A stretch of 64,000 nucleotides of DNA from Planctomycetota bacterium (GTDB taxonomy: Bacteria > Planctomycetota > Planctomycetia > Gemmatales > Gemmataceae): contig VGXS01000003.1 of the NCBI GenBank assembly GCA_016873225.1, positions 1 through 64,000 of the forward strand. Direction: 5' to 3'. The notes below the pieces were generated by a model that was not told the DNA's origin, did not search any database, and worked only from the letters and a program-made list of their open reading frames with translations. Below are positions 1-64,000 of this stretch, in pieces. The stretch's first letter is position 1, and the number at the start of each line of letters is the position of its first letter. A program made the translations under genes and the position numbers.

Positions 1-2
1 TC

Positions 3-113
3 GTGGCGGCGGATATCGCGATGGCGCCGGTGCCCCCCGTGGATCTCAAGGGAATCGGCCCGACGCCCGTCTGGAGCGTGTTGGGTAAGAATGCGCGCAA
101 GCCTTCATCGTGA
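3..113 (+). CDS. C-terminal end of a + strand protein, cut by the window edge
   Basis: An open frame enters from the left edge and stops at TGA 111-113, leaving 36 residues. The segment with L-K-G-I-G-P followed by V-W-S-V-L resembles the last strand of class III adenylate/guanylate cyclase domains, which often end in a similar LKG-hydrophobic-P-V-x-V-x-x-V pattern. That is only a resemblance over about 20 residues, so the function is not assigned. A tandem repeat array begins 13 bp after the stop. Confidence 0.35.
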   Translation: MAADIAMAPVPPVDLKGIGPTPVWSVLGKNARKPSS

Positions 114-126
114 CGGGGTCTCAGTG

Positions 127-250
127 GAGCCGAGTGCCGTCAGGCACCGGGTCCCGCCCGCCAACACGCCTGGAGCCGAGTGCCGTCATGCACCGGGTCC
201 CGCCCGCCAACACGCCTGGAGCCGAGTGCCGTCAGGCACCGGGTCCCGCC
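127..250. repeat. 46-bp tandem repeat array, about 2.7 copies, with hairpin core
   Basis: Units begin at 127, 173 and 219, giving a 46-bp period; the third copy breaks off near 250. They are nearly identical: the second unit differs inside the hairpin, having CAT where the others have CAG. Each unit holds a small palindrome, GTGCC-GTCA-GGCAC, followed by CGGGTCCCGCC, as in REP-like elements. A single diverged copy of the core lies at 5296-5323. The array occupies the 190-bp gap between the left-edge gene and the 3' end of the kinase gene, where it may act as a terminator or spacer for the facing genes. Confidence 0.75.
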
Positions 251-303
251 GATACCCCCTCACACCAATGCAAGAAACAATCGATAGAAAATGGAGTAAA
301 AAT

Positions 304-3300
304 CTAATGCGGTAAAGTCCTCGCGAGACGAAAACCGACGAGGTAGTCGTTACGGTCCGCCGGCACATCGATGATGCGGATGGCGGAGCGGAGGTCCGTC
401 GGTTGAATGTAGAACGAACCGCCACGCAACACGCGCCGTGATGCACTGTCAATCATAAGCGGACCCTCCTTGTCTGCGGATTCGGCGCCTTCGGGATAAT
501 CGCCATAGGCCTCCATGCACCATGAGTAACAATTGCCCAAGGAATCAAACAACCCCAGTTCGTTCGGCTTCAGCAAACCCACTGGATGTGGCTTTTCCCT
601 TGAGTTTTTTTGGTACCAGCCATACTCAACCAGCAACGCGTCGCTTTCGCCAAAGCACCGGCTTGTCCGCGACCCGGCGCGCGTCGCGTACTCATACTCC
701 GCCTCGGTCGGCAACCGGTACCCCGTCAGCTTGAGGTAATCCTTCCTCAGACGGATGTCTCCATCCTTGGGTCCGGATATCTCGAAGCACCACTGCTCCT
801 CCGGTATTCCCTCTTCCTTGCTGAGCCGGTTGCAAAACCGCGCCGCCATGTACCAATTGATGGCCACCACCGGCAGGTCGGGGTCGTAGGTGTAATTCTC
901 TCCAATCTCGTAACGGTCCCCGGTCAGTTGGCGGTACTGGGCCAGCGTCACCGACTTGGCGGCGATGGCGAACGACCGGCCGATGATTCGCCCATGCTCG
1001 GTTTCATTCGTGAACCTACCCGCCTCCGTTTCCGGGGAGCCCATGCGGAACCGCGCCGGCCCGGGGATGGCCGTGAACTCCATCCCGCGCGTGTTGACGA
1101 ACCACGCGGGGGATATGCCAATAGCCATAGCCCCCCCGTTCGCCTTGTTCGCGGGAAAGAAGAACCCGGGCGCCGACGCCTTCAGGCTCGCCCGGGTCCA
1201 CCCGTCGTTGGTGGCCTTCAGCCAAGCCCCTTGTCCCCAGCGCCTGAGCAGCCATTCCGCGGCGGCGTGAAGACCGGGGTCGGCGTCCTCATGGGCTTTT
1301 CGCACCATGGGCAGCAGCGCCTCCCGCGCGGCCTGTGGCCATGCCGCCTCGTCGAACTGCCCCAGCGCCAACAGCAGCGCCCGCCGCGCCGACAGGTCGG
1401 GTTCCTCGCCAAGCCTTTGGGAGACCACGCGGGCGTCGGCGCCCAGCGGAAACAGCCCGTGAACCAGATAACTGCGCACCCGGGGGTCGGGCGAATGCCG
1501 CAGCAGTGGCCAGACCTTGTCGGGCTGGCCCAGCCTCAAGAGCGCCACCGCCGCGTTGGCCTGCCTGGTCGCCAGTGTCTCGCGCCGGGGTTCCGCCAGC
1601 GGCAGGTTGGCCGGCAACGATTCCTCCAGCACCCGGGCCAAAAGCTCGCTGGCCCGTTCAGGGTGCGCGGCCAGGGGCGGGTACAAGGCGGCAAACTGGC
1701 GACTATCCGCGCCTGCCAGCAGGTCGGCAAGCCTCGAGGGGTTGTCGGCCATCCAATCGGCCAGCAGGTTGGTGGCCAGCGACCGTTCGGCGGCGCGGTC
1801 GGGGTTGGCATCGGCAAACACCCGCTCCAGCGGCGCGAACAACGCCTCGCTCGCGGGCCTGAGAAGTTCGCTCCAGGCGCCCAGATAAACCGGGTTCTCG
1901 CGCACGAGGTCGAGGGCCACGGCAGGGGCCACGGCGGGCCAGCCTTGGCCCTGCGGATCGAACCGGGCCAACGCCGCCGCGGCGCGCAACCGCCCCGGGC
2001 CGGCGCGGCCGTCGCCCGCCAACTCCCACCAGCGCTTGAGAAGGTTTGGGGCCTTGGGCTCTAGCGAATCGAGCAACGCGGCCACTTCCCCGGGTTCAGC
2101 CCGTGTCAGGTGCTCCGAAACAATCTCGCCGGCCTCGTCATCTTCCGCCGCCAGGGCCATCGCCGCGTGCAGGCGGGCCCGGGGTTGGTCGCCCGCGAGC
2201 ATGGCCTTGAGCAGCGGCTTGGCCCACCAGCGGTAGGCCCCGATCGCCCGTGCCTCCGCCGGCACCTCGGCGGTGCTGGCGACGGCCAACCGGTCGGCTG
2301 ATGAGCGCGCCTGGAACTGGCCATGCGCGTACCAGGCACCCGCCACCAAGAGGGTCATGGCCGCCGTCAGGGCCATCCCGCGCGAAAGGTGCGTCGCGAG
2401 CGCCGCGGCCATCATCCTTCGCTCGGGCGGCGACCAGTCGCGCCGCGGCACATGCCTGAGGATGCCAAGCCACTGGAACAGGTAGGGCAATTGCCGCGCC
2501 GACGGATTCGCGGCCCAGGCCGAGGCGCGTTCGGCCAGCACGAGTTCGGCCCGGCCGCGGGAAGTCTCACGCTGCTTGCGCGCCAGCCATTCCCTGAGAG
2601 CTGGCACCAGGTAGTCGTGCGTGAGGATATAGTTCCGGGCCGTGATTTCCCCTTCCAGCGAACCGGCGCCTTCCGGGTCGGTGGGGGTGATCAGCCTGAG
2701 CTGGCCATCGAGCAGCGCGATGAGGTCTTCAAACTCCCGAGGCCGGGCGGCGAGTCCCGAGATCCTCAACAACTCGTCGCGCGCGCGCATGTGGCCCTTG
2801 ATGTCGCAGCCGGGAGGGGGCAGCAGGGCGCGCAGGACGGCGCGGGCGGGCCTTTGGCGGGCGCGTTGCCCCGCGGGGGCCCCCGGGGCGCTGAATGTCT
2901 CCTCCAAGAACGCCACGCCAATTCCCTCGACGCCGCCCAGCGCCAGAAGCGTGGCCGGCACCCAGGGCCTGGCCTTGACCATTTCGGCAAGCAGGGCGAT
3001 CTGCACCGACACGACCTTCCCGTCGCGCGCCAGACCCTCAATCGCCTGGGCGATGAACAGCTCATTTTCCCCGGCCTCAGCCCGCGACGGCGCGTCGGTG
3101 GTTTCGGCGAAGGCCACCTCGAAGCCGCAGTGCCACGCGACGATGGGTTCCACCTGGGAAAGGGAACTTTTCACATCGGCCACGGTGACGGTTTCCCCAT
3201 GCCCGTGCGTGCCGAGGTTGCCAAGCTTGCGGACCGCCGCCGCGTAAGCCTCAAGCCGCTTCGGGAAATGCCCGTCCTTGACGATCCGGTCGATCAGGTT

Positions 3301-5187
3301 GTCGAGCGGGTTGGTGCCCGCCGGCTTTCCCACCTTGGCCTCGTACACCGCGCGCACCACCCATTCCAGCACCTTGCGGATGCGGGTGAGCGCCATTTCG
3401 GCGTCCCGTTCGGCGATGTCGATGGCGCGGCGCACGCCGTCGCGGGCCTCGGAGGCGCCCTGGGGCCATGCCTCGGCCCGAGCCAGCGCCGCGCGCAGTT
3501 CCGGGTCGCCCGACCCGACCCGCTCATCGGGCAACGCGCCATGGGCCCGCCCGTACGCCGCCAACACCTTGCGGGCGTGCGGCATGTCGAACAGGTCCAC
3601 AAGCCGGGCGTTCACTCCCTCGCGCAACGGGATTTCCAGGTCGGACAGGAAGCGGCTCACCGCCAGCCAGAAGTCGTCGCGCACCATCACCACGGCACGC
3701 AAGCGGTCGCCGTCGCACTGCCTGAGCGCCCTCACCAGTTCGGTTTCGGTTTCGGCGCCCTTGGCATGAAGCCACTGCTCGAACTGGTCGATCACGATCA
3801 CCAAGGCGCGCGCGCCCGCCGGCAGAGCCCCCAGCCGGGCGGCCTTGAGCGCCCCGGCGAGGCCGCAGTCCGGCGGCAGGCCCGGCACCAGGCGCCTCAA
3901 CCCCGCAAGCAGGCGCGCCTCGGTGTCGGTGCCCGTCGCCTCGAGGTAAAGCGGCCGCACCGAAGGCGCCAGCCTCGGCAGCAACCCCGCCTTCACCAGG
4001 GAAGACTTCCCGCAACCCGACGGCCCGTAGATGAGGCCCACGCGCAACGGTTCGGCCGCGTTCTCCTCCTCGAGCCGTCTCTTCCAAAAACGGACGGTAT
4101 CGGGCAGGCCGTCGCGGTCGCGCGGGCCGGGCAACAATTCAAGGAAAAAATCCTTGTCCGACTCGTCGAACGACCGCAACCCCTTGGGCACGATCTTGAG
4201 CGGCCCGGAAACCGGCGGCGTGTCCGGCCTCGGAGTGGCCGGCGGCGTGGGCGCCGAACCGCCTCCGCGCGTTTCCGCGCCGGCCAATGCGGGAGTGGGC
4301 GGCCGTTCGGCCAACAGCGATTCGAGTTCATCAGCAAGGTCGCCCGCCGTGCCGTGGCGCTCGGTGGCGCGCTTGGAAAGCGCCTTGAGGCAAACGCGCT
4401 CCAGCTCGCGGGGAATTTCAGGCCGCGTTTGGCGCGGTGGCTTCACCTCCAGCGTGATGATCTCGTCGAGCAAATCGGCGCTGGTTGAGGCCCGGAACGG
4501 CCGCTTGCCCGTCAGCATCTCGTGCATGACCACGCCGAGGCTGAAAATGTCGGACCGGCCATCCACGCGGTGCCCCTCGCCGCGCGCCTGCTCGGGACTC
4601 ATGTACTGGGGCGTGCCGGCGTGCCTGGGTCCGGTGCCGAACTCCTGTTCCCGCAGCGCCAGGCCGAAGTCGCCCACATGCGCGCGGCCGGCGGCATCAA
4701 GAAAAATGTTCGCCGGCTTGATGTCCCGGTGCACCAGGCCCGACTGGTGGGCATGATCGAGGGCCCGGGCGACATCGGCGGCAATGCGGATGGCATCGGG
4801 CACCGACAGCGGGCCTTTGTCCAACCTGCCGGCCAGGTCGCCACCCTCGATGAACTGCGTGACCACGAAAAACGGGAATCCGTCGGCGGAGCCGACATCG
4901 AACACCGGCACGATGCCCGGGTGCCTGAGGGACGCCGCCGCGCGCGCCTCGGCGAGGTAAGGCTCGGCATCCGCGGCCGAGGAAACCAGGTGGCGGTGCG
5001 GCACCTTGATCGCCACCGCCCGGCCGAGCATGGTGTCCAAGGACAGGTAAACGCGGCCGAACCCGCCCTTGCCCAAGACCCGGTCGACGCGGTACCTGCC
5101 AATGGTTTCGGGCACCGGCCCGGAATCTGCCACGGCGACGGGGGCGCCCGAGTCGCTCGTGACGGCGCTTGACGAATCCTGGGGCAT
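304..5187 (-). CDS. Ser/Thr protein kinase - STAND NTPase - FGE-sulfatase fold fusion
   Basis: A 1627-residue signalling protein. Residues about 30-290 form a complete Hanks-type kinase: glycine loop GKGGFG, VAIK lysine, HRDIKPAN catalytic loop, DFG, and SPE in the APE position. After a Pro-rich linker comes a STAND-type NTPase with Walker A GPSGCGKSS (about 388) and Walker B VIVIDQFEQW (about 463). A segment with the look of a DUF4145 module interrupts the NTPase at about 555-700. A single hydrophobic stretch (about 938-952) suggests one membrane span, followed by an Ala/Leu-rich helical, probably HEAT-like region. The C-terminus (about 1365-1620) has the FGE-sulfatase/SUMF1 fold, with RLPTEAEYEYA, VLRGGSF and GFRLAR, but it lacks the Cys pair of true formylglycine-generating enzymes at the RGGSF segment. 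The ATG at 5187 is chosen because GGAGG (5195-5199) lies 7 nt upstream; a frame-extending TTG at 5226 has no such support. Kinase substrates cannot be inferred. Confidence 0.9.
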   Translation of the reverse strand: MPQDSSSAVTSDSGAPVAVADSGPVPETIGRYRVDRVLGKGGFGRVYLSLDTMLGRAVAIKVPHRHLVSSAADAEPYLAEARAAASLRHPGIVPVFDVGSADGFPFFVVTQFIEGGDLAGRLDKGPLSVPDAIRIAADVARALDHAHQSGLVHRDIKPANIFLDAAGRAHVGDFGLALREQEFGTGPRHAGTPQYMSPEQARGEGHRVDGRSDIFSLGVVMHEMLTGKRPFRASTSADLLDEIITLEVKPPRQTRPEIPRELERVCLKALSKRATERHGTAGDLADELESLLAERPPTPALAGAETRGGGSAPTPPATPRPDTPPVSGPLKIVPKGLRSFDESDKDFFLELLPGPRDRDGLPDTVRFWKRRLEEENAAEPLRVGLIYGPSGCGKSSLVKAGLLPRLAPSVRPLYLEATGTDTEARLLAGLRRLVPGLPPDCGLAGALKAARLGALPAGARALVIVIDQFEQWLHAKGAETETELVRALRQCDGDRLRAVVMVRDDFWLAVSRFLSDLEIPLREGVNARLVDLFDMPHARKVLAAYGRAHGALPDERVGSGDPELRAALARAEAWPQGASEARDGVRRAIDIAERDAEMALTRIRKVLEWVVRAVYEAKVGKPAGTNPLDNLIDRIVKDGHFPKRLEAYAAAVRKLGNLGTHGHGETVTVADVKSSLSQVEPIVAWHCGFEVAFAETTDAPSRAEAGENELFIAQAIEGLARDGKVVSVQIALLAEMVKARPWVPATLLALGGVEGIGVAFLEETFSAPGAPAGQRARQRPARAVLRALLPPPGCDIKGHMRARDELLRISGLAARPREFEDLIALLDGQLRLITPTDPEGAGSLEGEITARNYILTHDYLVPALREWLARKQRETSRGRAELVLAERASAWAANPSARQLPYLFQWLGILRHVPRRDWSPPERRMMAAALATHLSRGMALTAAMTLLVAGAWYAHGQFQARSSADRLAVASTAEVPAEARAIGAYRWWAKPLLKAMLAGDQPRARLHAAMALAAEDDEAGEIVSEHLTRAEPGEVAALLDSLEPKAPNLLKRWWELAGDGRAGPGRLRAAAALARFDPQGQGWPAVAPAVALDLVRENPVYLGAWSELLRPASEALFAPLERVFADANPDRAAERSLATNLLADWMADNPSRLADLLAGADSRQFAALYPPLAAHPERASELLARVLEESLPANLPLAEPRRETLATRQANAAVALLRLGQPDKVWPLLRHSPDPRVRSYLVHGLFPLGADARVVSQRLGEEPDLSARRALLLALGQFDEAAWPQAAREALLPMVRKAHEDADPGLHAAAEWLLRRWGQGAWLKATNDGWTRASLKASAPGFFFPANKANGGAMAIGISPAWFVNTRGMEFTAIPGPARFRMGSPETEAGRFTNETEHGRIIGRSFAIAAKSVTLAQYRQLTGDRYEIGENYTYDPDLPVVAINWYMAARFCNRLSKEEGIPEEQWCFEISGPKDGDIRLRKDYLKLTGYRLPTEAEYEYATRAGSRTSRCFGESDALLVEYGWYQKNSREKPHPVGLLKPNELGLFDSLGNCYSWCMEAYGDYPEGAESADKEGPLMIDSASRRVLRGGSFYIQPTDLRSAIRIIDVPADRNDYLVGFRLARTLPH

Positions 5188-5295
5188 GGCCATGCCTCCG
5201 GCAGGACGGACCGGAACAAGTTTCAATCATTTCATGACAGCGCCCAAGCCGCAAGGGGCGCCAGAAACCGGTGGGAGCGCCGATTCGCAAGGGAT

Positions 5296-5323
5296 GGGAG
5301 CCGGGTGCCGACAGGCACCGGGC
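5296..5323. repeat. Single diverged copy of the 46-bp repeat core
   Basis: This stretch repeats the pattern GGAGCC-R-GGTGCC-GWCA-GGCACC-GGG of the array at 127-250 with about three changes over 28 bp. One change (A to G) lengthens the hairpin stem to GGTGCC/GGCACC. It lies in the intergenic space upstream of the kinase gene, about 100 bp from its start codon, so copies of this element sit on both sides of that gene. Confidence 0.65.
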
Positions 5324-5341
5324 CAGGCGTGAAAAACAAAA

Positions 5342-5414
5342 TGACCTCGCTGGGATTCGAACCCAGGACCCACGCATTAAAAGTGCGTTGCTCTACCGAC
5401 TGAGCTACGAGGTC
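5342..5414 (-). tRNA. tRNA-Lys (anticodon TTT)
   Basis: On the - strand the sequence folds into a full cloverleaf. The acceptor arm is GACCTCG/CGAGGTC with discriminator A at 5342, the D arm contains AGCTCAGTCGGTAGAGC, the anticodon stem ACGCA/TGCGT encloses loop CTTTTAA (anticodon TTT), and the T arm is CTGGG-TTCGAAT-CCCAG. CCA is not encoded. It starts 15 bp after the trxB stop codon on the same strand, so it may be cotranscribed with trxB. Confidence 0.96.
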
Positions 5415-5429
5415 GGTGTCAAAACTATT

Positions 5430-6491
5430 CTAGTGCACTCCCTGCGCCGCGAGCCAACGCTCGGCGTCCAAGGCCGCCATGCAGCCGCTTCCAGCCGCGG
5501 TGACGGCCTGGCGGTAGTGGCTGTCGGCCACATCGCCCGCCGCGAAAATGCCCTCCACCGTGGTGTCGCTGCGGTGGGCCTTCGGCCAAACGATGTAGCC
5601 CTTGGAATCCAGTTCCAGCACGCCCTTGAGAAAATCGGTGTTGGGAGTGTGCCCGATTGCCACGAACAGGCCCACGATGTCGAGGCTTTTCCCCTCTCCA
5701 CCCACCGTGGAGGCCAACCTGATGCCCGTCACGCCGTCGGTGTCGTTGCCCAGCACCTCGGAGACGGCGCTGTTCCACACCGGCACGATGCGCGGGTTTT
5801 CCAGCGCGCGCTTTTCCATGATCTTGCTGGCGCGAAGCTTGTCGCGGCGGTGGATCAGGTACACGGTGCTGGCGAACTTGGTGAGGTAGCTCGCCTCCTC
5901 CACCGCTGAATCACCGCCACCCACCACGGCCAAAGGCTTGCCCCGGAACCTCGGCAGGGCGCCGTCACACACGGCGCAGGCCGAAACTCCATGGTTCTTG
6001 AACCGTTCCTCGGAAGGAAGGCCCAGCCAGTTGGCCCGGGCCCCGGTCGCCACGATCACGGCGTGCGTCGAGATGGCCCCGTTCTCGATGGTGTTCATCG
6101 TGAAGGGTCGCTTGGAGAAATCGACCGACACCACATCATCGGTGATGATGCGGGCGCCGAAGTTGATGGCCTGTTGCCGCATCAACTCCATCAGTTCGGG
6201 GCCCGTGAGGCCGTGGGCGGGTTGGGGGCCGTTGTCGAGAATCCAGTAGGGCCTGCGGTCTTCCGCGAGGGCCGAGCCCAGGTAATCGCGCAGGTGACCG
6301 GCTGGAAAACCGGGAAAGTTCTCAATTTCAGTGGTCAGGTTGAGCTGGCCCAGGGGGAGGGTTCCCTTGAGGCGGTTCTCCTCGGTGACGGCACCCTCGA
6401 TGACGAGCGGCTTGAGGCTGGCCCGGGCGGCGTAGATGGCGGCGGTCCAGCCCGCGGGTCCGGAACCGATGATGACGACCGTTTCGCTCAT
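5430..6491 (-). CDS. trxB: Thioredoxin-disulfide reductase
   Basis: A 353-residue FAD/NADPH flavoenzyme that reduces thioredoxin in the cytoplasm. Visible are the N-terminal FAD-binding GSGPAG motif (residues 10-15), the redox pair C172-A-V-C175 followed by DG, the NADPH-binding [10 protein letters not shown] segment, and a C-terminal FAD contact region reading IFAAGDVAD. It is about 35 residues longer than the usual 315, mostly from an insertion at about 75-105 before the [10 protein letters not shown] helix. The ATG at 6491 is the start consistent with the family N-terminus; the open frame continues upstream but without homology. It is divergent from argA across 100 bp, with tRNA-Lys directly downstream. 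Confidence 0.95.
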
Positions 6492-6591
6492 GGCGCCCCT
6501 GTCCGAGTCCGCTTGCATCTGTGAAGATACAATCTTAACGCGGCGCGCCGGGGGGTCAATCGGCCCGGCGCCGGGGGACTTGCCATTGGCG

Positions 6592-7974
6592 ATGCACAGG
6601 CTGACCGACTTGCGCGAAATCCTGCGGTATGTGCCGAGGTTCCGCGACCGCCTGTTCGTGATCGCCATCGACGGCGCCGTCGTCGAGGACGAGAACTTCC
6701 GCAATGTGCTTCTCGACCTGGCGCTGCTCAAGAGCCTGAGGATCGGCGTGGTTTTGGTGCATGGGGCTCTGCACCAGATCCTCAAGCTCGCCGACCTCAC
6801 GAAGCAACAGCCCAGCAACCTGGACGGGTCGGGCATCACCGACGACGCCACGCTGCAACTGGCGCTGTTCGCCAGCAGCCGGGTGGCCTACGAATTGGTG
6901 GAGGGACTCGACGCGGCCGACCTGCACGGGGTGTCGGGCAGCTTCCTCGTGGCCCATCCCGCGGGCATATTGGGCGGGATCGACCACCAGTGGACCGGGA
7001 AGATCGAACGAGTGCAGACCGGCCTGATCCAGTCGCTGGTCGCCCAGGACATGGTGCCCGTGGTGTCGCCCGTCGGCGCCGATGGCGAGGGCAGGACCTA
7101 CCGGCTGAACTCCGACCATGTGGCGGTGGAGGTGGCCGCCGCCCTCAAGGCGGCCAAGCTCATTTTCCTGAGCACGCTGCCGGGCGTGACGCTCACGAAC
7201 CTGGCCTCGGAAAAAGCCTCTGGCGCGGTGAAGACGGCGATCGACCGGCAGCGCGAACCGTCGGTGGAGGGGTTGCTGAGGTCGTTGTCGCTGGAGGAGG
7301 CCGAGGCGGTGCTGGCGGGCCACCGCGCCGACATCGCTCCCGAATTGGCATCGAAGCTCGAGCAGGCGGTGCGGGGGGTGAAGCTCGGCGTGCCGCGGGT
7401 TCACCTGATCGACGGCAGGGTGAGCGAGGGCCTGTTGGCCGAGGTTTTCTCGAACCTGGGCGTGGGCACCATGGTTCATGCCAACGAATACCAGGCGATC
7501 CGCAAGGCCGCCAAGAAGGATGGGCGGGCGATCCTGAGCCTCATCGCGCAGGGAGTGGCCAACGACGAGTTGGTGCGCCGCAGCAGGGCCGAGATCGAGC
7601 GCACGGCGGAGGATTTCTTCGTGTTCGAGGTCGACAAGCTGCCGGTGGCCTGCGCGGCGGTGCACCTTCACCCCTCGGAAGGCAAAGCCGAGCTGGCGTG
7701 CGTGTGCGTCGATCCCCGGTTTGAAAACCGCGGCATCGGCCGCAAGATGATCGAATACGGCGAGTCGCTGGCCAGGCAGGCGGGAATGAGGGAGATGTTC
7801 CTGCTGTCGACCCAGGCGTTCAATTACTTCCAGCAGAAGGGCGGCTTCATACAAGGGTCGCCCGCCGACCTTCCGGTTTCGAGGCGTGAGAAGTACGACA
7901 AGAGCGGCCGGCGTTCGCTGGTGTTGGTGAAGCGGCTTGACGACGGTATCGGAAGCAACCATGGGGCCCGGTGA
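6592..7974 (+). CDS. argA: N-acetylglutamate synthase: amino-acid kinase fold plus GNAT domain
   Basis: A 460-residue protein for the first step of arginine synthesis: acetyl-CoA plus glutamate gives N-acetylglutamate. Residues 1 to about 290 have the acetylglutamate-kinase-like fold, with an early VIAIDGAVV strand and a VVLVHG-type loop. Residues about 305-455 form the GNAT acetyltransferase, with the acetyl-CoA loop in [10 protein letters not shown]. This architecture is that of classical ArgA rather than ArgB. The start is uncertain: ATG 6592, or an in-frame TTG at 6586 that is better spaced from GGGGGA (6573-6578). The last ten bases, including the TGA, are also the first bases of the tRNA-Leu gene. 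Confidence 0.88.
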
Positions 7975-8047
7975 TGGAATGGCAGACATGCAGGTCTTAG
8001 AAGCCTGTCTCCGTAAGGAGGTGCGGGTTCGAGTCCCGCCCGGGCCA
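7965..8047 (+). tRNA. tRNA-Leu (anticodon TAG)
   Basis: A class II tRNA. The acceptor arm is GGCCCGG/CCGGGCC with discriminator A at 8047. The D arm begins ATGGAATGGCAGACAT, the anticodon stem CAGGT/GCCTG encloses CTTAGAA (anticodon TAG), the long variable arm is CTCC-GTAA-GGAG, and the T arm is GCGGG-TTCGAGT-CCCGC. CCA is not encoded. Its first ten bases overlap the end of argA, including the stop codon, and larC begins 26 bp downstream on the same strand. Confidence 0.96.
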
Positions 8048-8073
8048 CTCGTTCGTGATGGGATGCGAAACTG

Positions 8074-9237
8074 ATGGCGCACCTGCACCTCGACCTCTTC
8101 AGCGGCATCGCCGGCGACATGCTGCTCTCGGCGCTCACCGACGCCGGTGCCCCCCTCGATCCGCTGCGGGAGGCGCTGGCGCGCCTCGACCTTCCGGTGT
8201 CGGTGGATGTCGAGGAAGTGTCCCACTGCGGCATCAGGGCGCTGCACCTCGTGGTGGAGGCGCCGGAGGAGCAGCCGGCGCGCAACCTGCCGGAGATCAC
8301 GGCACTCCTCGACCGGTCGGGCATTCCAACCCGGGCACGCGACCGGGCGATCGCCGCCTTCAGGGAACTGGCGGTGGCCGAGGCTGAAATTCATGGAACC
8401 ACGGTCGACAAGGTTCATTTCCACGAGGTCGGGGCGCTGGACAGCATCACCGACCTCATGGGGTGCGCCCTGGCGCTTGAGCTTCTCGGGGTGGACACGA
8501 TCAGCAGCCGGTCGGTACCGCTGGGCAGCGGCATGGTGACCTGCGAGCACGGCAGGATGCCGATTCCGGCGCCGGCGACGGCCCTATTGGCCCGGGGCAT
8601 GCCGGTGGCCAACCCGCCCGTCCCGGGTGAACTCACCACCCCCACCGGCGCGACGATGCTCAAGGCGTGGGTCTCGGAGTGGCGCGACCAGCCACCCGGT
8701 TACGACACGGTCGGCACGGGCGCGGGAACCCGCCGCTACATCGACCACCCCAACCTCCTGCGCGTGTTCCTGGACAGCCATGGCTCCCATCCGTGGAAAT
8801 CGGAACGGATCTCGAAGCTGGAAACCTGGGTCGACGATGTGCCGGGCGATGTCGTCGCCCACTTGCTGTCCTTGGCCCTGTCGGAGGGCGCGCTGGATGC
8901 CGCCGCCGTGCCCGCGGCGATGAAGAAGGGCCGTTCGGGGCACGCGATCACCATCCTGGCCCGGCCGGCCGACGCGGAAAGGCTCGCGCGGCTCATGTTC
9001 CGCGAGACCGGAACCCTTGGCATCAGGCACGGCGTCATCGAGCGCTGGATTCTGCCCAGGCGGCAGGGAACCGTGGAAACCCCGTGGGGAACCGTCCGCG
9101 TGAAGTGGGCCATGGTGGCCCCCCGGGATGAGCGCCCCGATCCCGAACACGACGACTGCGCCGAACTGGCTCGGCGGCATTCCGTTCCCCTCTCGACGAT
9201 CAGGAACGCGGCGATCGAAGCCGCCAGGCAGGACTGA
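8074..9237 (+). CDS. larC: LarC-like nickel-pincer cofactor metal-insertion protein
   Basis: A 387-residue member of the LarC/DUF111 family. LarC inserts nickel into the pyridinium dithiocarboxylate precursor made by LarB and LarE to form the nickel-pincer cofactor of lactate racemase-type enzymes. The N-terminal LDLFSGIAGDMLL, the HFHEVGALDSITDLMG block in the middle and the ELTTPTGATML block are family hallmarks, and the C-terminal half retains the metal-binding domain. It is a single unbroken frame, unlike lactobacilli, where LarC is made by a ribosomal frameshift. No larA, larB or larE is present in the window. alaS starts 6 bp after its stop, so the two are probably cotranscribed. Confidence 0.9.
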   Translation: MAHLHLDLFSGIAGDMLLSALTDAGAPLDPLREALARLDLPVSVDVEEVSHCGIRALHLVVEAPEEQPARNLPEITALLDRSGIPTRARDRAIAAFRELAVAEAEIHGTTVDKVHFHEVGALDSITDLMGCALALELLGVDTISSRSVPLGSGMVTCEHGRMPIPAPATALLARGMPVANPPVPGELTTPTGATMLKAWVSEWRDQPPGYDTVGTGAGTRRYIDHPNLLRVFLDSHGSHPWKSERISKLETWVDDVPGDVVAHLLSLALSEGALDAAAVPAAMKKGRSGHAITILARPADAERLARLMFRETGTLGIRHGVIERWILPRRQGTVETPWGTVRVKWAMVAPRDERPDPEHDDCAELARRHSVPLSTIRNAAIEAARQD

Positions 9238-9243
9238 CATCCC

Positions 9244-11940
9244 ATGAAAACCGCACGAGAAATCCGCCGCGAATTCATCGACTTCTTCGTGGAAAGGCAT
9301 GGACACACCTTCGTGCCCTCAAGCCCCGTGGTGCCGCTTGAGGACCCCACCCTCATGTTCGCCAACGCCGGCATGAACCAGTTCAAGGATGTCTTCCTCG
9401 GCACCGGCAACCGCTCCTTCAGGCGGGCCGCCAACACCCAGAAATGCATCCGCGCCGGAGGCAAGCACAACGACCTCGACGATGTCGGCAAGGACACCTA
9501 CCACCACACATTCTTCGAGATGCTCGGCAACTGGTCGTTCGGCGACTATTTCAAGAAGGAGGCGATCGAGTGGGCCTGGCAACTTCTCACCGGCGTATGG
9601 GGGCTTGATCCTCGCCGCCTCCATGCCACCGTGTTCGAGGGCGATCCCGAACAAGGTGTCCCTCGCGACGAGGAGGCCGCCTCCCTGTGGGCCGACCTCA
9701 CCACCATTCCCAAGGGCCACATCCACCTGGGCAACCGCAAGGACAACTTCTGGGAAATGGGCGACACCGGGCCCTGCGGCCCATGCACCGAGATCCACAT
9801 CGACCTGACGGAAGACCTTTCCGGCGGACCGCTTGTCAACAAGGGCACGCCCCGGTGCATCGAAATTTGGAACCTGGTCTTCATCCAGTTCAACCGGGGC
9901 GCCGACGGCAAGCTGACGCCGTTGCCGGCCCGGCATGTCGACACCGGCATGGGGTTCGAGCGGGTTTCCGCGGTGCTTCAGGGAAAAACGAGCAACTACG
10001 ACATCGACCTTTTCCAGGATCTGTTCCGCGCCACGCGCGACCTGACCGGTTCCGAACCATACGCCGGCCGCCTCGACGACATGCGCGACACCGCCTATCG
10101 TGTCGTGGCCGACCATATCCGCGCGCTGGTCTTCTCACTCGCCGATGGCGCCATACCATCCAACGAGAAGCGCGGGTATGTCGTGCGCAGCATCCTGCGC
10201 CGGGCCGAGAGGTACGGCCGGCAATACCTCGGCGCGAAGGAACCGTTCCTGCACCGCCTCGTTCCCGCCGTGGTCGGATCGATGGGGGATGTGTTTCCGG
10301 AAATCGCCCAGCGCGCCGGGGCCGTCTCGAAAATCCTCCTCGACGAGGAGGAGGCCTTCCTGCGCACGCTCGACCGCGGCATGCGCCTTTTCAACGATGT
10401 CGCCAGGCGCACCAAGGATTCCGGCAAGCCGGTCATCTCGGGCGATGATGTCTTCGACCTGCACACCACCTACGGACTATTCTCCGACATCACCCGGCAG
10501 ATGGCCGAGGAGGTCGGACTGGGGATCGATTCGCAAGCCTACCAGAAGCGGATGGACGAGTTCCGCGACACCTCGGGCAAGGATCGCAAGAAACTCGTGA
10601 TCTCCGCGATCGAGGGCACCCTGCCCCGCTGCGACGACTCGGCCAAGCATTTGGGCACCTCGGCCAACTCGGCCATCGCCGGTTGGGTGACCGACAACGC
10701 CGTCATCACCGCCGGAACGCTCGCCACGGGCACCCAGGCCGCCATCGTGCTCGAATCCACCTGCTTCTACCCCGAACAGGGCGGGCAGGTGGGCGACACG
10801 GGAACCATCACGACGGCCACCGGGGTCTTTCGGGTCGAGGATACCCAGAGACTTGGCGACGGCATCCTTCATTCAGGGGTGGTGGAGTCGGGATTCGTCG
10901 AGGCCGGCCAACCGGCGGGCCTGGCCGTTGATTTAGGCAGGCGCAAGGCGATCACCCGCCACCACACCAGCACACACCTCATGAACTGGGCCCTGCGAAA
11001 GGTGCTCGGCGGGGCCATCGACCAAAAGGGATCGCTTGTCGACGCGGAAAAGACCCGCTTCGATTTCGCCCACGACAAGGCGCTCTCCGCCGAGGAGATC
11101 CAGGCCGTTGAGGACCTCGTCAACGGGCGCATCCTCGACAACGCTCCCGTCGCGGCGGTGCTCATGCCCCTGGCCGACGCCAAGAAACTTCCGGGCGTGC
11201 GCGCCGTGTTCGGCGAGAAATATCCCGATCCCGTGAGGGTGGTGACCGTGGCTGCCGGCCAAGGTGAATCCGCCGGGGAGGAATCGTCGATCGAGTTCTG
11301 CGGAGGGACGCACCTAGGCGGCACCGGTGAGGCCGGCAGCTTCCAGATCCTCTCCCAGGAGGCCGTGGGCAAGGGAGTGCGACGGCTCACCGCCGTGGCC
11401 GGGGAAGCCGCGCTCAAGGCCCGCCGCGAGCAAACCCGCCTGCTTTTTGAGGTCGCGGCGAAGCTCACCTGCAAGCCGGAGGACGCCGCCGAGCGCGTCG
11501 AGGCGTTGCGGGAGGAAGTCAAGAAACTGCAGGCCCAGCTCAAGAAGGCGGCATCGGGAGACCTGGCCGGCGCGGCGGACAAGATCCTGGCGGAAGCGGC
11601 CACCATCGGTGGAACCGTCGTCGGCGCGGGTGAGATTCCGGCCGTGCCACCCGAACAGGCGAGGATCCAACTCGACAGGCTCCGCCAGAAAGCCGGCAGC
11701 TCGATCTTCCTCCTTGGCTGGCGGGAGGAAGGAAAGGTCGGCTTGCTGGCCGCCGTCAGCGACGACCTCCATGGCAAGGGCATCGAGGCCGGAAAGTTCG
11801 TCGGCGAGATCGCCAAGCGGGTGGGCGGCAAGGGCGGCGGTCCCAAGGGGATGGCGCAGGCGGGCGGCAAGGAAACCGAAAACCTTCCGGCGGCGCTCAC
11901 CGAGGCCAAGGCACTCGCGGCGAAGTTGCTGGGAGCCTGA
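9244..11940 (+). CDS. alaS: Alanyl-tRNA synthetase
   Basis: An 898-residue class II synthetase that charges tRNA-Ala. The N-terminal catalytic core starts with REIRREFIDFF and FVPSSPVVP, then DPTLMFANAGMNQFKD (motif 1 region) and the FFEMLGNWSFGDYFK segment. The editing domain carries HHTSTHLMNWAL (about 577-588) and the zinc-binding C-G-G-T-H near 685. The C-terminal C-Ala domain ends with glycine-rich VGGKGGGPKGMAQAGG. Length is normal for the family. It sits between larC (6 bp) and a TPR gene whose GTG start is 2 bp after the alaS stop codon. Confidence 0.98.
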   Translation: MKTAREIRREFIDFFVERHGHTFVPSSPVVPLEDPTLMFANAGMNQFKDVFLGTGNRSFRRAANTQKCIRAGGKHNDLDDVGKDTYHHTFFEMLGNWSFGDYFKKEAIEWAWQLLTGVWGLDPRRLHATVFEGDPEQGVPRDEEAASLWADLTTIPKGHIHLGNRKDNFWEMGDTGPCGPCTEIHIDLTEDLSGGPLVNKGTPRCIEIWNLVFIQFNRGADGKLTPLPARHVDTGMGFERVSAVLQGKTSNYDIDLFQDLFRATRDLTGSEPYAGRLDDMRDTAYRVVADHIRALVFSLADGAIPSNEKRGYVVRSILRRAERYGRQYLGAKEPFLHRLVPAVVGSMGDVFPEIAQRAGAVSKILLDEEEAFLRTLDRGMRLFNDVARRTKDSGKPVISGDDVFDLHTTYGLFSDITRQMAEEVGLGIDSQAYQKRMDEFRDTSGKDRKKLVISAIEGTLPRCDDSAKHLGTSANSAIAGWVTDNAVITAGTLATGTQAAIVLESTCFYPEQGGQVGDTGTITTATGVFRVEDTQRLGDGILHSGVVESGFVEAGQPAGLAVDLGRRKAITRHHTSTHLMNWALRKVLGGAIDQKGSLVDAEKTRFDFAHDKALSAEEIQAVEDLVNGRILDNAPVAAVLMPLADAKKLPGVRAVFGEKYPDPVRVVTVAAGQGESAGEESSIEFCGGTHLGGTGEAGSFQILSQEAVGKGVRRLTAVAGEAALKARREQTRLLFEVAAKLTCKPEDAAERVEALREEVKKLQAQLKKAASGDLAGAADKILAEAATIGGTVVGAGEIPAVPPEQARIQLDRLRQKAGSSIFLLGWREEGKVGLLAAVSDDLHGKGIEAGKFVGEIAKRVGGKGGGPKGMAQAGGKETENLPAALTEAKALAAKLLGA

Positions 11941-11941
11941 G

Positions 11942-13357
11942 GTGGAGTCTTCCGATTCCTTGTCCATGGCCCGGCAATGGCTCATGGCCGGGCAGCCCGA
12001 CCGCGCGCTCGCCTCGGTGAGGCGCCGCTTGGACGAAGCCGTCACCCTTCGAAGAGGTGAGAGATCCGCCCGATTCGAGCTGGCCTGGGTTCTCGCCTGG
12101 ACCGACCGGATAGAGGAAGCCCTCGCGGAGTTCGCCCGCTGTCATGCCTCGCCGCCCGGGCCGGATGAACCCGACGCCTCCGCGTATGTGCGGTCGCTGC
12201 GCGATCGCGGCCTGCTGCTGGCGGAGCATGGCCGCCTTGGGGAAGCCGCTGACGCGCTCGGCAAGGCATGGGAAGAAACAGGGCGAATCCTGGGACGGGA
12301 TAGTCTCGAACAGGCCCTTCTGGCCGAACCGCTGGGGCAGGCACTCCTTTCGCTCGGGCAAACCGAACGGGCCCTCGAACTCCTCGACAAGGCCGTCGCC
12401 ATTCTCGCCCGTCAGGATCATCAACGCGTGACCGGGGCGCTGGCGCTGAGGGAGGAGGCCCGCCAAGTGCTGGGAGAACCTTCCTTCGCCGACATGCCGG
12501 AACTCACCGATGAGGGCGCGACCCAATTGTTCCGTGACCTGGCGAAGCGCGCCGAGGAATCCGATCCGGTGGTGATGGAGCGCGTGTTTCGCGAAGGAAT
12601 CCGTTGGATTGAGGAGGTTTCGCCCGACAACAGTGAGCTACCGGCAGCCTATGGGGTGCTGGCCGGGCTTTCCGGTTCGATGGGTGACACGGCGGCGCAG
12701 GTCGAGGCGATCAACAGGGCCATCGAGATATACCGCGCCCGCCGGGAGGATGGATTCGCGATCCAGGCCTTGCAGGGCCGGGCGCTGGCGCTGGCCGAGG
12801 CCGGCGATGACACCAACGCCGAAGCCGATTACCGCGCCGCGCTCGACCAGGCGACACGGGCCGGAAGCCTGCCTTTGATGTCACAGTTGGCCCGGAACCT
12901 GGGCCGCTTCCATTCCGACAGGGGAGACGATGACAAGGCGCATGGCCTGTACAAGGATGCGGTCGACTGGGCGCGGGAATCATCCCATCCGGAAATGACG
13001 GGCAAAGCCTTGGTGGCGTTCGGGATGCACCTGGCCCATCGGGGCGACAGGTCCGCATCCAAGGGGATGTTCGCGGAGGCCTTGGGCCTTTTGCCGCCAT
13101 CGGATCCCCATGCCGCCGCGGCAAGCGGCCATCTGGATGCCATGCGGGATGGCAAGACATGCGTGTGCCTCGACCCGTTGCAGGTGATGGCCAGGGACCT
13201 GAAAAAGAAAATCCGCGGCGCCCTTCCCCCGCGCACGGCCCGAGCCATTGAAATCTCGTTCGAAGGTGGCCAGTTCCACCTGCAACTGGACTTGGTCAGG
13301 GAGTTGAACGACTCGGAGCAAGCAGCCCTGAACCGGGTGCTAAACCCGGATGGATGA
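11942..13357 (+). CDS. TPR-repeat protein of unknown function
   Basis: A 471-residue soluble protein made almost wholly of helical repeats. A/G-A/L-x-E and Y/F-x-x-A patterns of tetratricopeptide repeats recur, for example at 55-70, 100-115, 255-300 and 320-345. No signal peptide or catalytic motif is visible. The GTG at 11942 is preferred because GGGAG (11931-11935) ends 6 nt upstream; an in-frame ATG at 11966 has no ribosome-binding site. It directly follows alaS and is probably translated from the same transcript. TPR proteins are scaffolds, so no partner can be named. Confidence 0.8.
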   Translation: MESSDSLSMARQWLMAGQPDRALASVRRRLDEAVTLRRGERSARFELAWVLAWTDRIEEALAEFARCHASPPGPDEPDASAYVRSLRDRGLLLAEHGRLGEAADALGKAWEETGRILGRDSLEQALLAEPLGQALLSLGQTERALELLDKAVAILARQDHQRVTGALALREEARQVLGEPSFADMPELTDEGATQLFRDLAKRAEESDPVVMERVFREGIRWIEEVSPDNSELPAAYGVLAGLSGSMGDTAAQVEAINRAIEIYRARREDGFAIQALQGRALALAEAGDDTNAEADYRAALDQATRAGSLPLMSQLARNLGRFHSDRGDDDKAHGLYKDAVDWARESSHPEMTGKALVAFGMHLAHRGDRSASKGMFAEALGLLPPSDPHAAAASGHLDAMRDGKTCVCLDPLQVMARDLKKKIRGALPPRTARAIEISFEGGQFHLQLDLVRELNDSEQAALNRVLNPDG

Positions 13358-13368
13358 CCCGCCGTGGC

Positions 13369-14721
13369 CTAGGCGGCCTTGGACGGAATGGCCACCGGCT
13401 CGTTTTTTGTGACAGGGTCGGCATTCACTGACTTGAGGCAGACGACCACGGCCCCGGTCAGGCTCAGGAAAGCCAGCGTATACCCACCATAAACCTGCCC
13501 AAGCTTGGCGGCGCGGTCATCCAGCAGGCCCGTGCTGGTGGCCCACATGCCAACCACGGCCACGGCCGACAAGCCCACGCACCACCTTCGCGCGATAACG
13601 CTGTCGGCCAGCCACGCCCGCGAAACAATCACGGCCCAGGGAAGGGCCAAGGTCACGGCGTGGTGTTTCCATGTTCGTTCGCTCAGGAGCAGCATCCCGA
13701 TCAACACGAGGCTCCACTCGGCGGCCAGGCGGGGCCAGGCTTCGGCGCGATCGCCGGCATCGCGGTTGGCCGTCGGGGCGCATGTCCACAGGATCAAAAG
13801 CCCGAAGGCAGCCATGGCAACCTGGGTGATCAGCTTGGCGACGCGCGGTGGCAGGGCGAGGAGGTTGTGGTATTCGGCGGGGGTGAAGATGCCGCCTGGA
13901 TATTCCACGAACGATGGACTTTCGGTGAGCAACCGGAACACGAGACCCGGTAGCGACTGGTTGGAATGCTCGCTGGTGACCTTGCCCTCGACCACGAACG
14001 GATGCACCATCTCGCGGTACCAGGAAATCAGGTTGCGCTGGTTTTCCTCGAATCCCAGAACCATCGAGGGCATGACTCCGGGCCAAAGGAACAAAAGCAC
14101 CCCGGCGGCCCAGCCCGAGACGAAACGCCAATCTCTTTTCCAGACAAAGTAAGGCAGGAATAACAAAGGAGTCACCTTGCAGCAGGCGGCCAGTGCCAGC
14201 AGCACACCGCCGCAAGCTGATCTCCGATTGGCCACGCACACCAGTCCGCCCATCACGATGAAGAAGATGAACAAATTGACATTTCCATGCTGGAGGTCGC
14301 CAACGATGGGCCGAAGCGCCAGCAGCACGATGCCCGCCTGGATCCACCAAGGCAACCGGTTGCCCGGATCAACCAACCGGAGGCACCATGCCATGACAGC
14401 CAGCGCCATGAGGCATTTGGCCAGATACCATGTCACGGCCATGGCTCCCGAGGGAAGCTTGGCCAGGGGAAGCAGCAGGACCGACATCACCGGGGGATTG
14501 GGGTACTGATATTCCTTGCTGATGTCCTCGCCCTGCTCCAAGCCGAGCAACTGCGGTTGCCAGCGTTGGATGGCCGAACGGTTGCCGCGACGGGGATCCG
14601 AGATCTTGACGAGATATTGAACCGTCAAGGCCATCAGAAATAACGCCATCGCCGCGAGAATCCAGCCTCTTGGCGTCAAAGACAACAGCCTGGGGGAAAG
14701 CATTGTCGCATCCCGATTCAT
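13369..14721 (-). CDS. GT87/DUF2029-type polyprenol-linked glycosyltransferase, membrane protein
   Basis: A 450-residue integral membrane protein with roughly ten hydrophobic segments, starting with one near residues 20-38. The pattern fits glycosyltransferase family 87, multi-span enzymes that use polyprenyl-phosphate mannose or a related sugar donor. The extracytoplasmic loop with EYQYPNPPVMSVLLLPLAKLP-like composition after the first span is typical. Two starts are possible, ATG 14721 and ATG 14703; neither has a strong ribosome-binding site. It is downstream of the Ski2-like helicase on the same strand with a 64-bp gap, and converges with the TPR gene across 11 bp. Confidence 0.7.
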   Translation of the reverse strand: MNRDATMLSPRLLSLTPRGWILAAMALFLMALTVQYLVKISDPRRGNRSAIQRWQPQLLGLEQGEDISKEYQYPNPPVMSVLLLPLAKLPSGAMAVTWYLAKCLMALAVMAWCLRLVDPGNRLPWWIQAGIVLLALRPIVGDLQHGNVNLFIFFIVMGGLVCVANRRSACGGVLLALAACCKVTPLLFLPYFVWKRDWRFVSGWAAGVLLFLWPGVMPSMVLGFEENQRNLISWYREMVHPFVVEGKVTSEHSNQSLPGLVFRLLTESPSFVEYPGGIFTPAEYHNLLALPPRVAKLITQVAMAAFGLLILWTCAPTANRDAGDRAEAWPRLAAEWSLVLIGMLLLSERTWKHHAVTLALPWAVIVSRAWLADSVIARRWCVGLSAVAVVGMWATSTGLLDDRAAKLGQVYGGYTLAFLSLTGAVVVCLKSVNADPVTKNEPVAIPSKAA

Positions 14722-14785
14722 TCAAGGAAGTCGCGTCAAATCGATATCACGGAATAGACTTGCGGAACAAGGTGAAGGCGGATGG

Positions 14786-17152
14786 TCAGTCCAACTCCTC
14801 ACCCAGGCCCGACCCGAATCCGGGGTGGACCTTGGAAGGGATCGGCGGAGTGTTGGCGATCTCAGCCTCGTTCTTGGGAAGGGCTTGTTTTCCCGCGACG
14901 GGAATCGGGGCATCCTGAAGTGCCAGCGCGTTCTCCTGGGTGCTCTGGGGATCGATTTTCAGGCATATTTCCGTCGCCCTTTGGGCCAGCTTTCCCAGCC
15001 AGCCGACCCATGCATCCACTCCGGCGGGGTCTGTCTCGGGGGGAACGCGGGAAAACTCGCCACACAGGAGCACCAGCCTGAGGAGGTGACGGAAAATGAT
15101 CCCCTCCTGCCTGAGGAGTTCCCTGTTGCGGATGTACACCTCAAAGTTGCCGCTGTAGCGCTCGAGGATCTCCCCTGCCGCCCAAGTACCTGAAAATTCA
15201 AGTTCTCCCACGCCCGGATGGAGGTCCTCGAAAAGCATCCTGGCCCTGTCGACCAGGCAAGGAGGCCGCTCCCTGAACCTGGGATCATCATCGTCATCGT
15301 CTTCCTCCCCCGGAGGCTTCGGAGCGGCGATCAACCCCCGTCTCAAGAGTTCGGGATCCAGGATTTCGGTTTGCCATTTTCCAGGTGGCAGGTGCTCGGG
15401 TCCGGGCACCCGGGTCGAACGCACCAGCGCCACGGGCATTCCCAGCAGTCCCTCAAGAATCTGAAGCCGCTCGAGGTCATCGGCAATCGCCAGCCGCGGG
15501 CAAAGCCAGTCGGCCAGCAAGGGATGAACGCTTCGGAAGGCAAGCAACCGCGCCAGCGAAGGTTCGGGATGCGCCAGGGCCGCCTGGTATTCGACCTTGC
15601 TGCCGGCCGTTGTTTCCGCCTCGGGGGGAGGGGGTGGATCAAGCCGGACATAACCGGCCTGATGAAGCGAAACGAGCATCCTTTCGAGCAGCACTTCCCC
15701 GGCCCGAACCCGTGCCGAATCGAGGAGGCGCTTGCGGATGACGGCCCTGACCCGGCCGACATCCGGGGAAAGGCTCAGCAAGTGGGCCAGGAGGCGCCAG
15801 GGAAGCGGCCCCTTGCTGTAAAGCCGCACGGGTGCGGCGACCTGCAAGGCATTGAACTGGTTTTCGGTCCAATGCAGGAACTTGTCGTTGCGCTCCGGTT
15901 TTTTCCGCCGCAATTCCTTCCTCTTGCGGATCAGGGCCGGATCCTTGGTGTCCTCGGGGATGGCGTCATACTGCCGCTTCCAGCGAAGCAGCCTGACATC
16001 CTCCTCATGGGCCAGGCAAAAAACATGGCCCTTGTCGTCGAACTGGGGACGACCGGCGCGACCGAAAATCTGCTGGGCCGTGCTGGCGTCGATGAGTTTC
16101 TGTTTGCCAGCCGGCCCCTTGGCCAGGCTCGTCAGCACCACCGACCTGGCGGGCAAGTTGATTCCAGCCGCGAGGGTTTCGGTGCAAACAGCGACAGAAA
16201 GCAGTTTTTTCTCGAACAGCTCCTCCACGACTCGCCTGTACCGCGGCAGCAGGCCGGCGTGATGGATTCCGATTCCTCGCTTCAGGAGTTGGAGCAGACG
16301 CGGCCCGGCGCCAAAACGCATGTCCCGCTTGTCCAATTCGGCAAGGAGCGGGCCCCGGGTGCCCGGGGCCATGAGATCGTGGCCCTTGAGTATTTCCGCG
16401 ACGCTCCAGCATTGGTCCCGGTTGAAACAAAAGACCAAGGCGGGGGTTTTTCTTGATTCCCCCTCTCCCTTGGCCATCCATTCCAGATGCTCGGGCAGGA
16501 ATTCGTCGGGAATCCAGTGGTAGCTCAACGGAACCTTGCGGTCGAAACTTTCCACAAGGTCGAGTTTTCGTCCATGGGAACGGCTGAGCCAATTGAGGAA
16601 CTCCCGCGAGTTGCCGACCGTGGCTGAAAGCAACATCAACCGTGCCGTCGCCGGAAGGTAGGCCAGCGAAAGTTCCCAGACGATGCCTCGTTCCTGGTCG
16701 GCAAAGTTGTGGAATTCGTCCATCACCACCGAGGTGACGCCTTCCATCGGGAATTCCCGCGGATTGAGCAACCGGTTGAGCAAAATTTCAGCCACGACGA
16801 CGAGGATGGGAGCGGCCGGGTTCACCTTCCGGTTTCCCGTCACCAAGCCGACGGAATCGGGGGAAAAGCCCCAATCCTTGGCTTTTTTTCTGATCTCATG
16901 AAACTTTTGTTCGGTCAGCGCGATCAGCGGGGTCGTGTAATAGGCCTTGGTCCCCGCATGAAGGGCCTCAAACAGGGCCGCCTCGGCAATGAGCGTTTTT
17001 CCGGTTCCGGTCGGCGCGCAGACGAGAACACCACCCGGTTCTCCCCCAAACCAAGCCAGCAAGGCCTCATCCTGGACGGGGTAGGGAGGATACGGCAGGG
17101 CGGCCAAATAACGGTCGAGCAGTTGTTCTCGAAATGACTGGTCAACCGGCAC
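14786..17152 (-). CDS. Ski2-like DExH-box helicase
   Basis: A 788-residue superfamily 2 helicase. Visible motifs are Walker A APTGTGKT (46-53), motif Ia TTPLIALTEQ, DEFH (145-148), SAT (176-178) and motif VI QQIFGRAGRP (360-369), with the ETLAAGINLPA segment before it. The order and spacing resemble the Ski2/Mtr4 and Hel308 group of RNA or DNA helicases. The C-terminal part is unique and contains an acidic EEDDDDDD tract near 625. The start is GTG 17152, preceded by GGGAGG at short spacing. queF ends 15 bp upstream on the same strand. The substrate (RNA or DNA) cannot be told from the sequence. Confidence 0.85.
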   Translation of the reverse strand: MPVDQSFREQLLDRYLAALPYPPYPVQDEALLAWFGGEPGGVLVCAPTGTGKTLIAEAALFEALHAGTKAYYTTPLIALTEQKFHEIRKKAKDWGFSPDSVGLVTGNRKVNPAAPILVVVAEILLNRLLNPREFPMEGVTSVVMDEFHNFADQERGIVWELSLAYLPATARLMLLSATVGNSREFLNWLSRSHGRKLDLVESFDRKVPLSYHWIPDEFLPEHLEWMAKGEGESRKTPALVFCFNRDQCWSVAEILKGHDLMAPGTRGPLLAELDKRDMRFGAGPRLLQLLKRGIGIHHAGLLPRYRRVVEELFEKKLLSVAVCTETLAAGINLPARSVVLTSLAKGPAGKQKLIDASTAQQIFGRAGRPQFDDKGHVFCLAHEEDVRLLRWKRQYDAIPEDTKDPALIRKRKELRRKKPERNDKFLHWTENQFNALQVAAPVRLYSKGPLPWRLLAHLLSLSPDVGRVRAVIRKRLLDSARVRAGEVLLERMLVSLHQAGYVRLDPPPPPEAETTAGSKVEYQAALAHPEPSLARLLAFRSVHPLLADWLCPRLAIADDLERLQILEGLLGMPVALVRSTRVPGPEHLPPGKWQTEILDPELLRRGLIAAPKPPGEEDDDDDDPRFRERPPCLVDRARMLFEDLHPGVGELEFSGTWAAGEILERYSGNFEVYIRNRELLRQEGIIFRHLLRLVLLCGEFSRVPPETDPAGVDAWVGWLGKLAQRATEICLKIDPQSTQENALALQDAPIPVAGKQALPKNEAEIANTPPIPSKVHPGFGSGLGEELD

Positions 17153-17167
17153 TTGGCCTCCCCGTGG

Positions 17168-17539
17168 TCAATTTGGCTTGGCCGGGAAAGACACGGTGAC
17201 ATTGGTACTGATACCACCGCGAGGGGTATACCTGCCCGCCAGTTCACAGCGCAAGGGCTTCACCACAGCCACGAAGTCATCAAGGATTCGGTTGGTGACG
17301 ACCTCATAAAACACACCCTGGTTCCGATACCTTTGGAGGTAGAGCTTGAGTGATTTGAGCTCCACGCAGCATTGGTCTGGAGTGTAGGTGAATGTGAGTG
17401 TGCCGAAATCGGGGTGGCCGGTCTTGGGGCACACCGTGGTGAATTCGGGGCAGACGATTTCGATTACATAGGCCCTTCCCGGCACCGGGTTGGGAAATGT
17501 TTCGATCTGGTCCCGTGATGGGGCTTCCGTGAGATTCAT
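17168..17539 (-). CDS. queF: NADPH-dependent 7-cyano-7-deazaguanine reductase (type I QueF)
   Basis: A 123-residue enzyme reducing preQ0 to preQ1 in the synthesis of queuosine, the modified base at the wobble position of tRNAs with GUN anticodons. The short length fits type I QueF. The nucleophilic Cys lies in [13 protein letters not shown], and [10 protein letters not shown] is the conserved QueF motif. The frame can be extended upstream to 17593, but the ATG at 17539, just before [17 protein letters not shown], fits the family. The helicase gene follows after 15 bp. Other queuosine genes are not in the window. Confidence 0.95.
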
Positions 17540-17591
17540 GACTATTCCAACCGACCCTAGGATCATCACTAATCCATCATAGTCAACGATC

Positions 17592-17621
17592 AAAAAAAAC
17601 GCCCCGGCATGGGTTTGCCGG
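17592..17621 (-). terminator. Rho-independent terminator after the HExxH membrane gene
   Basis: Read on the - strand, a 6-bp GC-rich stem (CCGGCA/TGCCGG with loop AACCCA) is followed by GGGC and a run of eight T. It lies 3 bp beyond the stop codon of the gene at 17624-18175 and upstream of queF, so it separates these two same-strand genes. Confidence 0.7.
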
Positions 17622-17623
17622 CA

Positions 17624-18175
17624 TCATTGTGCGTCCTGTTCCATTTGCCTGAGTGAAGCCATCACCAGCGTCAAGGCCGCCAGAAGGAAAACCCCCAGCA
17701 TGGCCATTCTCAATCCAAGCGCCGATCTTCCCCTCGGTAACTCCCCGGCCTTGATGGTTTCAGCCCGGCGAATCACGGTTTCGCCGTAGGCGGCGACCTC
17801 GAAAGGGTTTTGGCGATAGGCATCCTTCCCGCGCATCCAAAGGAAAAACGAAAGGCCCAAATACGCCGGAAGGAAGAAAGGTCCCCAGCGCTCGGCCTGC
17901 CGGACATGGACCCTTTCATGATCTCGGGCCAGCGCCAGAATGGTTTGGTCGGTGCCCAGGACCACATGCCCCAAGGTCATCGCTGTCGCGCCAATCGGGC
18001 TGAACCGCTCAAACATGCTGCGAAGGCCGCCTCCCCACGCCTCCAGGGCACCGTCCACCCATGCGATACGGGCGCCCCGGCCGAACAATACCAGCAAGGA
18101 CAGGCCCGCCAGCGTGTTGGGAGCGGACCAAGCCATGACAACGGCCTTGAGGATGAGGCGCGCGACAGGTTTCAT
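17624..18175 (-). CDS. Membrane protein with HExxH motif, function unknown
   Basis: A 183-residue protein with hydrophobic segments at about 16-34, near 103-113 and at 155-175. Between them lies DHERVHVRQAERWG, which contains the zinc-metallopeptidase signature H-E-x-x-H, and further on NPFEVAAY, whose Glu could be the third zinc ligand. Similar small proteins with an HERVHVRQ(Y/A)ERWG block occur in cyanobacteria and planctomycetes, to my recollection, without known function. It is divergent from the folK fusion gene, with only 36 bp between start codons. Protease activity is an inference from the motif. Confidence 0.65.
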   Translation of the reverse strand: MKPVARLILKAVVMAWSAPNTLAGLSLLVLFGRGARIAWVDGALEAWGGGLRSMFERFSPIGATAMTLGHVVLGTDQTILALARDHERVHVRQAERWGPFFLPAYLGLSFFLWMRGKDAYRQNPFEVAAYGETVIRRAETIKAGELPRGRSALGLRMAMLGVFLLAALTLVMASLRQMEQDAQ

Positions 18176-18200
18176 AAAGTCAGTGTGTTGTTCCGTATCC

Positions 18201-18204
18201 GGAG
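18201..18204 (+). promoter_or_regulatory. Ribosome-binding site that selects a TTG start for the folK fusion
   Basis: GGAG stands 7 nt before TTG 18212. No in-frame ATG exists between the end of the divergent neighbour and the HPPK domain, while other in-frame candidates (GTG 18185, TTG 18188) lie upstream of this site. The site therefore decides the start. Confidence 0.6.
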
Positions 18205-18211
18205 ATCAACC

Positions 18212-19477
18212 TTGGCGCCGTCAGAATTGTCCTCAGCCGCGAAAACGCGCCATGCCCTGATCGGCCTTGGAGCCAATCTTGGGGAACGGGCCTGTTCGCT
18301 CGCCTCCGCCCTCTCATGGATCAACAACACCGGTAAGGCCGAAATTGTCAGGCGCTCCTCGTGGATCGAAACAGACCCGGTTGGCGGCCCGGCGGGACAA
18401 CCGGCATTCCTCAATGGCGCCGCGATTCTTGAAACCCGCCTCGAGCCTTCGGAACTCATGGGGCTACTTCTCGAATGCGAGCGGGTCCATGGCCGCGTGC
18501 GCACCATCAAGGACGGCCCCAGGACGCTCGACCTCGATGTGCTCCTCATGGGCAACCTGGTCGTTGATTCCGCCGGCATCACCTTGCCCCACCCCCGAAT
18601 GCACGCGAGGAGATTCGTTCTGGCTCCGGCGGCCGAAATCGCGCCTGACTGGCTTCATCCCGTCAGCGGCAAAACGATGGCCGACCTGCTGGCGGCGCTG
18701 GACGGCACCAGGAGTTGGGGACCGGCGCCAGGAAAGGAACTGGCCGGCCGCACCGCCTTTGTCGCGGGTTCCAGTTCGGGCATCGGCAGGACTATCGCCC
18801 AGGAACTCATGCTGGCAGGGGCCAAGGTCCTGATTCATGGAAGGCGCGCGGATTTGCTGGCCAGCAATTTGGAGTCACTGGGCCACGGACACATCGCCAT
18901 CGAGGCGGACCTGTCGATTCCCGGTGCGGGGAAATCGCTTGCTGAGAGGGTTTTTGATGTGGCGCCCGAAACCGACATCTGGATTCAAAACGCCGGCGCC
19001 GACATTCTCACCGGCAGCGCGAGGCATGCTTCATTCGATGAAAAGCTGAAATCGCTTGTGCAGGTCGACCTGGTTGCCTGCATGGAAGCCTGCCGCGAGG
19101 CCGGCCGCCATCTCTCGCGGCGGGGAAACGGGGTGATCCTGACAATTGGTTGGGACCAGGCCGAAACGGGAATGGAAGGTGATAGTGGTCAACTGTTTGG
19201 TGCCACGAAGGCGGGAGTGATGGCCTTCACCAAGGCTTTGGCCGCTGATTTGGCCCCCAAGGTCAGGGTGAATGGCATCGCCCCGGGTTGGGTAAGGACC
19301 GCATGGGGAAACCAGGCGTCCGATGAATGGCAGAAACGGGCCGAGAGAGAGACACTCTTGCGGCGCTGGGGGGCACCCCAGGACATAGCAGCCTGTGCCC
19401 GTTACCTAGCAGGTCCGGGCGCGGAATGGATGACAGGGCAAATCATCAGGGTGAATGGTGGTGCTGTTCGATCTTGA
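18212..19477 (+). CDS. folK: HPPK (FolK) fused to an atypical short-chain dehydrogenase
   Basis: One unbroken 421-residue frame. Residues about 14-164 form 6-hydroxymethyl-7,8-dihydropterin pyrophosphokinase, which makes the pyrophosphate ester used for dihydropteroate synthesis. It has LIGLGANLGER, the DGPRTLDLDVLLMG active-site block with its magnesium-binding Asp pair, and LPHPRMHARRFVLAP. Residues about 176-421 form a Rossmann-fold SDR with VAGSSSGIGR, QNAGAD in place of NNAG, and a normal C-terminal NPG-like IAPGWVRT and VNGGA. The SDR catalytic Tyr of YxxxK is Phe329 (F-G-A-T-K333), and the usual catalytic Ser position reads TIGW, so classical SDR chemistry looks lost. The start is TTG 18212. 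A pterin or dihydrofolate reductase role (as in FolM/PTR1, also SDRs) is a tempting but unproven reading. Confidence 0.88.
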   Translation: MAPSELSSAAKTRHALIGLGANLGERACSLASALSWINNTGKAEIVRRSSWIETDPVGGPAGQPAFLNGAAILETRLEPSELMGLLLECERVHGRVRTIKDGPRTLDLDVLLMGNLVVDSAGITLPHPRMHARRFVLAPAAEIAPDWLHPVSGKTMADLLAALDGTRSWGPAPGKELAGRTAFVAGSSSGIGRTIAQELMLAGAKVLIHGRRADLLASNLESLGHGHIAIEADLSIPGAGKSLAERVFDVAPETDIWIQNAGADILTGSARHASFDEKLKSLVQVDLVACMEACREAGRHLSRRGNGVILTIGWDQAETGMEGDSGQLFGATKAGVMAFTKALAADLAPKVRVNGIAPGWVRTAWGNQASDEWQKRAERETLLRRWGAPQDIAACARYLAGPGAEWMTGQIIRVNGGAVRS

Positions 19478-19503
19478 CGGGTCTTGGAATCAGGTTTGAT
19501 GCA

Positions 19504-19914
19504 TCAGAGATCGAAACGGTGGGCCAATCTACGGGAGTTGATGTCGAGTTTTTCAAGGATGTCACGCACATGTTCCATTGGAATCTGTTCGTCAATGGCC
19601 CAGTTGATCACATCAAGGTTTTCCTCACCCGCCTTGAGTTTGTCGATGATGGTTGAGAGCAGTTTGCCATGCTCGACAAAAAGACGGGGAAGAAGGCCGA
19701 AGTCACCGCGATCCAGCTCCACCCAAAAACATGTTCCCTGGAGGTGCTCAAGCCATCGGGCCCTGAGATATCCCCACCAATGAACTTGAACCCAACGCCT
19801 GATGGCGGTGTCGCCAAGGTCGTGGCCCACCTTTTCGCTTTCGATCCACTTGAAAGCGTCTTCCTCGACACGACAGTCGTCGTGGATGGAAGCCGTGCGG
19901 GTCGGTAGGTCCAT
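19504..19914 (-). CDS. Conserved hypothetical protein, soluble
   Basis: A 136-residue protein with no recognised domain. The central block is rich in Trp and charged residues (FKWIESEKVG, HWWGYLRARWLEHLQG, ELDRGDFGLL); I recall similar planctomycete hypotheticals but cannot name a family. The ATG at 19914 has AAGG 8 nt upstream and lies about 48 bp from a strong predicted promoter, so the longer frame to 19962 (which begins inside that promoter) is rejected. It converges with the folK fusion across 26 bp. Confidence 0.65.
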   Translation of the reverse strand: MDLPTRTASIHDDCRVEEDAFKWIESEKVGHDLGDTAIRRWVQVHWWGYLRARWLEHLQGTCFWVELDRGDFGLLPRLFVEHGKLLSTIIDKLKAGEENLDVINWAIDEQIPMEHVRDILEKLDINSRRLAHRFDL

Positions 19915-19961
19915 GATGAGAACCTTCAACCTGGTCAGTGCTGATGTATTAATCCAACTCA

Positions 19962-19991
19962 ATTATACCTGATCTTCCCGATCGGTGGCAA
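19962..19991 (-). promoter_or_regulatory. Sigma70-type promoter for the gene at 19504-19914
   Basis: On the - strand TTGCCA (19986-19991) is separated by 18 bp from a perfect TATAAT (19962-19967), the cleanest housekeeping promoter found in the window. The -10 box lies about 47 bp before the ATG at 19914. Confidence 0.65.
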
Positions 19992-20049
19992 GAAAATCGG
20001 GCATGGATGCATTCTGGAATATTTCCGGAACCGGTTCGGCATTCAGGTG

Positions 20050-20814
20050 TTACCGAACAACAAAGCCCCCATCGACCAACAAGTTGCTTCCCGTGATGTA
20101 ACGACCGGCTTCGCTGGCCAAAAGCAGCAATGGCCCTGTTAGTTCCTCGGGATCACCCCAACGCCCCAGCGCCGTGTGATCGGCAAAAGCCTGTTTTTCC
20201 GGTTCGCTCAGAACTGAGGCAGGAAGGTCGGTCAGGAAAGGTCCCGGAGACAGGCAATTAACCGTGATTCCATGGTGGCCAAGATCGATGGCGCTGGCTC
20301 GACACAGTCCCAGCAATGCGGCCTTCGTGGCCGAATAAACATTCCTCTTTTCCTTGCTGAGCACACCCATGATCGAGGAAATGTGTATCACCCGACCCCA
20401 TTTTCGCGCCTTCATTCCCACAACCAAGGCTCGCGTGAGCGCCATGACCGAGTTCAGGTTGATCTCCATCACCGAATCCCATGTGGCGTCATCAATCTGA
20501 TCGATCGGTTGAGGTTTGTTGGTACCCGCATTGTTGACCAATATATCCACTTTGCCGAACCGGCTTTGAGCCCAGTCGGCCAACTCCTTGACTTGGGTCC
20601 TATGGCCCATGTCGGCCACATGCCAGGCGCACTGGCGTTTTGTCCCCTCCACAATCTTCGACGCCGCCCGTTCCAACTCATCGGCATGCCGGCTTGAAAT
20701 GAGGATATCGGCACCCGCCTGAGCCAGCGCGCGCGCCATCGCCAAGCCCAACCCCTTGCTTCCCCCGGTCACAAGCGCCACTCGCCCGTTCAGCTGGAAT
20801 TGTTCCAAACCCAT
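20050..20814 (-). CDS. Short-chain dehydrogenase/reductase (classical)
   Basis: A 254-residue NAD(P)-dependent oxidoreductase. The nucleotide-binding TGGSKGLG, NNAG at about 84-87, and the catalytic Ser in ISSIMG with Y-S-A-T-K are all intact, unlike the SDR half of the folK fusion 0.6 kb away. The sequence is closest in feel to gluconate 5-dehydrogenase and FabG-like SDRs; the substrate cannot be read off. The ATG at 20814 has GGGGAA just upstream and is preferred over GTG 20826. It is divergent from the lipoprotein-like gene that follows. Confidence 0.88.
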   Translation of the reverse strand: MGLEQFQLNGRVALVTGGSKGLGLAMARALAQAGADILISSRHADELERAASKIVEGTKRQCAWHVADMGHRTQVKELADWAQSRFGKVDILVNNAGTNKPQPIDQIDDATWDSVMEINLNSVMALTRALVVGMKARKWGRVIHISSIMGVLSKEKRNVYSATKAALLGLCRASAIDLGHHGITVNCLSPGPFLTDLPASVLSEPEKQAFADHTALGRWGDPEELTGPLLLLASEAGRYITGSNLLVDGGFVVR

Positions 20815-20902
20815 GGCTTTCCCCACTTTGTGTCATTGGCCGGGATAAGTTCGGCCACAGTTGATTCCGCTTGACATGATGCCATTTCCGAAGGCATTCG
20901 CC

Positions 20903-21838
20903 ATGAGAGTTCTGAATTTTCAGGGACTTGTGACCACGAATCGAGCGTTGGCCAACATGCTTGTCCGGTTCAACTACCCTGGCATTGTGCTGCTGATGGT
21001 CGCCATGGGCACCATCCAAGGCTGCGCTCATTCCATCGGATTTGAACCGGGTCAGTGGATCAACGGCAAGCGGAATCAGTCCCTCAAGGGAGTCGAGGGC
21101 GAGGATGCCGTCATGGTTTGCCTCGCGGTGGTGGAACGGCCGATGAACGATCCGTACATCCATACGACGCTCTGGGAAATGGTCGACGAGCAAGTGATTC
21201 CATTTGAAAAGAAAATCGGTCTTGCGGAAAACGGTATTCGGGCTGGAGTTCTGGGGGGACAACCTCCCCAGGCTTTTCTGGACATCCTTGGATCAGACCG
21301 GTCATGCATCAATCCGCGCCAAATTCAAACACGCCTCAGTCAGCCGGTTCTGGCGACGATCGGAACCACCCGGGATGAATTGCGCTATCAGGTGCGCTCG
21401 CCCAGCGATTCGGAATCCTGTCAGCAGACCAATGCCACATGCCAGTGGGAAGTCATCATCAAGCCGGGTGAACCCGGGAAATTGAAAGTTGCGCTTTGCC
21501 CCCAGGTGAAGCACGGCGAGACTCAAATGCGGCCAAGAGCGGTGCAGGATAAAGCCGGAATCCTGACCTGGCAGTTGCAAACCCAGCAACAAGTTGAGCG
21601 CTACCCCGCTTGCCAGTTCGAAATGGATGTCAGGCAAGGGGAATTTGTCTTGGTCGGAGCCTATGGGGAAAACGCGACAACAATCGGAAGCTCCTGGTTT
21701 CGGCAGCCGGACCCGCGAGGGTCGGTCCAACGCCTGCTCGTGATCCGCACGGCGCGCATGGGAGACGGCGCGAACCAGAATTCAGCAAAAGCGGATGGAC
21801 CAAGGCCGCTGGCGCTTCTCGCCCAGGAAGCCCGCTAA
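20903..21838 (+). CDS. Putative lipoprotein, conserved hypothetical
   Basis: A 311-residue protein (from ATG 20903). A hydrophobic stretch IVLLMVAMGTIQG is followed by Cys, a plausible lipobox with the Cys at residue 41. The lead is long, so the true start may be the ATG at 20960; ATG 20903 has AAGG 8 nt upstream. The mature part includes DEQVIPFEKKIGLAENGIRAGVLGG, a segment I associate with planctomycete outer-surface hypotheticals, and four Cys. No enzyme motif is seen. The stop codon lies inside a hairpin (21829-21850), and the radical-SAM gene starts 42 bp later. Confidence 0.6.
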   Translation: MRVLNFQGLVTTNRALANMLVRFNYPGIVLLMVAMGTIQGCAHSIGFEPGQWINGKRNQSLKGVEGEDAVMVCLAVVERPMNDPYIHTTLWEMVDEQVIPFEKKIGLAENGIRAGVLGGQPPQAFLDILGSDRSCINPRQIQTRLSQPVLATIGTTRDELRYQVRSPSDSESCQQTNATCQWEVIIKPGEPGKLKVALCPQVKHGETQMRPRAVQDKAGILTWQLQTQQQVERYPACQFEMDVRQGEFVLVGAYGENATTIGSSWFRQPDPRGSVQRLLVIRTARMGDGANQNSAKADGPRPLALLAQEAR

Positions 21839-21850
21839 AATAAGCGGGCT
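21829..21850. repeat. 8-bp-stem hairpin over a stop codon, REP-like
   Basis: AGCCCGCT (21829-21836), loop AAAATA, AGCGGGCT (21843-21850). The TAA stop (21836-21838) of the upstream gene falls within it. No T run follows, so it is not a typical intrinsic terminator; it may be a REP-type element or an mRNA stabiliser between two + strand genes. Confidence 0.5.
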
Positions 21851-21880
21851 ACTACATGAATTTCTGGTCAGGATCGCGCT

Positions 21881-22468
21881 ATGACGGAACTTACCGCCAA
21901 CATAGCCTCCATCGCATGCCCGACTGAGGCGGAAGGCCCGGGCCGTCGATGGGCGGCATGGTTTCAAGGTTGCGCCATCCGATGCCCGGGTTGCTGCAAT
22001 CCCCATCTGTTTTCAACGACTGGGGGAACGAAGCGATCCGTTTCAACCCTGAAGAAAGAAATGGCGATGGCTCTTGAAGACCATGCCATTGAAGGAATCA
22101 CGCTTTTGGGCGGAGAACCGACGGAACAGTCGGAAGCGGCGACCGCGTTGGCGTCCCACGCGATAAAACTTGGCTTGACAGTTCTGCTGTTCAGCGGGCG
22201 AACAATTCATGAATTGCAAACCGATCCGAGGCAGAGAAACCTGCTCGACGCGACCGACATCCTGGTGGACGGTCCTTTCGACCAGTCCAAGCCGGAAACG
22301 CACCGACGGTGGATCGGTTCCACAAACCAAGGCCTTCACTTTCTTTCCAACAGGGTCCGCCATGATGACCCTCGTTGGGAAATGCCAAACACGATTGAAG
22401 TCAGGCTTCAAAATGGAAGATTGACGGTCAACGGATTTCCCATCCCGGGAAAAAGGTTTCCCATTTGA
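21881..22468 (+). CDS. Minimal radical-SAM activase, NrdG-like 4Fe-4S protein
   Basis: A 195-residue protein. The radical SAM cluster motif is C-AIR-C-PG-C (CxxxCxxC, about 31-38), followed by TLLGGEPTEQ, a segment involved in SAM binding, and GSTNQGLHFLSNRV near the C-terminus as in NrdG-type activases. These enzymes generate a glycyl radical on a partner such as anaerobic ribonucleotide reductase. No glycyl radical enzyme lies in the window. AGGA is 7 nt before the ATG. The gene overlaps the start of the next one by 4 bp, so the two are translationally coupled. Confidence 0.75.
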   Translation: MTELTANIASIACPTEAEGPGRRWAAWFQGCAIRCPGCCNPHLFSTTGGTKRSVSTLKKEMAMALEDHAIEGITLLGGEPTEQSEAATALASHAIKLGLTVLLFSGRTIHELQTDPRQRNLLDATDILVDGPFDQSKPETHRRWIGSTNQGLHFLSNRVRHDDPRWEMPNTIEVRLQNGRLTVNGFPIPGKRFPI

Positions 22469-23892
22469 ATTCCATGACTGGCTTCCCGAACAAGGCGCAC
22501 TGGATCAGCCAGTTGGCGATAGTCTTGCAACTGATTCAAGCCTCCCTGGTTCAAGCGCAAGATTTTCCGGATTTTCAAAGACGCTTATCAAACCTTGAAT
22601 CGCTATGGGAAAACGAATCGGATCCATTGAAACGGCGCAAGGCGTCCGGCCTGGCGGATTCCACCATGTTCATGCGCTTGACGGGCCAGCATGGAAACGC
22701 CGCGAAAACGCTGGATTCCGCAATTGCCACATTAAAATCACGGCAAGATGAAAGAAATTCGCCAAATTGGAATGATGCGCTGGACCTGAAAGTCGGGGAC
22801 CATTTCGTTGATCCTTCCATTGAGAGAATCCGGTGCTCGATTCTCATGGCTTACAAGCCGGAACCGCCTCCCCCGCCCGGCATCACCGCCAGAATCACTT
22901 GGGAGGCCAATCAGAGGCCGATGCCCGATCTGCTGGTCCCCCTCAAGGGAAAAAGGACGGACTTCGAACTTAAACCACCTGCTGGTTTTTCGACCGTAAT
23001 CATTACCTTGGCGACAAACTCAACGGATTCAGGAGCCAAGCCATTCAGAAAAACCCGCGCCATGGTGCAATCTGTTCCGAATTGGACCAGCACCAAGGCT
23101 CGAATGACGGCGATGAGGAAAGAGGTTCTTAAAATCCCCGACTGCCTTGGCAAGCTCACTTGGATTCACCGAATGGACGAGGCCCTTTCCGGGCTCGACG
23201 CAAGGCCCGGAGCATGGCAACAGGCAGTCAGTCTGCCAAATGTTGATATATCAGATATTCAAAAGAATCGTTGGCCGTCTCCCGAGCAGGGAACCGATCA
23301 GGTGCTTGTTTTCCCCGGTGGCAAGGAGGGCCGAATGATCCGGATCCGGCTGCCAGCCAAATCGGCTGGTGCGGAAAACCAACCTTCCGCACTGGTGGCC
23401 CTTCATGGCCTTGGTGATACGGAGGATTCATGGATTGAAGGATTTGGCGGAAAGGTGGCCAAGCACTGCGATGCCCGCGACTTGATTCTTGTCTGTCCAC
23501 GGAACGGTTGGGACCCCGATCTCAAGCCGATGCTGGAAAAATGGTTCGGGAAAGCTTGGGGAAGAACCGGATTGATCGGGTTCTCAAGGGGTGGATCCCA
23601 AGCCATGGCGTGCGCCGCGGAAAGGCCCGCCGACTGGGCGGCCATCGCGACCATCGGGGCATCAGGAAGAACCGGAACCGGTGAGGCCTATCGCAACTTG
23701 CCAATGTTCTTGGGAATCGGCACCGATGATCCCGCCCATGCGTCCTGTGTCAGCATGGCCAAAAGATTGCGCGAGGATGGGCACGGCCGACTTCAATTTC
23801 ATGAAGAAAAGAATACTGGGCATTTAATGGGTCCGGTGGCCATTCTGCCCAAGGCCCTCGGTTTTCTTGATGGATTCCTGTTGGAAAAATGA
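22465..23892 (+). CDS. Secreted alpha/beta hydrolase (esterase-like) with N-terminal extension
   Basis: A 475-residue protein. The hydrophobic N-terminus SQLAIVLQLIQASLVQAQ looks like a signal peptide ending near residue 32. Residues about 34-270 are a poorly conserved helical region, and residues about 280-475 form an alpha/beta hydrolase: oxyanion region ALHGLGDTEDSW, nucleophile elbow G-F-S-R-G-G, Asp in GTDDPA and His in NTGHLMG. It resembles phospholipase/carboxylesterase and dienelactone-hydrolase-like esterases. The TTG at 22465 is supported by AAAGG 8 nt upstream and overlaps the previous stop codon; the next ATG (22474) has no site. The substrate is unknown. Confidence 0.75.
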   Translation: MNSMTGFPNKAHWISQLAIVLQLIQASLVQAQDFPDFQRRLSNLESLWENESDPLKRRKASGLADSTMFMRLTGQHGNAAKTLDSAIATLKSRQDERNSPNWNDALDLKVGDHFVDPSIERIRCSILMAYKPEPPPPPGITARITWEANQRPMPDLLVPLKGKRTDFELKPPAGFSTVIITLATNSTDSGAKPFRKTRAMVQSVPNWTSTKARMTAMRKEVLKIPDCLGKLTWIHRMDEALSGLDARPGAWQQAVSLPNVDISDIQKNRWPSPEQGTDQVLVFPGGKEGRMIRIRLPAKSAGAENQPSALVALHGLGDTEDSWIEGFGGKVAKHCDARDLILVCPRNGWDPDLKPMLEKWFGKAWGRTGLIGFSRGGSQAMACAAERPADWAAIATIGASGRTGTGEAYRNLPMFLGIGTDDPAHASCVSMAKRLREDGHGRLQFHEEKNTGHLMGPVAILPKALGFLDGFLLEK

Positions 23893-23893
23893 T

Positions 23894-23917
23894 GAGGCAT
23901 CCCCTGGGGGATGCCTC
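23894..23917. terminator. Perfect 11-bp hairpin between convergent genes
   Basis: GAGGCATCCCC and GGGGATGCCTC flank a 2-nt loop (4 nt if the closing pair stays open). It sits directly after the hydrolase stop codon and 34 bp from the stop of the facing VOC gene. No T run follows on either side, so it may act as a bidirectional block or 3'-end stabiliser. Confidence 0.5.
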
Positions 23918-23951
23918 CACCGCCTCGCTAATAAAGGCGTTGTTGCATTGA

Positions 23952-24473
23952 TTACTTCTTGGGCCCGACAAGTTCCACGAAGTTGCCGTCAGGATCCTTG
24001 TAAATCGTCAGGTAAAGGCCCTCGGCGATTTCCTTGGGAATGGCCACGGATCCTGAGGCAATGGGCTTGGCACCCGCTTCAGTGGCCCGTTGGACCGACT
24101 TGGCGGTATCGCTGACCATGATGGTCAGGTAACGGAAGCCCAATTGAGACTCAATGAACGCATTTTGACCGGGTTTCTTCGCTCCGCCTTCCACCTGCAT
24201 CAACTTCAATTTTGTCGCTCCCGGTCCTTCACCGAGGGTGAAAACCCGGATGTTGAGCTGCCGTTTTTCGGTAAGGCCGGCCGTGGCCGCGAAATCGGCC
24301 GAAACGGTGAAGCCCTTTTGTTCCTTGAATCCGATCACCTTGGTGTAAAAGGCGGCCGACTTCTCGACATCGCTGACGACAACGCCAAGGTCAATCGTTG
24401 GCGATGAGAATTCCTGCGCGAAGCCTTGGCCGGCCAAGGCCAGCGCCATTACCCATGAAGCATTGTGGTTCAC
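23952..24473 (-). CDS. VOC (glyoxalase/bleomycin-resistance fold) protein, probably exported
   Basis: A 173-residue protein. A short hydrophobic lead (SWVMALALAGQGFAQ) suggests export; the rest is one vicinal-oxygen-chelate domain made of two beta-alpha-beta-beta-beta halves, from TIDLGVVVSDVEKSAAFYTKV to DPDGNFVELVG. Such proteins can be lyases, dioxygenases or binding proteins, so no reaction is assigned. The GTG at 24473 is preceded by GGAG and is preferred; an ATG eight codons later is the alternative. It is divergent from the PVC-type dehydrogenase over 162 bp. Confidence 0.7.
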   Translation of the reverse strand: MNHNASWVMALALAGQGFAQEFSSPTIDLGVVVSDVEKSAAFYTKVIGFKEQKGFTVSADFAATAGLTEKRQLNIRVFTLGEGPGATKLKLMQVEGGAKKPGQNAFIESQLGFRYLTIMVSDTAKSVQRATEAGAKPIASGSVAIPKEIAEGLYLTIYKDPDGNFVELVGPKK

Positions 24474-24635
24474 TGGTCGTTTCTCCGAGGGAGTGGTTAT
24501 GGATGTGGCCTTGCCACGCCGCGCAGGATACCACAGGTACATTGTCATGGCTTGATTGTTGCGGGCATCCGACCGGCAAATTATCCTCATGAAAAGGTTG
24601 GACATCTCTTTCGATTCACCAATTGGTTTTTATCC

Positions 24636-27614
24636 ATGATTACGCTGCTGCTTGTGACTTCATTACTTGTTACTCCCCTGCAAGGTTCCCAGGAAACATT
24701 CATCCCAAGGGCCCAAGCAACCATGCCGGGTCCAGCCCTGAAGCCCTCCGAAGCGATAGCCCGCATGAAAGTACCGGCGGGGTTTTCAGTCGAGCTTGTC
24801 GCCAGCGAACCCATGATCGTCAATCCCGTGGCGATGTGCTTCGACGAAAAAGGGCGGGTCTGGATCACAGAAAGCCTTGAATATCCAAGGTTTCAGGCCG
24901 GGCCAGGCAGGGATCGTATCAAGGTTCTGGAGGATACCAATGGCGATGGCGTAGCCGACAAGGCGACCGTTTTCGCCGACGGCCTCAACATTCCCTCGGG
25001 CATCGCCATTGGCCACGGGGGAGTTTGGGTCGCGAACGCCCCTGACTTGCTTTTTTACAAGATAGGACCCGACCTGAAGGCCGAGGGAAAGCCCGAGGTT
25101 GTCATCACAGGCTTTGGACGGGATGACACCCATGAACTGCCTAGCGGCCTTTCCTTCGGGCCTGATGGTTGGCTTTACGGCCTCAACGGGGTGTTCAATC
25201 CGAGCACCATCAGGCATCAGGGAAAAGAACATCGATTCACATGCGCCCTATGGCGACTCCATCCACGGTCGAGGGAGTTTGAATTATTCGCCGAAGGCAC
25301 AAGCAATCCCTGGGGCGTCACCTTCGATGACCTTGGAAGCGCCTTTGTTTCGGCCTGTGTCATCGACCACCTTTGGCATCTGGCTGAAAACGCCTACTAC
25401 CACCGTCAAGGCGGGCCGTATCCCCCCCACACCTGGAAATTGGAATCCATCGTCCGTCACAAGCACCAGAAAGCCGCCTATTGCGGGATACACTGGTTCG
25501 ACAGCGACGCCTACCCCGCCCCATATCGTCAAAAACTGTACATGGGCAACATCCACGGTAGCTGCGTCAATTCCGATCGCATCGAGCGGGATGGCAGCAC
25601 ATATTTCGGCAAACCACAGGAGGATTTCCTGACCGCCAATGATGTCTGGTTCATGCCCGTTAGCCAGAAAACAGGCCCAGATGGCTGCCTGTACATCCTT
25701 GACTGGTACGACAGGTATCACTGCTATCAGGATGCCCGGAGGGATCCCGCGGGGATCGACCGCCTGAACGGCCGCCTTTACAGGATCAGGCACCAATCCT
25801 CCCCGAGGGTGGCGGCCAACCTCGACCTTGGGTCGGAAAACGACGAAACCCTGAAAAAAAGGCTTTCCGATGGCAACGGACTGTTCCGCGAAACGGCTTG
25901 CAGGATTCTCGGGGAAAGGTTGGCGGCCGATCCGACGGGGCACAAGACCACGGCCAGTTCCCTTGCCAATATGGTCGACGATAACGGCCTACCGTTGCGG
26001 ACCCGGCTTCTGGCTCTTTGGTCGCTCATTTCCTCAGGTCCCTTGCCCAAGACCGACCATGTGAGGTGGCTGGATTCCACCGAACCATCCATCAGGGCGT
26101 GGGCTGTTCGCGCCGCCGGCAACCAGCGGTCCAAAGATATGGACATTACGAATGCGGTTATCCGGGCGTGCCGGTCCGAACACCCGGATGTCAGGCTCCA
26201 GTGCGCCACGACGCTTGCGAAATTGCCGGGCATTGATCCTTTGCCCCACTGGATGCTGCTGTTGTCCAATTCCTCAGAGGACAAGGTCATTCCCGCGGTC
26301 ATCTGGCAAAACCTCCACAAGAGGCTCGACAACCCGCAATCATGGAAAAACCTGCTTGCGACCAGCCAATTCCAGTCTCCCGCCGGAGTCAAAGGACAAG
26401 GCCGAACCGAATTTCTCAAGCGGTTGTCTGGCGTGGCGATCCCAGGCAAAGGTGTCACTCCGATGATTGCCGATTCCATCGCGGCACGGCTGTTGGACGA
26501 TTCCTGGGATGATTCCGATATCCGGGTGGCTTGGCTCAGGGCCGCCGCCCGTGATGCGAATGAGACATGGAAGAATGCCTTGCTGCCCGTCGCCGTCAAT
26601 ATCGGCTCCAGGGAAAAGGGTGTTCTTGGCGAGGAAGCGGGACTTCTCGCGGCGACCTTGGGGCATGGGCCATCGCTTGATCGGCTTGCCCAACGGTTTG
26701 ACAACCCGGGGGAATCCATCGTGCGCCGGATGGAAGCCCTGCAAGTGTTGATCAAGGCAAATCACGCCAAAACGATCGACCAGGCCACTTCTACGGCCGT
26801 CGACACGAGCCAGCCGGAATCGTTCCGAGCCTCCATCATTTCAGAACTTGGAAAAATCGATCAGGAGTCATTGGGTGAAAAATTGGTCTCGGGCTGGAAA
26901 GCCATGACTCCGTTGCTTCAAGAGCGATGTGTCGACCTGCTGACCCAGAGGGGCGCGTGGTCCGAAACCCTGGTGAAGGCGGTTGAATCGGGAAGTATCA
27001 AGCCCTCCGCCGTTGGAATCAATCAACTTCGAAAACTCCAGGCGATCGCCCCGCCCAAGGTACTGCCAAGGGTCAAGGCGGTCTGGGGCACGGTGCGGGA
27101 TGGACGAAACCCCGCGCGTGAACAGGTTGTCAAGGAAATGTCATCCATGTTGAAAACCGCCAAGGGCGACCCCATGAAAGGGCAAGTGGTATTTGCAAAG
27201 AATTGCGGGGTCTGCCACAAATTGCATGGCGCAGGGCAAGAAGTTGGTCCGGATATCACGAGCAACGGCAGGGCCAGTTTTGAACAACTTTTGTCAAATG
27301 TTTTTGACCCGAGTCTCGTGATTGGATCCGCCTACCAGGCCACAACGGTGGCGACCAAGAAAGGGCGGGTCATCACCGGTTTGGTGGCCGCTGACTCGCC
27401 ATCAAAAATTGTCCTGAAGGTTCAAGGAGGAATGCTGGAAAGCATTTCCAAGGATGATGTCGAGCAGGTTGCCGTCAGTTCGAATTCCTTGATGCCCGAA
27501 GGATTGGAAAAACAGGTGAGCCCCCAGGAACTTGCCGACCTTTTTGCCTACCTCGCATTGGAGAGCCCGCCCGGAACCAACCCAAGCCCAAGGAAAATAC
27601 CGGGAGCCCCCTGA
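24636..27614 (+). CDS. Secreted PVC-type dehydrogenase with HEAT repeats and heme c domain
   Basis: A 992-residue exported protein. The signal peptide (MITLLLVTSLLVTPLQGS) is followed by a beta-propeller sugar-dehydrogenase-like domain (about 45-390) with FDEKGRVWITESLEYP, DTNGDGVADKATVFADGL and PDGCLYILDWYDRYHC, as in the planctomycete putative membrane-bound dehydrogenase family. Residues about 410-800 are helical HEAT-type repeats. A C-terminal cytochrome c domain binds heme through C857-G-V-C860-H861, with Met ligand candidates such as the one in NSLMPEG. The family is abundant in planctomycetes and verrucomicrobia and is thought to oxidise carbohydrates, though I know of no characterised substrate. 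The ATG at 24636 begins the signal peptide. Confidence 0.85.
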   Translation: MITLLLVTSLLVTPLQGSQETFIPRAQATMPGPALKPSEAIARMKVPAGFSVELVASEPMIVNPVAMCFDEKGRVWITESLEYPRFQAGPGRDRIKVLEDTNGDGVADKATVFADGLNIPSGIAIGHGGVWVANAPDLLFYKIGPDLKAEGKPEVVITGFGRDDTHELPSGLSFGPDGWLYGLNGVFNPSTIRHQGKEHRFTCALWRLHPRSREFELFAEGTSNPWGVTFDDLGSAFVSACVIDHLWHLAENAYYHRQGGPYPPHTWKLESIVRHKHQKAAYCGIHWFDSDAYPAPYRQKLYMGNIHGSCVNSDRIERDGSTYFGKPQEDFLTANDVWFMPVSQKTGPDGCLYILDWYDRYHCYQDARRDPAGIDRLNGRLYRIRHQSSPRVAANLDLGSENDETLKKRLSDGNGLFRETACRILGERLAADPTGHKTTASSLANMVDDNGLPLRTRLLALWSLISSGPLPKTDHVRWLDSTEPSIRAWAVRAAGNQRSKDMDITNAVIRACRSEHPDVRLQCATTLAKLPGIDPLPHWMLLLSNSSEDKVIPAVIWQNLHKRLDNPQSWKNLLATSQFQSPAGVKGQGRTEFLKRLSGVAIPGKGVTPMIADSIAARLLDDSWDDSDIRVAWLRAAARDANETWKNALLPVAVNIGSREKGVLGEEAGLLAATLGHGPSLDRLAQRFDNPGESIVRRMEALQVLIKANHAKTIDQATSTAVDTSQPESFRASIISELGKIDQESLGEKLVSGWKAMTPLLQERCVDLLTQRGAWSETLVKAVESGSIKPSAVGINQLRKLQAIAPPKVLPRVKAVWGTVRDGRNPAREQVVKEMSSMLKTAKGDPMKGQVVFAKNCGVCHKLHGAGQEVGPDITSNGRASFEQLLSNVFDPSLVIGSAYQATTVATKKGRVITGLVAADSPSKIVLKVQGGMLESISKDDVEQVAVSSNSLMPEGLEKQVSPQELADLFAYLALESPPGTNPSPRKIPGAP

Positions 27615-27693
27615 ATTCCGCCCGGGGCTAACCATCGACTCGCTTCAATCAGCCTTAAAAAATTGAAACCAGTCTCATGCGTGGCATCTCTTC

Positions 27694-27723
27694 TTGAAGG
27701 GACCGGGGCCAAATCGTTATTAT
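27694..27723 (+). promoter_or_regulatory. Possible promoter of gltB
   Basis: TTGAAG (27694-27699), an 18-bp spacer, and TATTAT (27718-27723, five of six matches to TATAAT) lie 85 bp upstream of the gltB start, in a 193-bp gap after the PVC dehydrogenase gene. Matches to the -35 consensus are only moderate. Confidence 0.35.
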
Positions 27724-27807
27724 TCATTGGTTTTCTTGGCCAGATCCTGCGGACACGCGTTCCTCCCGCGCCATTGATCCCCCACTTGAATGGGGAAGGA
27801 TAAGACA

Positions 27808-30800
27808 ATGTTCGATGGACGCCAGATAGTATCTTCAAGATCCCTTCTCTACACGGATATCGTTGGCAAAGATGCCTGCGGTATCGGTGGCATCGCCACA
27901 TCCGACGGATCCCAGCATCATGAGGTCGTGGCAAAAGCCCTTGGCGCTCTCAGGGCCATGGAACACCGTGGCGGGATTTGCGGTGAAAGCGGGGATGGCA
28001 CAGGCCTCACCTGCCAAATGCCCCGCCAATTCTTTCATGAGCAGGCCCGGAAGCTTTTCCCGGACAAATGCGGCGACCTCTTTGATAACACGACCTTGGT
28101 CGTTGGCTCCCTCTTCATTTTCGAGAAGGATGAATCGGCCAGGAAAAAGGCCCTCTCCTTGGCTGAGAAAATCATCCGTTTGCCTGGCCTGAAGTTTCTC
28201 GGCACCCGAGAAGTTCCGGTCCGCGACCAAGCGATCCCCCAGTCGGTCGCCGAATCGAGGCCGGCCATTCTCCAAATGATCTTTTCGTTCAATGGCAAGG
28301 GCCAAAAGATCGAGCGCGACCTCCTTCGTTGCCGGTTGCAATTGCGGCAGGCCTATGTCGAGGCCGGCCTGACCGTGGCTGTGACCTCGCTCTCCACCAA
28401 GCTCGTGAGCTACAAGGGCTTGCTCACAAGCCCGCATTTCACCGACTATTACGACGACCTGCTCAATCCGGAATTCAAGTCGGGCATCGCGATATTCCAC
28501 AGGCGCTACAGCACCAACACTTATCCCAATTGGGCCCTGGCCCAACCGTTCCGGATGCTCTGCCACAACGGCGAAATCAACACCATCAAGACCAACAAGA
28601 ACGCCGTGGCCGCCTACTCCCGCGGAATTGTGCCGCGTCCGCCCGGAAACGACATCCTGACCCCAGGAATGAGCGATTCCGCCGCTTTGGACGAATGGGT
28701 TGAACACCTTGTGCTTGAAAAGGATTGGTCGCTTCTTCGGGCGCTGCGCCTGACCATTCCCCCGGCCTTCGAGGGCGAACCGGACCTTTGGGGCCAGGAT
28801 GCCGTCGACCTCCTTGTTTACTGCCGCAGGGCGTTTGGAAGCCTGTGCGCGTGGGATGGTCCGGCCGGGATCATCGCCACCGACGGCGATGTGCTCGCCG
28901 GTCTGGTCGACCGCATGGGCCTTCGCCCTGTCCGATGGTGCAGCGACGAGCGAGGCTGGCTTTACATCGGCAGTGAGTCGGGCGTCTTCGGGCTGGATCC
29001 CGACACGATCGTGGCCAGTGGCCAACTCCAACCGGGACAGATGATCGCCCTCGACACGCTGACCGGTTCCCGGATGGACAGCTATCAGGTCATGAACGCG
29101 ATCGTGGAGGAGAATCGACGGGAAACTGGCGTCAACCTACACGAATTGAACCAGAACCAGATCATCGTTCCCGAGTCGTTCGATTACGGTTCGCAGATTG
29201 AGGATCAGGTCAGTTCCCTCCTGGCGGCAAAATCATGGACCCTCGACCACTTGCTCCAAGCCCATGGCTGGGAGTTTGAAAGGGCCGTTTTTGTCAAGGA
29301 CATGGCCAAGCTCAAGAAGGAACCACTGAGTTCCATGGGGTTCGACCGCGTTCTCACGGTATTCAGCCAGCAACACCAGACATTGTTCAAGTACCTTCAG
29401 CAAACATTCGCCGAGGTGACCAACCCACCGATCGATCCATACCGTGAGGGCGGCGCCATGTCCCTCACCACCTACCTCGGCCGATCTCCAGTCCATTTCA
29501 AGGGCACCGACGGCGAGGTTCCCTGCCGGCAAATGGAACTCTCCTCGCCCATCCTTTCGGATGCGGCCGTGGAGGAAATCCTCAGGCACGAGGTGCTTGG
29601 ATTCAGGACCCTTTCCATTGTTTATTCCCTCGATGGTGGAGCGAACGCGCTTCGTGAAAGCCTCAACCGCTTGCGCCTTGAAGCCGAATTGGCCGTGTCG
29701 GACGGATTCAATGTCCTGTGCCTCTCGGACAAGGACGCCTTTTCCAACGGAACCGTGCCGATTCCGTCATTGCTCGCCCTTTCGGCAATCCACACCCACC
29801 TTTGCGACAAGGGACTCCGCGAGAGATGCAGCCTGGTCGTGCAGGCCGGCGACATCCAGGAAGGACACGACATCGCCTGCCTGGTGAGTTTCGGCGCGGA
29901 TGCCACGCATCCCTACCTGATGCTCAGGCTCATCAGGAACGGGTTGACCTTCAAGGATCCCGACACCAAGCAGGAATGGACGCTATCAGGTCGTGAATGC
30001 CTGGAGAACCTGTTCGCGGCATTGGAAGACACCTTCAAGAAGGTGATCAGCAAGATGGGCATCACGACGGCGGAAGGCTACCGGGGCGCCCTGCTATTCG
30101 AAGCCGTTGGATTCGGCCCGGAACTCATGGCATACCTTGGCCATCTTCCGTCGCGCATTGGAGGAATCAACCTTCAGCATGTCGTGGAAGACAGCGCCTA
30201 CCGGCTGCAGCGCACCGAGAACATGCAGGTTCTCGGGCGTAACCGTGACTATCACGCCTTCAACGCCAAGGTTCGCATGGCCCTCAGGAAGGCTTCCGTC
30301 GCCGGGTCCGCCGCGGGATCAGACAACGACTCCTCCGACAGCAATGACAGGCAATCCAACAGGAAATCCGACGAATCAGGCGGGGAATCCGCCTACATGA
30401 CAGGTGATAAACCGATACTCAGCACGGAGTACCGGGACTTCAGCCAGATGATCACCACGCGCACCCCCACAGTGTTGCGGGACCTCTTCTCAATCAGGCA
30501 TGCCGCGAAACCCCTGCCCGTCGAGGAGGTTCAAACGGCCCTGAACCTTGTCCAAAGCCACTTCCGTGGCGCCGCCATGAGCCATGGGGCGCTCACGCGC
30601 AGCTCACATCAGGACATCGCCGCGGCGCTGAATGAGCTTGGTGGAATGAGCAACTCCGGCGAAGGAGGCGAGGCGCGATTCCGCAATGATGTGCCGGAAA
30701 AGGCATGGTCGGATTTCTGGGCCAAAACCATCGAGGAGCGAAAGGCGGATCCCAAGGAATTCGCGCTTCATGGCGACCTCCTCAAGAGCCGCCTACGCAG

Positions 30801-32538
30801 CAAGATCCGCCAGATCGCCTCCGGAAGATTCGGCGTGGACGCCGAGTACCTGGTCAACGGCGAGGAAATGCAAATCAAGATGGCCCAAGGCGCCAAGCCC
30901 GGCGAAGGCGGCCAGTTGATGGGCAAAAAAGTCACATCCGAGATCGCGGAAATACGCTACGGAAAGCCAGGCAACGACCTGATTTCCCCCCCACCGCACC
31001 ATGACATCTACTCCATCGAGGATCTTGCCCAACTCATTCATGACCTCAAGGCGGTCAATCCGGGCAAACCCGTCAGCGTGAAGCTTGTCGCCGTCGACAA
31101 TGTCGGCACCATCGCGGTCGGCGTCGCCAAGGCGGGGGCTGACATCATCGAGATCGACGGAATCGGCGGCGGCACGGGCGCGGCCATGGTTTCCTCCAAG
31201 GAGCATGCCGGCCTTCCGAGCGAAATGGGACTCTCCGAGGCCCATCAGGCCCTTGTCGCCAACGGTCTGAGGCGATCGGTCCGACTCAGGGTTGGCGGCG
31301 GCATCAAGAACGGACTGGATGTCATCAAGTACGCTTGCCTGGGAGCGGAAGAATTCAGCTTCGGACAGGCTCTGATGGTTTCGGTAGGCTGCATCGTCTG
31401 CAAGTCATGCCACATTCCCAACTGCCCCACCGGCATCACGGGCACCCAAGGCGAGTACAAGGGGCACGCGGAGCACACCAAGACTTATCTCCTGAACCTG
31501 GGCGAGGAGGTTCGCCAGGAATTGGCAAGGATGGGCTTCCGTCACATCAACGAAATTGCCGGCCGAGTTGATCTCCTTGAGAGGATACCGATGCCTGGTA
31601 GCCGGTCGGAACTACTCGACCTTGCCCGTTTCATGCATCCCGACATGGCTGTTCCGGTTCTGCATGAGAGTTTCCCGGAACTTTACCGCGGGGTTTGCGC
31701 CAAGCCTGCCACTTCTTCCCAATCCTTGAACGAGCGAATCGTCGAGGCGGCCAGGGACGCAATCGAAACCGGGCAAATCAGCGACCTCATGTTCAGGATC
31801 AGAAACAGCGACAGGTCAGTCGGGGCAACCGCGGCAGGATTGATTGTCAAGCTTTATGGCCGTGAAGGATTGCCCAAGGGCAAGCGGATCAAGGTTCGCT
31901 TTGATGGCGAAGCGGGTCAAAGCTTCGGCGCTTGGTGCGTTCAGGGGCTCGACCTCGAGTTGAGAGGCTTCGCGCAGGACGGCATCGCCAAGGGAATGAG
32001 TGGCGGAACGGTGGCGGTATGCCTGCCCCAGCAGAATTCCTCCGGAAAAGCGGAGATTCAAAGCCTTGCAGGAAACAATGTGGGGTATGGCGCCACGGGT
32101 GGAACGATCCTGATTGCTGGCCGGGCGGGACACCGCCTCGGCATTCGGAACTCCGGGGCGACGATAGTTGCCGAGGCGGCGGGAAAATACGCCTGTGAAT
32201 ACCAGACCCGTGGCCGGGTGATCATCCTTGGACCGATTGAAAATGAAATCGGCTCGGGAATGACGGGAGGTGAACTGTTCGTTTTTGATCCTGAAAGCGA
32301 GGTCCCAGCCAAGCTGCACAGCAGGAGTGTCGCGGCGGTGGAATGCACCTATGTCGATTTTGAATGGATCCACCCCCAGATCATCAGCTTCCATTCCCGC
32401 ACGGGAAGCCGGGTGGCTGAATCGATCCTCAAGAACTGGAACGAAATTCGTCGCAGCCGGCGAATCAGGAAAATCGTTCCACTGGCGGTGGCCCGGAAGG
32501 CGGAAGACTTCACGGCCGCTGGTTCCAACGCCGGCTAA
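27808..32538 (+). CDS. gltB: Glutamate synthase, large (alpha) subunit or ferredoxin-type
   Basis: A 1576-residue cytoplasmic enzyme making glutamate from glutamine and 2-oxoglutarate. The N-terminal amidotransferase nucleophile is Cys24 in DACGIGG, implying removal of a 23-residue propeptide. The FMN domain carries GGGTGAAMVSSKEHAGLP, and the 3Fe-4S site is C-x5-C-H-x3-C in VCKSCHIPNCPTGITG. The C-terminal GXGXG beta-helix ends the protein. A low-complexity Ser/Asp/Asn linker (about 835-865) separates the central domains. The ATG at 27808 has AAGGA 7 nt upstream, preferred over ATG 27790. No gltD follows, so it may work with ferredoxin or a distant small subunit. Confidence 0.96.
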   Translation: MFDGRQIVSSRSLLYTDIVGKDACGIGGIATSDGSQHHEVVAKALGALRAMEHRGGICGESGDGTGLTCQMPRQFFHEQARKLFPDKCGDLFDNTTLVVGSLFIFEKDESARKKALSLAEKIIRLPGLKFLGTREVPVRDQAIPQSVAESRPAILQMIFSFNGKGQKIERDLLRCRLQLRQAYVEAGLTVAVTSLSTKLVSYKGLLTSPHFTDYYDDLLNPEFKSGIAIFHRRYSTNTYPNWALAQPFRMLCHNGEINTIKTNKNAVAAYSRGIVPRPPGNDILTPGMSDSAALDEWVEHLVLEKDWSLLRALRLTIPPAFEGEPDLWGQDAVDLLVYCRRAFGSLCAWDGPAGIIATDGDVLAGLVDRMGLRPVRWCSDERGWLYIGSESGVFGLDPDTIVASGQLQPGQMIALDTLTGSRMDSYQVMNAIVEENRRETGVNLHELNQNQIIVPESFDYGSQIEDQVSSLLAAKSWTLDHLLQAHGWEFERAVFVKDMAKLKKEPLSSMGFDRVLTVFSQQHQTLFKYLQQTFAEVTNPPIDPYREGGAMSLTTYLGRSPVHFKGTDGEVPCRQMELSSPILSDAAVEEILRHEVLGFRTLSIVYSLDGGANALRESLNRLRLEAELAVSDGFNVLCLSDKDAFSNGTVPIPSLLALSAIHTHLCDKGLRERCSLVVQAGDIQEGHDIACLVSFGADATHPYLMLRLIRNGLTFKDPDTKQEWTLSGRECLENLFAALEDTFKKVISKMGITTAEGYRGALLFEAVGFGPELMAYLGHLPSRIGGINLQHVVEDSAYRLQRTENMQVLGRNRDYHAFNAKVRMALRKASVAGSAAGSDNDSSDSNDRQSNRKSDESGGESAYMTGDKPILSTEYRDFSQMITTRTPTVLRDLFSIRHAAKPLPVEEVQTALNLVQSHFRGAAMSHGALTRSSHQDIAAALNELGGMSNSGEGGEARFRNDVPEKAWSDFWAKTIEERKADPKEFALHGDLLKSRLRSKIRQIASGRFGVDAEYLVNGEEMQIKMAQGAKPGEGGQLMGKKVTSEIAEIRYGKPGNDLISPPPHHDIYSIEDLAQLIHDLKAVNPGKPVSVKLVAVDNVGTIAVGVAKAGADIIEIDGIGGGTGAAMVSSKEHAGLPSEMGLSEAHQALVANGLRRSVRLRVGGGIKNGLDVIKYACLGAEEFSFGQALMVSVGCIVCKSCHIPNCPTGITGTQGEYKGHAEHTKTYLLNLGEEVRQELARMGFRHINEIAGRVDLLERIPMPGSRSELLDLARFMHPDMAVPVLHESFPELYRGVCAKPATSSQSLNERIVEAARDAIETGQISDLMFRIRNSDRSVGATAAGLIVKLYGREGLPKGKRIKVRFDGEAGQSFGAWCVQGLDLELRGFAQDGIAKGMSGGTVAVCLPQQNSSGKAEIQSLAGNNVGYGATGGTILIAGRAGHRLGIRNSGATIVAEAAGKYACEYQTRGRVIILGPIENEIGSGMTGGELFVFDPESEVPAKLHSRSVAAVECTYVDFEWIHPQIISFHSRTGSRVAESILKNWNEIRRSRRIRKIVPLAVARKAEDFTAAGSNAG

Positions 32539-32550
32539 ACGACCCAACTC

Positions 32551-32602
32551 ATGAAAAAGGGCTGGGGCCGGGATAATTGTCCCGGCCCCAGCCCTTTTTC
32601 AT
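32551..32602. terminator. Perfect 22-bp bidirectional terminator
   Basis: Two exact inverted 22-mers, 32551-32572 and 32581-32602, enclose an 8-nt loop. The core is GC-rich (GGGCTGGGGCCGGG) and edged by A5 on one side and T5 on the other, so a hairpin plus T tract forms on both strands. It lies between the convergent gltB and TPR genes, 12 bp after the gltB stop. Confidence 0.9.
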
Positions 32603-32624
32603 GCCGCGCGCATCAAATCGCGGA

Positions 32625-33872
32625 CTATTTCAAAGCCTTGACTTTCTTCTCAACCTCGGTCTTCTTGGCCTGATCCCGCCGGCTTGCCGAGGCCATTTCA
32701 ATGCCTTCGAGATAGGCCTTTCGGGCCTCGTCCTTCCTGCCTAGGGCGGCAAGAACATCTCCAAGGTGGTCGTATATCTCAAGGTTCAATCCACCTTCCA
32801 TCCGCGAGGCGGCAAGAAGCGGCTTGAGGGCCTCCTCATTCTTTCCTTTCCGGTGAAGGACCCAACCCAGGCTGTCGAGATAGGAAGCGTTGTCGTCAGG
32901 CGCATCATCGCCTGACTTTTCATTGGTTTTCAGCCTGAGTTTGCGATCCTCCTCGATGGCCTTGCGGATCATCTGCTCGCACTTCTCGAGGTTCTTGTTG
33001 TTGTCGGCCCAAATGTATCCAAGGTCGTTGTTGTATGTGGGGTTGCCAGGCTCCTTCTTGAGCAACTGCTCAAGGATGGTGGTGGCCTCGTCAACTTTCT
33101 TCATCTCCATCAGCACGCCGGTCATCGAATAGCGAAGGTCGTCGATGATCTCGACTTTTTGCTCCTTGTCCTTGATCTCCTCGTCATTGTCAACGAGGTC
33201 GATGAGGGCCTGGTAGGCCTTGAGGGTTTCCTCGAGTTTGCCCGCTTCCCTGAGGAGCCGGCAGCGAAGGTCGGCGGCGCCGATCGGCCTCAATGCCTTG
33301 CCCCGCTCGAGTCGCTTGAGAACTTGCTCGGCTTTTTCCAAGTTTCCCTGGCGGGCCTGGCACATCAGCAGCCTGCGAAGGACATTTGACTGGGCCTTTT
33401 TGATCAACCCTTCCTCGTCCGCCGATTCCGGCAGGTTGAGATCCAGCAATTCCTGGCAGGCCTTCTCGCACTCGGCGAACCGACCCACCTCGTAGAGGTT
33501 GAAAATAAGGGCATTATACCCTTGGAGTATCTTGCTTGGGCTTTGAAGTTCAAGGGACTGCGTGATGTGGTCGCGCAGGAACTTCGCGCCCGCGTCATTA
33601 CGCCTGAGATGGAAGGCGGCCCTTCCCAGGACATACAAGGCGTTTGTGTTCAGCTTTTCCGGGCCATCCGTTTTCCTGTCAAGAAGGTCAATCGCCGCGT
33701 CCACAACCCGCTTGCCCGCTTCCCTGTTGGTGATCAGGTTGCGGTAGCCGGAACGAATCGCTTCCGTTCCCGTGAGGCGGTTCAACTCTGTCACCTGACG
33801 GGTGACATCGCCCGCTTGGGACGCCTGTCCCATCACCATCATCAGGGACAACATCCATGTCGCGTTCATCAT
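32625..33872 (-). CDS. Secreted TPR-repeat protein
   Basis: A 415-residue protein with a signal peptide (MLSLMMVMGQASQA) and at least six tetratricopeptide-like repeats. Recognisable units include the ones near 170-205, 245-290 (with NPTYNNDLGYIWAD) and 325-395 (with LDSLGWVLHRKGKNEEAL). The charged C-terminus ends in a Lys-rich helix. The ATG at 33872 has AGGAG 7 nt upstream; the frame extends to 33899 without support. It probably acts in the periplasm as a scaffold; no partner is evident. Confidence 0.8.
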   Translation of the reverse strand: MMNATWMLSLMMVMGQASQAGDVTRQVTELNRLTGTEAIRSGYRNLITNREAGKRVVDAAIDLLDRKTDGPEKLNTNALYVLGRAAFHLRRNDAGAKFLRDHITQSLELQSPSKILQGYNALIFNLYEVGRFAECEKACQELLDLNLPESADEEGLIKKAQSNVLRRLLMCQARQGNLEKAEQVLKRLERGKALRPIGAADLRCRLLREAGKLEETLKAYQALIDLVDNDEEIKDKEQKVEIIDDLRYSMTGVLMEMKKVDEATTILEQLLKKEPGNPTYNNDLGYIWADNNKNLEKCEQMIRKAIEEDRKLRLKTNEKSGDDAPDDNASYLDSLGWVLHRKGKNEEALKPLLAASRMEGGLNLEIYDHLGDVLAALGRKDEARKAYLEGIEMASASRRDQAKKTEVEKKVKALK

Positions 33873-33974
33873 ATGATTGCTCCTGGGCCCGTTTCCCAAA
33901 CCCGATTGGCATGTTCCGTCACGACACTAACCTAATATGGCCTTGAATGCCATTCGATTGGCCTGCCGGTGCGA

Positions 33975-34229
33975 TTAGCGCACCGGGGTGCAACCGGGCG
34001 GGCAAGCGACGGAAGCGGGGGGCGGGCAGTATGGTGCCGCCGTGTAGGCGGGTGCCGAATAAGCCGGTGGCGGACAATAGGAAGGGGCCGGCTGGGCGTA
34101 TGCGGATGGTTGTGTTTGGTGGGGCCCGTAATTCCGTTCACAGTACTTGTGGCAAGCCGTGTGACATCCAAAGACGGATCCAAAACCCAAGAAAGCGGCA
34201 CAGGCCGGGAACAATCGACGAATCAACAT
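33975..34229 (-). CDS. Small Cys- and Pro-rich lipoprotein
   Basis: An 84-residue protein. A hydrophobic lead ends in FGSVFG-Cys, a good lipobox, with the lipidated Cys at about residue 22. The mature part starts with three more Cys (CHTACHKYC) and then becomes a low-complexity run of Pro, Ala and Tyr with CPPPA and CPPGC repeats. GGAGG is 5 nt before the ATG at 34229. Such small proline-rich lipoproteins are frequent in planctomycetes. It may be a surface spacer or metal-binding coat; nothing more can be said. Confidence 0.6.
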   Translation of the reverse strand: MLIRRLFPACAAFLGFGSVFGCHTACHKYCERNYGPHQTQPSAYAQPAPSYCPPPAYSAPAYTAAPYCPPPASVACPPGCTPVR

Positions 34230-34653
34230 GACAACCTCCAAGTCGCATGGGATTTCAGCGAAGCGAGGAGGGCCTTAAACAATCAAACTCGGCAGAATCA
34301 AGCCCCACCTTGAATCCGGGAAGAATGCGCAAGGTTTGCCGGCGCACAGGTAGGATTCATTTGTCCAACAACATTCAAATTTTTGGGAAAAACACAGGAC
34401 CCTTGGCAGAGTACTCGGTTTCTGGCTCGCAAGGTCGAATGTGTTAATTACAGCTGAATTTGGGTCAATTCGCTGCGGAATCGCCCGGGAGGATGGGCAC
34501 TCACTTCAGCTTGCGGGGAACTGAATCGCATATCGGTTTTGTAATCTTGGATTCCGCTGGCAAACCGGTATCAAACCCATGGTGGACTTGGGGATAGCCG
34601 CACGGGGCAATCCCCTCCGACTGATCAAGAGGCCCAAGGAATCCGCTCCCACC
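34230..34653. other. Intergenic region between the lipoprotein gene and carB, no gene seen
   Basis: This 424-bp stretch lies between divergent genes and should hold both promoters. A -10-like TGTAAT occurs at 34540-34545 on the + strand without a convincing -35 box. Open frames in it are short and without homology or ribosome-binding sites; one runs into carB from ATG 34579. No RNA gene or strong hairpin was recognised. Confidence 0.5.
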
Positions 34654-37600
34654 ATGCCGAAGCGCAACGATATCAAGAAAATTCTCATCATCGGTTCAGG
34701 ACCCATCATCATTGGGCAGGCCTGCGAATTCGATTACAGCGGCACGCAAGCCTGCAAGGCCCTCAGGGAGGAGGGATACGAGGTGGTGCTGGTCAATTCA
34801 AATCCAGCCACCATCATGACCGACCCCGACATGGCGGACCGGACTTACATCGAACCGATCACATGGCAATTCGTTGAAAAGATCATTGAACGGGAACGAC
34901 CCGACGCTCTCCTTCCGACCGTAGGCGGCCAAACCGCTCTTAACACGGCGATGGCCTTGGCCAAGCATGGGGTTCTCCAAAAGCATGGCGTTGAAATGAT
35001 CGGCGCCGACCCGGTGGCGATCGACAAGGCCGAGGACCGTGAGAAATTCAAGCAGGCCATGGCACGGATTGGAGTGGCTGTTCCAAGAAGCGCGGTTGTC
35101 AAATCGGTGCAGGAAGCCGACAAGGCCATTGAGTCCATTGGCTTGCCATGCGTCCTCAGGCCCAGTTTCACCATGGGCGGAACAGGTGGCGGAATCGCCT
35201 ACAACCGCGAGGAATTCACGGACATTGTTCGCCGGGGAATTGAGTTGAGCCCCGTGGGTGAAACCCTGATAGAGGAATCCATTCTCGGCTGGAAAGAATT
35301 CGAACTCGAGGTGATGCGGGATTGCGCTGACAATGTCGTGATCATTTGCAGCATTGAAAACCTCGACCCGATGGGTGTCCACACCGGTGACAGCATCACG
35401 GTGGCCCCCGCCCAAACCCTGACGGACAAGGAATATCAGAGGATGCGCGATGCGGCCATCGCCATCATCCGCGAAATCGGGGTGGCCACCGGCGGGAGCA
35501 ATGTTCAATTCGCCGTCAATCCAGCCAATGGATCGATGGTGGCGATCGAGATGAATCCACGCGTCTCCAGGTCGAGCGCGTTGGCAAGCAAGGCGACGGG
35601 ATTCCCCATCGCCAAAATTGCGGCGAAACTTGCCGTTGGCTACACACTTGATGAGTTAAGAAACGATATCACCCGGGAAACCCCGGCCTCGTTCGAGCCG
35701 ACGATTGATTATGTCGTCACGAAAATTCCACGCTGGGCCTTTGAAAAATTCCCCGACGCCAACCCCGTCCTGACGACTCAAATGAAGTCCGTGGGCGAAA
35801 CGATGGCCATTGGCCGGACATTCAAGGAATCGTTCCAGAAAGCACTGAGGGGCTTGGAAAACGGCAGGGCCGGATTGGGTTCCGATGGCAAGGACCGCTG
35901 GGGCCGCGCCGACCAACCATCGATCGAGGAAATACTTCCCGCCCTGGCCACGCCGACATCGGAAAGGATCTGGTTCGTCAGGTACGGACTTCTTGCCGGC
36001 CTCACCGATGAGGAAATCCATCACCGTACCAAGATCGATCCCTGGTTCATCACACAAATGCGTGGGCTGATCGCCACGGAGACGGAACTCAGGTCCGCGG
36101 GAAGCTTGGATAATGCGGGGACGGCCCTTCTCTGGAAGGCAAAGCAGGAAGGATTTTCCGACAGGCAGTTGGCCCATATTTGGGCAGTTGACGAAATGAC
36201 CGTGAGGTCCAAGAGAAAATCGCTTGGCATCGTTCCCACTTACAAGACCGTCGACACCTGCGCCGCCGAATTTCAAGCGCACACTCCCTATCATTTTTCC
36301 ACCTATGAGACCCCGATCACGCGGGTTTCCGCCGATGGTTTAACCACCACGACCTTCGATGATGAAACCCTTCCTACCGCCAGAAAAACCCGAATCATGA
36401 TTCTTGGCGGCGGCCCCAACAGGATCGGCCAAGGCATCGAGTTCGACTATTGCTGTTGCCAGGCGTCATTCGCCCTGCGCGATGACGGCTTTGAAACCAT
36501 CATGGTCAACTCGAACCCTGAAACCGTCTCGACTGACTACGACACATCCGACCACCTGTTCTTTGAGCCACTGACAGCCGAGGATGTGCTGAACATCGTC
36601 GACCGGATGGCCCCGGCCGGACTGATCGTTCAGTTTGGCGGGCAGACCCCGCTTAACCTCGCCAGGTCCTTGGAAGCGGCAGGCGCCCCGATCATCGGCA
36701 CCAGCGTGGATAGCATCGACATCGCCGAGGACCGCGAAAGGTTTCAGGACCTTGTCGAGAAATTGCACCTCCGCCAGCCACCCAACGGCACGGCGCTTGA
36801 CTTGCCGCAAGCCCTTAAGGCCGCCAGGCGCATCGGATTTCCAATCCTCGCAAGGCCAAGCTATGTCCTTGGTGGGCGCGGCATGGAGATCCTCTACGAC
36901 GAGGAATCCCTGACACGGTACATGGAACACACCCATGATCCGTCATCGGGCAAGCCGGTGCTGATCGACAAATTCCTGGAAGCCGCGATTGAGGTCGATG
37001 TCGACTGCCTCAGTGACGGCGACGCGACGATCATTGGCGGGGTGATGCAGCACATCGAGGAAGCCGGAATCCACTCCGGTGACTCGGCCAGCGTCCTGCC
37101 GCCGCACAGTCTCCCGGCCGTGGTTGTCGAGGAAATCAAGCGGCAGACAAGGGAATTGGCGCGCAAACTCAAGGTGCGCGGATTGATGAATGTCCAATTC
37201 GCCGTCGCGGGGTTGCGAAATGTGCCGGACCCCCAGGCCACGGGTTCAAGTTCGGGACCGGTTGAGATTTTCGTGCTCGAGGTGAATCCAAGGGCCAGCA
37301 GGACTGTGCCCTTCGTTTCCAAGGCCACCGGCGTTTCGTTGGCTCGCTTGGCATCCTTGGTGATGGCCGGGAAATCGATTCGTGAATTGCCTGAGGCCAA
37401 GGAAGTCACACCCGGTTATTTCTCCATCAAGGAAAGCGTGTTTCCATTCAACAAGTTTCCCGGCGTCGACATCATTCTTGGCCCCGAGATGCGCTCCACC
37501 GGGGAAGTCATGGGTATTGACGACAACTTCGGGATGGCCTTTGCCAAGAGCCAAACAGCGGCATTCAACACCCTCCCCCTTCAAGGTCAGGTTTTTCTTT

Positions 37601-37992
37601 CCGTCGCCGACCGTGACAAGCCGGCGGCGATCGAGATAGCGCGGGCGATGGTCGAGATCGGATTCAGCCTCCTTTGCACCAGGGGCACCGCTAAGCTCCT
37701 TCGCGAGCATGGCATCGTCGCCGCGGAGGTTGCCAAGCTTCAGGAAGGCCGGCCCAACCTGATCGACCACATGAAAAACAGGCAGGTGGCCCTGGTCATC
37801 AACACCCCCAGCGGCAGGGGCGCCAGAACGGATGAAGGAAGAATACGCGCCTCGGCCGTTTCCCACGGTGTGACATGCATCACCACGATTGCGGCGGCCT
37901 ATGCGGCGGTGGAGGCTTGCAGGGCTCTCAAGACAAGGGAATTTTCGGTGCAGAGCATTCAGGAAAGATTCGCCGCGCTGGCAGGGAAATAA
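34654..37992 (+). CDS. carB: Carbamoyl-phosphate synthase, large subunit
   Basis: A 1112-residue enzyme that makes carbamoyl phosphate from bicarbonate, ATP and ammonia supplied by CarA, feeding arginine and pyrimidine synthesis. Two homologous ATP-grasp halves are visible: the first begins [20 protein letters not shown] with [18 protein letters not shown], the second [18 protein letters not shown] with [15 protein letters not shown]. The C-terminal MGS-like regulatory domain spans about the last 140 residues. It is about 40 residues longer than the E. coli enzyme, mainly from an insertion at about 405-430. ATG 34654 matches the family start; the frame is open further upstream. carA is absent. 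Confidence 0.97.
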
Positions 37993-38119
37993 AAAATCGC
38001 GGTTGGAATCCAACGGTTATTCAGGCGCAAACATTCAGTGAAGACGATGAATCTCCTTTTCCTGATTGCATTTCAAGCCTCGATAGCCTAGGTTACCCGA
38101 TATGTGATGAGGCATTCTC

Positions 38120-38539
38120 ATGCCCGCAGTATTGGTGTCCACAGGTAGCGGACCCAGCATTCCGCTCGACAAGCCCGTTCTTCTGCTTGGCCGGCAGGAA
38201 GAGTGTGACATCGTTCTCGAATCAAGAAAAATATCCCGCAAGCATTGCTGCCTCGCCGTGATCAATGGCACCGTGATCATCCGAGACCTGGCCAGCACCA
38301 ACGGGATCACCGTGAACGGAAAACGGGTCACGCACGCAACACTCACTCCAGGCGACATTGTTTCCATTGGCGGCCACGCCTTTCGACTGAAGTGGGATTC
38401 GCTCTCCGGATCATCGGATAAGCCGGTTTCACCCGTCTTGCCGCAGTCGGTCGATTCTGGTTTTGACAAACCAGTTCCTATCCCGGAACCTTCCCCCAGC
38501 CATAAGTCATCTGGAGGCAACCTTCTCGCGATCGCTTAA
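38120..38539 (+). CDS. FHA-domain protein
   Basis: A 139-residue protein with one forkhead-associated domain (about 10-95). It has the phosphothreonine-binding signature GR at 25-26, SRKH at 40-43 and STNG at 59-62, followed by NGKRV. FHA domains bind proteins phosphorylated by Hanks-type kinases, such as the one at 304-5187. The C-terminal 40 residues are Pro/Ser-rich and disordered. GAGG lies 7 nt before ATG. The stop codon overlaps the stop of the convergent ABC permease in a shared TTAA. Confidence 0.9.
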   Translation: MPAVLVSTGSGPSIPLDKPVLLLGRQEECDIVLESRKISRKHCCLAVINGTVIIRDLASTNGITVNGKRVTHATLTPGDIVSIGGHAFRLKWDSLSGSSDKPVSPVLPQSVDSGFDKPVPIPEPSPSHKSSGGNLLAIA

Positions 38540-39357
38540 CTGCTGGCGCTGCGATAAGACGCGATCGATCCGATGAAAATACGCCTGCTTCCTGACAGTG
38601 AAATGATGGCGGAAACCAACATCCAGCAGATCCACCACGGATCCAAAATGGCTTTTCCCACGATTTCCGCGGGAACACTGACGACCAGGAGGGCGGGAAG
38701 GACAAATGTGAAGACCATGCGCACCGGCCATGCCCAGGCCACATCATAGATATCCCTTGGATATCGCATCAGGGTGGAGAACAGCCACCACAATTCCATG
38801 AGGCTTTGGTTGCGCACCATCCAGATGGCGGTCGACGAAAGAATCAAAAGGAACGAATACGCCATCGAAACCCCGGCCACAAACAATGCGGCGAACAAGG
38901 CCAGGGTCCAACCGGAAACCGGATGGCCCATCTGGAACACCGCGACACCCATCATTCCCGAACCGATGAACAGTTTCGGCACGGTCGACCAGTCAATCAG
39001 GCGGATGGAAAGCAGGAATTGCTCGTCGATTGGCTTCAGCAGGTGCAAGTCGAGGTTGCCAGTCCTGACCAAGTCGGAAAATTCAACGAAGTTCTCCAGG
39101 AACAATGTCTCAACGACTCCTTCAAGCGTGTAATAACAACCGAGAAAAAAAAGGAACGAGGCGCTGTCCCAACCGGCGATGCTGTCCACGCCCCTGAAGA
39201 GCGTCCTGTAAAAAACCAGGAGAATTCCAAGCCAAACCAGTTCCAGCAGCACCTTCATGACGAAGTTGCCCCTGAACGCCATTTCGCGGGTCAGGCTGAA
39301 CCGTGCGAACACCGCGACAAGCCGAAGGTAGCTCGCGAACGATCTTTTCAAGGCCAT
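38536..39357 (-). CDS. ABC-2 type permease, third gene of exporter operon
   Basis: A 273-residue membrane protein with six hydrophobic segments in the ABC-2/DUF990 pattern. A short cytoplasmic N-terminus (RLVAVFARFSLTREMAFRGNF) precedes the first span, and a conserved loop reads VRTGNLDLHLLKPID, a hallmark of this family (the partner has VRDGNLKRYLVQPLD). It begins 3 bp after the stop of the other permease gene and forms a heterodimeric channel with it. The transported substrate is unknown. Confidence 0.85.
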   Translation of the reverse strand: MALKRSFASYLRLVAVFARFSLTREMAFRGNFVMKVLLELVWLGILLVFYRTLFRGVDSIAGWDSASFLFFLGCYYTLEGVVETLFLENFVEFSDLVRTGNLDLHLLKPIDEQFLLSIRLIDWSTVPKLFIGSGMMGVAVFQMGHPVSGWTLALFAALFVAGVSMAYSFLLILSSTAIWMVRNQSLMELWWLFSTLMRYPRDIYDVAWAWPVRMVFTFVLPALLVVSVPAEIVGKAILDPWWICWMLVSAIISLSGSRRIFIGSIASYRSASS

Positions 39358-39360
39358 GGC

Positions 39361-40224
39361 CTACCCTCCGTATCCGCCATAGCGCCGCAAACCAAGGGCA
39401 TAAGCCCCCCGGGCCATGGCTAAAAAGCCGAGGCACCAGGCCGCCTCGATCCCAAGGCCCCAGACGACATCGTTCCAGTCTCCAGCCTTGCCCATGATCA
39501 GAGCGGCTGGAAAATACGCCATGAACTGCATTGGCAGAACCTTGAGGATTCCCGCCACCCAAGGATCCAAAAGGTCGAGCGGCAAGAAATGGCCCGAGAC
39601 GAAAAAATTGACGGTATTGACCAAATAGAGGAAAGAACTGATTTCAAGAAACCAGAATCCCAGCATTCCCAAGGACGCCTCGAATGCGAAACCAAGAATG
39701 AATGACATTAAGAGGGCCGTCGCGTAAAGGCAAAACCAACATGGATCGGGCGGGGCGTCGAAAAAGTCCCGACAAAGGAAAAATATAACTGAATAAAGCG
39801 GTATGGAGGTGATGATGTAGGCAACCTTGTGGGCCATCCTGTAAGCGAGCAGGTACGAAATCAGGTCCAAGGGTTGCACCAGATACCTTTTGAGATTGCC
39901 ATCCCTCACATCACGGGCAATCCCGCTGGCCAGGCCGGGCATGCTTGAGAACATGCGGCTGACATGGACGAGAAGTAGGTAGGCCACCACCTGCCTGTAG
40001 GTGTAACCCGAGATCTCATCCTTGTTGGCATAGACCGCCTTCCACAGGAGCAATGTTGTCACCAGGGGAAGCAAGCGGAGAAAGGTTCCCAACAGGAAGT
40101 CAGCCCTGTAGGCCAGGCGCTCAACCAGCGAAACCTTGAAGATGTTGAAATACTTCGTGAGCGACTTGACCAAACGGACCGAAAGGCTCGAATCCATCGC
40201 CAAGGACCCGATGTTGGAGCTCAT
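39361..40224 (-). CDS. ABC-2 type permease, second gene of exporter operon
   Basis: A 287-residue membrane protein with about six spans and the loop VRDGNLKRYLVQPLD. It starts with an ATGA overlap on the stop codon of the ATPase gene and ends just before the second permease, so all three are one operon. The C-terminus is glycine- and tyrosine-rich (YGGYGG). Confidence 0.85.
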   Translation of the reverse strand: MSSNIGSLAMDSSLSVRLVKSLTKYFNIFKVSLVERLAYRADFLLGTFLRLLPLVTTLLLWKAVYANKDEISGYTYRQVVAYLLLVHVSRMFSSMPGLASGIARDVRDGNLKRYLVQPLDLISYLLAYRMAHKVAYIITSIPLYSVIFFLCRDFFDAPPDPCWFCLYATALLMSFILGFAFEASLGMLGFWFLEISSFLYLVNTVNFFVSGHFLPLDLLDPWVAGILKVLPMQFMAYFPAALIMGKAGDWNDVVWGLGIEAAWCLGFLAMARGAYALGLRRYGGYGG

Positions 40225-41219
40225 GCACCCGCCCCCGACGCCGATTCCTGGAAATACCTGGCCACGACCTCCTCAAGCGGCGGATCGCTGACCGTGAGGT
40301 CGGTGACGGGAAACTGCTCGAGGATTCCCGAGATCGTTTCCGAAACCATGTCCCTGCTGACGCTGAGGTCGACAACCGATCCCATCACCGTTGCGGAATC
40401 GGGCAACCTCAGTCCGGGAGGTATGGCCTCTCCGGCAAACTGGAGGCGGACCTGCTTGTAGGCGCCAAAGCGCTGGACAATGCCGGCAAGGGGCCCATCA
40501 TGGACCAACTTCCCGTTCGTGATGACGAGCACGCGCTGGCACAGCGCCTCGACATCGCGCATATAGTGGCTGGTCAGCAGGATCGTCGCCTTCTTCGACT
40601 GGTTGTATTCCCTGAGGCATCGCTGGATGGTTTGCTGGGCCACGACATCCAGGCCGATGGTGGGCTCGTCGAGCATCAGCACCCTGGGTTCATGAAGAAG
40701 GCATGCGATGAGTTCCATCTTCATTCTCTCACCGAGCGACAATTCGCGGACGGGTTGGCGCAGGAGCTTGGCGACGCCGAACAGCTCGACTAATTCGCCC
40801 ATGACCCGTCGGAATCGATCCTTGGGCAATGAATAGATCTCGCGATGCAATTCGAAGCTGTCGGAAGCTGGAAGGTCCCACCAAAGCTGGTTTTTTTGCC
40901 CCATGACAAGCGCGAACTGCCGGCGAAAGGGATCGGCCCTTTCCCAAGGGACATACCCCAGAACCTCGGCTGTTCCAGAACTCGGATAAATCAACCCGGA
41001 AAGCATCTTCAGCGTGGTGGTTTTCCCGGCGCCGTTGGGCCCGAGAAAACCAACGATTTCCCCAGGTTGGATCGAAAAGCTGACATTGTCGACGGCAACG
41101 ATGACCCGGTTCCTGCCACCCCACAAGGCGCGGAGCGACCCCATCAGGCCGGGGGACTTCTCCGCCACGCGGTAGTGCCGCGAAAGCTCCTTGGCCGAGA
41201 TGATCGGAGGGTCAATCAT
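40221..41219 (-). CDS. ABC transporter ATP-binding protein
   Basis: A 332-residue ATPase powering the two permeases downstream. Walker A is GPNGAGKTT, the Q loop is at MGQKNQLWWDLP, the signature is LSLGERMKME and Walker B is VLMLDEPTIG, followed by the H-loop in LTSHYMRD. The C-terminal 90 residues form a regulatory extension typical of ABC-2 exporters of the DUF990 type. The epimerase-like gene ends 37 bp upstream on the same strand. Confidence 0.93.
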   Translation of the reverse strand: MIDPPIISAKELSRHYRVAEKSPGLMGSLRALWGGRNRVIVAVDNVSFSIQPGEIVGFLGPNGAGKTTTLKMLSGLIYPSSGTAEVLGYVPWERADPFRRQFALVMGQKNQLWWDLPASDSFELHREIYSLPKDRFRRVMGELVELFGVAKLLRQPVRELSLGERMKMELIACLLHEPRVLMLDEPTIGLDVVAQQTIQRCLREYNQSKKATILLTSHYMRDVEALCQRVLVITNGKLVHDGPLAGIVQRFGAYKQVRLQFAGEAIPPGLRLPDSATVMGSVVDLSVSRDMVSETISGILEQFPVTDLTVSDPPLEEVVARYFQESASGAGA

Positions 41220-41256
41220 CGATAGCCCGCCATGTCGTCAGAATTCGAGGGTGATT

Positions 41257-42084
41257 TCACGCCAGCGACTTCAACAGCAGCGCGCCATCGCGGATGTCCG
41301 AGAAGCGGGATGCCTGGTCCCCGACTTCCCGCTCGATGCACAGCGGACCTGAATATCCCGCGGCCTTCAGTGCCGAGATGAAGCGCGGTATGCCGACCGC
41401 GCCCTTGCCCAGCGGAACCTCGGTTCCCCATTCTTTAGGGTTTTTCGGGGCAAACGCGTCCTTGACATGGACGCTGCGGATGTCCGGTCCGAGTATTCCA
41501 ACCGCTCGAATCGGATCGCCCATGTCGTACAACAACATATTGGCGGGATCGAAATTGATTTTGACATTCGGGCACTTGAGCTCGTCGAGCGTCAGGCGAA
41601 GCAGGTCCGCCGACTCCTGGCCTGTTTCAAAAGCCAAGGTCACCCCCTTGGCCGTGGCCATCGATGCGGCCTTGCCGAGTGTGTTTAGGAAGGGGCCCCG
41701 GGCGGAATCGCCGGGTTCAGGAATGAATCCCGCATGCAGCATCAGGTCGCGCAGGCCCAAGGCCAAGGTGCGCTCCAAGGCCCATGCAAGCCGTTCCAAT
41801 CGCTCCGGACGGGTCGAAGGGTCGCCAAAACCACCAGTGGCCTTGATCGTGGCCGGAGTGGTGTAATCCTCACCGGGAAAACCCAGCATGGCCCCGGTTA
41901 ATTCCAGGCCGCTAGCCAACGCCGCCTCAGGCATCCGATCGCCCTCATTCCATGAGGCATGATGGGGGTCACCACAGGCGATCTGGACCGAACGGATTTC
42001 GAGCCTGCTCACGAATGAAACCAATTCAGGGATGCTTGTGACTTGGAGGGACCAACTACAGACCCCTATTTTCATGCTGCCCAT
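41257..42084 (-). CDS. Sugar phosphate isomerase/epimerase-like TIM-barrel protein
   Basis: A 275-residue protein of the xylose-isomerase-like / AP-endonuclease 2 TIM-barrel superfamily. It starts with MKIGVCSWSLQ. Candidate metal ligands are the Glu in LAFETGQE, the Asp in NFDPANMLL, the His in SVHVKDAF and the Glu in CIEREVG. Members isomerise or epimerise sugars and inositols, but the actual substrate cannot be inferred. The ATG at 42084 has GGAGG 5 nt upstream; the extended frame to 42120 would overlap clpS and is rejected. clpS lies 16 bp upstream on the same strand. Confidence 0.85.
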   Translation of the reverse strand: MGSMKIGVCSWSLQVTSIPELVSFVSRLEIRSVQIACGDPHHASWNEGDRMPEAALASGLELTGAMLGFPGEDYTTPATIKATGGFGDPSTRPERLERLAWALERTLALGLRDLMLHAGFIPEPGDSARGPFLNTLGKAASMATAKGVTLAFETGQESADLLRLTLDELKCPNVKINFDPANMLLYDMGDPIRAVGILGPDIRSVHVKDAFAPKNPKEWGTEVPLGKGAVGIPRFISALKAAGYSGPLCIEREVGDQASRFSDIRDGALLLKSLA

Positions 42085-42100
42085 TTTTTCCTCCGTCAGC

Positions 42101-42430
42101 CTAGGCCTTTTCAATGACACAGTTGAGTGGACCCTTTTTCCCTTCGCTCACGGACCTGATCTGCTCATGCCTTAATTCAACAATTTCAAGCGGGCCAATC
42201 ATCAGCAAGGCTTGGCCTTCGTGGTGGGCGGCAAGCATGACCTCAGTGGCCTTGCTTGCCGGCCACCTCATCACCTTGACAAGTGTTTCGATAACGAAAT
42301 CCATGCCATGGTAGTCGTCGTTCAGCAGTAATAGTTTGTAGGGCGGTAGCAAACGGGTTGCACCTTCCACCTCTGTTTCGGGCAAGGCGCTGGCATGAAA
42401 TCGAGGTTGATTGGCGAGGGTTTGAACCAT
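42101..42430 (-). CDS. clpS: ATP-dependent Clp protease adaptor ClpS
   Basis: A 109-residue adaptor that recognises N-degron substrates and delivers them to ClpAP/ClpCP. The conserved core YKLLLLNDDYHGMDFVIETL, containing the Asp-Asp pair for N-terminal amine binding, is present, together with AHHEGQALLMIG. The first 28 residues are a variable extension. A possible promoter lies upstream. No clpA or clpP is in the window. Confidence 0.93.
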   Translation of the reverse strand: MVQTLANQPRFHASALPETEVEGATRLLPPYKLLLLNDDYHGMDFVIETLVKVMRWPASKATEVMLAAHHEGQALLMIGPLEIVELRHEQIRSVSEGKKGPLNCVIEKA

Positions 42431-42462
42431 GTTTTTTGTCTACAGATGGCGCAAAAGGTTTC

Positions 42463-42492
42463 AAGATACTTTCATATATCATTTAATATCAA
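42463..42492 (-). promoter_or_regulatory. Possible clpS promoter
   Basis: On the - strand TTGATA (42487-42492), 18 bp and TATCTT (42463-42468) lie about 33 bp upstream of the clpS start in an AT-rich patch that stands out in its surroundings. The -10 match is only four of six. Confidence 0.35.
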
Positions 42493-42534
42493 TCTTGGCC
42501 CATCAAGATTCCCAGCCCACTTTCAGGGAATTCT

Positions 42535-43032
42535 TCAGGCCAATTCTTCGATTTCTTGTTTGTGGCTCGGATACCGCAAGATCAACGCGTTGATTTCCGG
42601 TTCGGAATAGTCTGAGGAGTCAAATCCGGGAACCATGACCGTTGAGACCAGGGTCCAACCAGTCGATCCCATGGGCCTGCTCCCATGAATCGCGCCCGCG
42701 GGAATGACAATTTGGGGTATTTGACCCCGGCCAATATCAGGTCCCAAGGTGACTTGCCTTCCCGAAGGGTAGGAAAGGTCACCAAGAATCAACATGCCTA
42801 GAGGCGATCCGGCATGGTGAAAGTATATTTCGGTGCTGGCAAGCCGATGCAACCGGGAATGCTCACCGGCTTTCAGAAGATAATAAATCGCCGTGCCGGC
42901 CGATCTTGATGAAAAAACCGTCGGCTCAATGAACCGATTGTGACCGCCACGCCAAGTTTCCAGGTACCAGCCTCCCTCACGAGGCAATGGCGCCAATCCC
43001 AAAGCCTCGATGACCTCTTCCGCTGTCGCCAT
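42535..43032 (-). CDS. Cupin protein, DUF985 family
   Basis: A 165-residue single-domain beta-barrel. The early block PLPREGGWYLETWRGG and the cupin segment LHRLASTEIYFHHAGSPL are the hallmarks of DUF985. The function of the family is not known to me beyond the cupin fold. The ATG at 43032 is chosen over TTG 43038. It lies 12 bp downstream of the phosphoesterase stop codon on the same strand. Confidence 0.85.
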   Translation of the reverse strand: MATAEEVIEALGLAPLPREGGWYLETWRGGHNRFIEPTVFSSRSAGTAIYYLLKAGEHSRLHRLASTEIYFHHAGSPLGMLILGDLSYPSGRQVTLGPDIGRGQIPQIVIPAGAIHGSRPMGSTGWTLVSTVMVPGFDSSDYSEPEINALILRYPSHKQEIEELA

Positions 43033-43044
43033 GCTCAATCACCA

Positions 43045-44184
43045 CTATTGTTGATTCGCCTTGAGGATAATCAGGGCCACTTCGGGGGGACATCCCCAGC
43101 GCAAGGGCTGTGATGACCCCAAGCCGCAAGTGACATGCAACAGGGATTTCCCCACCCGGAACCACCCATGGTCGAATCGCCTGCCGTGGCGGCTTGGCAT
43201 GATGACCGGTCCGATCAACGGAAGGCGGATTTGCCCACCATGCACATGGCCGGCAAAAATGAGTTTGGCCCCGGCTTGCGCCGCCCATGCCGCCTGATCG
43301 GGTGAATGACACAAGGCGATCGTGAAATCAGCCGATCCAAGGCCGGCGCCCGAGGTATGCCTGCCGCGCCAAGGTCTTTCATTTCCGATGAACCGGGTGT
43401 CAACTCCCTTGATGCGGATGATTTTCTCGCGGCCGCCGACCATGTGGTACCGATGCCTTCTCAAGGCTTTTTCAAGCATATCCGGCTTGTACCACATGTC
43501 ATGATTGCCAAGGATTCCAACACGAACCGTTTTTTCCGGGAATCGACCCAATGTCCCACCCACCCACTGGTGGTATGCCAATCCGTCCACGGTGTCGCCC
43601 GTCAGCAAGACCAGGTCGGGATGCAGGCGCGAACATTCAAAAATGACCGCCCGGAACCACTCCCTGGTGGGGGTCTCCCGAAAGTGTAGGTCCGAGATGT
43701 GGAGTACCTTCAAACCATCCCAGGAAGGCGGCAAATCCGGCAGTTGCACAACCGAGGTGGTCAAGCTTGGGTAAAGCACTTCGTTTCCAGGCCATTTGGC
43801 CACCCGTCCGCGCCAACCGCCTCCATGATCCAGGCGGCCTGGCCTCAAAACCGGACTGATCCTTGTTCTGGCATAATCAGATACTTCTTGTGGGCGTTGA
43901 TGGAACCGACGCGCAATCGTCACCGCCACAAGCAGAACCCAGCCGATGCAGGCCAAGCCGATTTGGATGGGGCCAACAGTTTCCCCCATGGGCAAAACGG
44001 CCCACAAAGATGGACACAAGTAGGCGGTCAGAGTGAAAAGCCAAAAAAGGTGGGCCAATTGGACGACATCAGTCATCCTGCGGCCGACAAGCCTTCCGTA
44101 CCACCAATTATGGCAAGCGACCGTCACCGTGGCATGACCGGGGAACAGGAGCAAGGCGACAAGGATGGATAGTGCGATGTTCAT
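43045..44184 (-). CDS. Membrane-anchored metallophosphoesterase
   Basis: A 379-residue protein of the calcineurin-like phosphoesterase superfamily, YkuE-like. The N-terminal 100 residues contain about three hydrophobic segments. The catalytic domain has the dimetal motifs DLHFRE, GDTVDG, GNHD, LCHSPD and GHVHGG in the right order. YkuE-type enzymes act on envelope lipids or nucleotides; the substrate here is unknown. The ATG at 44184 is preferred over an in-frame GTG at 44190; neither has a clear ribosome-binding site. Confidence 0.88.
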   Translation of the reverse strand: MNIALSILVALLLFPGHATVTVACHNWWYGRLVGRRMTDVVQLAHLFWLFTLTAYLCPSLWAVLPMGETVGPIQIGLACIGWVLLVAVTIARRFHQRPQEVSDYARTRISPVLRPGRLDHGGGWRGRVAKWPGNEVLYPSLTTSVVQLPDLPPSWDGLKVLHISDLHFRETPTREWFRAVIFECSRLHPDLVLLTGDTVDGLAYHQWVGGTLGRFPEKTVRVGILGNHDMWYKPDMLEKALRRHRYHMVGGREKIIRIKGVDTRFIGNERPWRGRHTSGAGLGSADFTIALCHSPDQAAWAAQAGAKLIFAGHVHGGQIRLPLIGPVIMPSRHGRRFDHGWFRVGKSLLHVTCGLGSSQPLRWGCPPEVALIILKANQQ

Positions 44185-44240
44185 TGACACCGTGACTCGC
44201 GGGCGCGAAGGTCAGGTTAGCAAAACGCAAGTTGGAATGA

Positions 44241-44951
44241 TCAATCCTGGACGATTCGAACCCCAACGACTCCCGGTATTTTGGAAAGCCTTTTGGCAAA
44301 TTCCATCACAAGTTCAGGGCCGCTGGATCCCTCAAGATAAACCACGCCCTGATTGAGGCTGTACTTCACGCCGGCAAATCGGGGTTCCTTGCTGATCAAT
44401 TCAGTGATGACCAAGCCGGGTTCAGGATAGGAACGCGTTTGAGCGGCGCTGGTTCTAAACGCCGAGGATTTTGAAGAACTCTCTCCCGTTGCCACTTCGC
44501 TGGTTCCTGAAGTCAACGCCGCCCCGCGAATAGCTTCCTCGGTAACGGGCTGACTAAGGGCATTTCGCCTGGTTTCAACCTGAATAGGCCCCTCGATTGG
44601 ATCAAGAGATACCAGGGCGGGTGGTCGAACGCCCAAGGGGCCCACATACAGCTCATTCTGGACCCTTTCGATCCCCCGGATTTGCTCCAGCATGGCAACA
44701 ACCCGGGGAATCAATGCCTTTTCTGAAACGGGCCCCATGATCGTCAGAACCCCGGAACGGCACCGAACAACAAGGTTCAATTGGCTGAAGTCCGGTGAAT
44801 CAACCAATGCCTTCCTCGCCGCCAAGGTTTGTTGAATATCCCTGGAAGTGGAAACGGGATATTCCTTGGCCAAAGCCGGAAAAGCCGCGGCGGGAGCAGG
44901 GGATGGCTGCGCCCAAATCATAATCAGGCAAGTGACGAGTGTAGTCGACAT
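44241..44951 (-). CDS. Exported BON-domain protein
   Basis: A 236-residue protein with a signal peptide (MSTTLVTCLIMIWAQPSPAPAAA). Residues about 38-105 form a BON-like module with LNLVVRCRSGVLTIMGPV and GIERVQNELYVG, and residues about 180-236 form a second with VKYSLNQGVVYLEGSSG and PGVVGVRIV. BON domains are periplasmic alpha-beta modules thought to bind membranes or peptidoglycan. The middle is Ser/Thr-rich and disordered. Confidence 0.8.
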   Translation of the reverse strand: MSTTLVTCLIMIWAQPSPAPAAAFPALAKEYPVSTSRDIQQTLAARKALVDSPDFSQLNLVVRCRSGVLTIMGPVSEKALIPRVVAMLEQIRGIERVQNELYVGPLGVRPPALVSLDPIEGPIQVETRRNALSQPVTEEAIRGAALTSGTSEVATGESSSKSSAFRTSAAQTRSYPEPGLVITELISKEPRFAGVKYSLNQGVVYLEGSSGPELVMEFAKRLSKIPGVVGVRIVQD

Positions 44952-45039
44952 GACTCACTCATCATCCCCTTGAAGACCCATGGCCCGCACGACGAGAGTT
45001 TAGAAATTCAAAGACAAATTGAAAAAGAAGGTTCCGGCC

Positions 45040-45059
45040 GCGACGGATTTTCCGTTCGC
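45040..45059 (-). terminator. Possible hairpin after lpdA
   Basis: Immediately after the lpdA stop codon the - strand can form a GCG(A)ACGGA/TCCGTCGC stem with one bulge; a CTTCTTTTTC tract follows 10 nt later. This could end the sucA-sucB-lpdA unit, but the T tract is not adjacent. Confidence 0.3.
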
Positions 45060-45060
45060 G

Positions 45061-46461
45061 CTAGGCGTGAATGGCCCTTTTGTGGACAGCAAGCGCGGCT
45101 TCCTTCAACGCTTCCGACAAGGTGGGATGCCCGTGGCAAATCTTGGCAATATCTTCGCTGGAACCGCGGAACTCCATGATTGTCACGGCCTCGGCAATGA
45201 GATCCGATGCCCGCGGCCCCAAAATATGGACTCCAAGAACTCGGTCGGTGGCGGCATCAGCCAAAACCTTCGCGATCCCCTCATCCTCTCCCATGCACTT
45301 GGCCCTGGCGTTGGGCTTGAATGGATATTTCCCAACCTTGTAATCAACGCCGGCGGCTTTCAATTCCTCCTCGTTGCGACCGACGCTGGCAAGTTCGGGC
45401 CAGGTGTAAATCACGCTGGGAATCGTGCCATGGTCCAGGTGGGGTTTTTGACCAGCAAGCCTTTCGGCGAAGGCCACGCCCTCATCCTCGGCCTTGTGGG
45501 CCAACATCGGTCCCGCAACAAGGTCGCCGATCGCGTACACGCCGGCGACCTTGGTCTGGAAGTTCGAATCAACCGCAATCTGCCCTGTTTTGGAGTCAGG
45601 TTGAATCCCCAGTTCCTCAAGGCCAAGTCCTTTCGTGTAAGGCTTCCTCCCCACACAAACAAGAACCTTGTCAGCCTTGATGGCCAAGGGCTTGCCGTCC
45701 GCCTCGCACTTCAGGCTCAGGCCGCCCTTGTCGATAGAATGGCCCGTGACCTTGGTTCCCAACTGGAAAGACATTCCTTGCTTTTCAAGCGATTTCTGAA
45801 GCAGGCCCGCCATTTCCCCGTCCGCGATCGCGAGAATCCTGGGAAAGTATTCAACAACCGTCACTTTCGCGCCAAGCCGCTTCCAGACCGAGCCCAATTC
45901 CAGCCCGATATATCCGGCGCCAACAAGGACCAAATGCTCGGGAACTTTCTCGAATGACAAGGCTTCGGTGCTGCTGACAATGTTCTTGCCATCAAAAGGC
46001 AAGAAGGGCAGGTTCACCGGTTCGCTTCCGGTGGCAAGGAGAACCCGCTTGCAGGCAAGCGAAGCCGTCCCGCCGGCGGCAAGTTCAACATTCACAGAAC
46101 CGGGTGAGGCAATCCTTCCAGTCCCGTAGAAAACCTCGACCTTGTTTTTCTTGAGAAGGAAAGCAACACCTTGGGTCAATTCCTTGACGACGGAATCTTT
46201 TCGACCCAGCATGCCGGCAAGGTCAAGCTGGGGCGGGGCCACCTTGATTCCATGCCTTGCGGCCTGATTGGCAATCACGCTGAAAAGTTCGCTGGAATCA
46301 AGAAGCGCCTTGCTCGGGATACAACCCACATTGAGGCAAGTGCCTCCCAATGTCGCCCTTTTCTCGACACAGGCGACTGACATCCCAAGCTGGGCGGCCC
46401 TGATCGCCGCCACATAGCCGCCCGGGCCGCCACCAATCACCACCAGGTCGAATGATGCCAC
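45061..46461 (-). CDS. lpdA: Dihydrolipoyl dehydrogenase (E3)
   Basis: A 466-residue FAD enzyme that reoxidises dihydrolipoyl groups of the 2-oxoacid dehydrogenase complexes. The FAD motif GGGPGG, the redox disulfide C42-L-N-V-G-C47, the NAD motif GAGYIGLELG and the C-terminal active-site His in HGHPTLSEAL are all present. The GTG at 46461 has GGAG 7 nt upstream and gives the family N-terminus. It follows sucB by 41 bp, consistent with one operon. Confidence 0.97.
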   Translation of the reverse strand: MASFDLVVIGGGPGGYVAAIRAAQLGMSVACVEKRATLGGTCLNVGCIPSKALLDSSELFSVIANQAARHGIKVAPPQLDLAGMLGRKDSVVKELTQGVAFLLKKNKVEVFYGTGRIASPGSVNVELAAGGTASLACKRVLLATGSEPVNLPFLPFDGKNIVSSTEALSFEKVPEHLVLVGAGYIGLELGSVWKRLGAKVTVVEYFPRILAIADGEMAGLLQKSLEKQGMSFQLGTKVTGHSIDKGGLSLKCEADGKPLAIKADKVLVCVGRKPYTKGLGLEELGIQPDSKTGQIAVDSNFQTKVAGVYAIGDLVAGPMLAHKAEDEGVAFAERLAGQKPHLDHGTIPSVIYTWPELASVGRNEEELKAAGVDYKVGKYPFKPNARAKCMGEDEGIAKVLADAATDRVLGVHILGPRASDLIAEAVTIMEFRGSSEDIAKICHGHPTLSEALKEAALAVHKRAIHA

Positions 46462-46502
46462 GCGCTTACTCCAGGATTGCGGGAGGGATGGTCGCCAGCA
46501 GC

Positions 46503-47696
46503 TTACACCTCGAGCATCAATCGCTCGGGATTCTCGATGCATTCCTTGACGCGGACGAGGAAGCCTACCGCCTCTCGGCCGTCGATGAGTCTGTGATCAT
46601 AGGACAAGGCCAGATACATCATCGGACGGATGGCGATCTGGTCGTCAACCACCACCGGGCGCTTCTGGATGGTATGCATTCCAAGGATTCCGCTCTGGGG
46701 CGGATTCAGTATCGGCGTCGAGAGCAACGAACCGAAAACACCACCGTTGGTGATCGTGAATGTCCCACCCTGCAGGTCGGCCACCGAAATCTTGCCATCC
46801 CTGGCCTTGACCGCCAGTTCGACGATTCCCTTTTCGATCTGCGCGAATGTCATCTTGTCCGCATCACGGAGCACGGGAACCATGAGACCCTTTTCGGTGC
46901 TGACGGCAACACCGACATCGAGGTAGTTCGGCGTGACGACATCCGAGCCCTCGATCCTCGCGTTAACGGCGGGGAAAACCCTGGCGGCCTCGGCAACAGC
47001 CTTCACGAAGAAACCCATGAAGCCAAGGCCCACCCCGTGCTTCTTTTGGAACGAGTCCTTGTATTTGGCCCGCAGCGCCATCACCGCGGACATGTCGGCT
47101 TCGTTGAATGTCGTGAGGATCGCGGCATTTTGCTGGGCGGACAAAAGCCTTTCGGCGATCCGCTGCCGAAGGGTCGACATCCTTGTTCGGGTTTCCGACC
47201 TGGTTGGAGAAACCTTGGCTGGTTCCGACGAGGCGGGAGCCGACTTCGTTGAGCCGATGGCCGCCTGGACATCCTCCTTGATCACCCGGCCATCCCGCCC
47301 CGTGCCTGAAATCTTGGAAGTATCCAAACCGTGCTCGTCAGCCATTTGACGGGCGGAGGGAGAAGCCGCCTGCACGGAGGACGCCTTTGCGACCGGTGCT
47401 GGCGCCGGCGTGTTGGCCGGAGCGGCGGGCGCGTTGGCCGGAGCGGCGGAACTGGTAACTTTCCCCGGAAGGATTTTGCCGACAACCTGGCCGACCATTA
47501 CCTTCTGGCCTTCCTGAACGATCACCTCGAGTGTCCCCTCGGCGGGACTTGCGATTTCCTGTGACGCCTTGTCCGTTTCCAGCTCAAAAACGGGTTCTCC
47601 AGCCTTCACTCCCTGTCCGGCCTTGCGAACCCACCTGGAAAGCACGCCCTCACTGACTGACTCCCCGACCGATGGAACCTTGATTTCGACGCTCAT
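46503..47696 (-). CDS. sucB: Dihydrolipoyllysine succinyltransferase (E2 of 2-oxoglutarate dehydrogenase)
   Basis: A 397-residue core enzyme that passes succinyl groups to CoA. The N-terminal lipoyl domain has K43 in ETDKAS, followed by an Ala/Pro linker (about 80-105), a peripheral-subunit-binding domain (residues about 112-150, [24 protein letters not shown]-like) and the catalytic domain ending with [11 protein letters not shown], which carries the active-site His and Asp. Position between sucA and lpdA identifies it as the 2-oxoglutarate form rather than the pyruvate form. Confidence 0.96.
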
Positions 47697-47803
47697 GCAG
47701 ATTTGGGGAAAACGCCATCGGTGATGGATTTATTCCGACGATCGCTTTCCCCATCCCCCTTTCTCGATTGGCCAAGCCGGAAATATCCCGATTTCCCGGG
47801 GTG

Positions 47804-50605
47804 TCAGGCCCTCGCTGACACTTTCTCCTTGGAATTAGCTGATGCTTCAGCCTGGGATCCCCTCGCTCGGGCGCCCACCAGATGTGTCCCGCCGCCGCGA
47901 AGGGCCTTTTCCACCAGTTCCTTCTGTTCCCGTTCATGGATTTTTTTCAAGCCCGTCGCGGGACTGGCGCTCGCATCACGGCCGACATAGTGAGGCTCAA
48001 GGCCAAGAGCACGAAGCCTGGGTTCAATGAAAGACCAGGCTCCCATGTTCTGGGATTCCTCCTGGGCCCACACAAGCAGTTGGCTTTTCTTGTACCGCTT
48101 GATCACCGCTTCCAGTTTTTCGGTGTTGAGCGGGTAAAGCTGTTCAATGCGAATCAAGGCGGCGTCTGAGCCCTTCTGCCTGTCCCTGTCCTCAAGCAGG
48201 TCGTAGTAGAGCTTGCCGGAGCAAAGCACGATCCTTTTCACCTTGGCGGGATCGGCGGAGGCGTCATCAAGGATTTCATGGAAGTTCCCGGTCGACAACT
48301 CCGAGACTTGGGAAACGGCCGCCTTGTGCCTCAACAGGCTCTTGGGCGACATGACAATGAGCGGCTTCCTGAAATTCCGCTTCATCTGCCTTCTTAGCAG
48401 GTGAAAAATTTGGGATGGGGTGGTTGGATTGACCACCTGCATGTTGTCCTCGGCGCACATTTGGAGGAATCGCTCCAGGCGGGCGCTTGAGTGCTCGGGT
48501 CCCTGGCCCTCGTATCCGTGGGGCAGGAACATCACCACCCCGCTGTCACGGCGCCATTTGGATTCGCTGGCCGCGATGAACTGGTCGATGATCGATTGGG
48601 CCCCATTGGCAAAGTCGCCAAATTGGGCCTCCCAGATGACGAGGCAGTCGGGCATGTCGAGGGCATATCCGAACTCGAAACCGAGCACGGCGGCCTCCGA
48701 GAGAAGGCTGTCAAACACCTCCACAGTCGCGGATCCGGTCGCGGAGGAGGCCAGTGTGTTGTGCTTCGCGCTGGTGCGCGTATCGGTGATCACGGCGTGG
48801 CGATGGCTGAATGTACCACGCCTGACATCCTGTCCCGTGATCCTCACGCTGGTACCGTCATTGAGTAGCGTCGCCATGGCCAATGCCTCCGCGGCGCCCC
48901 AATCCAGCGGAAGCGATTCGCGCACCGCCTGGTTTCGCCGCGATAGGATCTCCTTGACCTTGGGATGCGGGCTGAATCCCTCGGGAATGACATCAAGTTT
49001 GGCGGCCACGGCGCGAAGAACAGTTTCTGAAACGGCCGTGGAAACGGCGGCATGGGAATAATTCGCCCTGAGACCCTTCCAAGTTCCGTCGAAGCCGAGC
49101 ATGCCTCGATAAAGAACCACCCCGGCGCGTTCACGGGTCAGCGCCGTCTCAAGCTTCCGGTCGATCTCGGCGCACATCTCAGACCTCAGGTCGGGGGTAA
49201 GTTGACCCGAGGCCTCCAGTTGGTCGGCATAGCGATTGGGGGGGGAGGGTCGCGACCTGATAATTGAATACATCACCGGTTGGGTGAATGCCGGTTCATC
49301 GCCCTCGTTATGCCCGTACTTTCGGTAACAGACAATGTCCACCACGACATCCCGCTTGAACTGCTGACGGAACTCCATGGCGAGGCGGGCCAAGAACACA
49401 ACGGCTTCCGGATCATCACCATTCACATGGAAGATCGGAGCCTGGATGACCTTGGCGACATCGGTGCAGTGATGGGTGCTGCGGGCATCGGTCGGTGATG
49501 TCGTGAAACCTATCTGGTTGTTGATGACCACATGAACCGTTCCACCAGTCGTGTACCCCTCAAGGTTGGAAAGGTTCAAGGACTCGGCGACGATGCCCTG
49601 GCCTGCAAACGCGGCATCGCCGTGAATCAGGAGTGGCACAACCCTGAGGCGATCCTGATCGGACTTGCGCTTCTGCTTGGCGCGAACACGCCCCTCGACC
49701 ACAGGGTTCACTGCCTCCAAATGACTGGGGTTCGATGTGAGGGAGAGGTGCAATTTTCCCCCATCGGCGGACTTGCGGTCGCTGGAATAACCAAGATGGT
49801 ATTTGACATCCCCGTCACCACTCATGGTTTCGATGTCGTAATTTTCCTCGAACTCGGCGAAAACCTCCTCCAACGGCTTGCCCATGAAATTGACAAGCAC
49901 ATTGAGCCTCCCGCGATGGGCCATTCCAAGCACCATCTCATCGGCACCCAATGAGGGGGCGACCTCCGCCATGGTGTTGAGAAGCGGAATGAGCGACTCT
50001 CCCCCTTCAAGGGAGAATCTCTTCTGCCCCGTGAACTTGACCTGCAGGAAGTTCTCAAATCGCTCCGCATTGAGGAGGCTGTCCAGCGTGCGAACCCTGT
50101 CGGCCTGACGCATGTCCACCCTTGAACGGGTGGCTTCCATCTTTCGGGCCAGCCACTGGCGCACCGCCGTGTCCTGCACATGCATGTATTCCGCGCCAAT
50201 GGTGCGGCAGTAGGTTTCCTTAAGGGCGGAAATAAGTTCCCGAAGCGTCGACCTTCCCATGCCGAAAAATTCGGAGCAATCAAATGTCCTGTCGAGGTCG
50301 GAATCGGAAAAACCAAGGTCAGTATGGCTGAGCATCTGCGCCTCGGCGCGAGGCGCTTCCAGGGGATTCAAGTCAGCCGCGAGGTGACCGAAATCTCGAT
50401 ATCGTCGGATCAATCGCGATATGCCGATGTGGTCGGAACCGTCGTTATTCGCGGTAACGGAACCCGACCGCTCCAACCCGGCAAGATATCCGTCGAAAAA
50501 GAAGTTCCATGAAGGATCAACCGAGGCTGGATTCTTCTTCCAGCGCTCAAGCATCTCCTCAATTAAACCAAGGTTGGCCGCGCTGATGGCGGAGGCAATA
50601 GTCAT
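47804..50605 (-). CDS. sucA: 2-oxoglutarate dehydrogenase E1 component
   Basis: A 933-residue thiamine diphosphate enzyme that decarboxylates 2-oxoglutarate. The ThDP/Mg site is visible as HGDAAFAGQG followed by VINNQIGFTT; AHRGRLNVL and the C-terminal transketolase-type half with ARLERFLQMCAEDNMQV match the family. ATG 50605 gives the usual N-terminus with LIEEMLERWKKNPASVDPSW, although no good ribosome-binding site precedes it; the frame extends to 50698. The sucA-sucB gap is 107 bp. Confidence 0.96.
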   Translation of the reverse strand: MTIASAISAANLGLIEEMLERWKKNPASVDPSWNFFFDGYLAGLERSGSVTANNDGSDHIGISRLIRRYRDFGHLAADLNPLEAPRAEAQMLSHTDLGFSDSDLDRTFDCSEFFGMGRSTLRELISALKETYCRTIGAEYMHVQDTAVRQWLARKMEATRSRVDMRQADRVRTLDSLLNAERFENFLQVKFTGQKRFSLEGGESLIPLLNTMAEVAPSLGADEMVLGMAHRGRLNVLVNFMGKPLEEVFAEFEENYDIETMSGDGDVKYHLGYSSDRKSADGGKLHLSLTSNPSHLEAVNPVVEGRVRAKQKRKSDQDRLRVVPLLIHGDAAFAGQGIVAESLNLSNLEGYTTGGTVHVVINNQIGFTTSPTDARSTHHCTDVAKVIQAPIFHVNGDDPEAVVFLARLAMEFRQQFKRDVVVDIVCYRKYGHNEGDEPAFTQPVMYSIIRSRPSPPNRYADQLEASGQLTPDLRSEMCAEIDRKLETALTRERAGVVLYRGMLGFDGTWKGLRANYSHAAVSTAVSETVLRAVAAKLDVIPEGFSPHPKVKEILSRRNQAVRESLPLDWGAAEALAMATLLNDGTSVRITGQDVRRGTFSHRHAVITDTRTSAKHNTLASSATGSATVEVFDSLLSEAAVLGFEFGYALDMPDCLVIWEAQFGDFANGAQSIIDQFIAASESKWRRDSGVVMFLPHGYEGQGPEHSSARLERFLQMCAEDNMQVVNPTTPSQIFHLLRRQMKRNFRKPLIVMSPKSLLRHKAAVSQVSELSTGNFHEILDDASADPAKVKRIVLCSGKLYYDLLEDRDRQKGSDAALIRIEQLYPLNTEKLEAVIKRYKKSQLLVWAQEESQNMGAWSFIEPRLRALGLEPHYVGRDASASPATGLKKIHEREQKELVEKALRGGGTHLVGARARGSQAEASANSKEKVSARA

Positions 50606-50779
50606 GATGCAAGGGCCCAAATATCGCTCAATCTCTCCAGAAAAACCCGCAGGAGAGGCAATAAACTTATCGTACTTGAAAATGCCGCTTGGGAACAAGC
50701 GAGGGTCTTTCTGCGGTTGAGGCTAACAAAATACCAACCCCCTAAAACATTAGGCGAAAATGATCCAATCAGGCCAACA

Positions 50780-52489
50780 TCAAAGATTTGAAGCCACTGG
50801 AAGTACCAATTTGAAGACAGTCATGCCAAGCTGGTCTTTAGATAAAGTGATATCACCACCATGTTCCCTTGCCAATTTCCGGCTTACCGGAAGTCCCAAA
50901 CCCGTTCCTCGATTGCCTTTGGAACTGACAAACGGCTTGAAAATCTCCTCGACCTTTTCATCTGGAACACCGGGGCCGTTATCAATCACATCAATTTCGA
51001 CCTGATCCGCCATTACGGTTTTTCCCGTGACCACCCGCACACGGCCTTGATCGTGCTCCACCGCGTCCAAGGCATTTCCAACCAGGTTCAAGACGATTCG
51101 GTGAACAGCTTCGGGATCAGCAAGCACGACTCCGCTTCCCGGCCCTCGCTCATGCACGAGTTCAATCCCATTTTCCTTCGCCTTGGCTGCCAAAAGTTCA
51201 ACCGCCTCGGCAACGATCCGGGTCGTGTCACATGACTCGCGAAAAGGTTCCCTGTCCTTTGAAAAACTCAGCATGTCCAGCACAAGTTCGTAAATCCGTT
51301 TCTGATTCCTTTCAACAATGCGCCATCCTTGGCTGATGGTGTCAATCGATTGGTCCGCCAGCCCAATCTTGACGACATCGGTACCGCTCATCAGTCCTTG
51401 CAGGATGTTCTTGATGTGGTGCGACAAGGAAGCCATGGCCGTGCCCACGGCGGCGAGTCGCTCAGCCTGAACCAGCGCCAGGTAATGCCGATTTTCTTCA
51501 ACGGCCAATCCAGCAAGGTGAGCGATCGCCATGGCCAACTTGAGGTGGTCTTCTTGGAAGGCGGTCCCGACATTGGCCGGGTTCAGAAAATCGATGGCCG
51601 AGGTTTCACGGGTCGTGTCGAGGTAGAGCAAGCCCACCGTCTGGTCCCTTCCCCGCATGGGAACACACAGGATCTCCCTGACATGCGACCTCACAATGCT
51701 GGGCGCCGTCTGGAACCTTTCGTCAGCCTTGGCATCCGAAACCAGCACTCCCTCCTTGCGCCGGAGCACATGGTCCATCAGCGTGCGACTGACATGGATG
51801 GCTTCCACTCCAGGCGGTGGAGACCCGTGAAGCCCTCCCCGCCAATAAACCGCCCGTGGCGAGAAAGCCGCGGCATCGGGTTCCTGAGGTTGGTCGCGCT
51901 CGTCGAGTAGGATGCATCCGCGATCGGCATCGATGGTCCTGAAGACAAGCTCGAGCAACCGGGAAAGAAGTTTGTCCAGTTCGTAGATGTTGCTGATGGC
52001 CGTCGCGGTCTCGTACATGACCGCCAAGTTTCCCAAGGCGCGCTTGAGCCATTCACCCTCACCCTGTCCCGCCCTGGAAATGAGCCTGTCGCCCTCGGCT
52101 TCACCAAGACGGCTGACAACAGTTCCGCCAAGTGAGCCGGTGACCTGGCCGGTGATGAGGTTGATTTTCTCGGCTAATGACGGCGCGGAAACCTTTCTGG
52201 TTCCTTCCGAAACCATCACGAGCACGGTCTGGCCGACCTGAACCCTGTCACCGGAACGCAGCAGGCAATCTTGGACGGCCCGGCCATTCACATGCGTCCC
52301 ATTGACGCTTCCCAAATCCCGGATTCGGTAGCCTTCGGAAGTTTCGACAAGTTCCGCGTGCCTCCTGGAAATTTCCGTGTCAAGCAACCTGACCTTGGCC
52401 GCAGTGTCGCGCCCAATCAACACCGTCGGGCCGCTGATGTTGAACTGCTTGCCCTCATCGGCGCCCCGGGTGACGATCAGCCTTGGCAT
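50780..52489 (-). CDS. FHA-GAF sensor histidine kinase
   Basis: A 569-residue cytoplasmic sensor. Residues 1-95 form an FHA domain with IGRD, SRRH (41-44) and SVNGTHVNG; residues about 160-330 form a GAF domain. The dimerisation/phosphoacceptor helix carries SLSHHIKN (354-361), so the phospho-His is probably H357, with a second His where Glu is usual. The HATPase domain has the N box (NLVGNALDA), G1 (DNGPGVP) and G2 (GTGLGLPVS). No response regulator gene is adjacent. It begins 2 bp after the HAD phosphatase stop codon and so shares its transcript. The FHA domain suggests control by a Ser/Thr kinase. Confidence 0.92.
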   Translation of the reverse strand: MPRLIVTRGADEGKQFNISGPTVLIGRDTAAKVRLLDTEISRRHAELVETSEGYRIRDLGSVNGTHVNGRAVQDCLLRSGDRVQVGQTVLVMVSEGTRKVSAPSLAEKINLITGQVTGSLGGTVVSRLGEAEGDRLISRAGQGEGEWLKRALGNLAVMYETATAISNIYELDKLLSRLLELVFRTIDADRGCILLDERDQPQEPDAAAFSPRAVYWRGGLHGSPPPGVEAIHVSRTLMDHVLRRKEGVLVSDAKADERFQTAPSIVRSHVREILCVPMRGRDQTVGLLYLDTTRETSAIDFLNPANVGTAFQEDHLKLAMAIAHLAGLAVEENRHYLALVQAERLAAVGTAMASLSHHIKNILQGLMSGTDVVKIGLADQSIDTISQGWRIVERNQKRIYELVLDMLSFSKDREPFRESCDTTRIVAEAVELLAAKAKENGIELVHERGPGSGVVLADPEAVHRIVLNLVGNALDAVEHDQGRVRVVTGKTVMADQVEIDVIDNGPGVPDEKVEEIFKPFVSSKGNRGTGLGLPVSRKLAREHGGDITLSKDQLGMTVFKLVLPVASNL

Positions 52490-52491
52490 GC

Positions 52492-53172
52492 TTAACTTGC
52501 CCCGCTGGGATCAGCCAGGCCGTGGATGCGCAAGCGTGACAGCATATCCCGCAAATCCGGAAAGACGGCATCCGGCCTCGCGGAAACCAAGGTTTCCAGC
52601 GAATCTGACCCCGTTCCCACAATCCAAGTGACACAACTTGCCGCCCTGCCCGCGGTGATATCCACAACCATGTCACCGACATAAAGGGCGTCATGAATGC
52701 CGATTCCCAACCTGTTGGCCGCCACGAGGATCATGGATGGATCAGGCTTGGGCTTGGAGGCATCCTCCGGGCCGCAGACAACATCGAACAATCCGGCGAT
52801 TTCCAGGGAATTCAGGATAAGGCTCGTAAAGGCCCGCGGCTTGTTGCTGCAGATTCCGGTGCGAACGCCGGAATCCCTCAGAAAACCCAACAATTCCATG
52901 GCGTGGGGCAGCAACCGTGTTTGTTCGACGCAAGCCACGGCATGATGCGCCTTGTATCGCGGAATATCGACCGCCAAGTCGGTTTCGGCGATAGTCGATC
53001 GCAGGAGGTTCTCCACCCCCCTGCCAACCTTGGGGCGCACCTCCTGAACCGAAAGAGGATGCAGATTCCTGATTCGGCGAATCTCGTTGACACTCGCGGT
53101 GATGGCGTCATAGCTGTCGATGAGGGTACCATCCAAGTCGAACAGCACGGCTTGCGGCATGTTGTTGGGCAT
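52492..53172 (-). CDS. HAD-family phosphatase, phosphoglycolate phosphatase-like
   Basis: A 226-residue hydrolase. HAD motif I is DLDGTLIDS, motif II CSNKP, motif III the Lys in KPKPDP and motif IV VGDMVVD. The helical cap between about 15 and 85 is as in Gph. Phosphoglycolate is the likely substrate for this subgroup, but related enzymes act on other small phosphates. The ATG at 53172 has AGGA 7 nt upstream. It is divergent from rsmH, with 24 bp between start codons. Confidence 0.85.
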   Translation of the reverse strand: MPNNMPQAVLFDLDGTLIDSYDAITASVNEIRRIRNLHPLSVQEVRPKVGRGVENLLRSTIAETDLAVDIPRYKAHHAVACVEQTRLLPHAMELLGFLRDSGVRTGICSNKPRAFTSLILNSLEIAGLFDVVCGPEDASKPKPDPSMILVAANRLGIGIHDALYVGDMVVDITAGRAASCVTWIVGTGSDSLETLVSARPDAVFPDLRDMLSRLRIHGLADPSGAS

Positions 53173-53196
53173 GGCTTTTTCCTGTGAGTTTTTTTT

Positions 53197-54168
53197 ATGT
53201 CCCCCGAGAGAAAGAACCAGCACCGCCCGAATCGTCGGCGTTCAACGCCCGACCGCTCCCACATTCCCGTCATGATTCGCGAAGTACTTGATCACATTCC
53301 AGCGGGACCGGGCAAATGTGTGGCTGATGTCACCTTGGGGCGAGGCGGCCACACGCGGGCGATCCTGGAGCGAATGAGTGGATCGGGAACGATGATCCTG
53401 ATGGACCTTGATGAACATGAAATGAAGGCCACGGTGTCATCACTCCAGCCCAACGGCGCCTCCATTTGGCCACACGCGGGAAACTTCGCTGGAATAGCCC
53501 AAGTCATGGCCGAATCGGGAATCTCCGGATTGGATGGCTTGTTGGCCGACCTTGGCGTATCCAGCATGCAAATTGATGATCCGTCCCGGGGTTTTTCTTA
53601 CAGGCGGGACGGGCCGCTCGACATGAGGATGGATATGTCCCGGGGGGAGACCGCCAAGGATCTTTTGGGCAAACTCACGGAGGCGGAGTTGGCCGAAGCC
53701 TTGCGGGAATTGGCGGACGAATCCATGGCTGGCCCCTTGTCACGGGCGGTTTTGGCGCGGCATCGGCTCACCCCGTTTGAAACCACAACCCAATTGGCAA
53801 CCTTCTGCGAAACGGCACTGGGCCGGCCGGGAGAAAACTGGAGCCTCAGGCAAGGCAAGCGGTGGGTCACCCATCCCGCGGCGAGGCTGTTTCAAACCCT
53901 CAGGATTCTGGTGAACCGCGAGGTGGCCAACCTCAAGCATCTGCTTCGCCTTTTGCCATCCATCCTGAACCCGGGTGGAAAGGCATGCATCATCAGCTTC
54001 CATTCCGGAGAGGACCGATTGATCAAGCAATCGTTCCGGGATGGACTGCGCCAAGGTCTTTACGACAGCATTTCGGAGGAACCGATGACTCCGACCGAAT
54101 ATGAAAAAAAGGGGAATCCACGCAGCCGGTCAGCCAAGCTGCGATGGGCAAGAAAAACCATTGCCTAG
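53197..54168 (+). CDS. rsmH: 16S rRNA (cytosine-1402 N4)-methyltransferase
   Basis: A 323-residue SAM-dependent methyltransferase modifying C1402 in the ribosomal decoding centre. HIPVMIREVLDHI, the SAM-binding DVTLGRGGHTRAIL, DGLLADLGVSSMQIDDPSRGFSYRRDGPLDMRMD and CIISFHSGEDRLIK are the family hallmarks. In most bacteria this gene (mraW) sits in the dcw division cluster next to mraZ and ftsL; here it stands alone next to a HAD gene and a hypothetical gene. Confidence 0.97.
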   Translation: MSPERKNQHRPNRRRSTPDRSHIPVMIREVLDHIPAGPGKCVADVTLGRGGHTRAILERMSGSGTMILMDLDEHEMKATVSSLQPNGASIWPHAGNFAGIAQVMAESGISGLDGLLADLGVSSMQIDDPSRGFSYRRDGPLDMRMDMSRGETAKDLLGKLTEAELAEALRELADESMAGPLSRAVLARHRLTPFETTTQLATFCETALGRPGENWSLRQGKRWVTHPAARLFQTLRILVNREVANLKHLLRLLPSILNPGGKACIISFHSGEDRLIKQSFRDGLRQGLYDSISEEPMTPTEYEKKGNPRSRSAKLRWARKTIA

Positions 54169-54181
54169 TAAGGTTGGTTTC

Positions 54182-54832
54182 ATGAACACGGCCTCACTGA
54201 TTTTGATCCTTGCGCAAACCATCAGCGAACCTTCAACGGGAACGGAAACTCGGGAGTCCCCCACCGATTGGCCTAACGCGTACCGAACTTCGATCATCGA
54301 AAAAGGATGGATGTTGAAGCTGGGAGATGATGACAAAGCCTGGTTTCATCCGGTGGTTCGAGCCAAGGTCGTCGCCGAACCGGAACAAGTGGCTAATGGG
54401 TTGCTTGCAGAGGCCTTGACGGTGGGCACCTTCATGGGATGTCTGGTGTTTGAGCGCAAGTGGCAGGACTACCGGGGCCAATCCATCCCCGCCGGCGCCT
54501 ACGCCCTCCATTACGCCCTTCAACCTGTCAGTGATGATCATGCCGAAACGGCACCAACCAGAAATTTCTGCCTGCTTGTGCCGCTTTCAAGTGGAGAAAT
54601 TGACATCAAACCTTCGCCTGAAAACCTATTCAGAAAATCAGCCTCGATAACGGGGAAGCATCCGGTGGTTTTCCCGCTTTTGAACGGCAAGCCAAATGCC
54701 GAGAAAAAATGGCACAAAGAGGAAGGTGGCCATTGGTCGTTGGGATTTCAGCTAACCGCGGATACCCAGTCCGGACCGGCACCGCTGGCCCTCAGGATCC
54801 TGATGTCAGGCAAGTCAGCGGCAGTACGCTAA
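54182..54832 (+). CDS. Exported protein of unknown function
   Basis: A 216-residue protein with a short hydrophobic lead (MNTASLILILAQTIS). The central block has FERKWQDYRGQSIPAGAYALHYALQP followed by APTRNFCLLVPL; I recall related hypothetical proteins in planctomycetes and acidobacteria but no function. AAGG lies 8 nt before ATG 54182, which is 13 bp after the rsmH stop; the open frame reaches back into rsmH without support. Confidence 0.65.
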   Translation: MNTASLILILAQTISEPSTGTETRESPTDWPNAYRTSIIEKGWMLKLGDDDKAWFHPVVRAKVVAEPEQVANGLLAEALTVGTFMGCLVFERKWQDYRGQSIPAGAYALHYALQPVSDDHAETAPTRNFCLLVPLSSGEIDIKPSPENLFRKSASITGKHPVVFPLLNGKPNAEKKWHKEEGGHWSLGFQLTADTQSGPAPLALRILMSGKSAAVR

Positions 54833-55143
54833 TGGGCTGAACCCATTTCCACACGGCCATTCACCTCACTTGCCAACGCTTTGGCAAGCCTTGTCACGGC
54901 GTCGTGAAATTCGATTGAAATGCCCGACCATGTCACAAGGTTCAATCCTGACGCAACAGCCTTGATGGTCACCATGTTCCCTCCGAGGCCAAGCCTGATT
55001 TCATTGAATTCCTCAGGAACAGCCTCATCTGGAAATGCCGGAAGACCATCGACCAGGCGCAGGCACCAGGAATCGGAAACGCTCGCCAGAACCTTGGCGA
55101 CGGAGGGCCTGCCAGCACAGACGACATGATAACCCTGTCCCAT
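54829..55143 (-). CDS. Small conserved hypothetical protein
   Basis: A 104-residue protein with no recognised domain, signal or membrane segment. GGAG lies 9 nt before the ATG. Its stop codon overlaps that of the convergent gene ending at 54832 by 4 bp, and its start faces the cytochrome gene. Evidence that it is real is the ribosome-binding site and the filling of an otherwise empty interval. Confidence 0.5.
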   Translation of the reverse strand: MGQGYHVVCAGRPSVAKVLASVSDSWCLRLVDGLPAFPDEAVPEEFNEIRLGLGGNMVTIKAVASGLNLVTWSGISIEFHDAVTRLAKALASEVNGRVEMGSAH

Positions 55144-55243
55144 GGCATCAATCTCCAGCCTTGGTGGTTCGCGGCCTTTCCCGAAAGTGGTTTTTCAGTC
55201 TTACCATAATGACAGTGGTCAATCATGCATGGGAGAGCTTGTC

Positions 55244-56566
55244 ATGTGCTCATGGTTGCTCGCCTTGGTGACATTGGCGGCACACGATCCGTCAGCGGAG
55301 AGAGGATACCAACTCCTTGTTTCCCAGGCCTACGCGCCTGGGCAATTTCCAAGAACGGTGATTGACAACGCTTGGAAACGATGGGGACTGTCTGAACGCC
55401 CGCCTGATTATTGGGGCGCCTTTCGATCCAGGTACGGATTGCCAGAATCCCCGTTCCCAAACAATGGCCTGCCCATGGGACTCAGGTCATCTCCCATGCC
55501 GATTGGAGGCGCCGGGGCATGCCTCGACTGCCTGACATGCCATGGCGGAAGCCTCATGGGCCGCCCAATCATCGGACTGGGCAACACATCGCTCGACCTC
55601 CAGGCCATTTTCGAGGAGTTGTCGGGGAGGTTCGTTGACAAGGTCAAGCCGCCTTACACGATGTGCAACACCAGGGGAACCAATGAGGCGGGAGCGACTT
55701 CGGTTTTCCTTGCCGGGTTCAGGGACAAGGACCTCAATGTCGCCATCGCTTGGCGCAACCTCGGCCTTGACGATTCCATGTGCGAGGATGTGCCAGCCTG
55801 GTGGCTGCTCAAGAGAAAGCGCTGGATGTACGCCACAGGAGAGGCCGACTCCCGCTCCGTGCGCAGCATCATGCAATTCATGATGCACCCCCTCAACGGG
55901 CCGGGGCGCTTCGAGAAAGAGGAATCCCATTTCGCGGATATTCGCGAGTTTATACTTTCAATCAAGCCACCGGTCTTCCCCGGAAAAATCGACCCGACGA
56001 AGGCCGAGGCTGGAAAGCTGTTGTTCGACGCGAATTGTTTGCGATGCCATGGGGGGCCTGGCGCGGAAAGCCCTTACCCCGGCAAAATCATCGACCTTGG
56101 AACGATCGGAACAGACCGCACCCGCCATGCCGGTATCTCCGGCGAATTTGGCGAGTTTTACAACTCAAGTTGGTTCAGCAGGGAAATACCCCTTGGAACC
56201 AACCAGCAACTCAAGGCGCGCAAGACCGCTGGCTACCAGGCGCCACCACTCGACGGGATCTGGGCGACGGCGCCCTACCTTCACAACGGGTCCGTTCCCA
56301 CGATATGGCACCTCATGCGATCCAAGGAAAGACCAAAGCGTTTCACGCGCTCATTCAGCACGGATTCCGATGCCTATGACTGGGGAAAACTTGGATGGAA
56401 AACCCGGGAGGTCGAGGCATCCGCAACCCGGGATGCCCCGCCCATCGAAAGGCGAAAAGTCTATGACACATCCCTCAAGGGAAGGGGAAATGGCGGCCAT
56501 GAGTTCGGGGATCACCTCAGCGACAGCGAGGTCTCGCAACTGATCGAATACCTGAAAACCTTCTGA
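55244..56566 (+). CDS. Diheme cytochrome c protein, exported
   Basis: A 440-residue protein. The hydrophobic start CSWLLALVTLAAH may be a signal peptide. Two c-type heme sites are present, C96-L-T-C99-H100 and C265-L-R-C268-H269, each in its own domain, and APPLDGIWATAPYLHNGSVPT near 340-365 is shared with MauG/cytochrome c peroxidase-like and related planctomycete cytochromes. It therefore probably moves electrons or oxidises a substrate outside the cytoplasm. ATG 55244 has GGGAG 8 nt upstream. Confidence 0.85.
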   Translation: MCSWLLALVTLAAHDPSAERGYQLLVSQAYAPGQFPRTVIDNAWKRWGLSERPPDYWGAFRSRYGLPESPFPNNGLPMGLRSSPMPIGGAGACLDCLTCHGGSLMGRPIIGLGNTSLDLQAIFEELSGRFVDKVKPPYTMCNTRGTNEAGATSVFLAGFRDKDLNVAIAWRNLGLDDSMCEDVPAWWLLKRKRWMYATGEADSRSVRSIMQFMMHPLNGPGRFEKEESHFADIREFILSIKPPVFPGKIDPTKAEAGKLLFDANCLRCHGGPGAESPYPGKIIDLGTIGTDRTRHAGISGEFGEFYNSSWFSREIPLGTNQQLKARKTAGYQAPPLDGIWATAPYLHNGSVPTIWHLMRSKERPKRFTRSFSTDSDAYDWGKLGWKTREVEASATRDAPPIERRKVYDTSLKGRGNGGHEFGDHLSDSEVSQLIEYLKTF

Positions 56567-56571
56567 ACGCC

Positions 56572-58155
56572 TCAGGCAAATATCCGATAATCCACATCGG
56601 GAAAAATATTATTGCGCGACTCGAGGTCCCCAAGCCAGGCCTGGTCGATCTCGCCGCTCACGACCTGTTGGTCAAGCGACAGGAACGCGTGCACATGGCT
56701 CCTCACCCTTGTGACGGCATATTCGGCGTGCGCGCCCGTCGTGAGCGAAAATGCCCAGTCACTCGATTGGGCCAGCAAAAGTTCGCGTGCCGCCTGATTG
56801 AGCGCCCTGCGAACCATCGCTGGCGGGTCGATGTGTTCCGTTGCCAGCCTTTCCATGCGGGCGGCCATCTCATGAATGTGGGGATAGATCCAGTCGTTAT
56901 TGCCATTGAGCCAAAAGGTGCTGTATCCGCCCTCCCCCCATGATGAAAACGCCGGCCGGGCCTCCTGCAACACGCCTTCGGATTGCGCATGGCGCCAGGG
57001 AGTGGTCAGGGCCACCCCCCTCTGCCGCCTGGATGCCTGACGAAAGACCTCCTCGAGCCAAATCGGCCCCTCGTACCACCAGTGCCCAAACAATTCGGCA
57101 TCGTAGGGAGCCACCAATAATGGAACTCGCCCGTCCATGGCGCCGGCGATCCATTCGGATTGCTTTTCCCTGTTGAAGAGAAAGTTCGCGGCATGCTCTC
57201 CAGCCCTTACGCGGGCCATTCCCGGGTCGTAGGGAAGTTTGGCTTCACCCGCTCCCGTGATGCGGTGGTACTTGATTCCGATGGCTCCCCGTTCACCGGC
57301 TGGATTCAGGTAGGGCCGGACATACTCATAATCGAGGTCGAAACCGACATCCCTGTAAAAGTCCCTGTACCACGGATCCCCAGGATATCCTTCGACCTTG
57401 CTCCAAACCTGGCGACTGGACTCCTGGTCTCGTCCGAACGCCAAAACTCCCGTGTCGGGCGACCGTATCGGTTCAAAGGCGCCGTAGCGCGGGCGTGGCT
57501 CAGAAAGAAGCACGCCATGGGTGTCCATGAAGAAATAGCCAATGCCGCAATCGGCAATGATCCTGTCCAAGCCGGGATGGTATCCGCATTCAGGAAGCCA
57601 TAACCCCTTGGGTCTTGAGCCGAAATGGCGTTCAAACTCCCGGCAGCCGATTTCCAACTGCGCTCGCTGGGCCTTAGGATGATTCGACATCAGGGGCAGG
57701 TAGGCATGCGTGGCGGCACAGCCGATCAATTCGAGCCGACCGGTGGCGGCCAGTGACCGGAACGCCTTGTTGGGATTCCTTTCAAGCCTTTCGTACAAGG
57801 CCTGGCACTGGCTGAACTTTTCCACATACATCCGGGCGACATGGTGGAACTCAGGCTCCCAACGGGTTCTCTCCAGTTCCTTGGCGGCCAGTTCAGCCAA
57901 CCGGCCCATTCTTGCCTGGTAGCGATCCTGCAGGAGCGGATCAGCCAGCATGGCCGCGAGGGTGGGTGTCACCGACATGGTGAGCCGCCATTCCACGGCA
58001 TCGCGCTCAAGCGACTGCAACATGGCGATCAATGGCAGGTAGGTTTCGGTCAAGGCTTCGAAAAGCCAATCCTCCTCGAGAAACTCAGGGTGTTCGGGAT
58101 GGCGCACGAAAGGCAGGTGCGCATGAAGGACGAATGCCAAGTTTCCCAATCGCAT
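56572..58155 (-). CDS. GH57 1,4-alpha-glucan branching enzyme
   Basis: A 527-residue cytoplasmic enzyme introducing alpha-1,6 branches in glycogen. The N-terminal LAFVLHAHLPFVRHPE and the catalytic pair E189 (GLWLPECGY) and D352 (APYDAELFGHWW) agree in place with the characterised Thermus GH57 branching enzyme (from memory Glu184 and Asp353). The C-terminal helical domain (about 400-527) is typical. The start is ATG 58155 because the family begins with this HAHLPF block shortly after Met; the frame extends to 58230. It converges with the cytochrome gene, leaving 5 bp. Confidence 0.92.
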   Translation of the reverse strand: MRLGNLAFVLHAHLPFVRHPEHPEFLEEDWLFEALTETYLPLIAMLQSLERDAVEWRLTMSVTPTLAAMLADPLLQDRYQARMGRLAELAAKELERTRWEPEFHHVARMYVEKFSQCQALYERLERNPNKAFRSLAATGRLELIGCAATHAYLPLMSNHPKAQRAQLEIGCREFERHFGSRPKGLWLPECGYHPGLDRIIADCGIGYFFMDTHGVLLSEPRPRYGAFEPIRSPDTGVLAFGRDQESSRQVWSKVEGYPGDPWYRDFYRDVGFDLDYEYVRPYLNPAGERGAIGIKYHRITGAGEAKLPYDPGMARVRAGEHAANFLFNREKQSEWIAGAMDGRVPLLVAPYDAELFGHWWYEGPIWLEEVFRQASRRQRGVALTTPWRHAQSEGVLQEARPAFSSWGEGGYSTFWLNGNNDWIYPHIHEMAARMERLATEHIDPPAMVRRALNQAARELLLAQSSDWAFSLTTGAHAEYAVTRVRSHVHAFLSLDQQVVSGEIDQAWLGDLESRNNIFPDVDYRIFA

Positions 58156-58253
58156 CGGCGAATACCCCAGCATCTTGGCGCGGTGGACGGGAAAGGATCC
58201 GCGGCGCCAACCAACCCGGCCATCAAGCATTCTGCTGCATCATCGGCCCCAAG

Positions 58254-59432
58254 TCACGCCGGGTTGGCCAGTCCTTCTGATTTCCTCCATTTTCCGCGCC
58301 AAAGAACGGAGGCCGGGTGAGCCAACCCGCTGATCACGGCTTCCAAATCTTCGCGAGTTCCAATCGGAACTACGGCAAGGTTAGCCAACTTTCCTGGCCG
58401 GATCGAACCATGGTCGGCATGCAATCCCAGCGCCCTTGCTCCATTCAGCGTCGCGCAGCGCAGGACTGTCGCCGGATCCAGTGAATCTGGACCGCACATC
58501 AGGTTTTCCAGGTGTTCTCCAAGGTTCAGGTTGGCACTGCTGGCACGACTATCTGTTCCCAGGGCCAATCGAAAACCGGCATCGAGCCATTGTTTCGCCG
58601 GAAAGCGGTTTCTCCCGAAATGGGCATGGGTGGCCGGACAATGGACAATGGCTGGACGGTATGAATTGAAATGCAGGGGAACCAAATGGTTGACATGCAC
58701 CATGATCGCGTTGGGAAATCGTTGCACGATTGCGTTTGGTGAGTTTGCGAGGGACGATGTGTCGGTGAAACCAAGCTTCTGGAGCAGGTCGGCAATGGGC
58801 CCCTCACGCTTCTCGATGAAGTCGATTTCCTCTCGGGTCTCGGCAATGTGAATTTGGCAGGCAGGGTTGGATTCCGCCTTTTCGAACAACCATGTCTGCG
58901 TGCTGTAGGGAGCGTGCGGACTGATCCCGGAAACGATTCGCCGGCTGAGCGCCGCGTTCTTGACCCATGATTCGAATCCTCTCCAACTAGCCTCTGCTCT
59001 TTCTTTGGTGACGCCGATCACCTCCCGATACACCACCGCGTCAAGCGATGAAGTCTCCAGCGCGGTTCGCGAATCCGCGGCGGAGCTGATATCCCCAAGC
59101 AAAGTTGCGGCCGTGGATTCAATTTCCTTGATTCCGTCAACCACGGCCCGAGCGGGGTTCGAACCAGCTTGAGTCCGGTGACGGATGACGGCTGCAATCC
59201 AATCGGCGAACGATTTTCCCGGTGCCAAGGGTAAGGCAAAATCGGAAAGGTCCAGGTGGGTGTGGGCGTTCACCAACCCCGGCACCACCGCCACATCACC
59301 GAGATCGACGCTGGCCGGCCCTGATGACCTCAGCCCGGTGACTCGCTCCCCTTCCAGTTCAACCACGGCCCCGGAAAGGGGAACTCCCTCGACTGGCACG
59401 ACAAGCCTTGCTTTCAAGCTCCAACGGCGCAC
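58254..59432 (-). CDS. Amidohydrolase (SsnA/deaminase-like)
   Basis: A 392-residue metal-dependent hydrolase of the amidohydrolase superfamily. HxH in NAHTHLDLSDF, the His in QIHIAETREEID, the His in HVNHL and the Asp in LGTDSRAS are the metal and catalytic residues. The beta-sandwich N- and C-termini (VVPVEGVPLSGAVVEL and GSIRPGKLANLAVV) match the cytosine/guanine/methylthioadenosine deaminase group. The GTG at 59432 is preceded by GGGGGA and overlaps the end of dnaE2 by 19 bp, so the two genes are coupled. The exact substrate is unknown. Confidence 0.88.
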   Translation of the reverse strand: MRRWSLKARLVVPVEGVPLSGAVVELEGERVTGLRSSGPASVDLGDVAVVPGLVNAHTHLDLSDFALPLAPGKSFADWIAAVIRHRTQAGSNPARAVVDGIKEIESTAATLLGDISSAADSRTALETSSLDAVVYREVIGVTKERAEASWRGFESWVKNAALSRRIVSGISPHAPYSTQTWLFEKAESNPACQIHIAETREEIDFIEKREGPIADLLQKLGFTDTSSLANSPNAIVQRFPNAIMVHVNHLVPLHFNSYRPAIVHCPATHAHFGRNRFPAKQWLDAGFRLALGTDSRASSANLNLGEHLENLMCGPDSLDPATVLRCATLNGARALGLHADHGSIRPGKLANLAVVPIGTREDLEAVISGLAHPASVLWRGKWRKSEGLANPA

Positions 59433-62400
59433 GAATCCCCCGGGGCTATCGGCACTTCCAACCGCGGTCTCCTGAGCGGGCGAACCGAATGGGCTGTCAG
59501 TGTGATGGCATCGTACTGGCTTTCCACGACACCGGTGGCCAGCCAGGGGCCCAAGTGCCAGTGCTTGATCGGCGGACAACTTCCGGGGAACAGGCTGATG
59601 TCGGCTTCACCCGTGCGGTCCACCAAGGTGATGAACTGCATCGGGTCTCCGCGCCCCGTGTGGGTGTCGCGGCCGGTGGCAAACAACCCGGCGACACTGA
59701 CGGTGCGGCCGAGCAGGCGCGGCAAGTCCGCCGCGCGGGCCACCCTTTCGGGGGGCGGCCAACATGACAAAAACAGGTCCGGCAAGGGGCGATCCACGGT
59801 GAAGCCGAAGAGCGTGAAGGAATCGGCCGCCCGCTCGAACCGTGTGGCGGGCGCCGGATTCCAACCGGGGCCAAGATCGCGCGGGAAAAGTTCGGGAACA
59901 CCGGCGCGGACGCCGATGCGCTCCCCCCACGCGAGGCCCAGGAGCGTGGCGCGGCGCTCGCCGCCCAAGGCGTCCATGGCACCACAACGGGCCAAAAGCC
60001 GGGCAGCCCCGGGGCCGGGGTTCATCCGACGCAGCAAGTCCTCGACGCTCTCGTAGGCTCCCCGGCGGGCGCGGTCATCCAGAATCCGCCCGACACACTC
60101 GGACGGCAGCCCGGCGATTCGGCCAAGGCCGACACGAAGTCCGTTGCCGCAGACGGTGAAACCAATTCCTGACCGGTTGACGCAAGGAGGAAGAATCTCC
60201 AATCCCGAACGGCGGGCGGCCTCCACATACACCCAAGCGGGATAGCAACCGCCGTTGTTGTTGAGGGCGCCGGCCCAAAACGCCTGGGGATGATTCGCCT
60301 TGAGCCAGGCGGACCTCCACGCGATCAGCCCGTAACTCACCGCGTGGCTCTTGCAGAACGAGTACTTGTTGAACTTGGCCAACTGCCGCCAAAGTTCGTC
60401 GGCATCAGCGGCGGGCAGACCGCTGCCGGCGACGGCGTGCAAGAAGCGGGCGCGCAACGCCGCCGCCTCCGCTTCGGTGCGGTGCTTGGCGACAGCCTTG
60501 CGGAAACGGGCCGTCTCGGCGTCGTCCCAACCGGTGAGGACCTGAACCAGGCGCAAGGCATCGTCCTCGAAAACCATCATCCCTTCGGTTCCGGGCAGGA
60601 CGCGCCTGAACAGTTGCGGCAAACGCTCGGGAGGTTCAAGGCCCCGGCGGCGACGCACGAACCTTTCCTTGGCGCCGATCCCGGATGCGGCGGGACGAAC
60701 CAACGCCAGCGACTCCACCACATCGTCTACGCCGCGTGGGCGCATCTGGACCAGCAGGTGCCGCATCGCGGGTGATTCGAGTTGCACCACACCCATGGTT
60801 TCGCCACGCCGGATCAGTCCGAGGGTTGCCGGATCGTCCTCTGGAACAATCGCTTCCGCCATGCCGCCACCGCCCAGGATTTTTCCAGACTCATCAAGGG
60901 CTCCAAGCGCCCGGTTTCCCAAAAGGTCGATCTTCACCAACCCGACGCGTTCGACCGCATCCTTGTCGAACTGGGTCGCCAACCCTCCGGTTTCCGACCA
61001 TTCAAGCGGCGAGTGCCCATCCACCGGACCCGCGGCAATCACAATGCCCCCGGGATGAAGCGACAGGTGCCGCGGTTGGCCGACCAGCAACCGGGCATCG
61101 GCAACCAGCCTGGGCCACCGGGAGGCCTCGAGTGGAAAGTTGGCCGGCCGCGCCGGACCATCTCCGGCCGCTTCGATCGCCTCGGCGGCGCGTTCATCCA
61201 TGCCCGCGGGCAATGCGGCAATCTGCCCGTCGGACAACCCATGCAGCTTGCATGATTCCCGGAAAGCGGACCTGCCATGCAGCACCTGATACGAGGAGAT
61301 GCGGACACAGTGGCCCGGCGGGTGCCTGCGAATGGCCCACTCGATCGCCTCATCGCGCACCTTCCAGTCGAAATCGAGGTCGATGTCGGGCAGGTCGGCG
61401 CGGCCGGGATGCAGGAAGCGGGCCAGCGGCAGGTCGAATCGCAGCGGATCCACATCCGTGATGCCCAACAGATGGCATACAAGCGAATTGCCCGCGCTGC
61501 CTCGCAAGGCCAGGGTGTGGCCCCTGCCCCGGGCGTGGCGGGCAATGGAGCGGACGATCAGGAAGTACCCTTCAAGCCCTGTTTCACCGATGATCGAAAG
61601 CTCCTGTTCCACGCGGGCCCGGGCTTCGGGCCGCCCGGCCATTCCCCTCGCCTCCATGCCGCGTTCGCAAGCCCGCCGCAGAAGCAAAGCGCCGGAAACG
61701 CCGAAGGGAATGCGCGGCCGCGGCATGACGACCCGGCGCGGCACGACATCATCGGCGATCGCGTCGGCAAGCGGCCGCAAGTTGGCCACGGCAAACGGAA
61801 TATCCCGGAAGCGATACGCCAACTCCTCCGAACCGAGAATCGTATGCCGGGCGGACCAGCGGCCCGACTCGACCTGGTCGATCATTCGCCCGGTCGAGAC
61901 CGCTTCAAGAAGCCGATGGCGATGCGCGTCCCGCTCCCCAAGCAACACCCCGCCGGTGCCGGCCACGACAGGCACACCCAACCGGTCGGCAGCGACCAAC
62001 AGACGGGTTTCCTCGCCGGGTGAAACGCCGCGGGGAACCGGACGGACCACATGGCCCCAGACACGACCGGGCATCAGGGGGGCCAGGCGCTCGAGCCAGT
62101 CGGCGCGGGGAACCAGGGCATGGATTCCGTGATGGCAAGCGGCGATGGCGTCGCAAGGATCAACGATCGATTCACCGGGAGCGCGGCCGCCAAGGCGCAT
62201 CCGGCCCACAAGCCGGCACAAGGTCCCCCAGCCCGATGGCTCGCCGGCAAGAGCCACCAGGCGCATCCCGTCCCGCGCCAAAGTGGCGCCAACCACGGAA
62301 CGGATCCCCTCGGCGGCCGCGGCGTCGATGAATTCGATCACCCCGCAGAGACTGTTGGTGTCGGTCAGCGCCAGAACCCGCGCGCCACGACGGCGCGCCG

Positions 62401-62476
62401 CGCGGACGAGGCAAGAAGGTGAGGCCACGCCCTCAAGCCACGACCACCAGCTGTGTGATTGCAGACAAATCGGCAT
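59414..62476 (-). CDS. dnaE2: Error-prone DNA polymerase DnaE2
   Basis: A 1020-residue C-family polymerase. The PHP domain begins ICLQSHSWWSWLEG, where the first metal-binding His of the HxH motif is Gln, as expected for non-proofreading DnaE2. The palm carries PDIDLDFDW with the catalytic Asp pair, and FCKSHAVSYGLIAWRSAWLKANHP and the C-terminal OB fold complete the enzyme. DnaE2 supports damage-induced mutagenesis with ImuB, which is not in the window. The start is ATG 62476; the frame extends upstream through the promoter region. A 22-bp palindrome lies 20 bp before it. Confidence 0.93.
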   Translation of the reverse strand: MPICLQSHSWWSWLEGVASPSCLVRAARRRGARVLALTDTNSLCGVIEFIDAAAAEGIRSVVGATLARDGMRLVALAGEPSGWGTLCRLVGRMRLGGRAPGESIVDPCDAIAACHHGIHALVPRADWLERLAPLMPGRVWGHVVRPVPRGVSPGEETRLLVAADRLGVPVVAGTGGVLLGERDAHRHRLLEAVSTGRMIDQVESGRWSARHTILGSEELAYRFRDIPFAVANLRPLADAIADDVVPRRVVMPRPRIPFGVSGALLLRRACERGMEARGMAGRPEARARVEQELSIIGETGLEGYFLIVRSIARHARGRGHTLALRGSAGNSLVCHLLGITDVDPLRFDLPLARFLHPGRADLPDIDLDFDWKVRDEAIEWAIRRHPPGHCVRISSYQVLHGRSAFRESCKLHGLSDGQIAALPAGMDERAAEAIEAAGDGPARPANFPLEASRWPRLVADARLLVGQPRHLSLHPGGIVIAAGPVDGHSPLEWSETGGLATQFDKDAVERVGLVKIDLLGNRALGALDESGKILGGGGMAEAIVPEDDPATLGLIRRGETMGVVQLESPAMRHLLVQMRPRGVDDVVESLALVRPAASGIGAKERFVRRRRGLEPPERLPQLFRRVLPGTEGMMVFEDDALRLVQVLTGWDDAETARFRKAVAKHRTEAEAAALRARFLHAVAGSGLPAADADELWRQLAKFNKYSFCKSHAVSYGLIAWRSAWLKANHPQAFWAGALNNNGGCYPAWVYVEAARRSGLEILPPCVNRSGIGFTVCGNGLRVGLGRIAGLPSECVGRILDDRARRGAYESVEDLLRRMNPGPGAARLLARCGAMDALGGERRATLLGLAWGERIGVRAGVPELFPRDLGPGWNPAPATRFERAADSFTLFGFTVDRPLPDLFLSCWPPPERVARAADLPRLLGRTVSVAGLFATGRDTHTGRGDPMQFITLVDRTGEADISLFPGSCPPIKHWHLGPWLATGVVESQYDAITLTAHSVRPLRRPRLEVPIAPGDSCAVGA

Positions 62477-62495
62477 GGAACGATTCCGACACGAT

Positions 62496-62517
62496 GTAGT
62501 GATATTTTGTACACTAC
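62496..62517 (-). promoter_or_regulatory. Palindromic operator candidate over the dnaE2 promoter
   Basis: GTAGTG (62496-62501) and CACTAC (62512-62517) are perfect inverted half-sites with a 10-bp AT-rich spacer, in the 107-bp gap between dnaE2 and the divergent oxidoreductase gene. A weak -10 TACAAA with an upstream TTGCGG lies across it on the - strand. The geometry fits a repressor such as LexA, which usually controls dnaE2. Confidence 0.45.
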
Positions 62518-62583
62518 CCTTGTCGACTGCCGCAACCCCGACCTTCAATACAATGCGCTCGAAGCTAAACCGGGGATCCATCC

Positions 62584-64000
62584 ATGCGCCATCACGACGC
62601 CATCATCATCGGAGGTGGCCACAATGGCTTGGTCACCGCGGCCTACCTCGCGCGGGCCGGCAAAAGAGTGCTGGTCTTGGAAAGGCGCCACCTTGTCGGC
62701 GGCGCCTGCGTCACGGAAACCGATGTGTTCGATGGATTCCGGGTTTCCACGGCCGCGTATGTCAACAGCCTTTTCCGCAAGGAAATCATCAGGGACCTCG
62801 ACCTGCCCAAACACGGTTTCCGAATGCTGGAACGAAACCCGTCATCGTTCACCCCCCTGCCCGATGGACGACACCTGTTTCTGGGTCCGGATGCTCGCCA
62901 AAACCTCGAGGAAATCGGCAAATTCTCGACGAAGGACGCGGAAGCCTACCCGAAGTACGAGGCCATGCTGGAACGGGTCGCCCTGGCGCTGGAACCGTTG
63001 CTGACGACAAGGCCGCCCAATCTGCTGCGGCCATCGCTGGGTGACCTGTGGCGGGCTTGGAAAATCGCCACGCCGTTCCAGAAACTTGGAACCGACGGGA
63101 TGGCCGAGGCGGTGGAAATGCTGACCGGTCCCGCCCGGGTGATCCTCGACCGCTGGTTCGAGTCGGAGGTTCTCAAGGGAACCCTGGCGACCGATGCCGT
63201 GATCGGGGCGATGGCGGCGCCGAGCATGCCGGGCACGGCCTATGTCCTTTTCCATCATGTGATGGGGGAAACCAATGGAAAAAGAGGGGTCTGGGGATAT
63301 GTCCAGGGCGGGATGGGATCGCTAAGCGAGGCGATCGCGTCCTCCGCCAAGGCCCACGGCGCGGAAATCCGGGTGAACGCGCGGGTGAAAGCCATCATCG
63401 TGAAAAAGGGCCGGGTGGCCGGCGTGGCATTGGAAGACGGAACCGAACACCTGGCTCCCATCGTGGCCAGCAACGCTGATCCCCATGTGACTTTTGAAAA
63501 ACTGATGGCGCCTTCGGATCTTCCGGCCGACTTCCTCGAGGCGATCCGGAGAATCAGGTACGACAGCGCTTCCCTCAAGATGAATCTGGCCCTTTCCGAA
63601 TTGCCGGATTTCAGCGCCTTGCCAGGATTGGCCGCCGGCCCGCAACACCGGGGAACTATCCACATTTGTCCCGATCAGGACAGCATTGAACGCGCTTACG
63701 ACGACGCCAAGTATGGCAAACCCTCGGCGGAACCGATTCTCGAATGCACCATCCCCTCGGTGGTGGATGATTCACTGGCCCCCAAGGGCCGTCATGTCAT
63801 GTCGATGTTCATCCAGTACGCGCCATACAAGCTTGCCCAAGGCACATGGGACGAAATGCGCGAGCCTTTCGCCGACCGCTGCCTCGAACTCCTCGGCCGA
63901 TACGCTCCTAATATCCGCAAGGCGGTCATCGGAAGGCAGGTCCTCACCCCGGTTGACATGGAACGCATATACGGCCTCACCGGCGGCAACATTTTCCATG
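62584..64000 (+). CDS. Phytoene-desaturase/PYROXD2-like FAD oxidoreductase, cut by window end
   Basis: An open frame from ATG 62584 to the right edge (472 codons, no stop). It starts with AIIIGGGHNGLVTAAYLARAGK, a Rossmann FAD-binding GxGxxG, then LERRHLVGGACVTE. Later segments QGGMGSLSEAIA, NARVKAIIVKKGRVAGV, SNADPHVTFEKL and, at the very end, YGLTGGNIFH fit the CrtI/PYROXD2-like amine oxidase group. About 50-70 residues are probably missing from the C-terminus. The substrate is unknown. It is divergent from dnaE2. Confidence 0.85.
   Translation, partial: MRHHDAIIIGGGHNGLVTAAYLARAGKRVLVLERRHLVGGACVTETDVFDGFRVSTAAYVNSLFRKEIIRDLDLPKHGFRMLERNPSSFTPLPDGRHLFLGPDARQNLEEIGKFSTKDAEAYPKYEAMLERVALALEPLLTTRPPNLLRPSLGDLWRAWKIATPFQKLGTDGMAEAVEMLTGPARVILDRWFESEVLKGTLATDAVIGAMAAPSMPGTAYVLFHHVMGETNGKRGVWGYVQGGMGSLSEAIASSAKAHGAEIRVNARVKAIIVKKGRVAGVALEDGTEHLAPIVASNADPHVTFEKLMAPSDLPADFLEAIRRIRYDSASLKMNLALSELPDFSALPGLAAGPQHRGTIHICPDQDSIERAYDDAKYGKPSAEPILECTIPSVVDDSLAPKGRHVMSMFIQYAPYKLAQGTWDEMREPFADRCLELLGRYAPNIRKAVIGRQVLTPVDMERIYGLTGGNIFH

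Follow-up and report, generated by a model that had tools for sequence, protein, structure and literature searches.

A conserved FolK-SDR fusion of Gemmatales and an SDR family tied to methanopterin synthesis in planctomycetes

Introduction

Why would a short-chain dehydrogenase (SDR) that lacks two of its usual catalytic residues be joined in frame to the pterin enzyme HPPK (FolK), and in which pathway would such a protein work? The question is raised by a gene in a window of 64,000 nucleotides, the whole stretch of planctomycete DNA analysed here. The original prediction, made from the sequence alone, described the fusion and the altered active site, and pointed to a pterin-related role with the folate-side reductases FolM and PTR1 as models. 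The FolK fusions described to our knowledge have FolB or FolP as partner, and a search of one literature library for a FolK-SDR fusion returned no description. Here we describe that the fusion is real and conserved and that its SDR family is linked to the synthesis of tetrahydromethanopterin (H4MPT), a carrier resembling folate. The original prediction thus pointed the right way with pterins, but the pathway is that of H4MPT and not folate.

The fusion gene and its HPPK half

The open frame runs through both domains without a stop codon (Table 1), and its GGAG-type ribosome site and TTG start are both kept in a sister genome (L038). Residues 17-145 match HPPK in PF01288 (E 5e-33; 114.4 bits, cut-off 25.7), and TIGR01498 gives the N-terminal half 120.4 bits against a cut-off of 54.1. 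Ten positions are invariant among fused homologues (N68, E90, R95, R97, R104, D107, D109, H127, R133 and F135), and we take them to correspond to the residues with which E. coli HPPK binds its pterin substrate, ATP and Mg. Judged by profile cut-offs and conserved residues, this half is a full FolK member that differs from the others by its fusion to an SDR. A domain profile search of the fusion found no domains other than HPPK and SDR. In a structure model of the whole protein both domains are confident, while the linker is weak at residues 167-169 and the domain arrangement is uncertain (pTM 0.63). One gene away lies a QueF-like gene, a pterin/deazapurine-type enzyme, which as far as seen is not a conserved neighbour.

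Table 1. Features of the fusion gene and its surroundings, in coordinates of the window
Feature	Position	Strand	Residues	Remarks
folK-SDR fusion gene	18212..19477	+	421 aa	single open frame; TTG start
HPPK (FolK) domain	18260..18703	+	~17-164	PF01288, TIGR01498; active-site residues conserved
Interdomain linker	18704..18730	+	~165-173	low model confidence, pLDDT <50 at 167-169
SDR domain	18731..19474	+	174-421	classical SDR fold; PF13561, AlphaFold2, Foldseek, VIA
Dinucleotide loop GSSSGIGR	18767..18790	+	186-193	classical GxxxGIG
D286	19067..19069	+	286	usual catalytic Asn position (our own placement); Asp in 94/94
Family signature GWDQAETGMEGDSGQLFGATK	19148..19210	+	313-333	near-invariant in 94 sequences
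QueF-like gene (PF14489)	17168-17593	-		

A distinct SDR family with an altered active site

The C-terminal half is an SDR by profile and by structure. The profile adh_short_C2 (PF13561) matches residues 177-420 at E 4.9e-39, the AlphaFold2 model is a confident classical SDR fold (pLDDT 91.7), and many classical SDRs are recovered with a Foldseek TM-score of ~0.85 and a VIA Z of 30-32. These structure searches gave no substrate hint, the solved relatives being many equivalent classical SDRs. With enzymes such as FabG and glucose/ribitol dehydrogenase it has in common the fold, the GxxxGIG loop and the active-site Lys, at 25-35% identity; it differs from them by the absence of Ser and Tyr, by Asp at the Asn position and by its unique GWDQAETGMEGDSG region.

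An alignment of 94 sequences places these differences in the whole family. The glycines and Ile of the cofactor loop (G186, G190, I191, G192) are found in 94/94 sequences, and the consensus GWDQAETGMEGDSG[QE]LFxxxK is nearly invariant, as are D264, K278, D286, R295, W360, T363, W365, W373, R376, E380 and W386. Within the signature, W314, D315 and Q316 stand at the Ser position, which reads G-W-D-Q and is never Ser in the aligned members; F329 stands at the Tyr position, and K333 is retained. Only the Lys is kept, then, of the Asn-Ser-Tyr-Lys catalytic set of classical SDRs, which bears out the loss of Ser and Tyr that had been read from the single protein. The Asp and Glu of DQAETG, to which attention had been drawn at the same time, and the Gln between them belong to the family signature and are no peculiarity of one protein.

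A different alignment register could in principle have restored the Tyr. Two Singulisphaera orthologues (L095, L097) carry a Tyr in exactly the column of the Phe, four positions before the invariant Lys, which settles where the missing Tyr would lie; all other aligned members have Phe there. When a tree was built that also held other SDRs of planctomycetes and two of the FolM type, the family formed one clade (SH-aLRT 100). As far as alignment and tree define it, the family is therefore distinct, and its signature hardly varies. A diverged member is found in G404 (L177; C15:19484-20296), in which SWDQVDW replaces GWDQAET and an insertion of ~25 residues (SWDQVDWGMAGESGELF) is present.

Spread and origin of the fusion

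In a protein search of 59 relatives, the full-length fusion was found in 39 of the 44 Gemmatales-like genomes (families f1 and f2). The five others, all Gemmataceae, also lack any HPPK but possess mch; genome incompleteness alone predicts 3.6 fusion-negative genomes against the 5 observed, and is probably the cause. In the other families of the class the SDR is a separate gene, accompanied by a separate HPPK, in 14 of 15 genomes.

Public contigs give the same picture. Among the best 80 of 141 matches, all apparently from planctomycetes although a few bore unusual or vague names, 51 were fused, 28 stand-alone and one a truncated form of the fused type; the complete genomes among these 80 include one of each kind, fused in Limnoglobus roseus and separate in Singulisphaera acidiphila. 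A plasmid search for the SDR gave no match. An assembly or frameshift artefact, or a lost stop codon, is excluded: separate genes do occur in sister orders, yet the fusion recurs across dozens of assemblies, complete genomes included.

In a quick tree, constraining all fused forms to one clade was not rejected (p-AU 0.70), and the constrained tree was even more likely than the best one reached without the constraint. A single fusion event is thus the simplest reading. The SDR would ancestrally have been a separate gene of the H4MPT cluster; its fusion with folK probably happened a single time, in the ancestor of Gemmatales.

Co-occurrence and clustering with H4MPT genes

The pathway of the SDR is indicated by the genomes that possess it. 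In a sample of 392 genomes from the planctomycete phylum, with the SDR counted at E <= 1e-40, a first count gave 47 genomes with the SDR, each of which also has mch, and 50 genomes with mch. G404 had been scored negative because its match was split; with its diverged SDR included, 48/48 SDR-positive genomes have mch, 48/50 mch-bearing genomes have the SDR, and 0/342 genomes without mch have it (Fisher's test, p ~1e-59, relatedness ignored). The two mch genomes without SDR (G237, G403) belong to one family and lack AfpA too. At the family level the SDR occurs in twelve families, all twelve with mch. Within the same class both are absent from family f8, and G052 and G408 have neither.

The gene neighbourhood agrees. 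Near the 28 stand-alone SDR loci were found the DHPS-like gene (DUF6513) in 24 cases, DUF447 in 18, RFAP synthase in 17, fhcB in 13, fhcA in 10, fhcD in 6 and pabA/pabB in 4. In S. acidiphila the SDR is divergent beside fhcB, fhcA and fhcD, and downstream of it come RFAP synthase, DUF447 and, first of the three, the DHPS-like gene. Genomes of other classes have a run of mch, a RimK-type ligase gene, a CitG-like gene, PTPS, the SDR, the DHPS-like gene and pabB. The same H4MPT neighbours were seen at 0/52 fused loci, and the genome of the window has mch, PTPS and the DHPS-like gene on other stretches. The SDR locus of G045 (family f4; L209) is also without adjacent H4MPT genes.

Taken together, co-occurrence and clustering make it well supported that the SDR belongs functionally to H4MPT biosynthesis, and the fusion to folK backs this assignment independently of gene clustering. 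The pterin-related role foreseen for the protein is supported to that extent.

Some particular arrangements were noticed in and around these clusters. A CitG-like protein is fused to a PTPS-type protein inside the H4MPT cluster of G186 (L139:8517-9938, +). A pterin-4a-carbinolamine dehydratase (PCD) gene immediately precedes the DHPS-like gene in three loci (L136:11973-12332, L139:11102-11443 and L142:13151-13678, all +), the Pfam match having been checked for L136, to which the remaining two were assigned because they are similar. The complete genome G052, without mch or SDR, carries a DHPS-like gene (36% identity) beside pabB (L175:8733-10196 and 7180-8766, both -).

A candidate for the final reductive step

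Which step of the pathway would the SDR perform? For the final step of H4MPT synthesis Methylobacterium uses DmrA and other bacteria use AfpA/DmrB, and the role of dihydromethanopterin reductase has been swapped between lineages among DmrA, AfpA/DmrB and DmrX (PMC6193120). In planctomycetes, a survey did not recognise an afp gene (PMC5020050). In agreement, AfpA/DmrB (TIGR02699) scored above cut-off in 0/31 planctomycete genomes, whereas two control genomes passed. DmrA was sought through PF01872, on the assumption that this profile detects it: in many genomes RibD_C matches just once, in a frame of the size of RibD, with no DmrA-like gene besides RibD. Of the 22 genomes searched, 11 show either further, weaker matches or no match.

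Since the final reductase is prone to being swapped and the SDR is lineage-specific, we favour the final step. On balance, sequence evidence inclines us to regard the SDR half as the planctomycete dihydromethanopterin reductase and the fusion as a two-domain enzyme of H4MPT biosynthesis in Gemmatales. With DmrA, AfpA/DmrB and DmrX the SDR would have in common only the proposed reaction and the position in the pathway, being unrelated in sequence and fold to both the DHFR/RibD-like DmrA and the flavoproteins. An identity of the fusion with these enzymes was rejected: the SDR is not a TIGR02699 flavoprotein and no DHFR/RibD_C-type domain is present.

The co-occurrence with mch and the cluster would fit equally well if the SDR performed another reductive step of H4MPT synthesis, most plausibly the one in which the ribofuranosyl ring is opened and reduced to give methanopterin its deoxyribitol. 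The pathway has at least one other reductive step, the conversion of the ribofuranosyl to the deoxyribitol moiety, and we know of no gene assigned to it. Several PDB relatives of the SDR are named glucose/ribitol dehydrogenase, which is a weak hint, the label being generic. Nevertheless, this step is common to the makers of H4MPT, and a gene shared with archaea and Proteobacteria, as the DHPS-like gene and DUF447 are, would be more natural for it; moreover, the role known to be swapped between lineages is that of the final reductase (PMC6193120). We regard this alternative as unlikely.

Framed more broadly, so as to cover either step, the proposal is firmer: an unrecognised SDR family without Ser and Tyr probably performs a methanopterin reductive step that has no known gene in these bacteria, be it the deoxyribitol ring-opening or the final reduction (there as a third unrelated enzyme type), and is joined in Gemmatales to HPPK, with which the supply of pterin to the pathway begins.

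Folate or methanopterin

The fusion to folK suggests at first sight a folate role, the SDR being a dihydrofolate reductase that replaces FolA, or acting on dihydrofolate and dihydromethanopterin both. It had been anticipated that folA would be missing, and it usually is: a strong DHFR_1 match exists in 12 of the 59 relatives and none in 47. Furthermore, the SDRs FolM, PTR1 and TmpR do reduce dihydropterins (PMC1971073; NCBIfam names). Yet the SDR tracks mch and not folA, as it is present in 10/12 folA-positive and in 43/47 folA-negative genomes; because of this independence from folA, the pathway is read as that of methanopterin. The complete genome G052 lacks folA and SDR alike. A replacement of FolA appears decidedly unlikely on these grounds.

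Nor is the SDR of the FolM/PTR1 type, which the original prediction had named as known reductases of pterins or dihydrofolate. The fusion SDR resembles FolM, PTR1 and TmpR in being an SDR of pterin metabolism, in its association with folK, near which they also occur, and in having an Asp near the Ser position; it differs by the absence of Tyr, by its separate clade and by following the distribution of H4MPT rather than folate. The TGX3RXG motif, the mark of FolM and PTR1 (PMC1971073), is replaced by GSSSGIG, and the NCBIfam pteridine reductase model NF006598 gives 109.9 bits against a cut-off of 288. A grouping with the FolM-type sequences was rejected by the tree mentioned above.

True FolM-type SDRs coexist with the family in two genomes of family f4. 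In an operon-like arrangement, G045 and G058 each have folB, a second folK and a FolM-type SDR whose loop reads TGGAVRIG and whose Asp and Tyr are present (L208, 8300-10407, and L217, 8500-10300, respectively), besides a separate first folK, no DHFR_1 match and the mch-linked SDR elsewhere in the genome. There the FolM-type SDR may be the folate-side reductase. A FolM-like gene is also found in a same-genus genome.

Other genes deal with folate. Strong matches to DHFR (PF00186) and to ThyA (PF00303) coincide completely, being confined to one set of 12 among the 59 genomes (G012, G014, G017, G027, G032, G033, G034, G047, G049, G053, G056 and G057), often adjacent and regardless of the SDR; in the planctomycetes beyond these 12, both are absent or represented by weak fragments only.

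An enzyme or a scaffold

The absence of the classical Ser and Tyr from nearly all members could also mean that the SDR has lost its activity and acts as a regulator or as a scaffold that binds pterins or nucleotides. Such a binding or regulatory function had been envisaged before; it is conceivable but less likely than catalysis, and a signature that hardly varies speaks against decay. Conservation in the protein is highest around the lost residues, neither the cofactor loop nor the Lys varies, and within Singulisphaera Tyr and Phe replace each other as though the hydroxyl could be spared, all of which make a pseudo-enzyme very improbable.

The PTPS motif is CE-x-LHGH, which presumably fits the forms that make 6-hydroxymethyldihydropterin. 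A biopterin-type SDR (like sepiapterin or dihydropteridine reductase), working with the PTPS and PCD genes that lie within some clusters, is scarcely credible, given this motif, the few clusters with PCD, the presence of PCD in G237 without SDR, and a tie to mch that would be left unexplained.

Proposed mechanism

Returning to the SDR as dihydromethanopterin reductase, we infer the following substrate, cofactor and mechanism, together with whatever channelling the fusion may allow. The HPPK half would pyrophosphorylate 6-hydroxymethyl-7,8-dihydropterin, as FolK does. Since no second HPPK was found in these genomes, its product probably goes into folate as well as into H4MPT. In turn, the SDR half would bind NADPH, to which the basic residues HGRR after the second strand give a hint, and convert dihydromethanopterin into its tetrahydro form, in place of DmrA and AfpA/DmrB, reductases to which it is unrelated.

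In DHFR and PTR1, hydride from NADPH reduces the dihydropterin. By analogy, hydride would pass from the nicotinamide to the C6=N5 imine of the dihydropterin, with proton help from water or from an acidic residue, for example the Asp that is invariant in GWDQ; the alignment suggests D315 as the most obvious acid. The invariant Lys would hold the ribose of the nicotinamide, and stacking on the pterin may be the part of the invariant Trp residues, while the interchange of Tyr and Phe suggests that the hydroxyl is not needed.

Concluding remarks

Planctomycetes are central to the debate on the origin of bacterial H4MPT-linked C1 metabolism. An SDR that tracks the H4MPT pathway almost perfectly is a concrete and testable candidate for the gap at its final step in these bacteria (PMC5020050). 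If the proposal is true, this would be an SDR reductase that works without the Tyr by which catalysis in the superfamily is defined.
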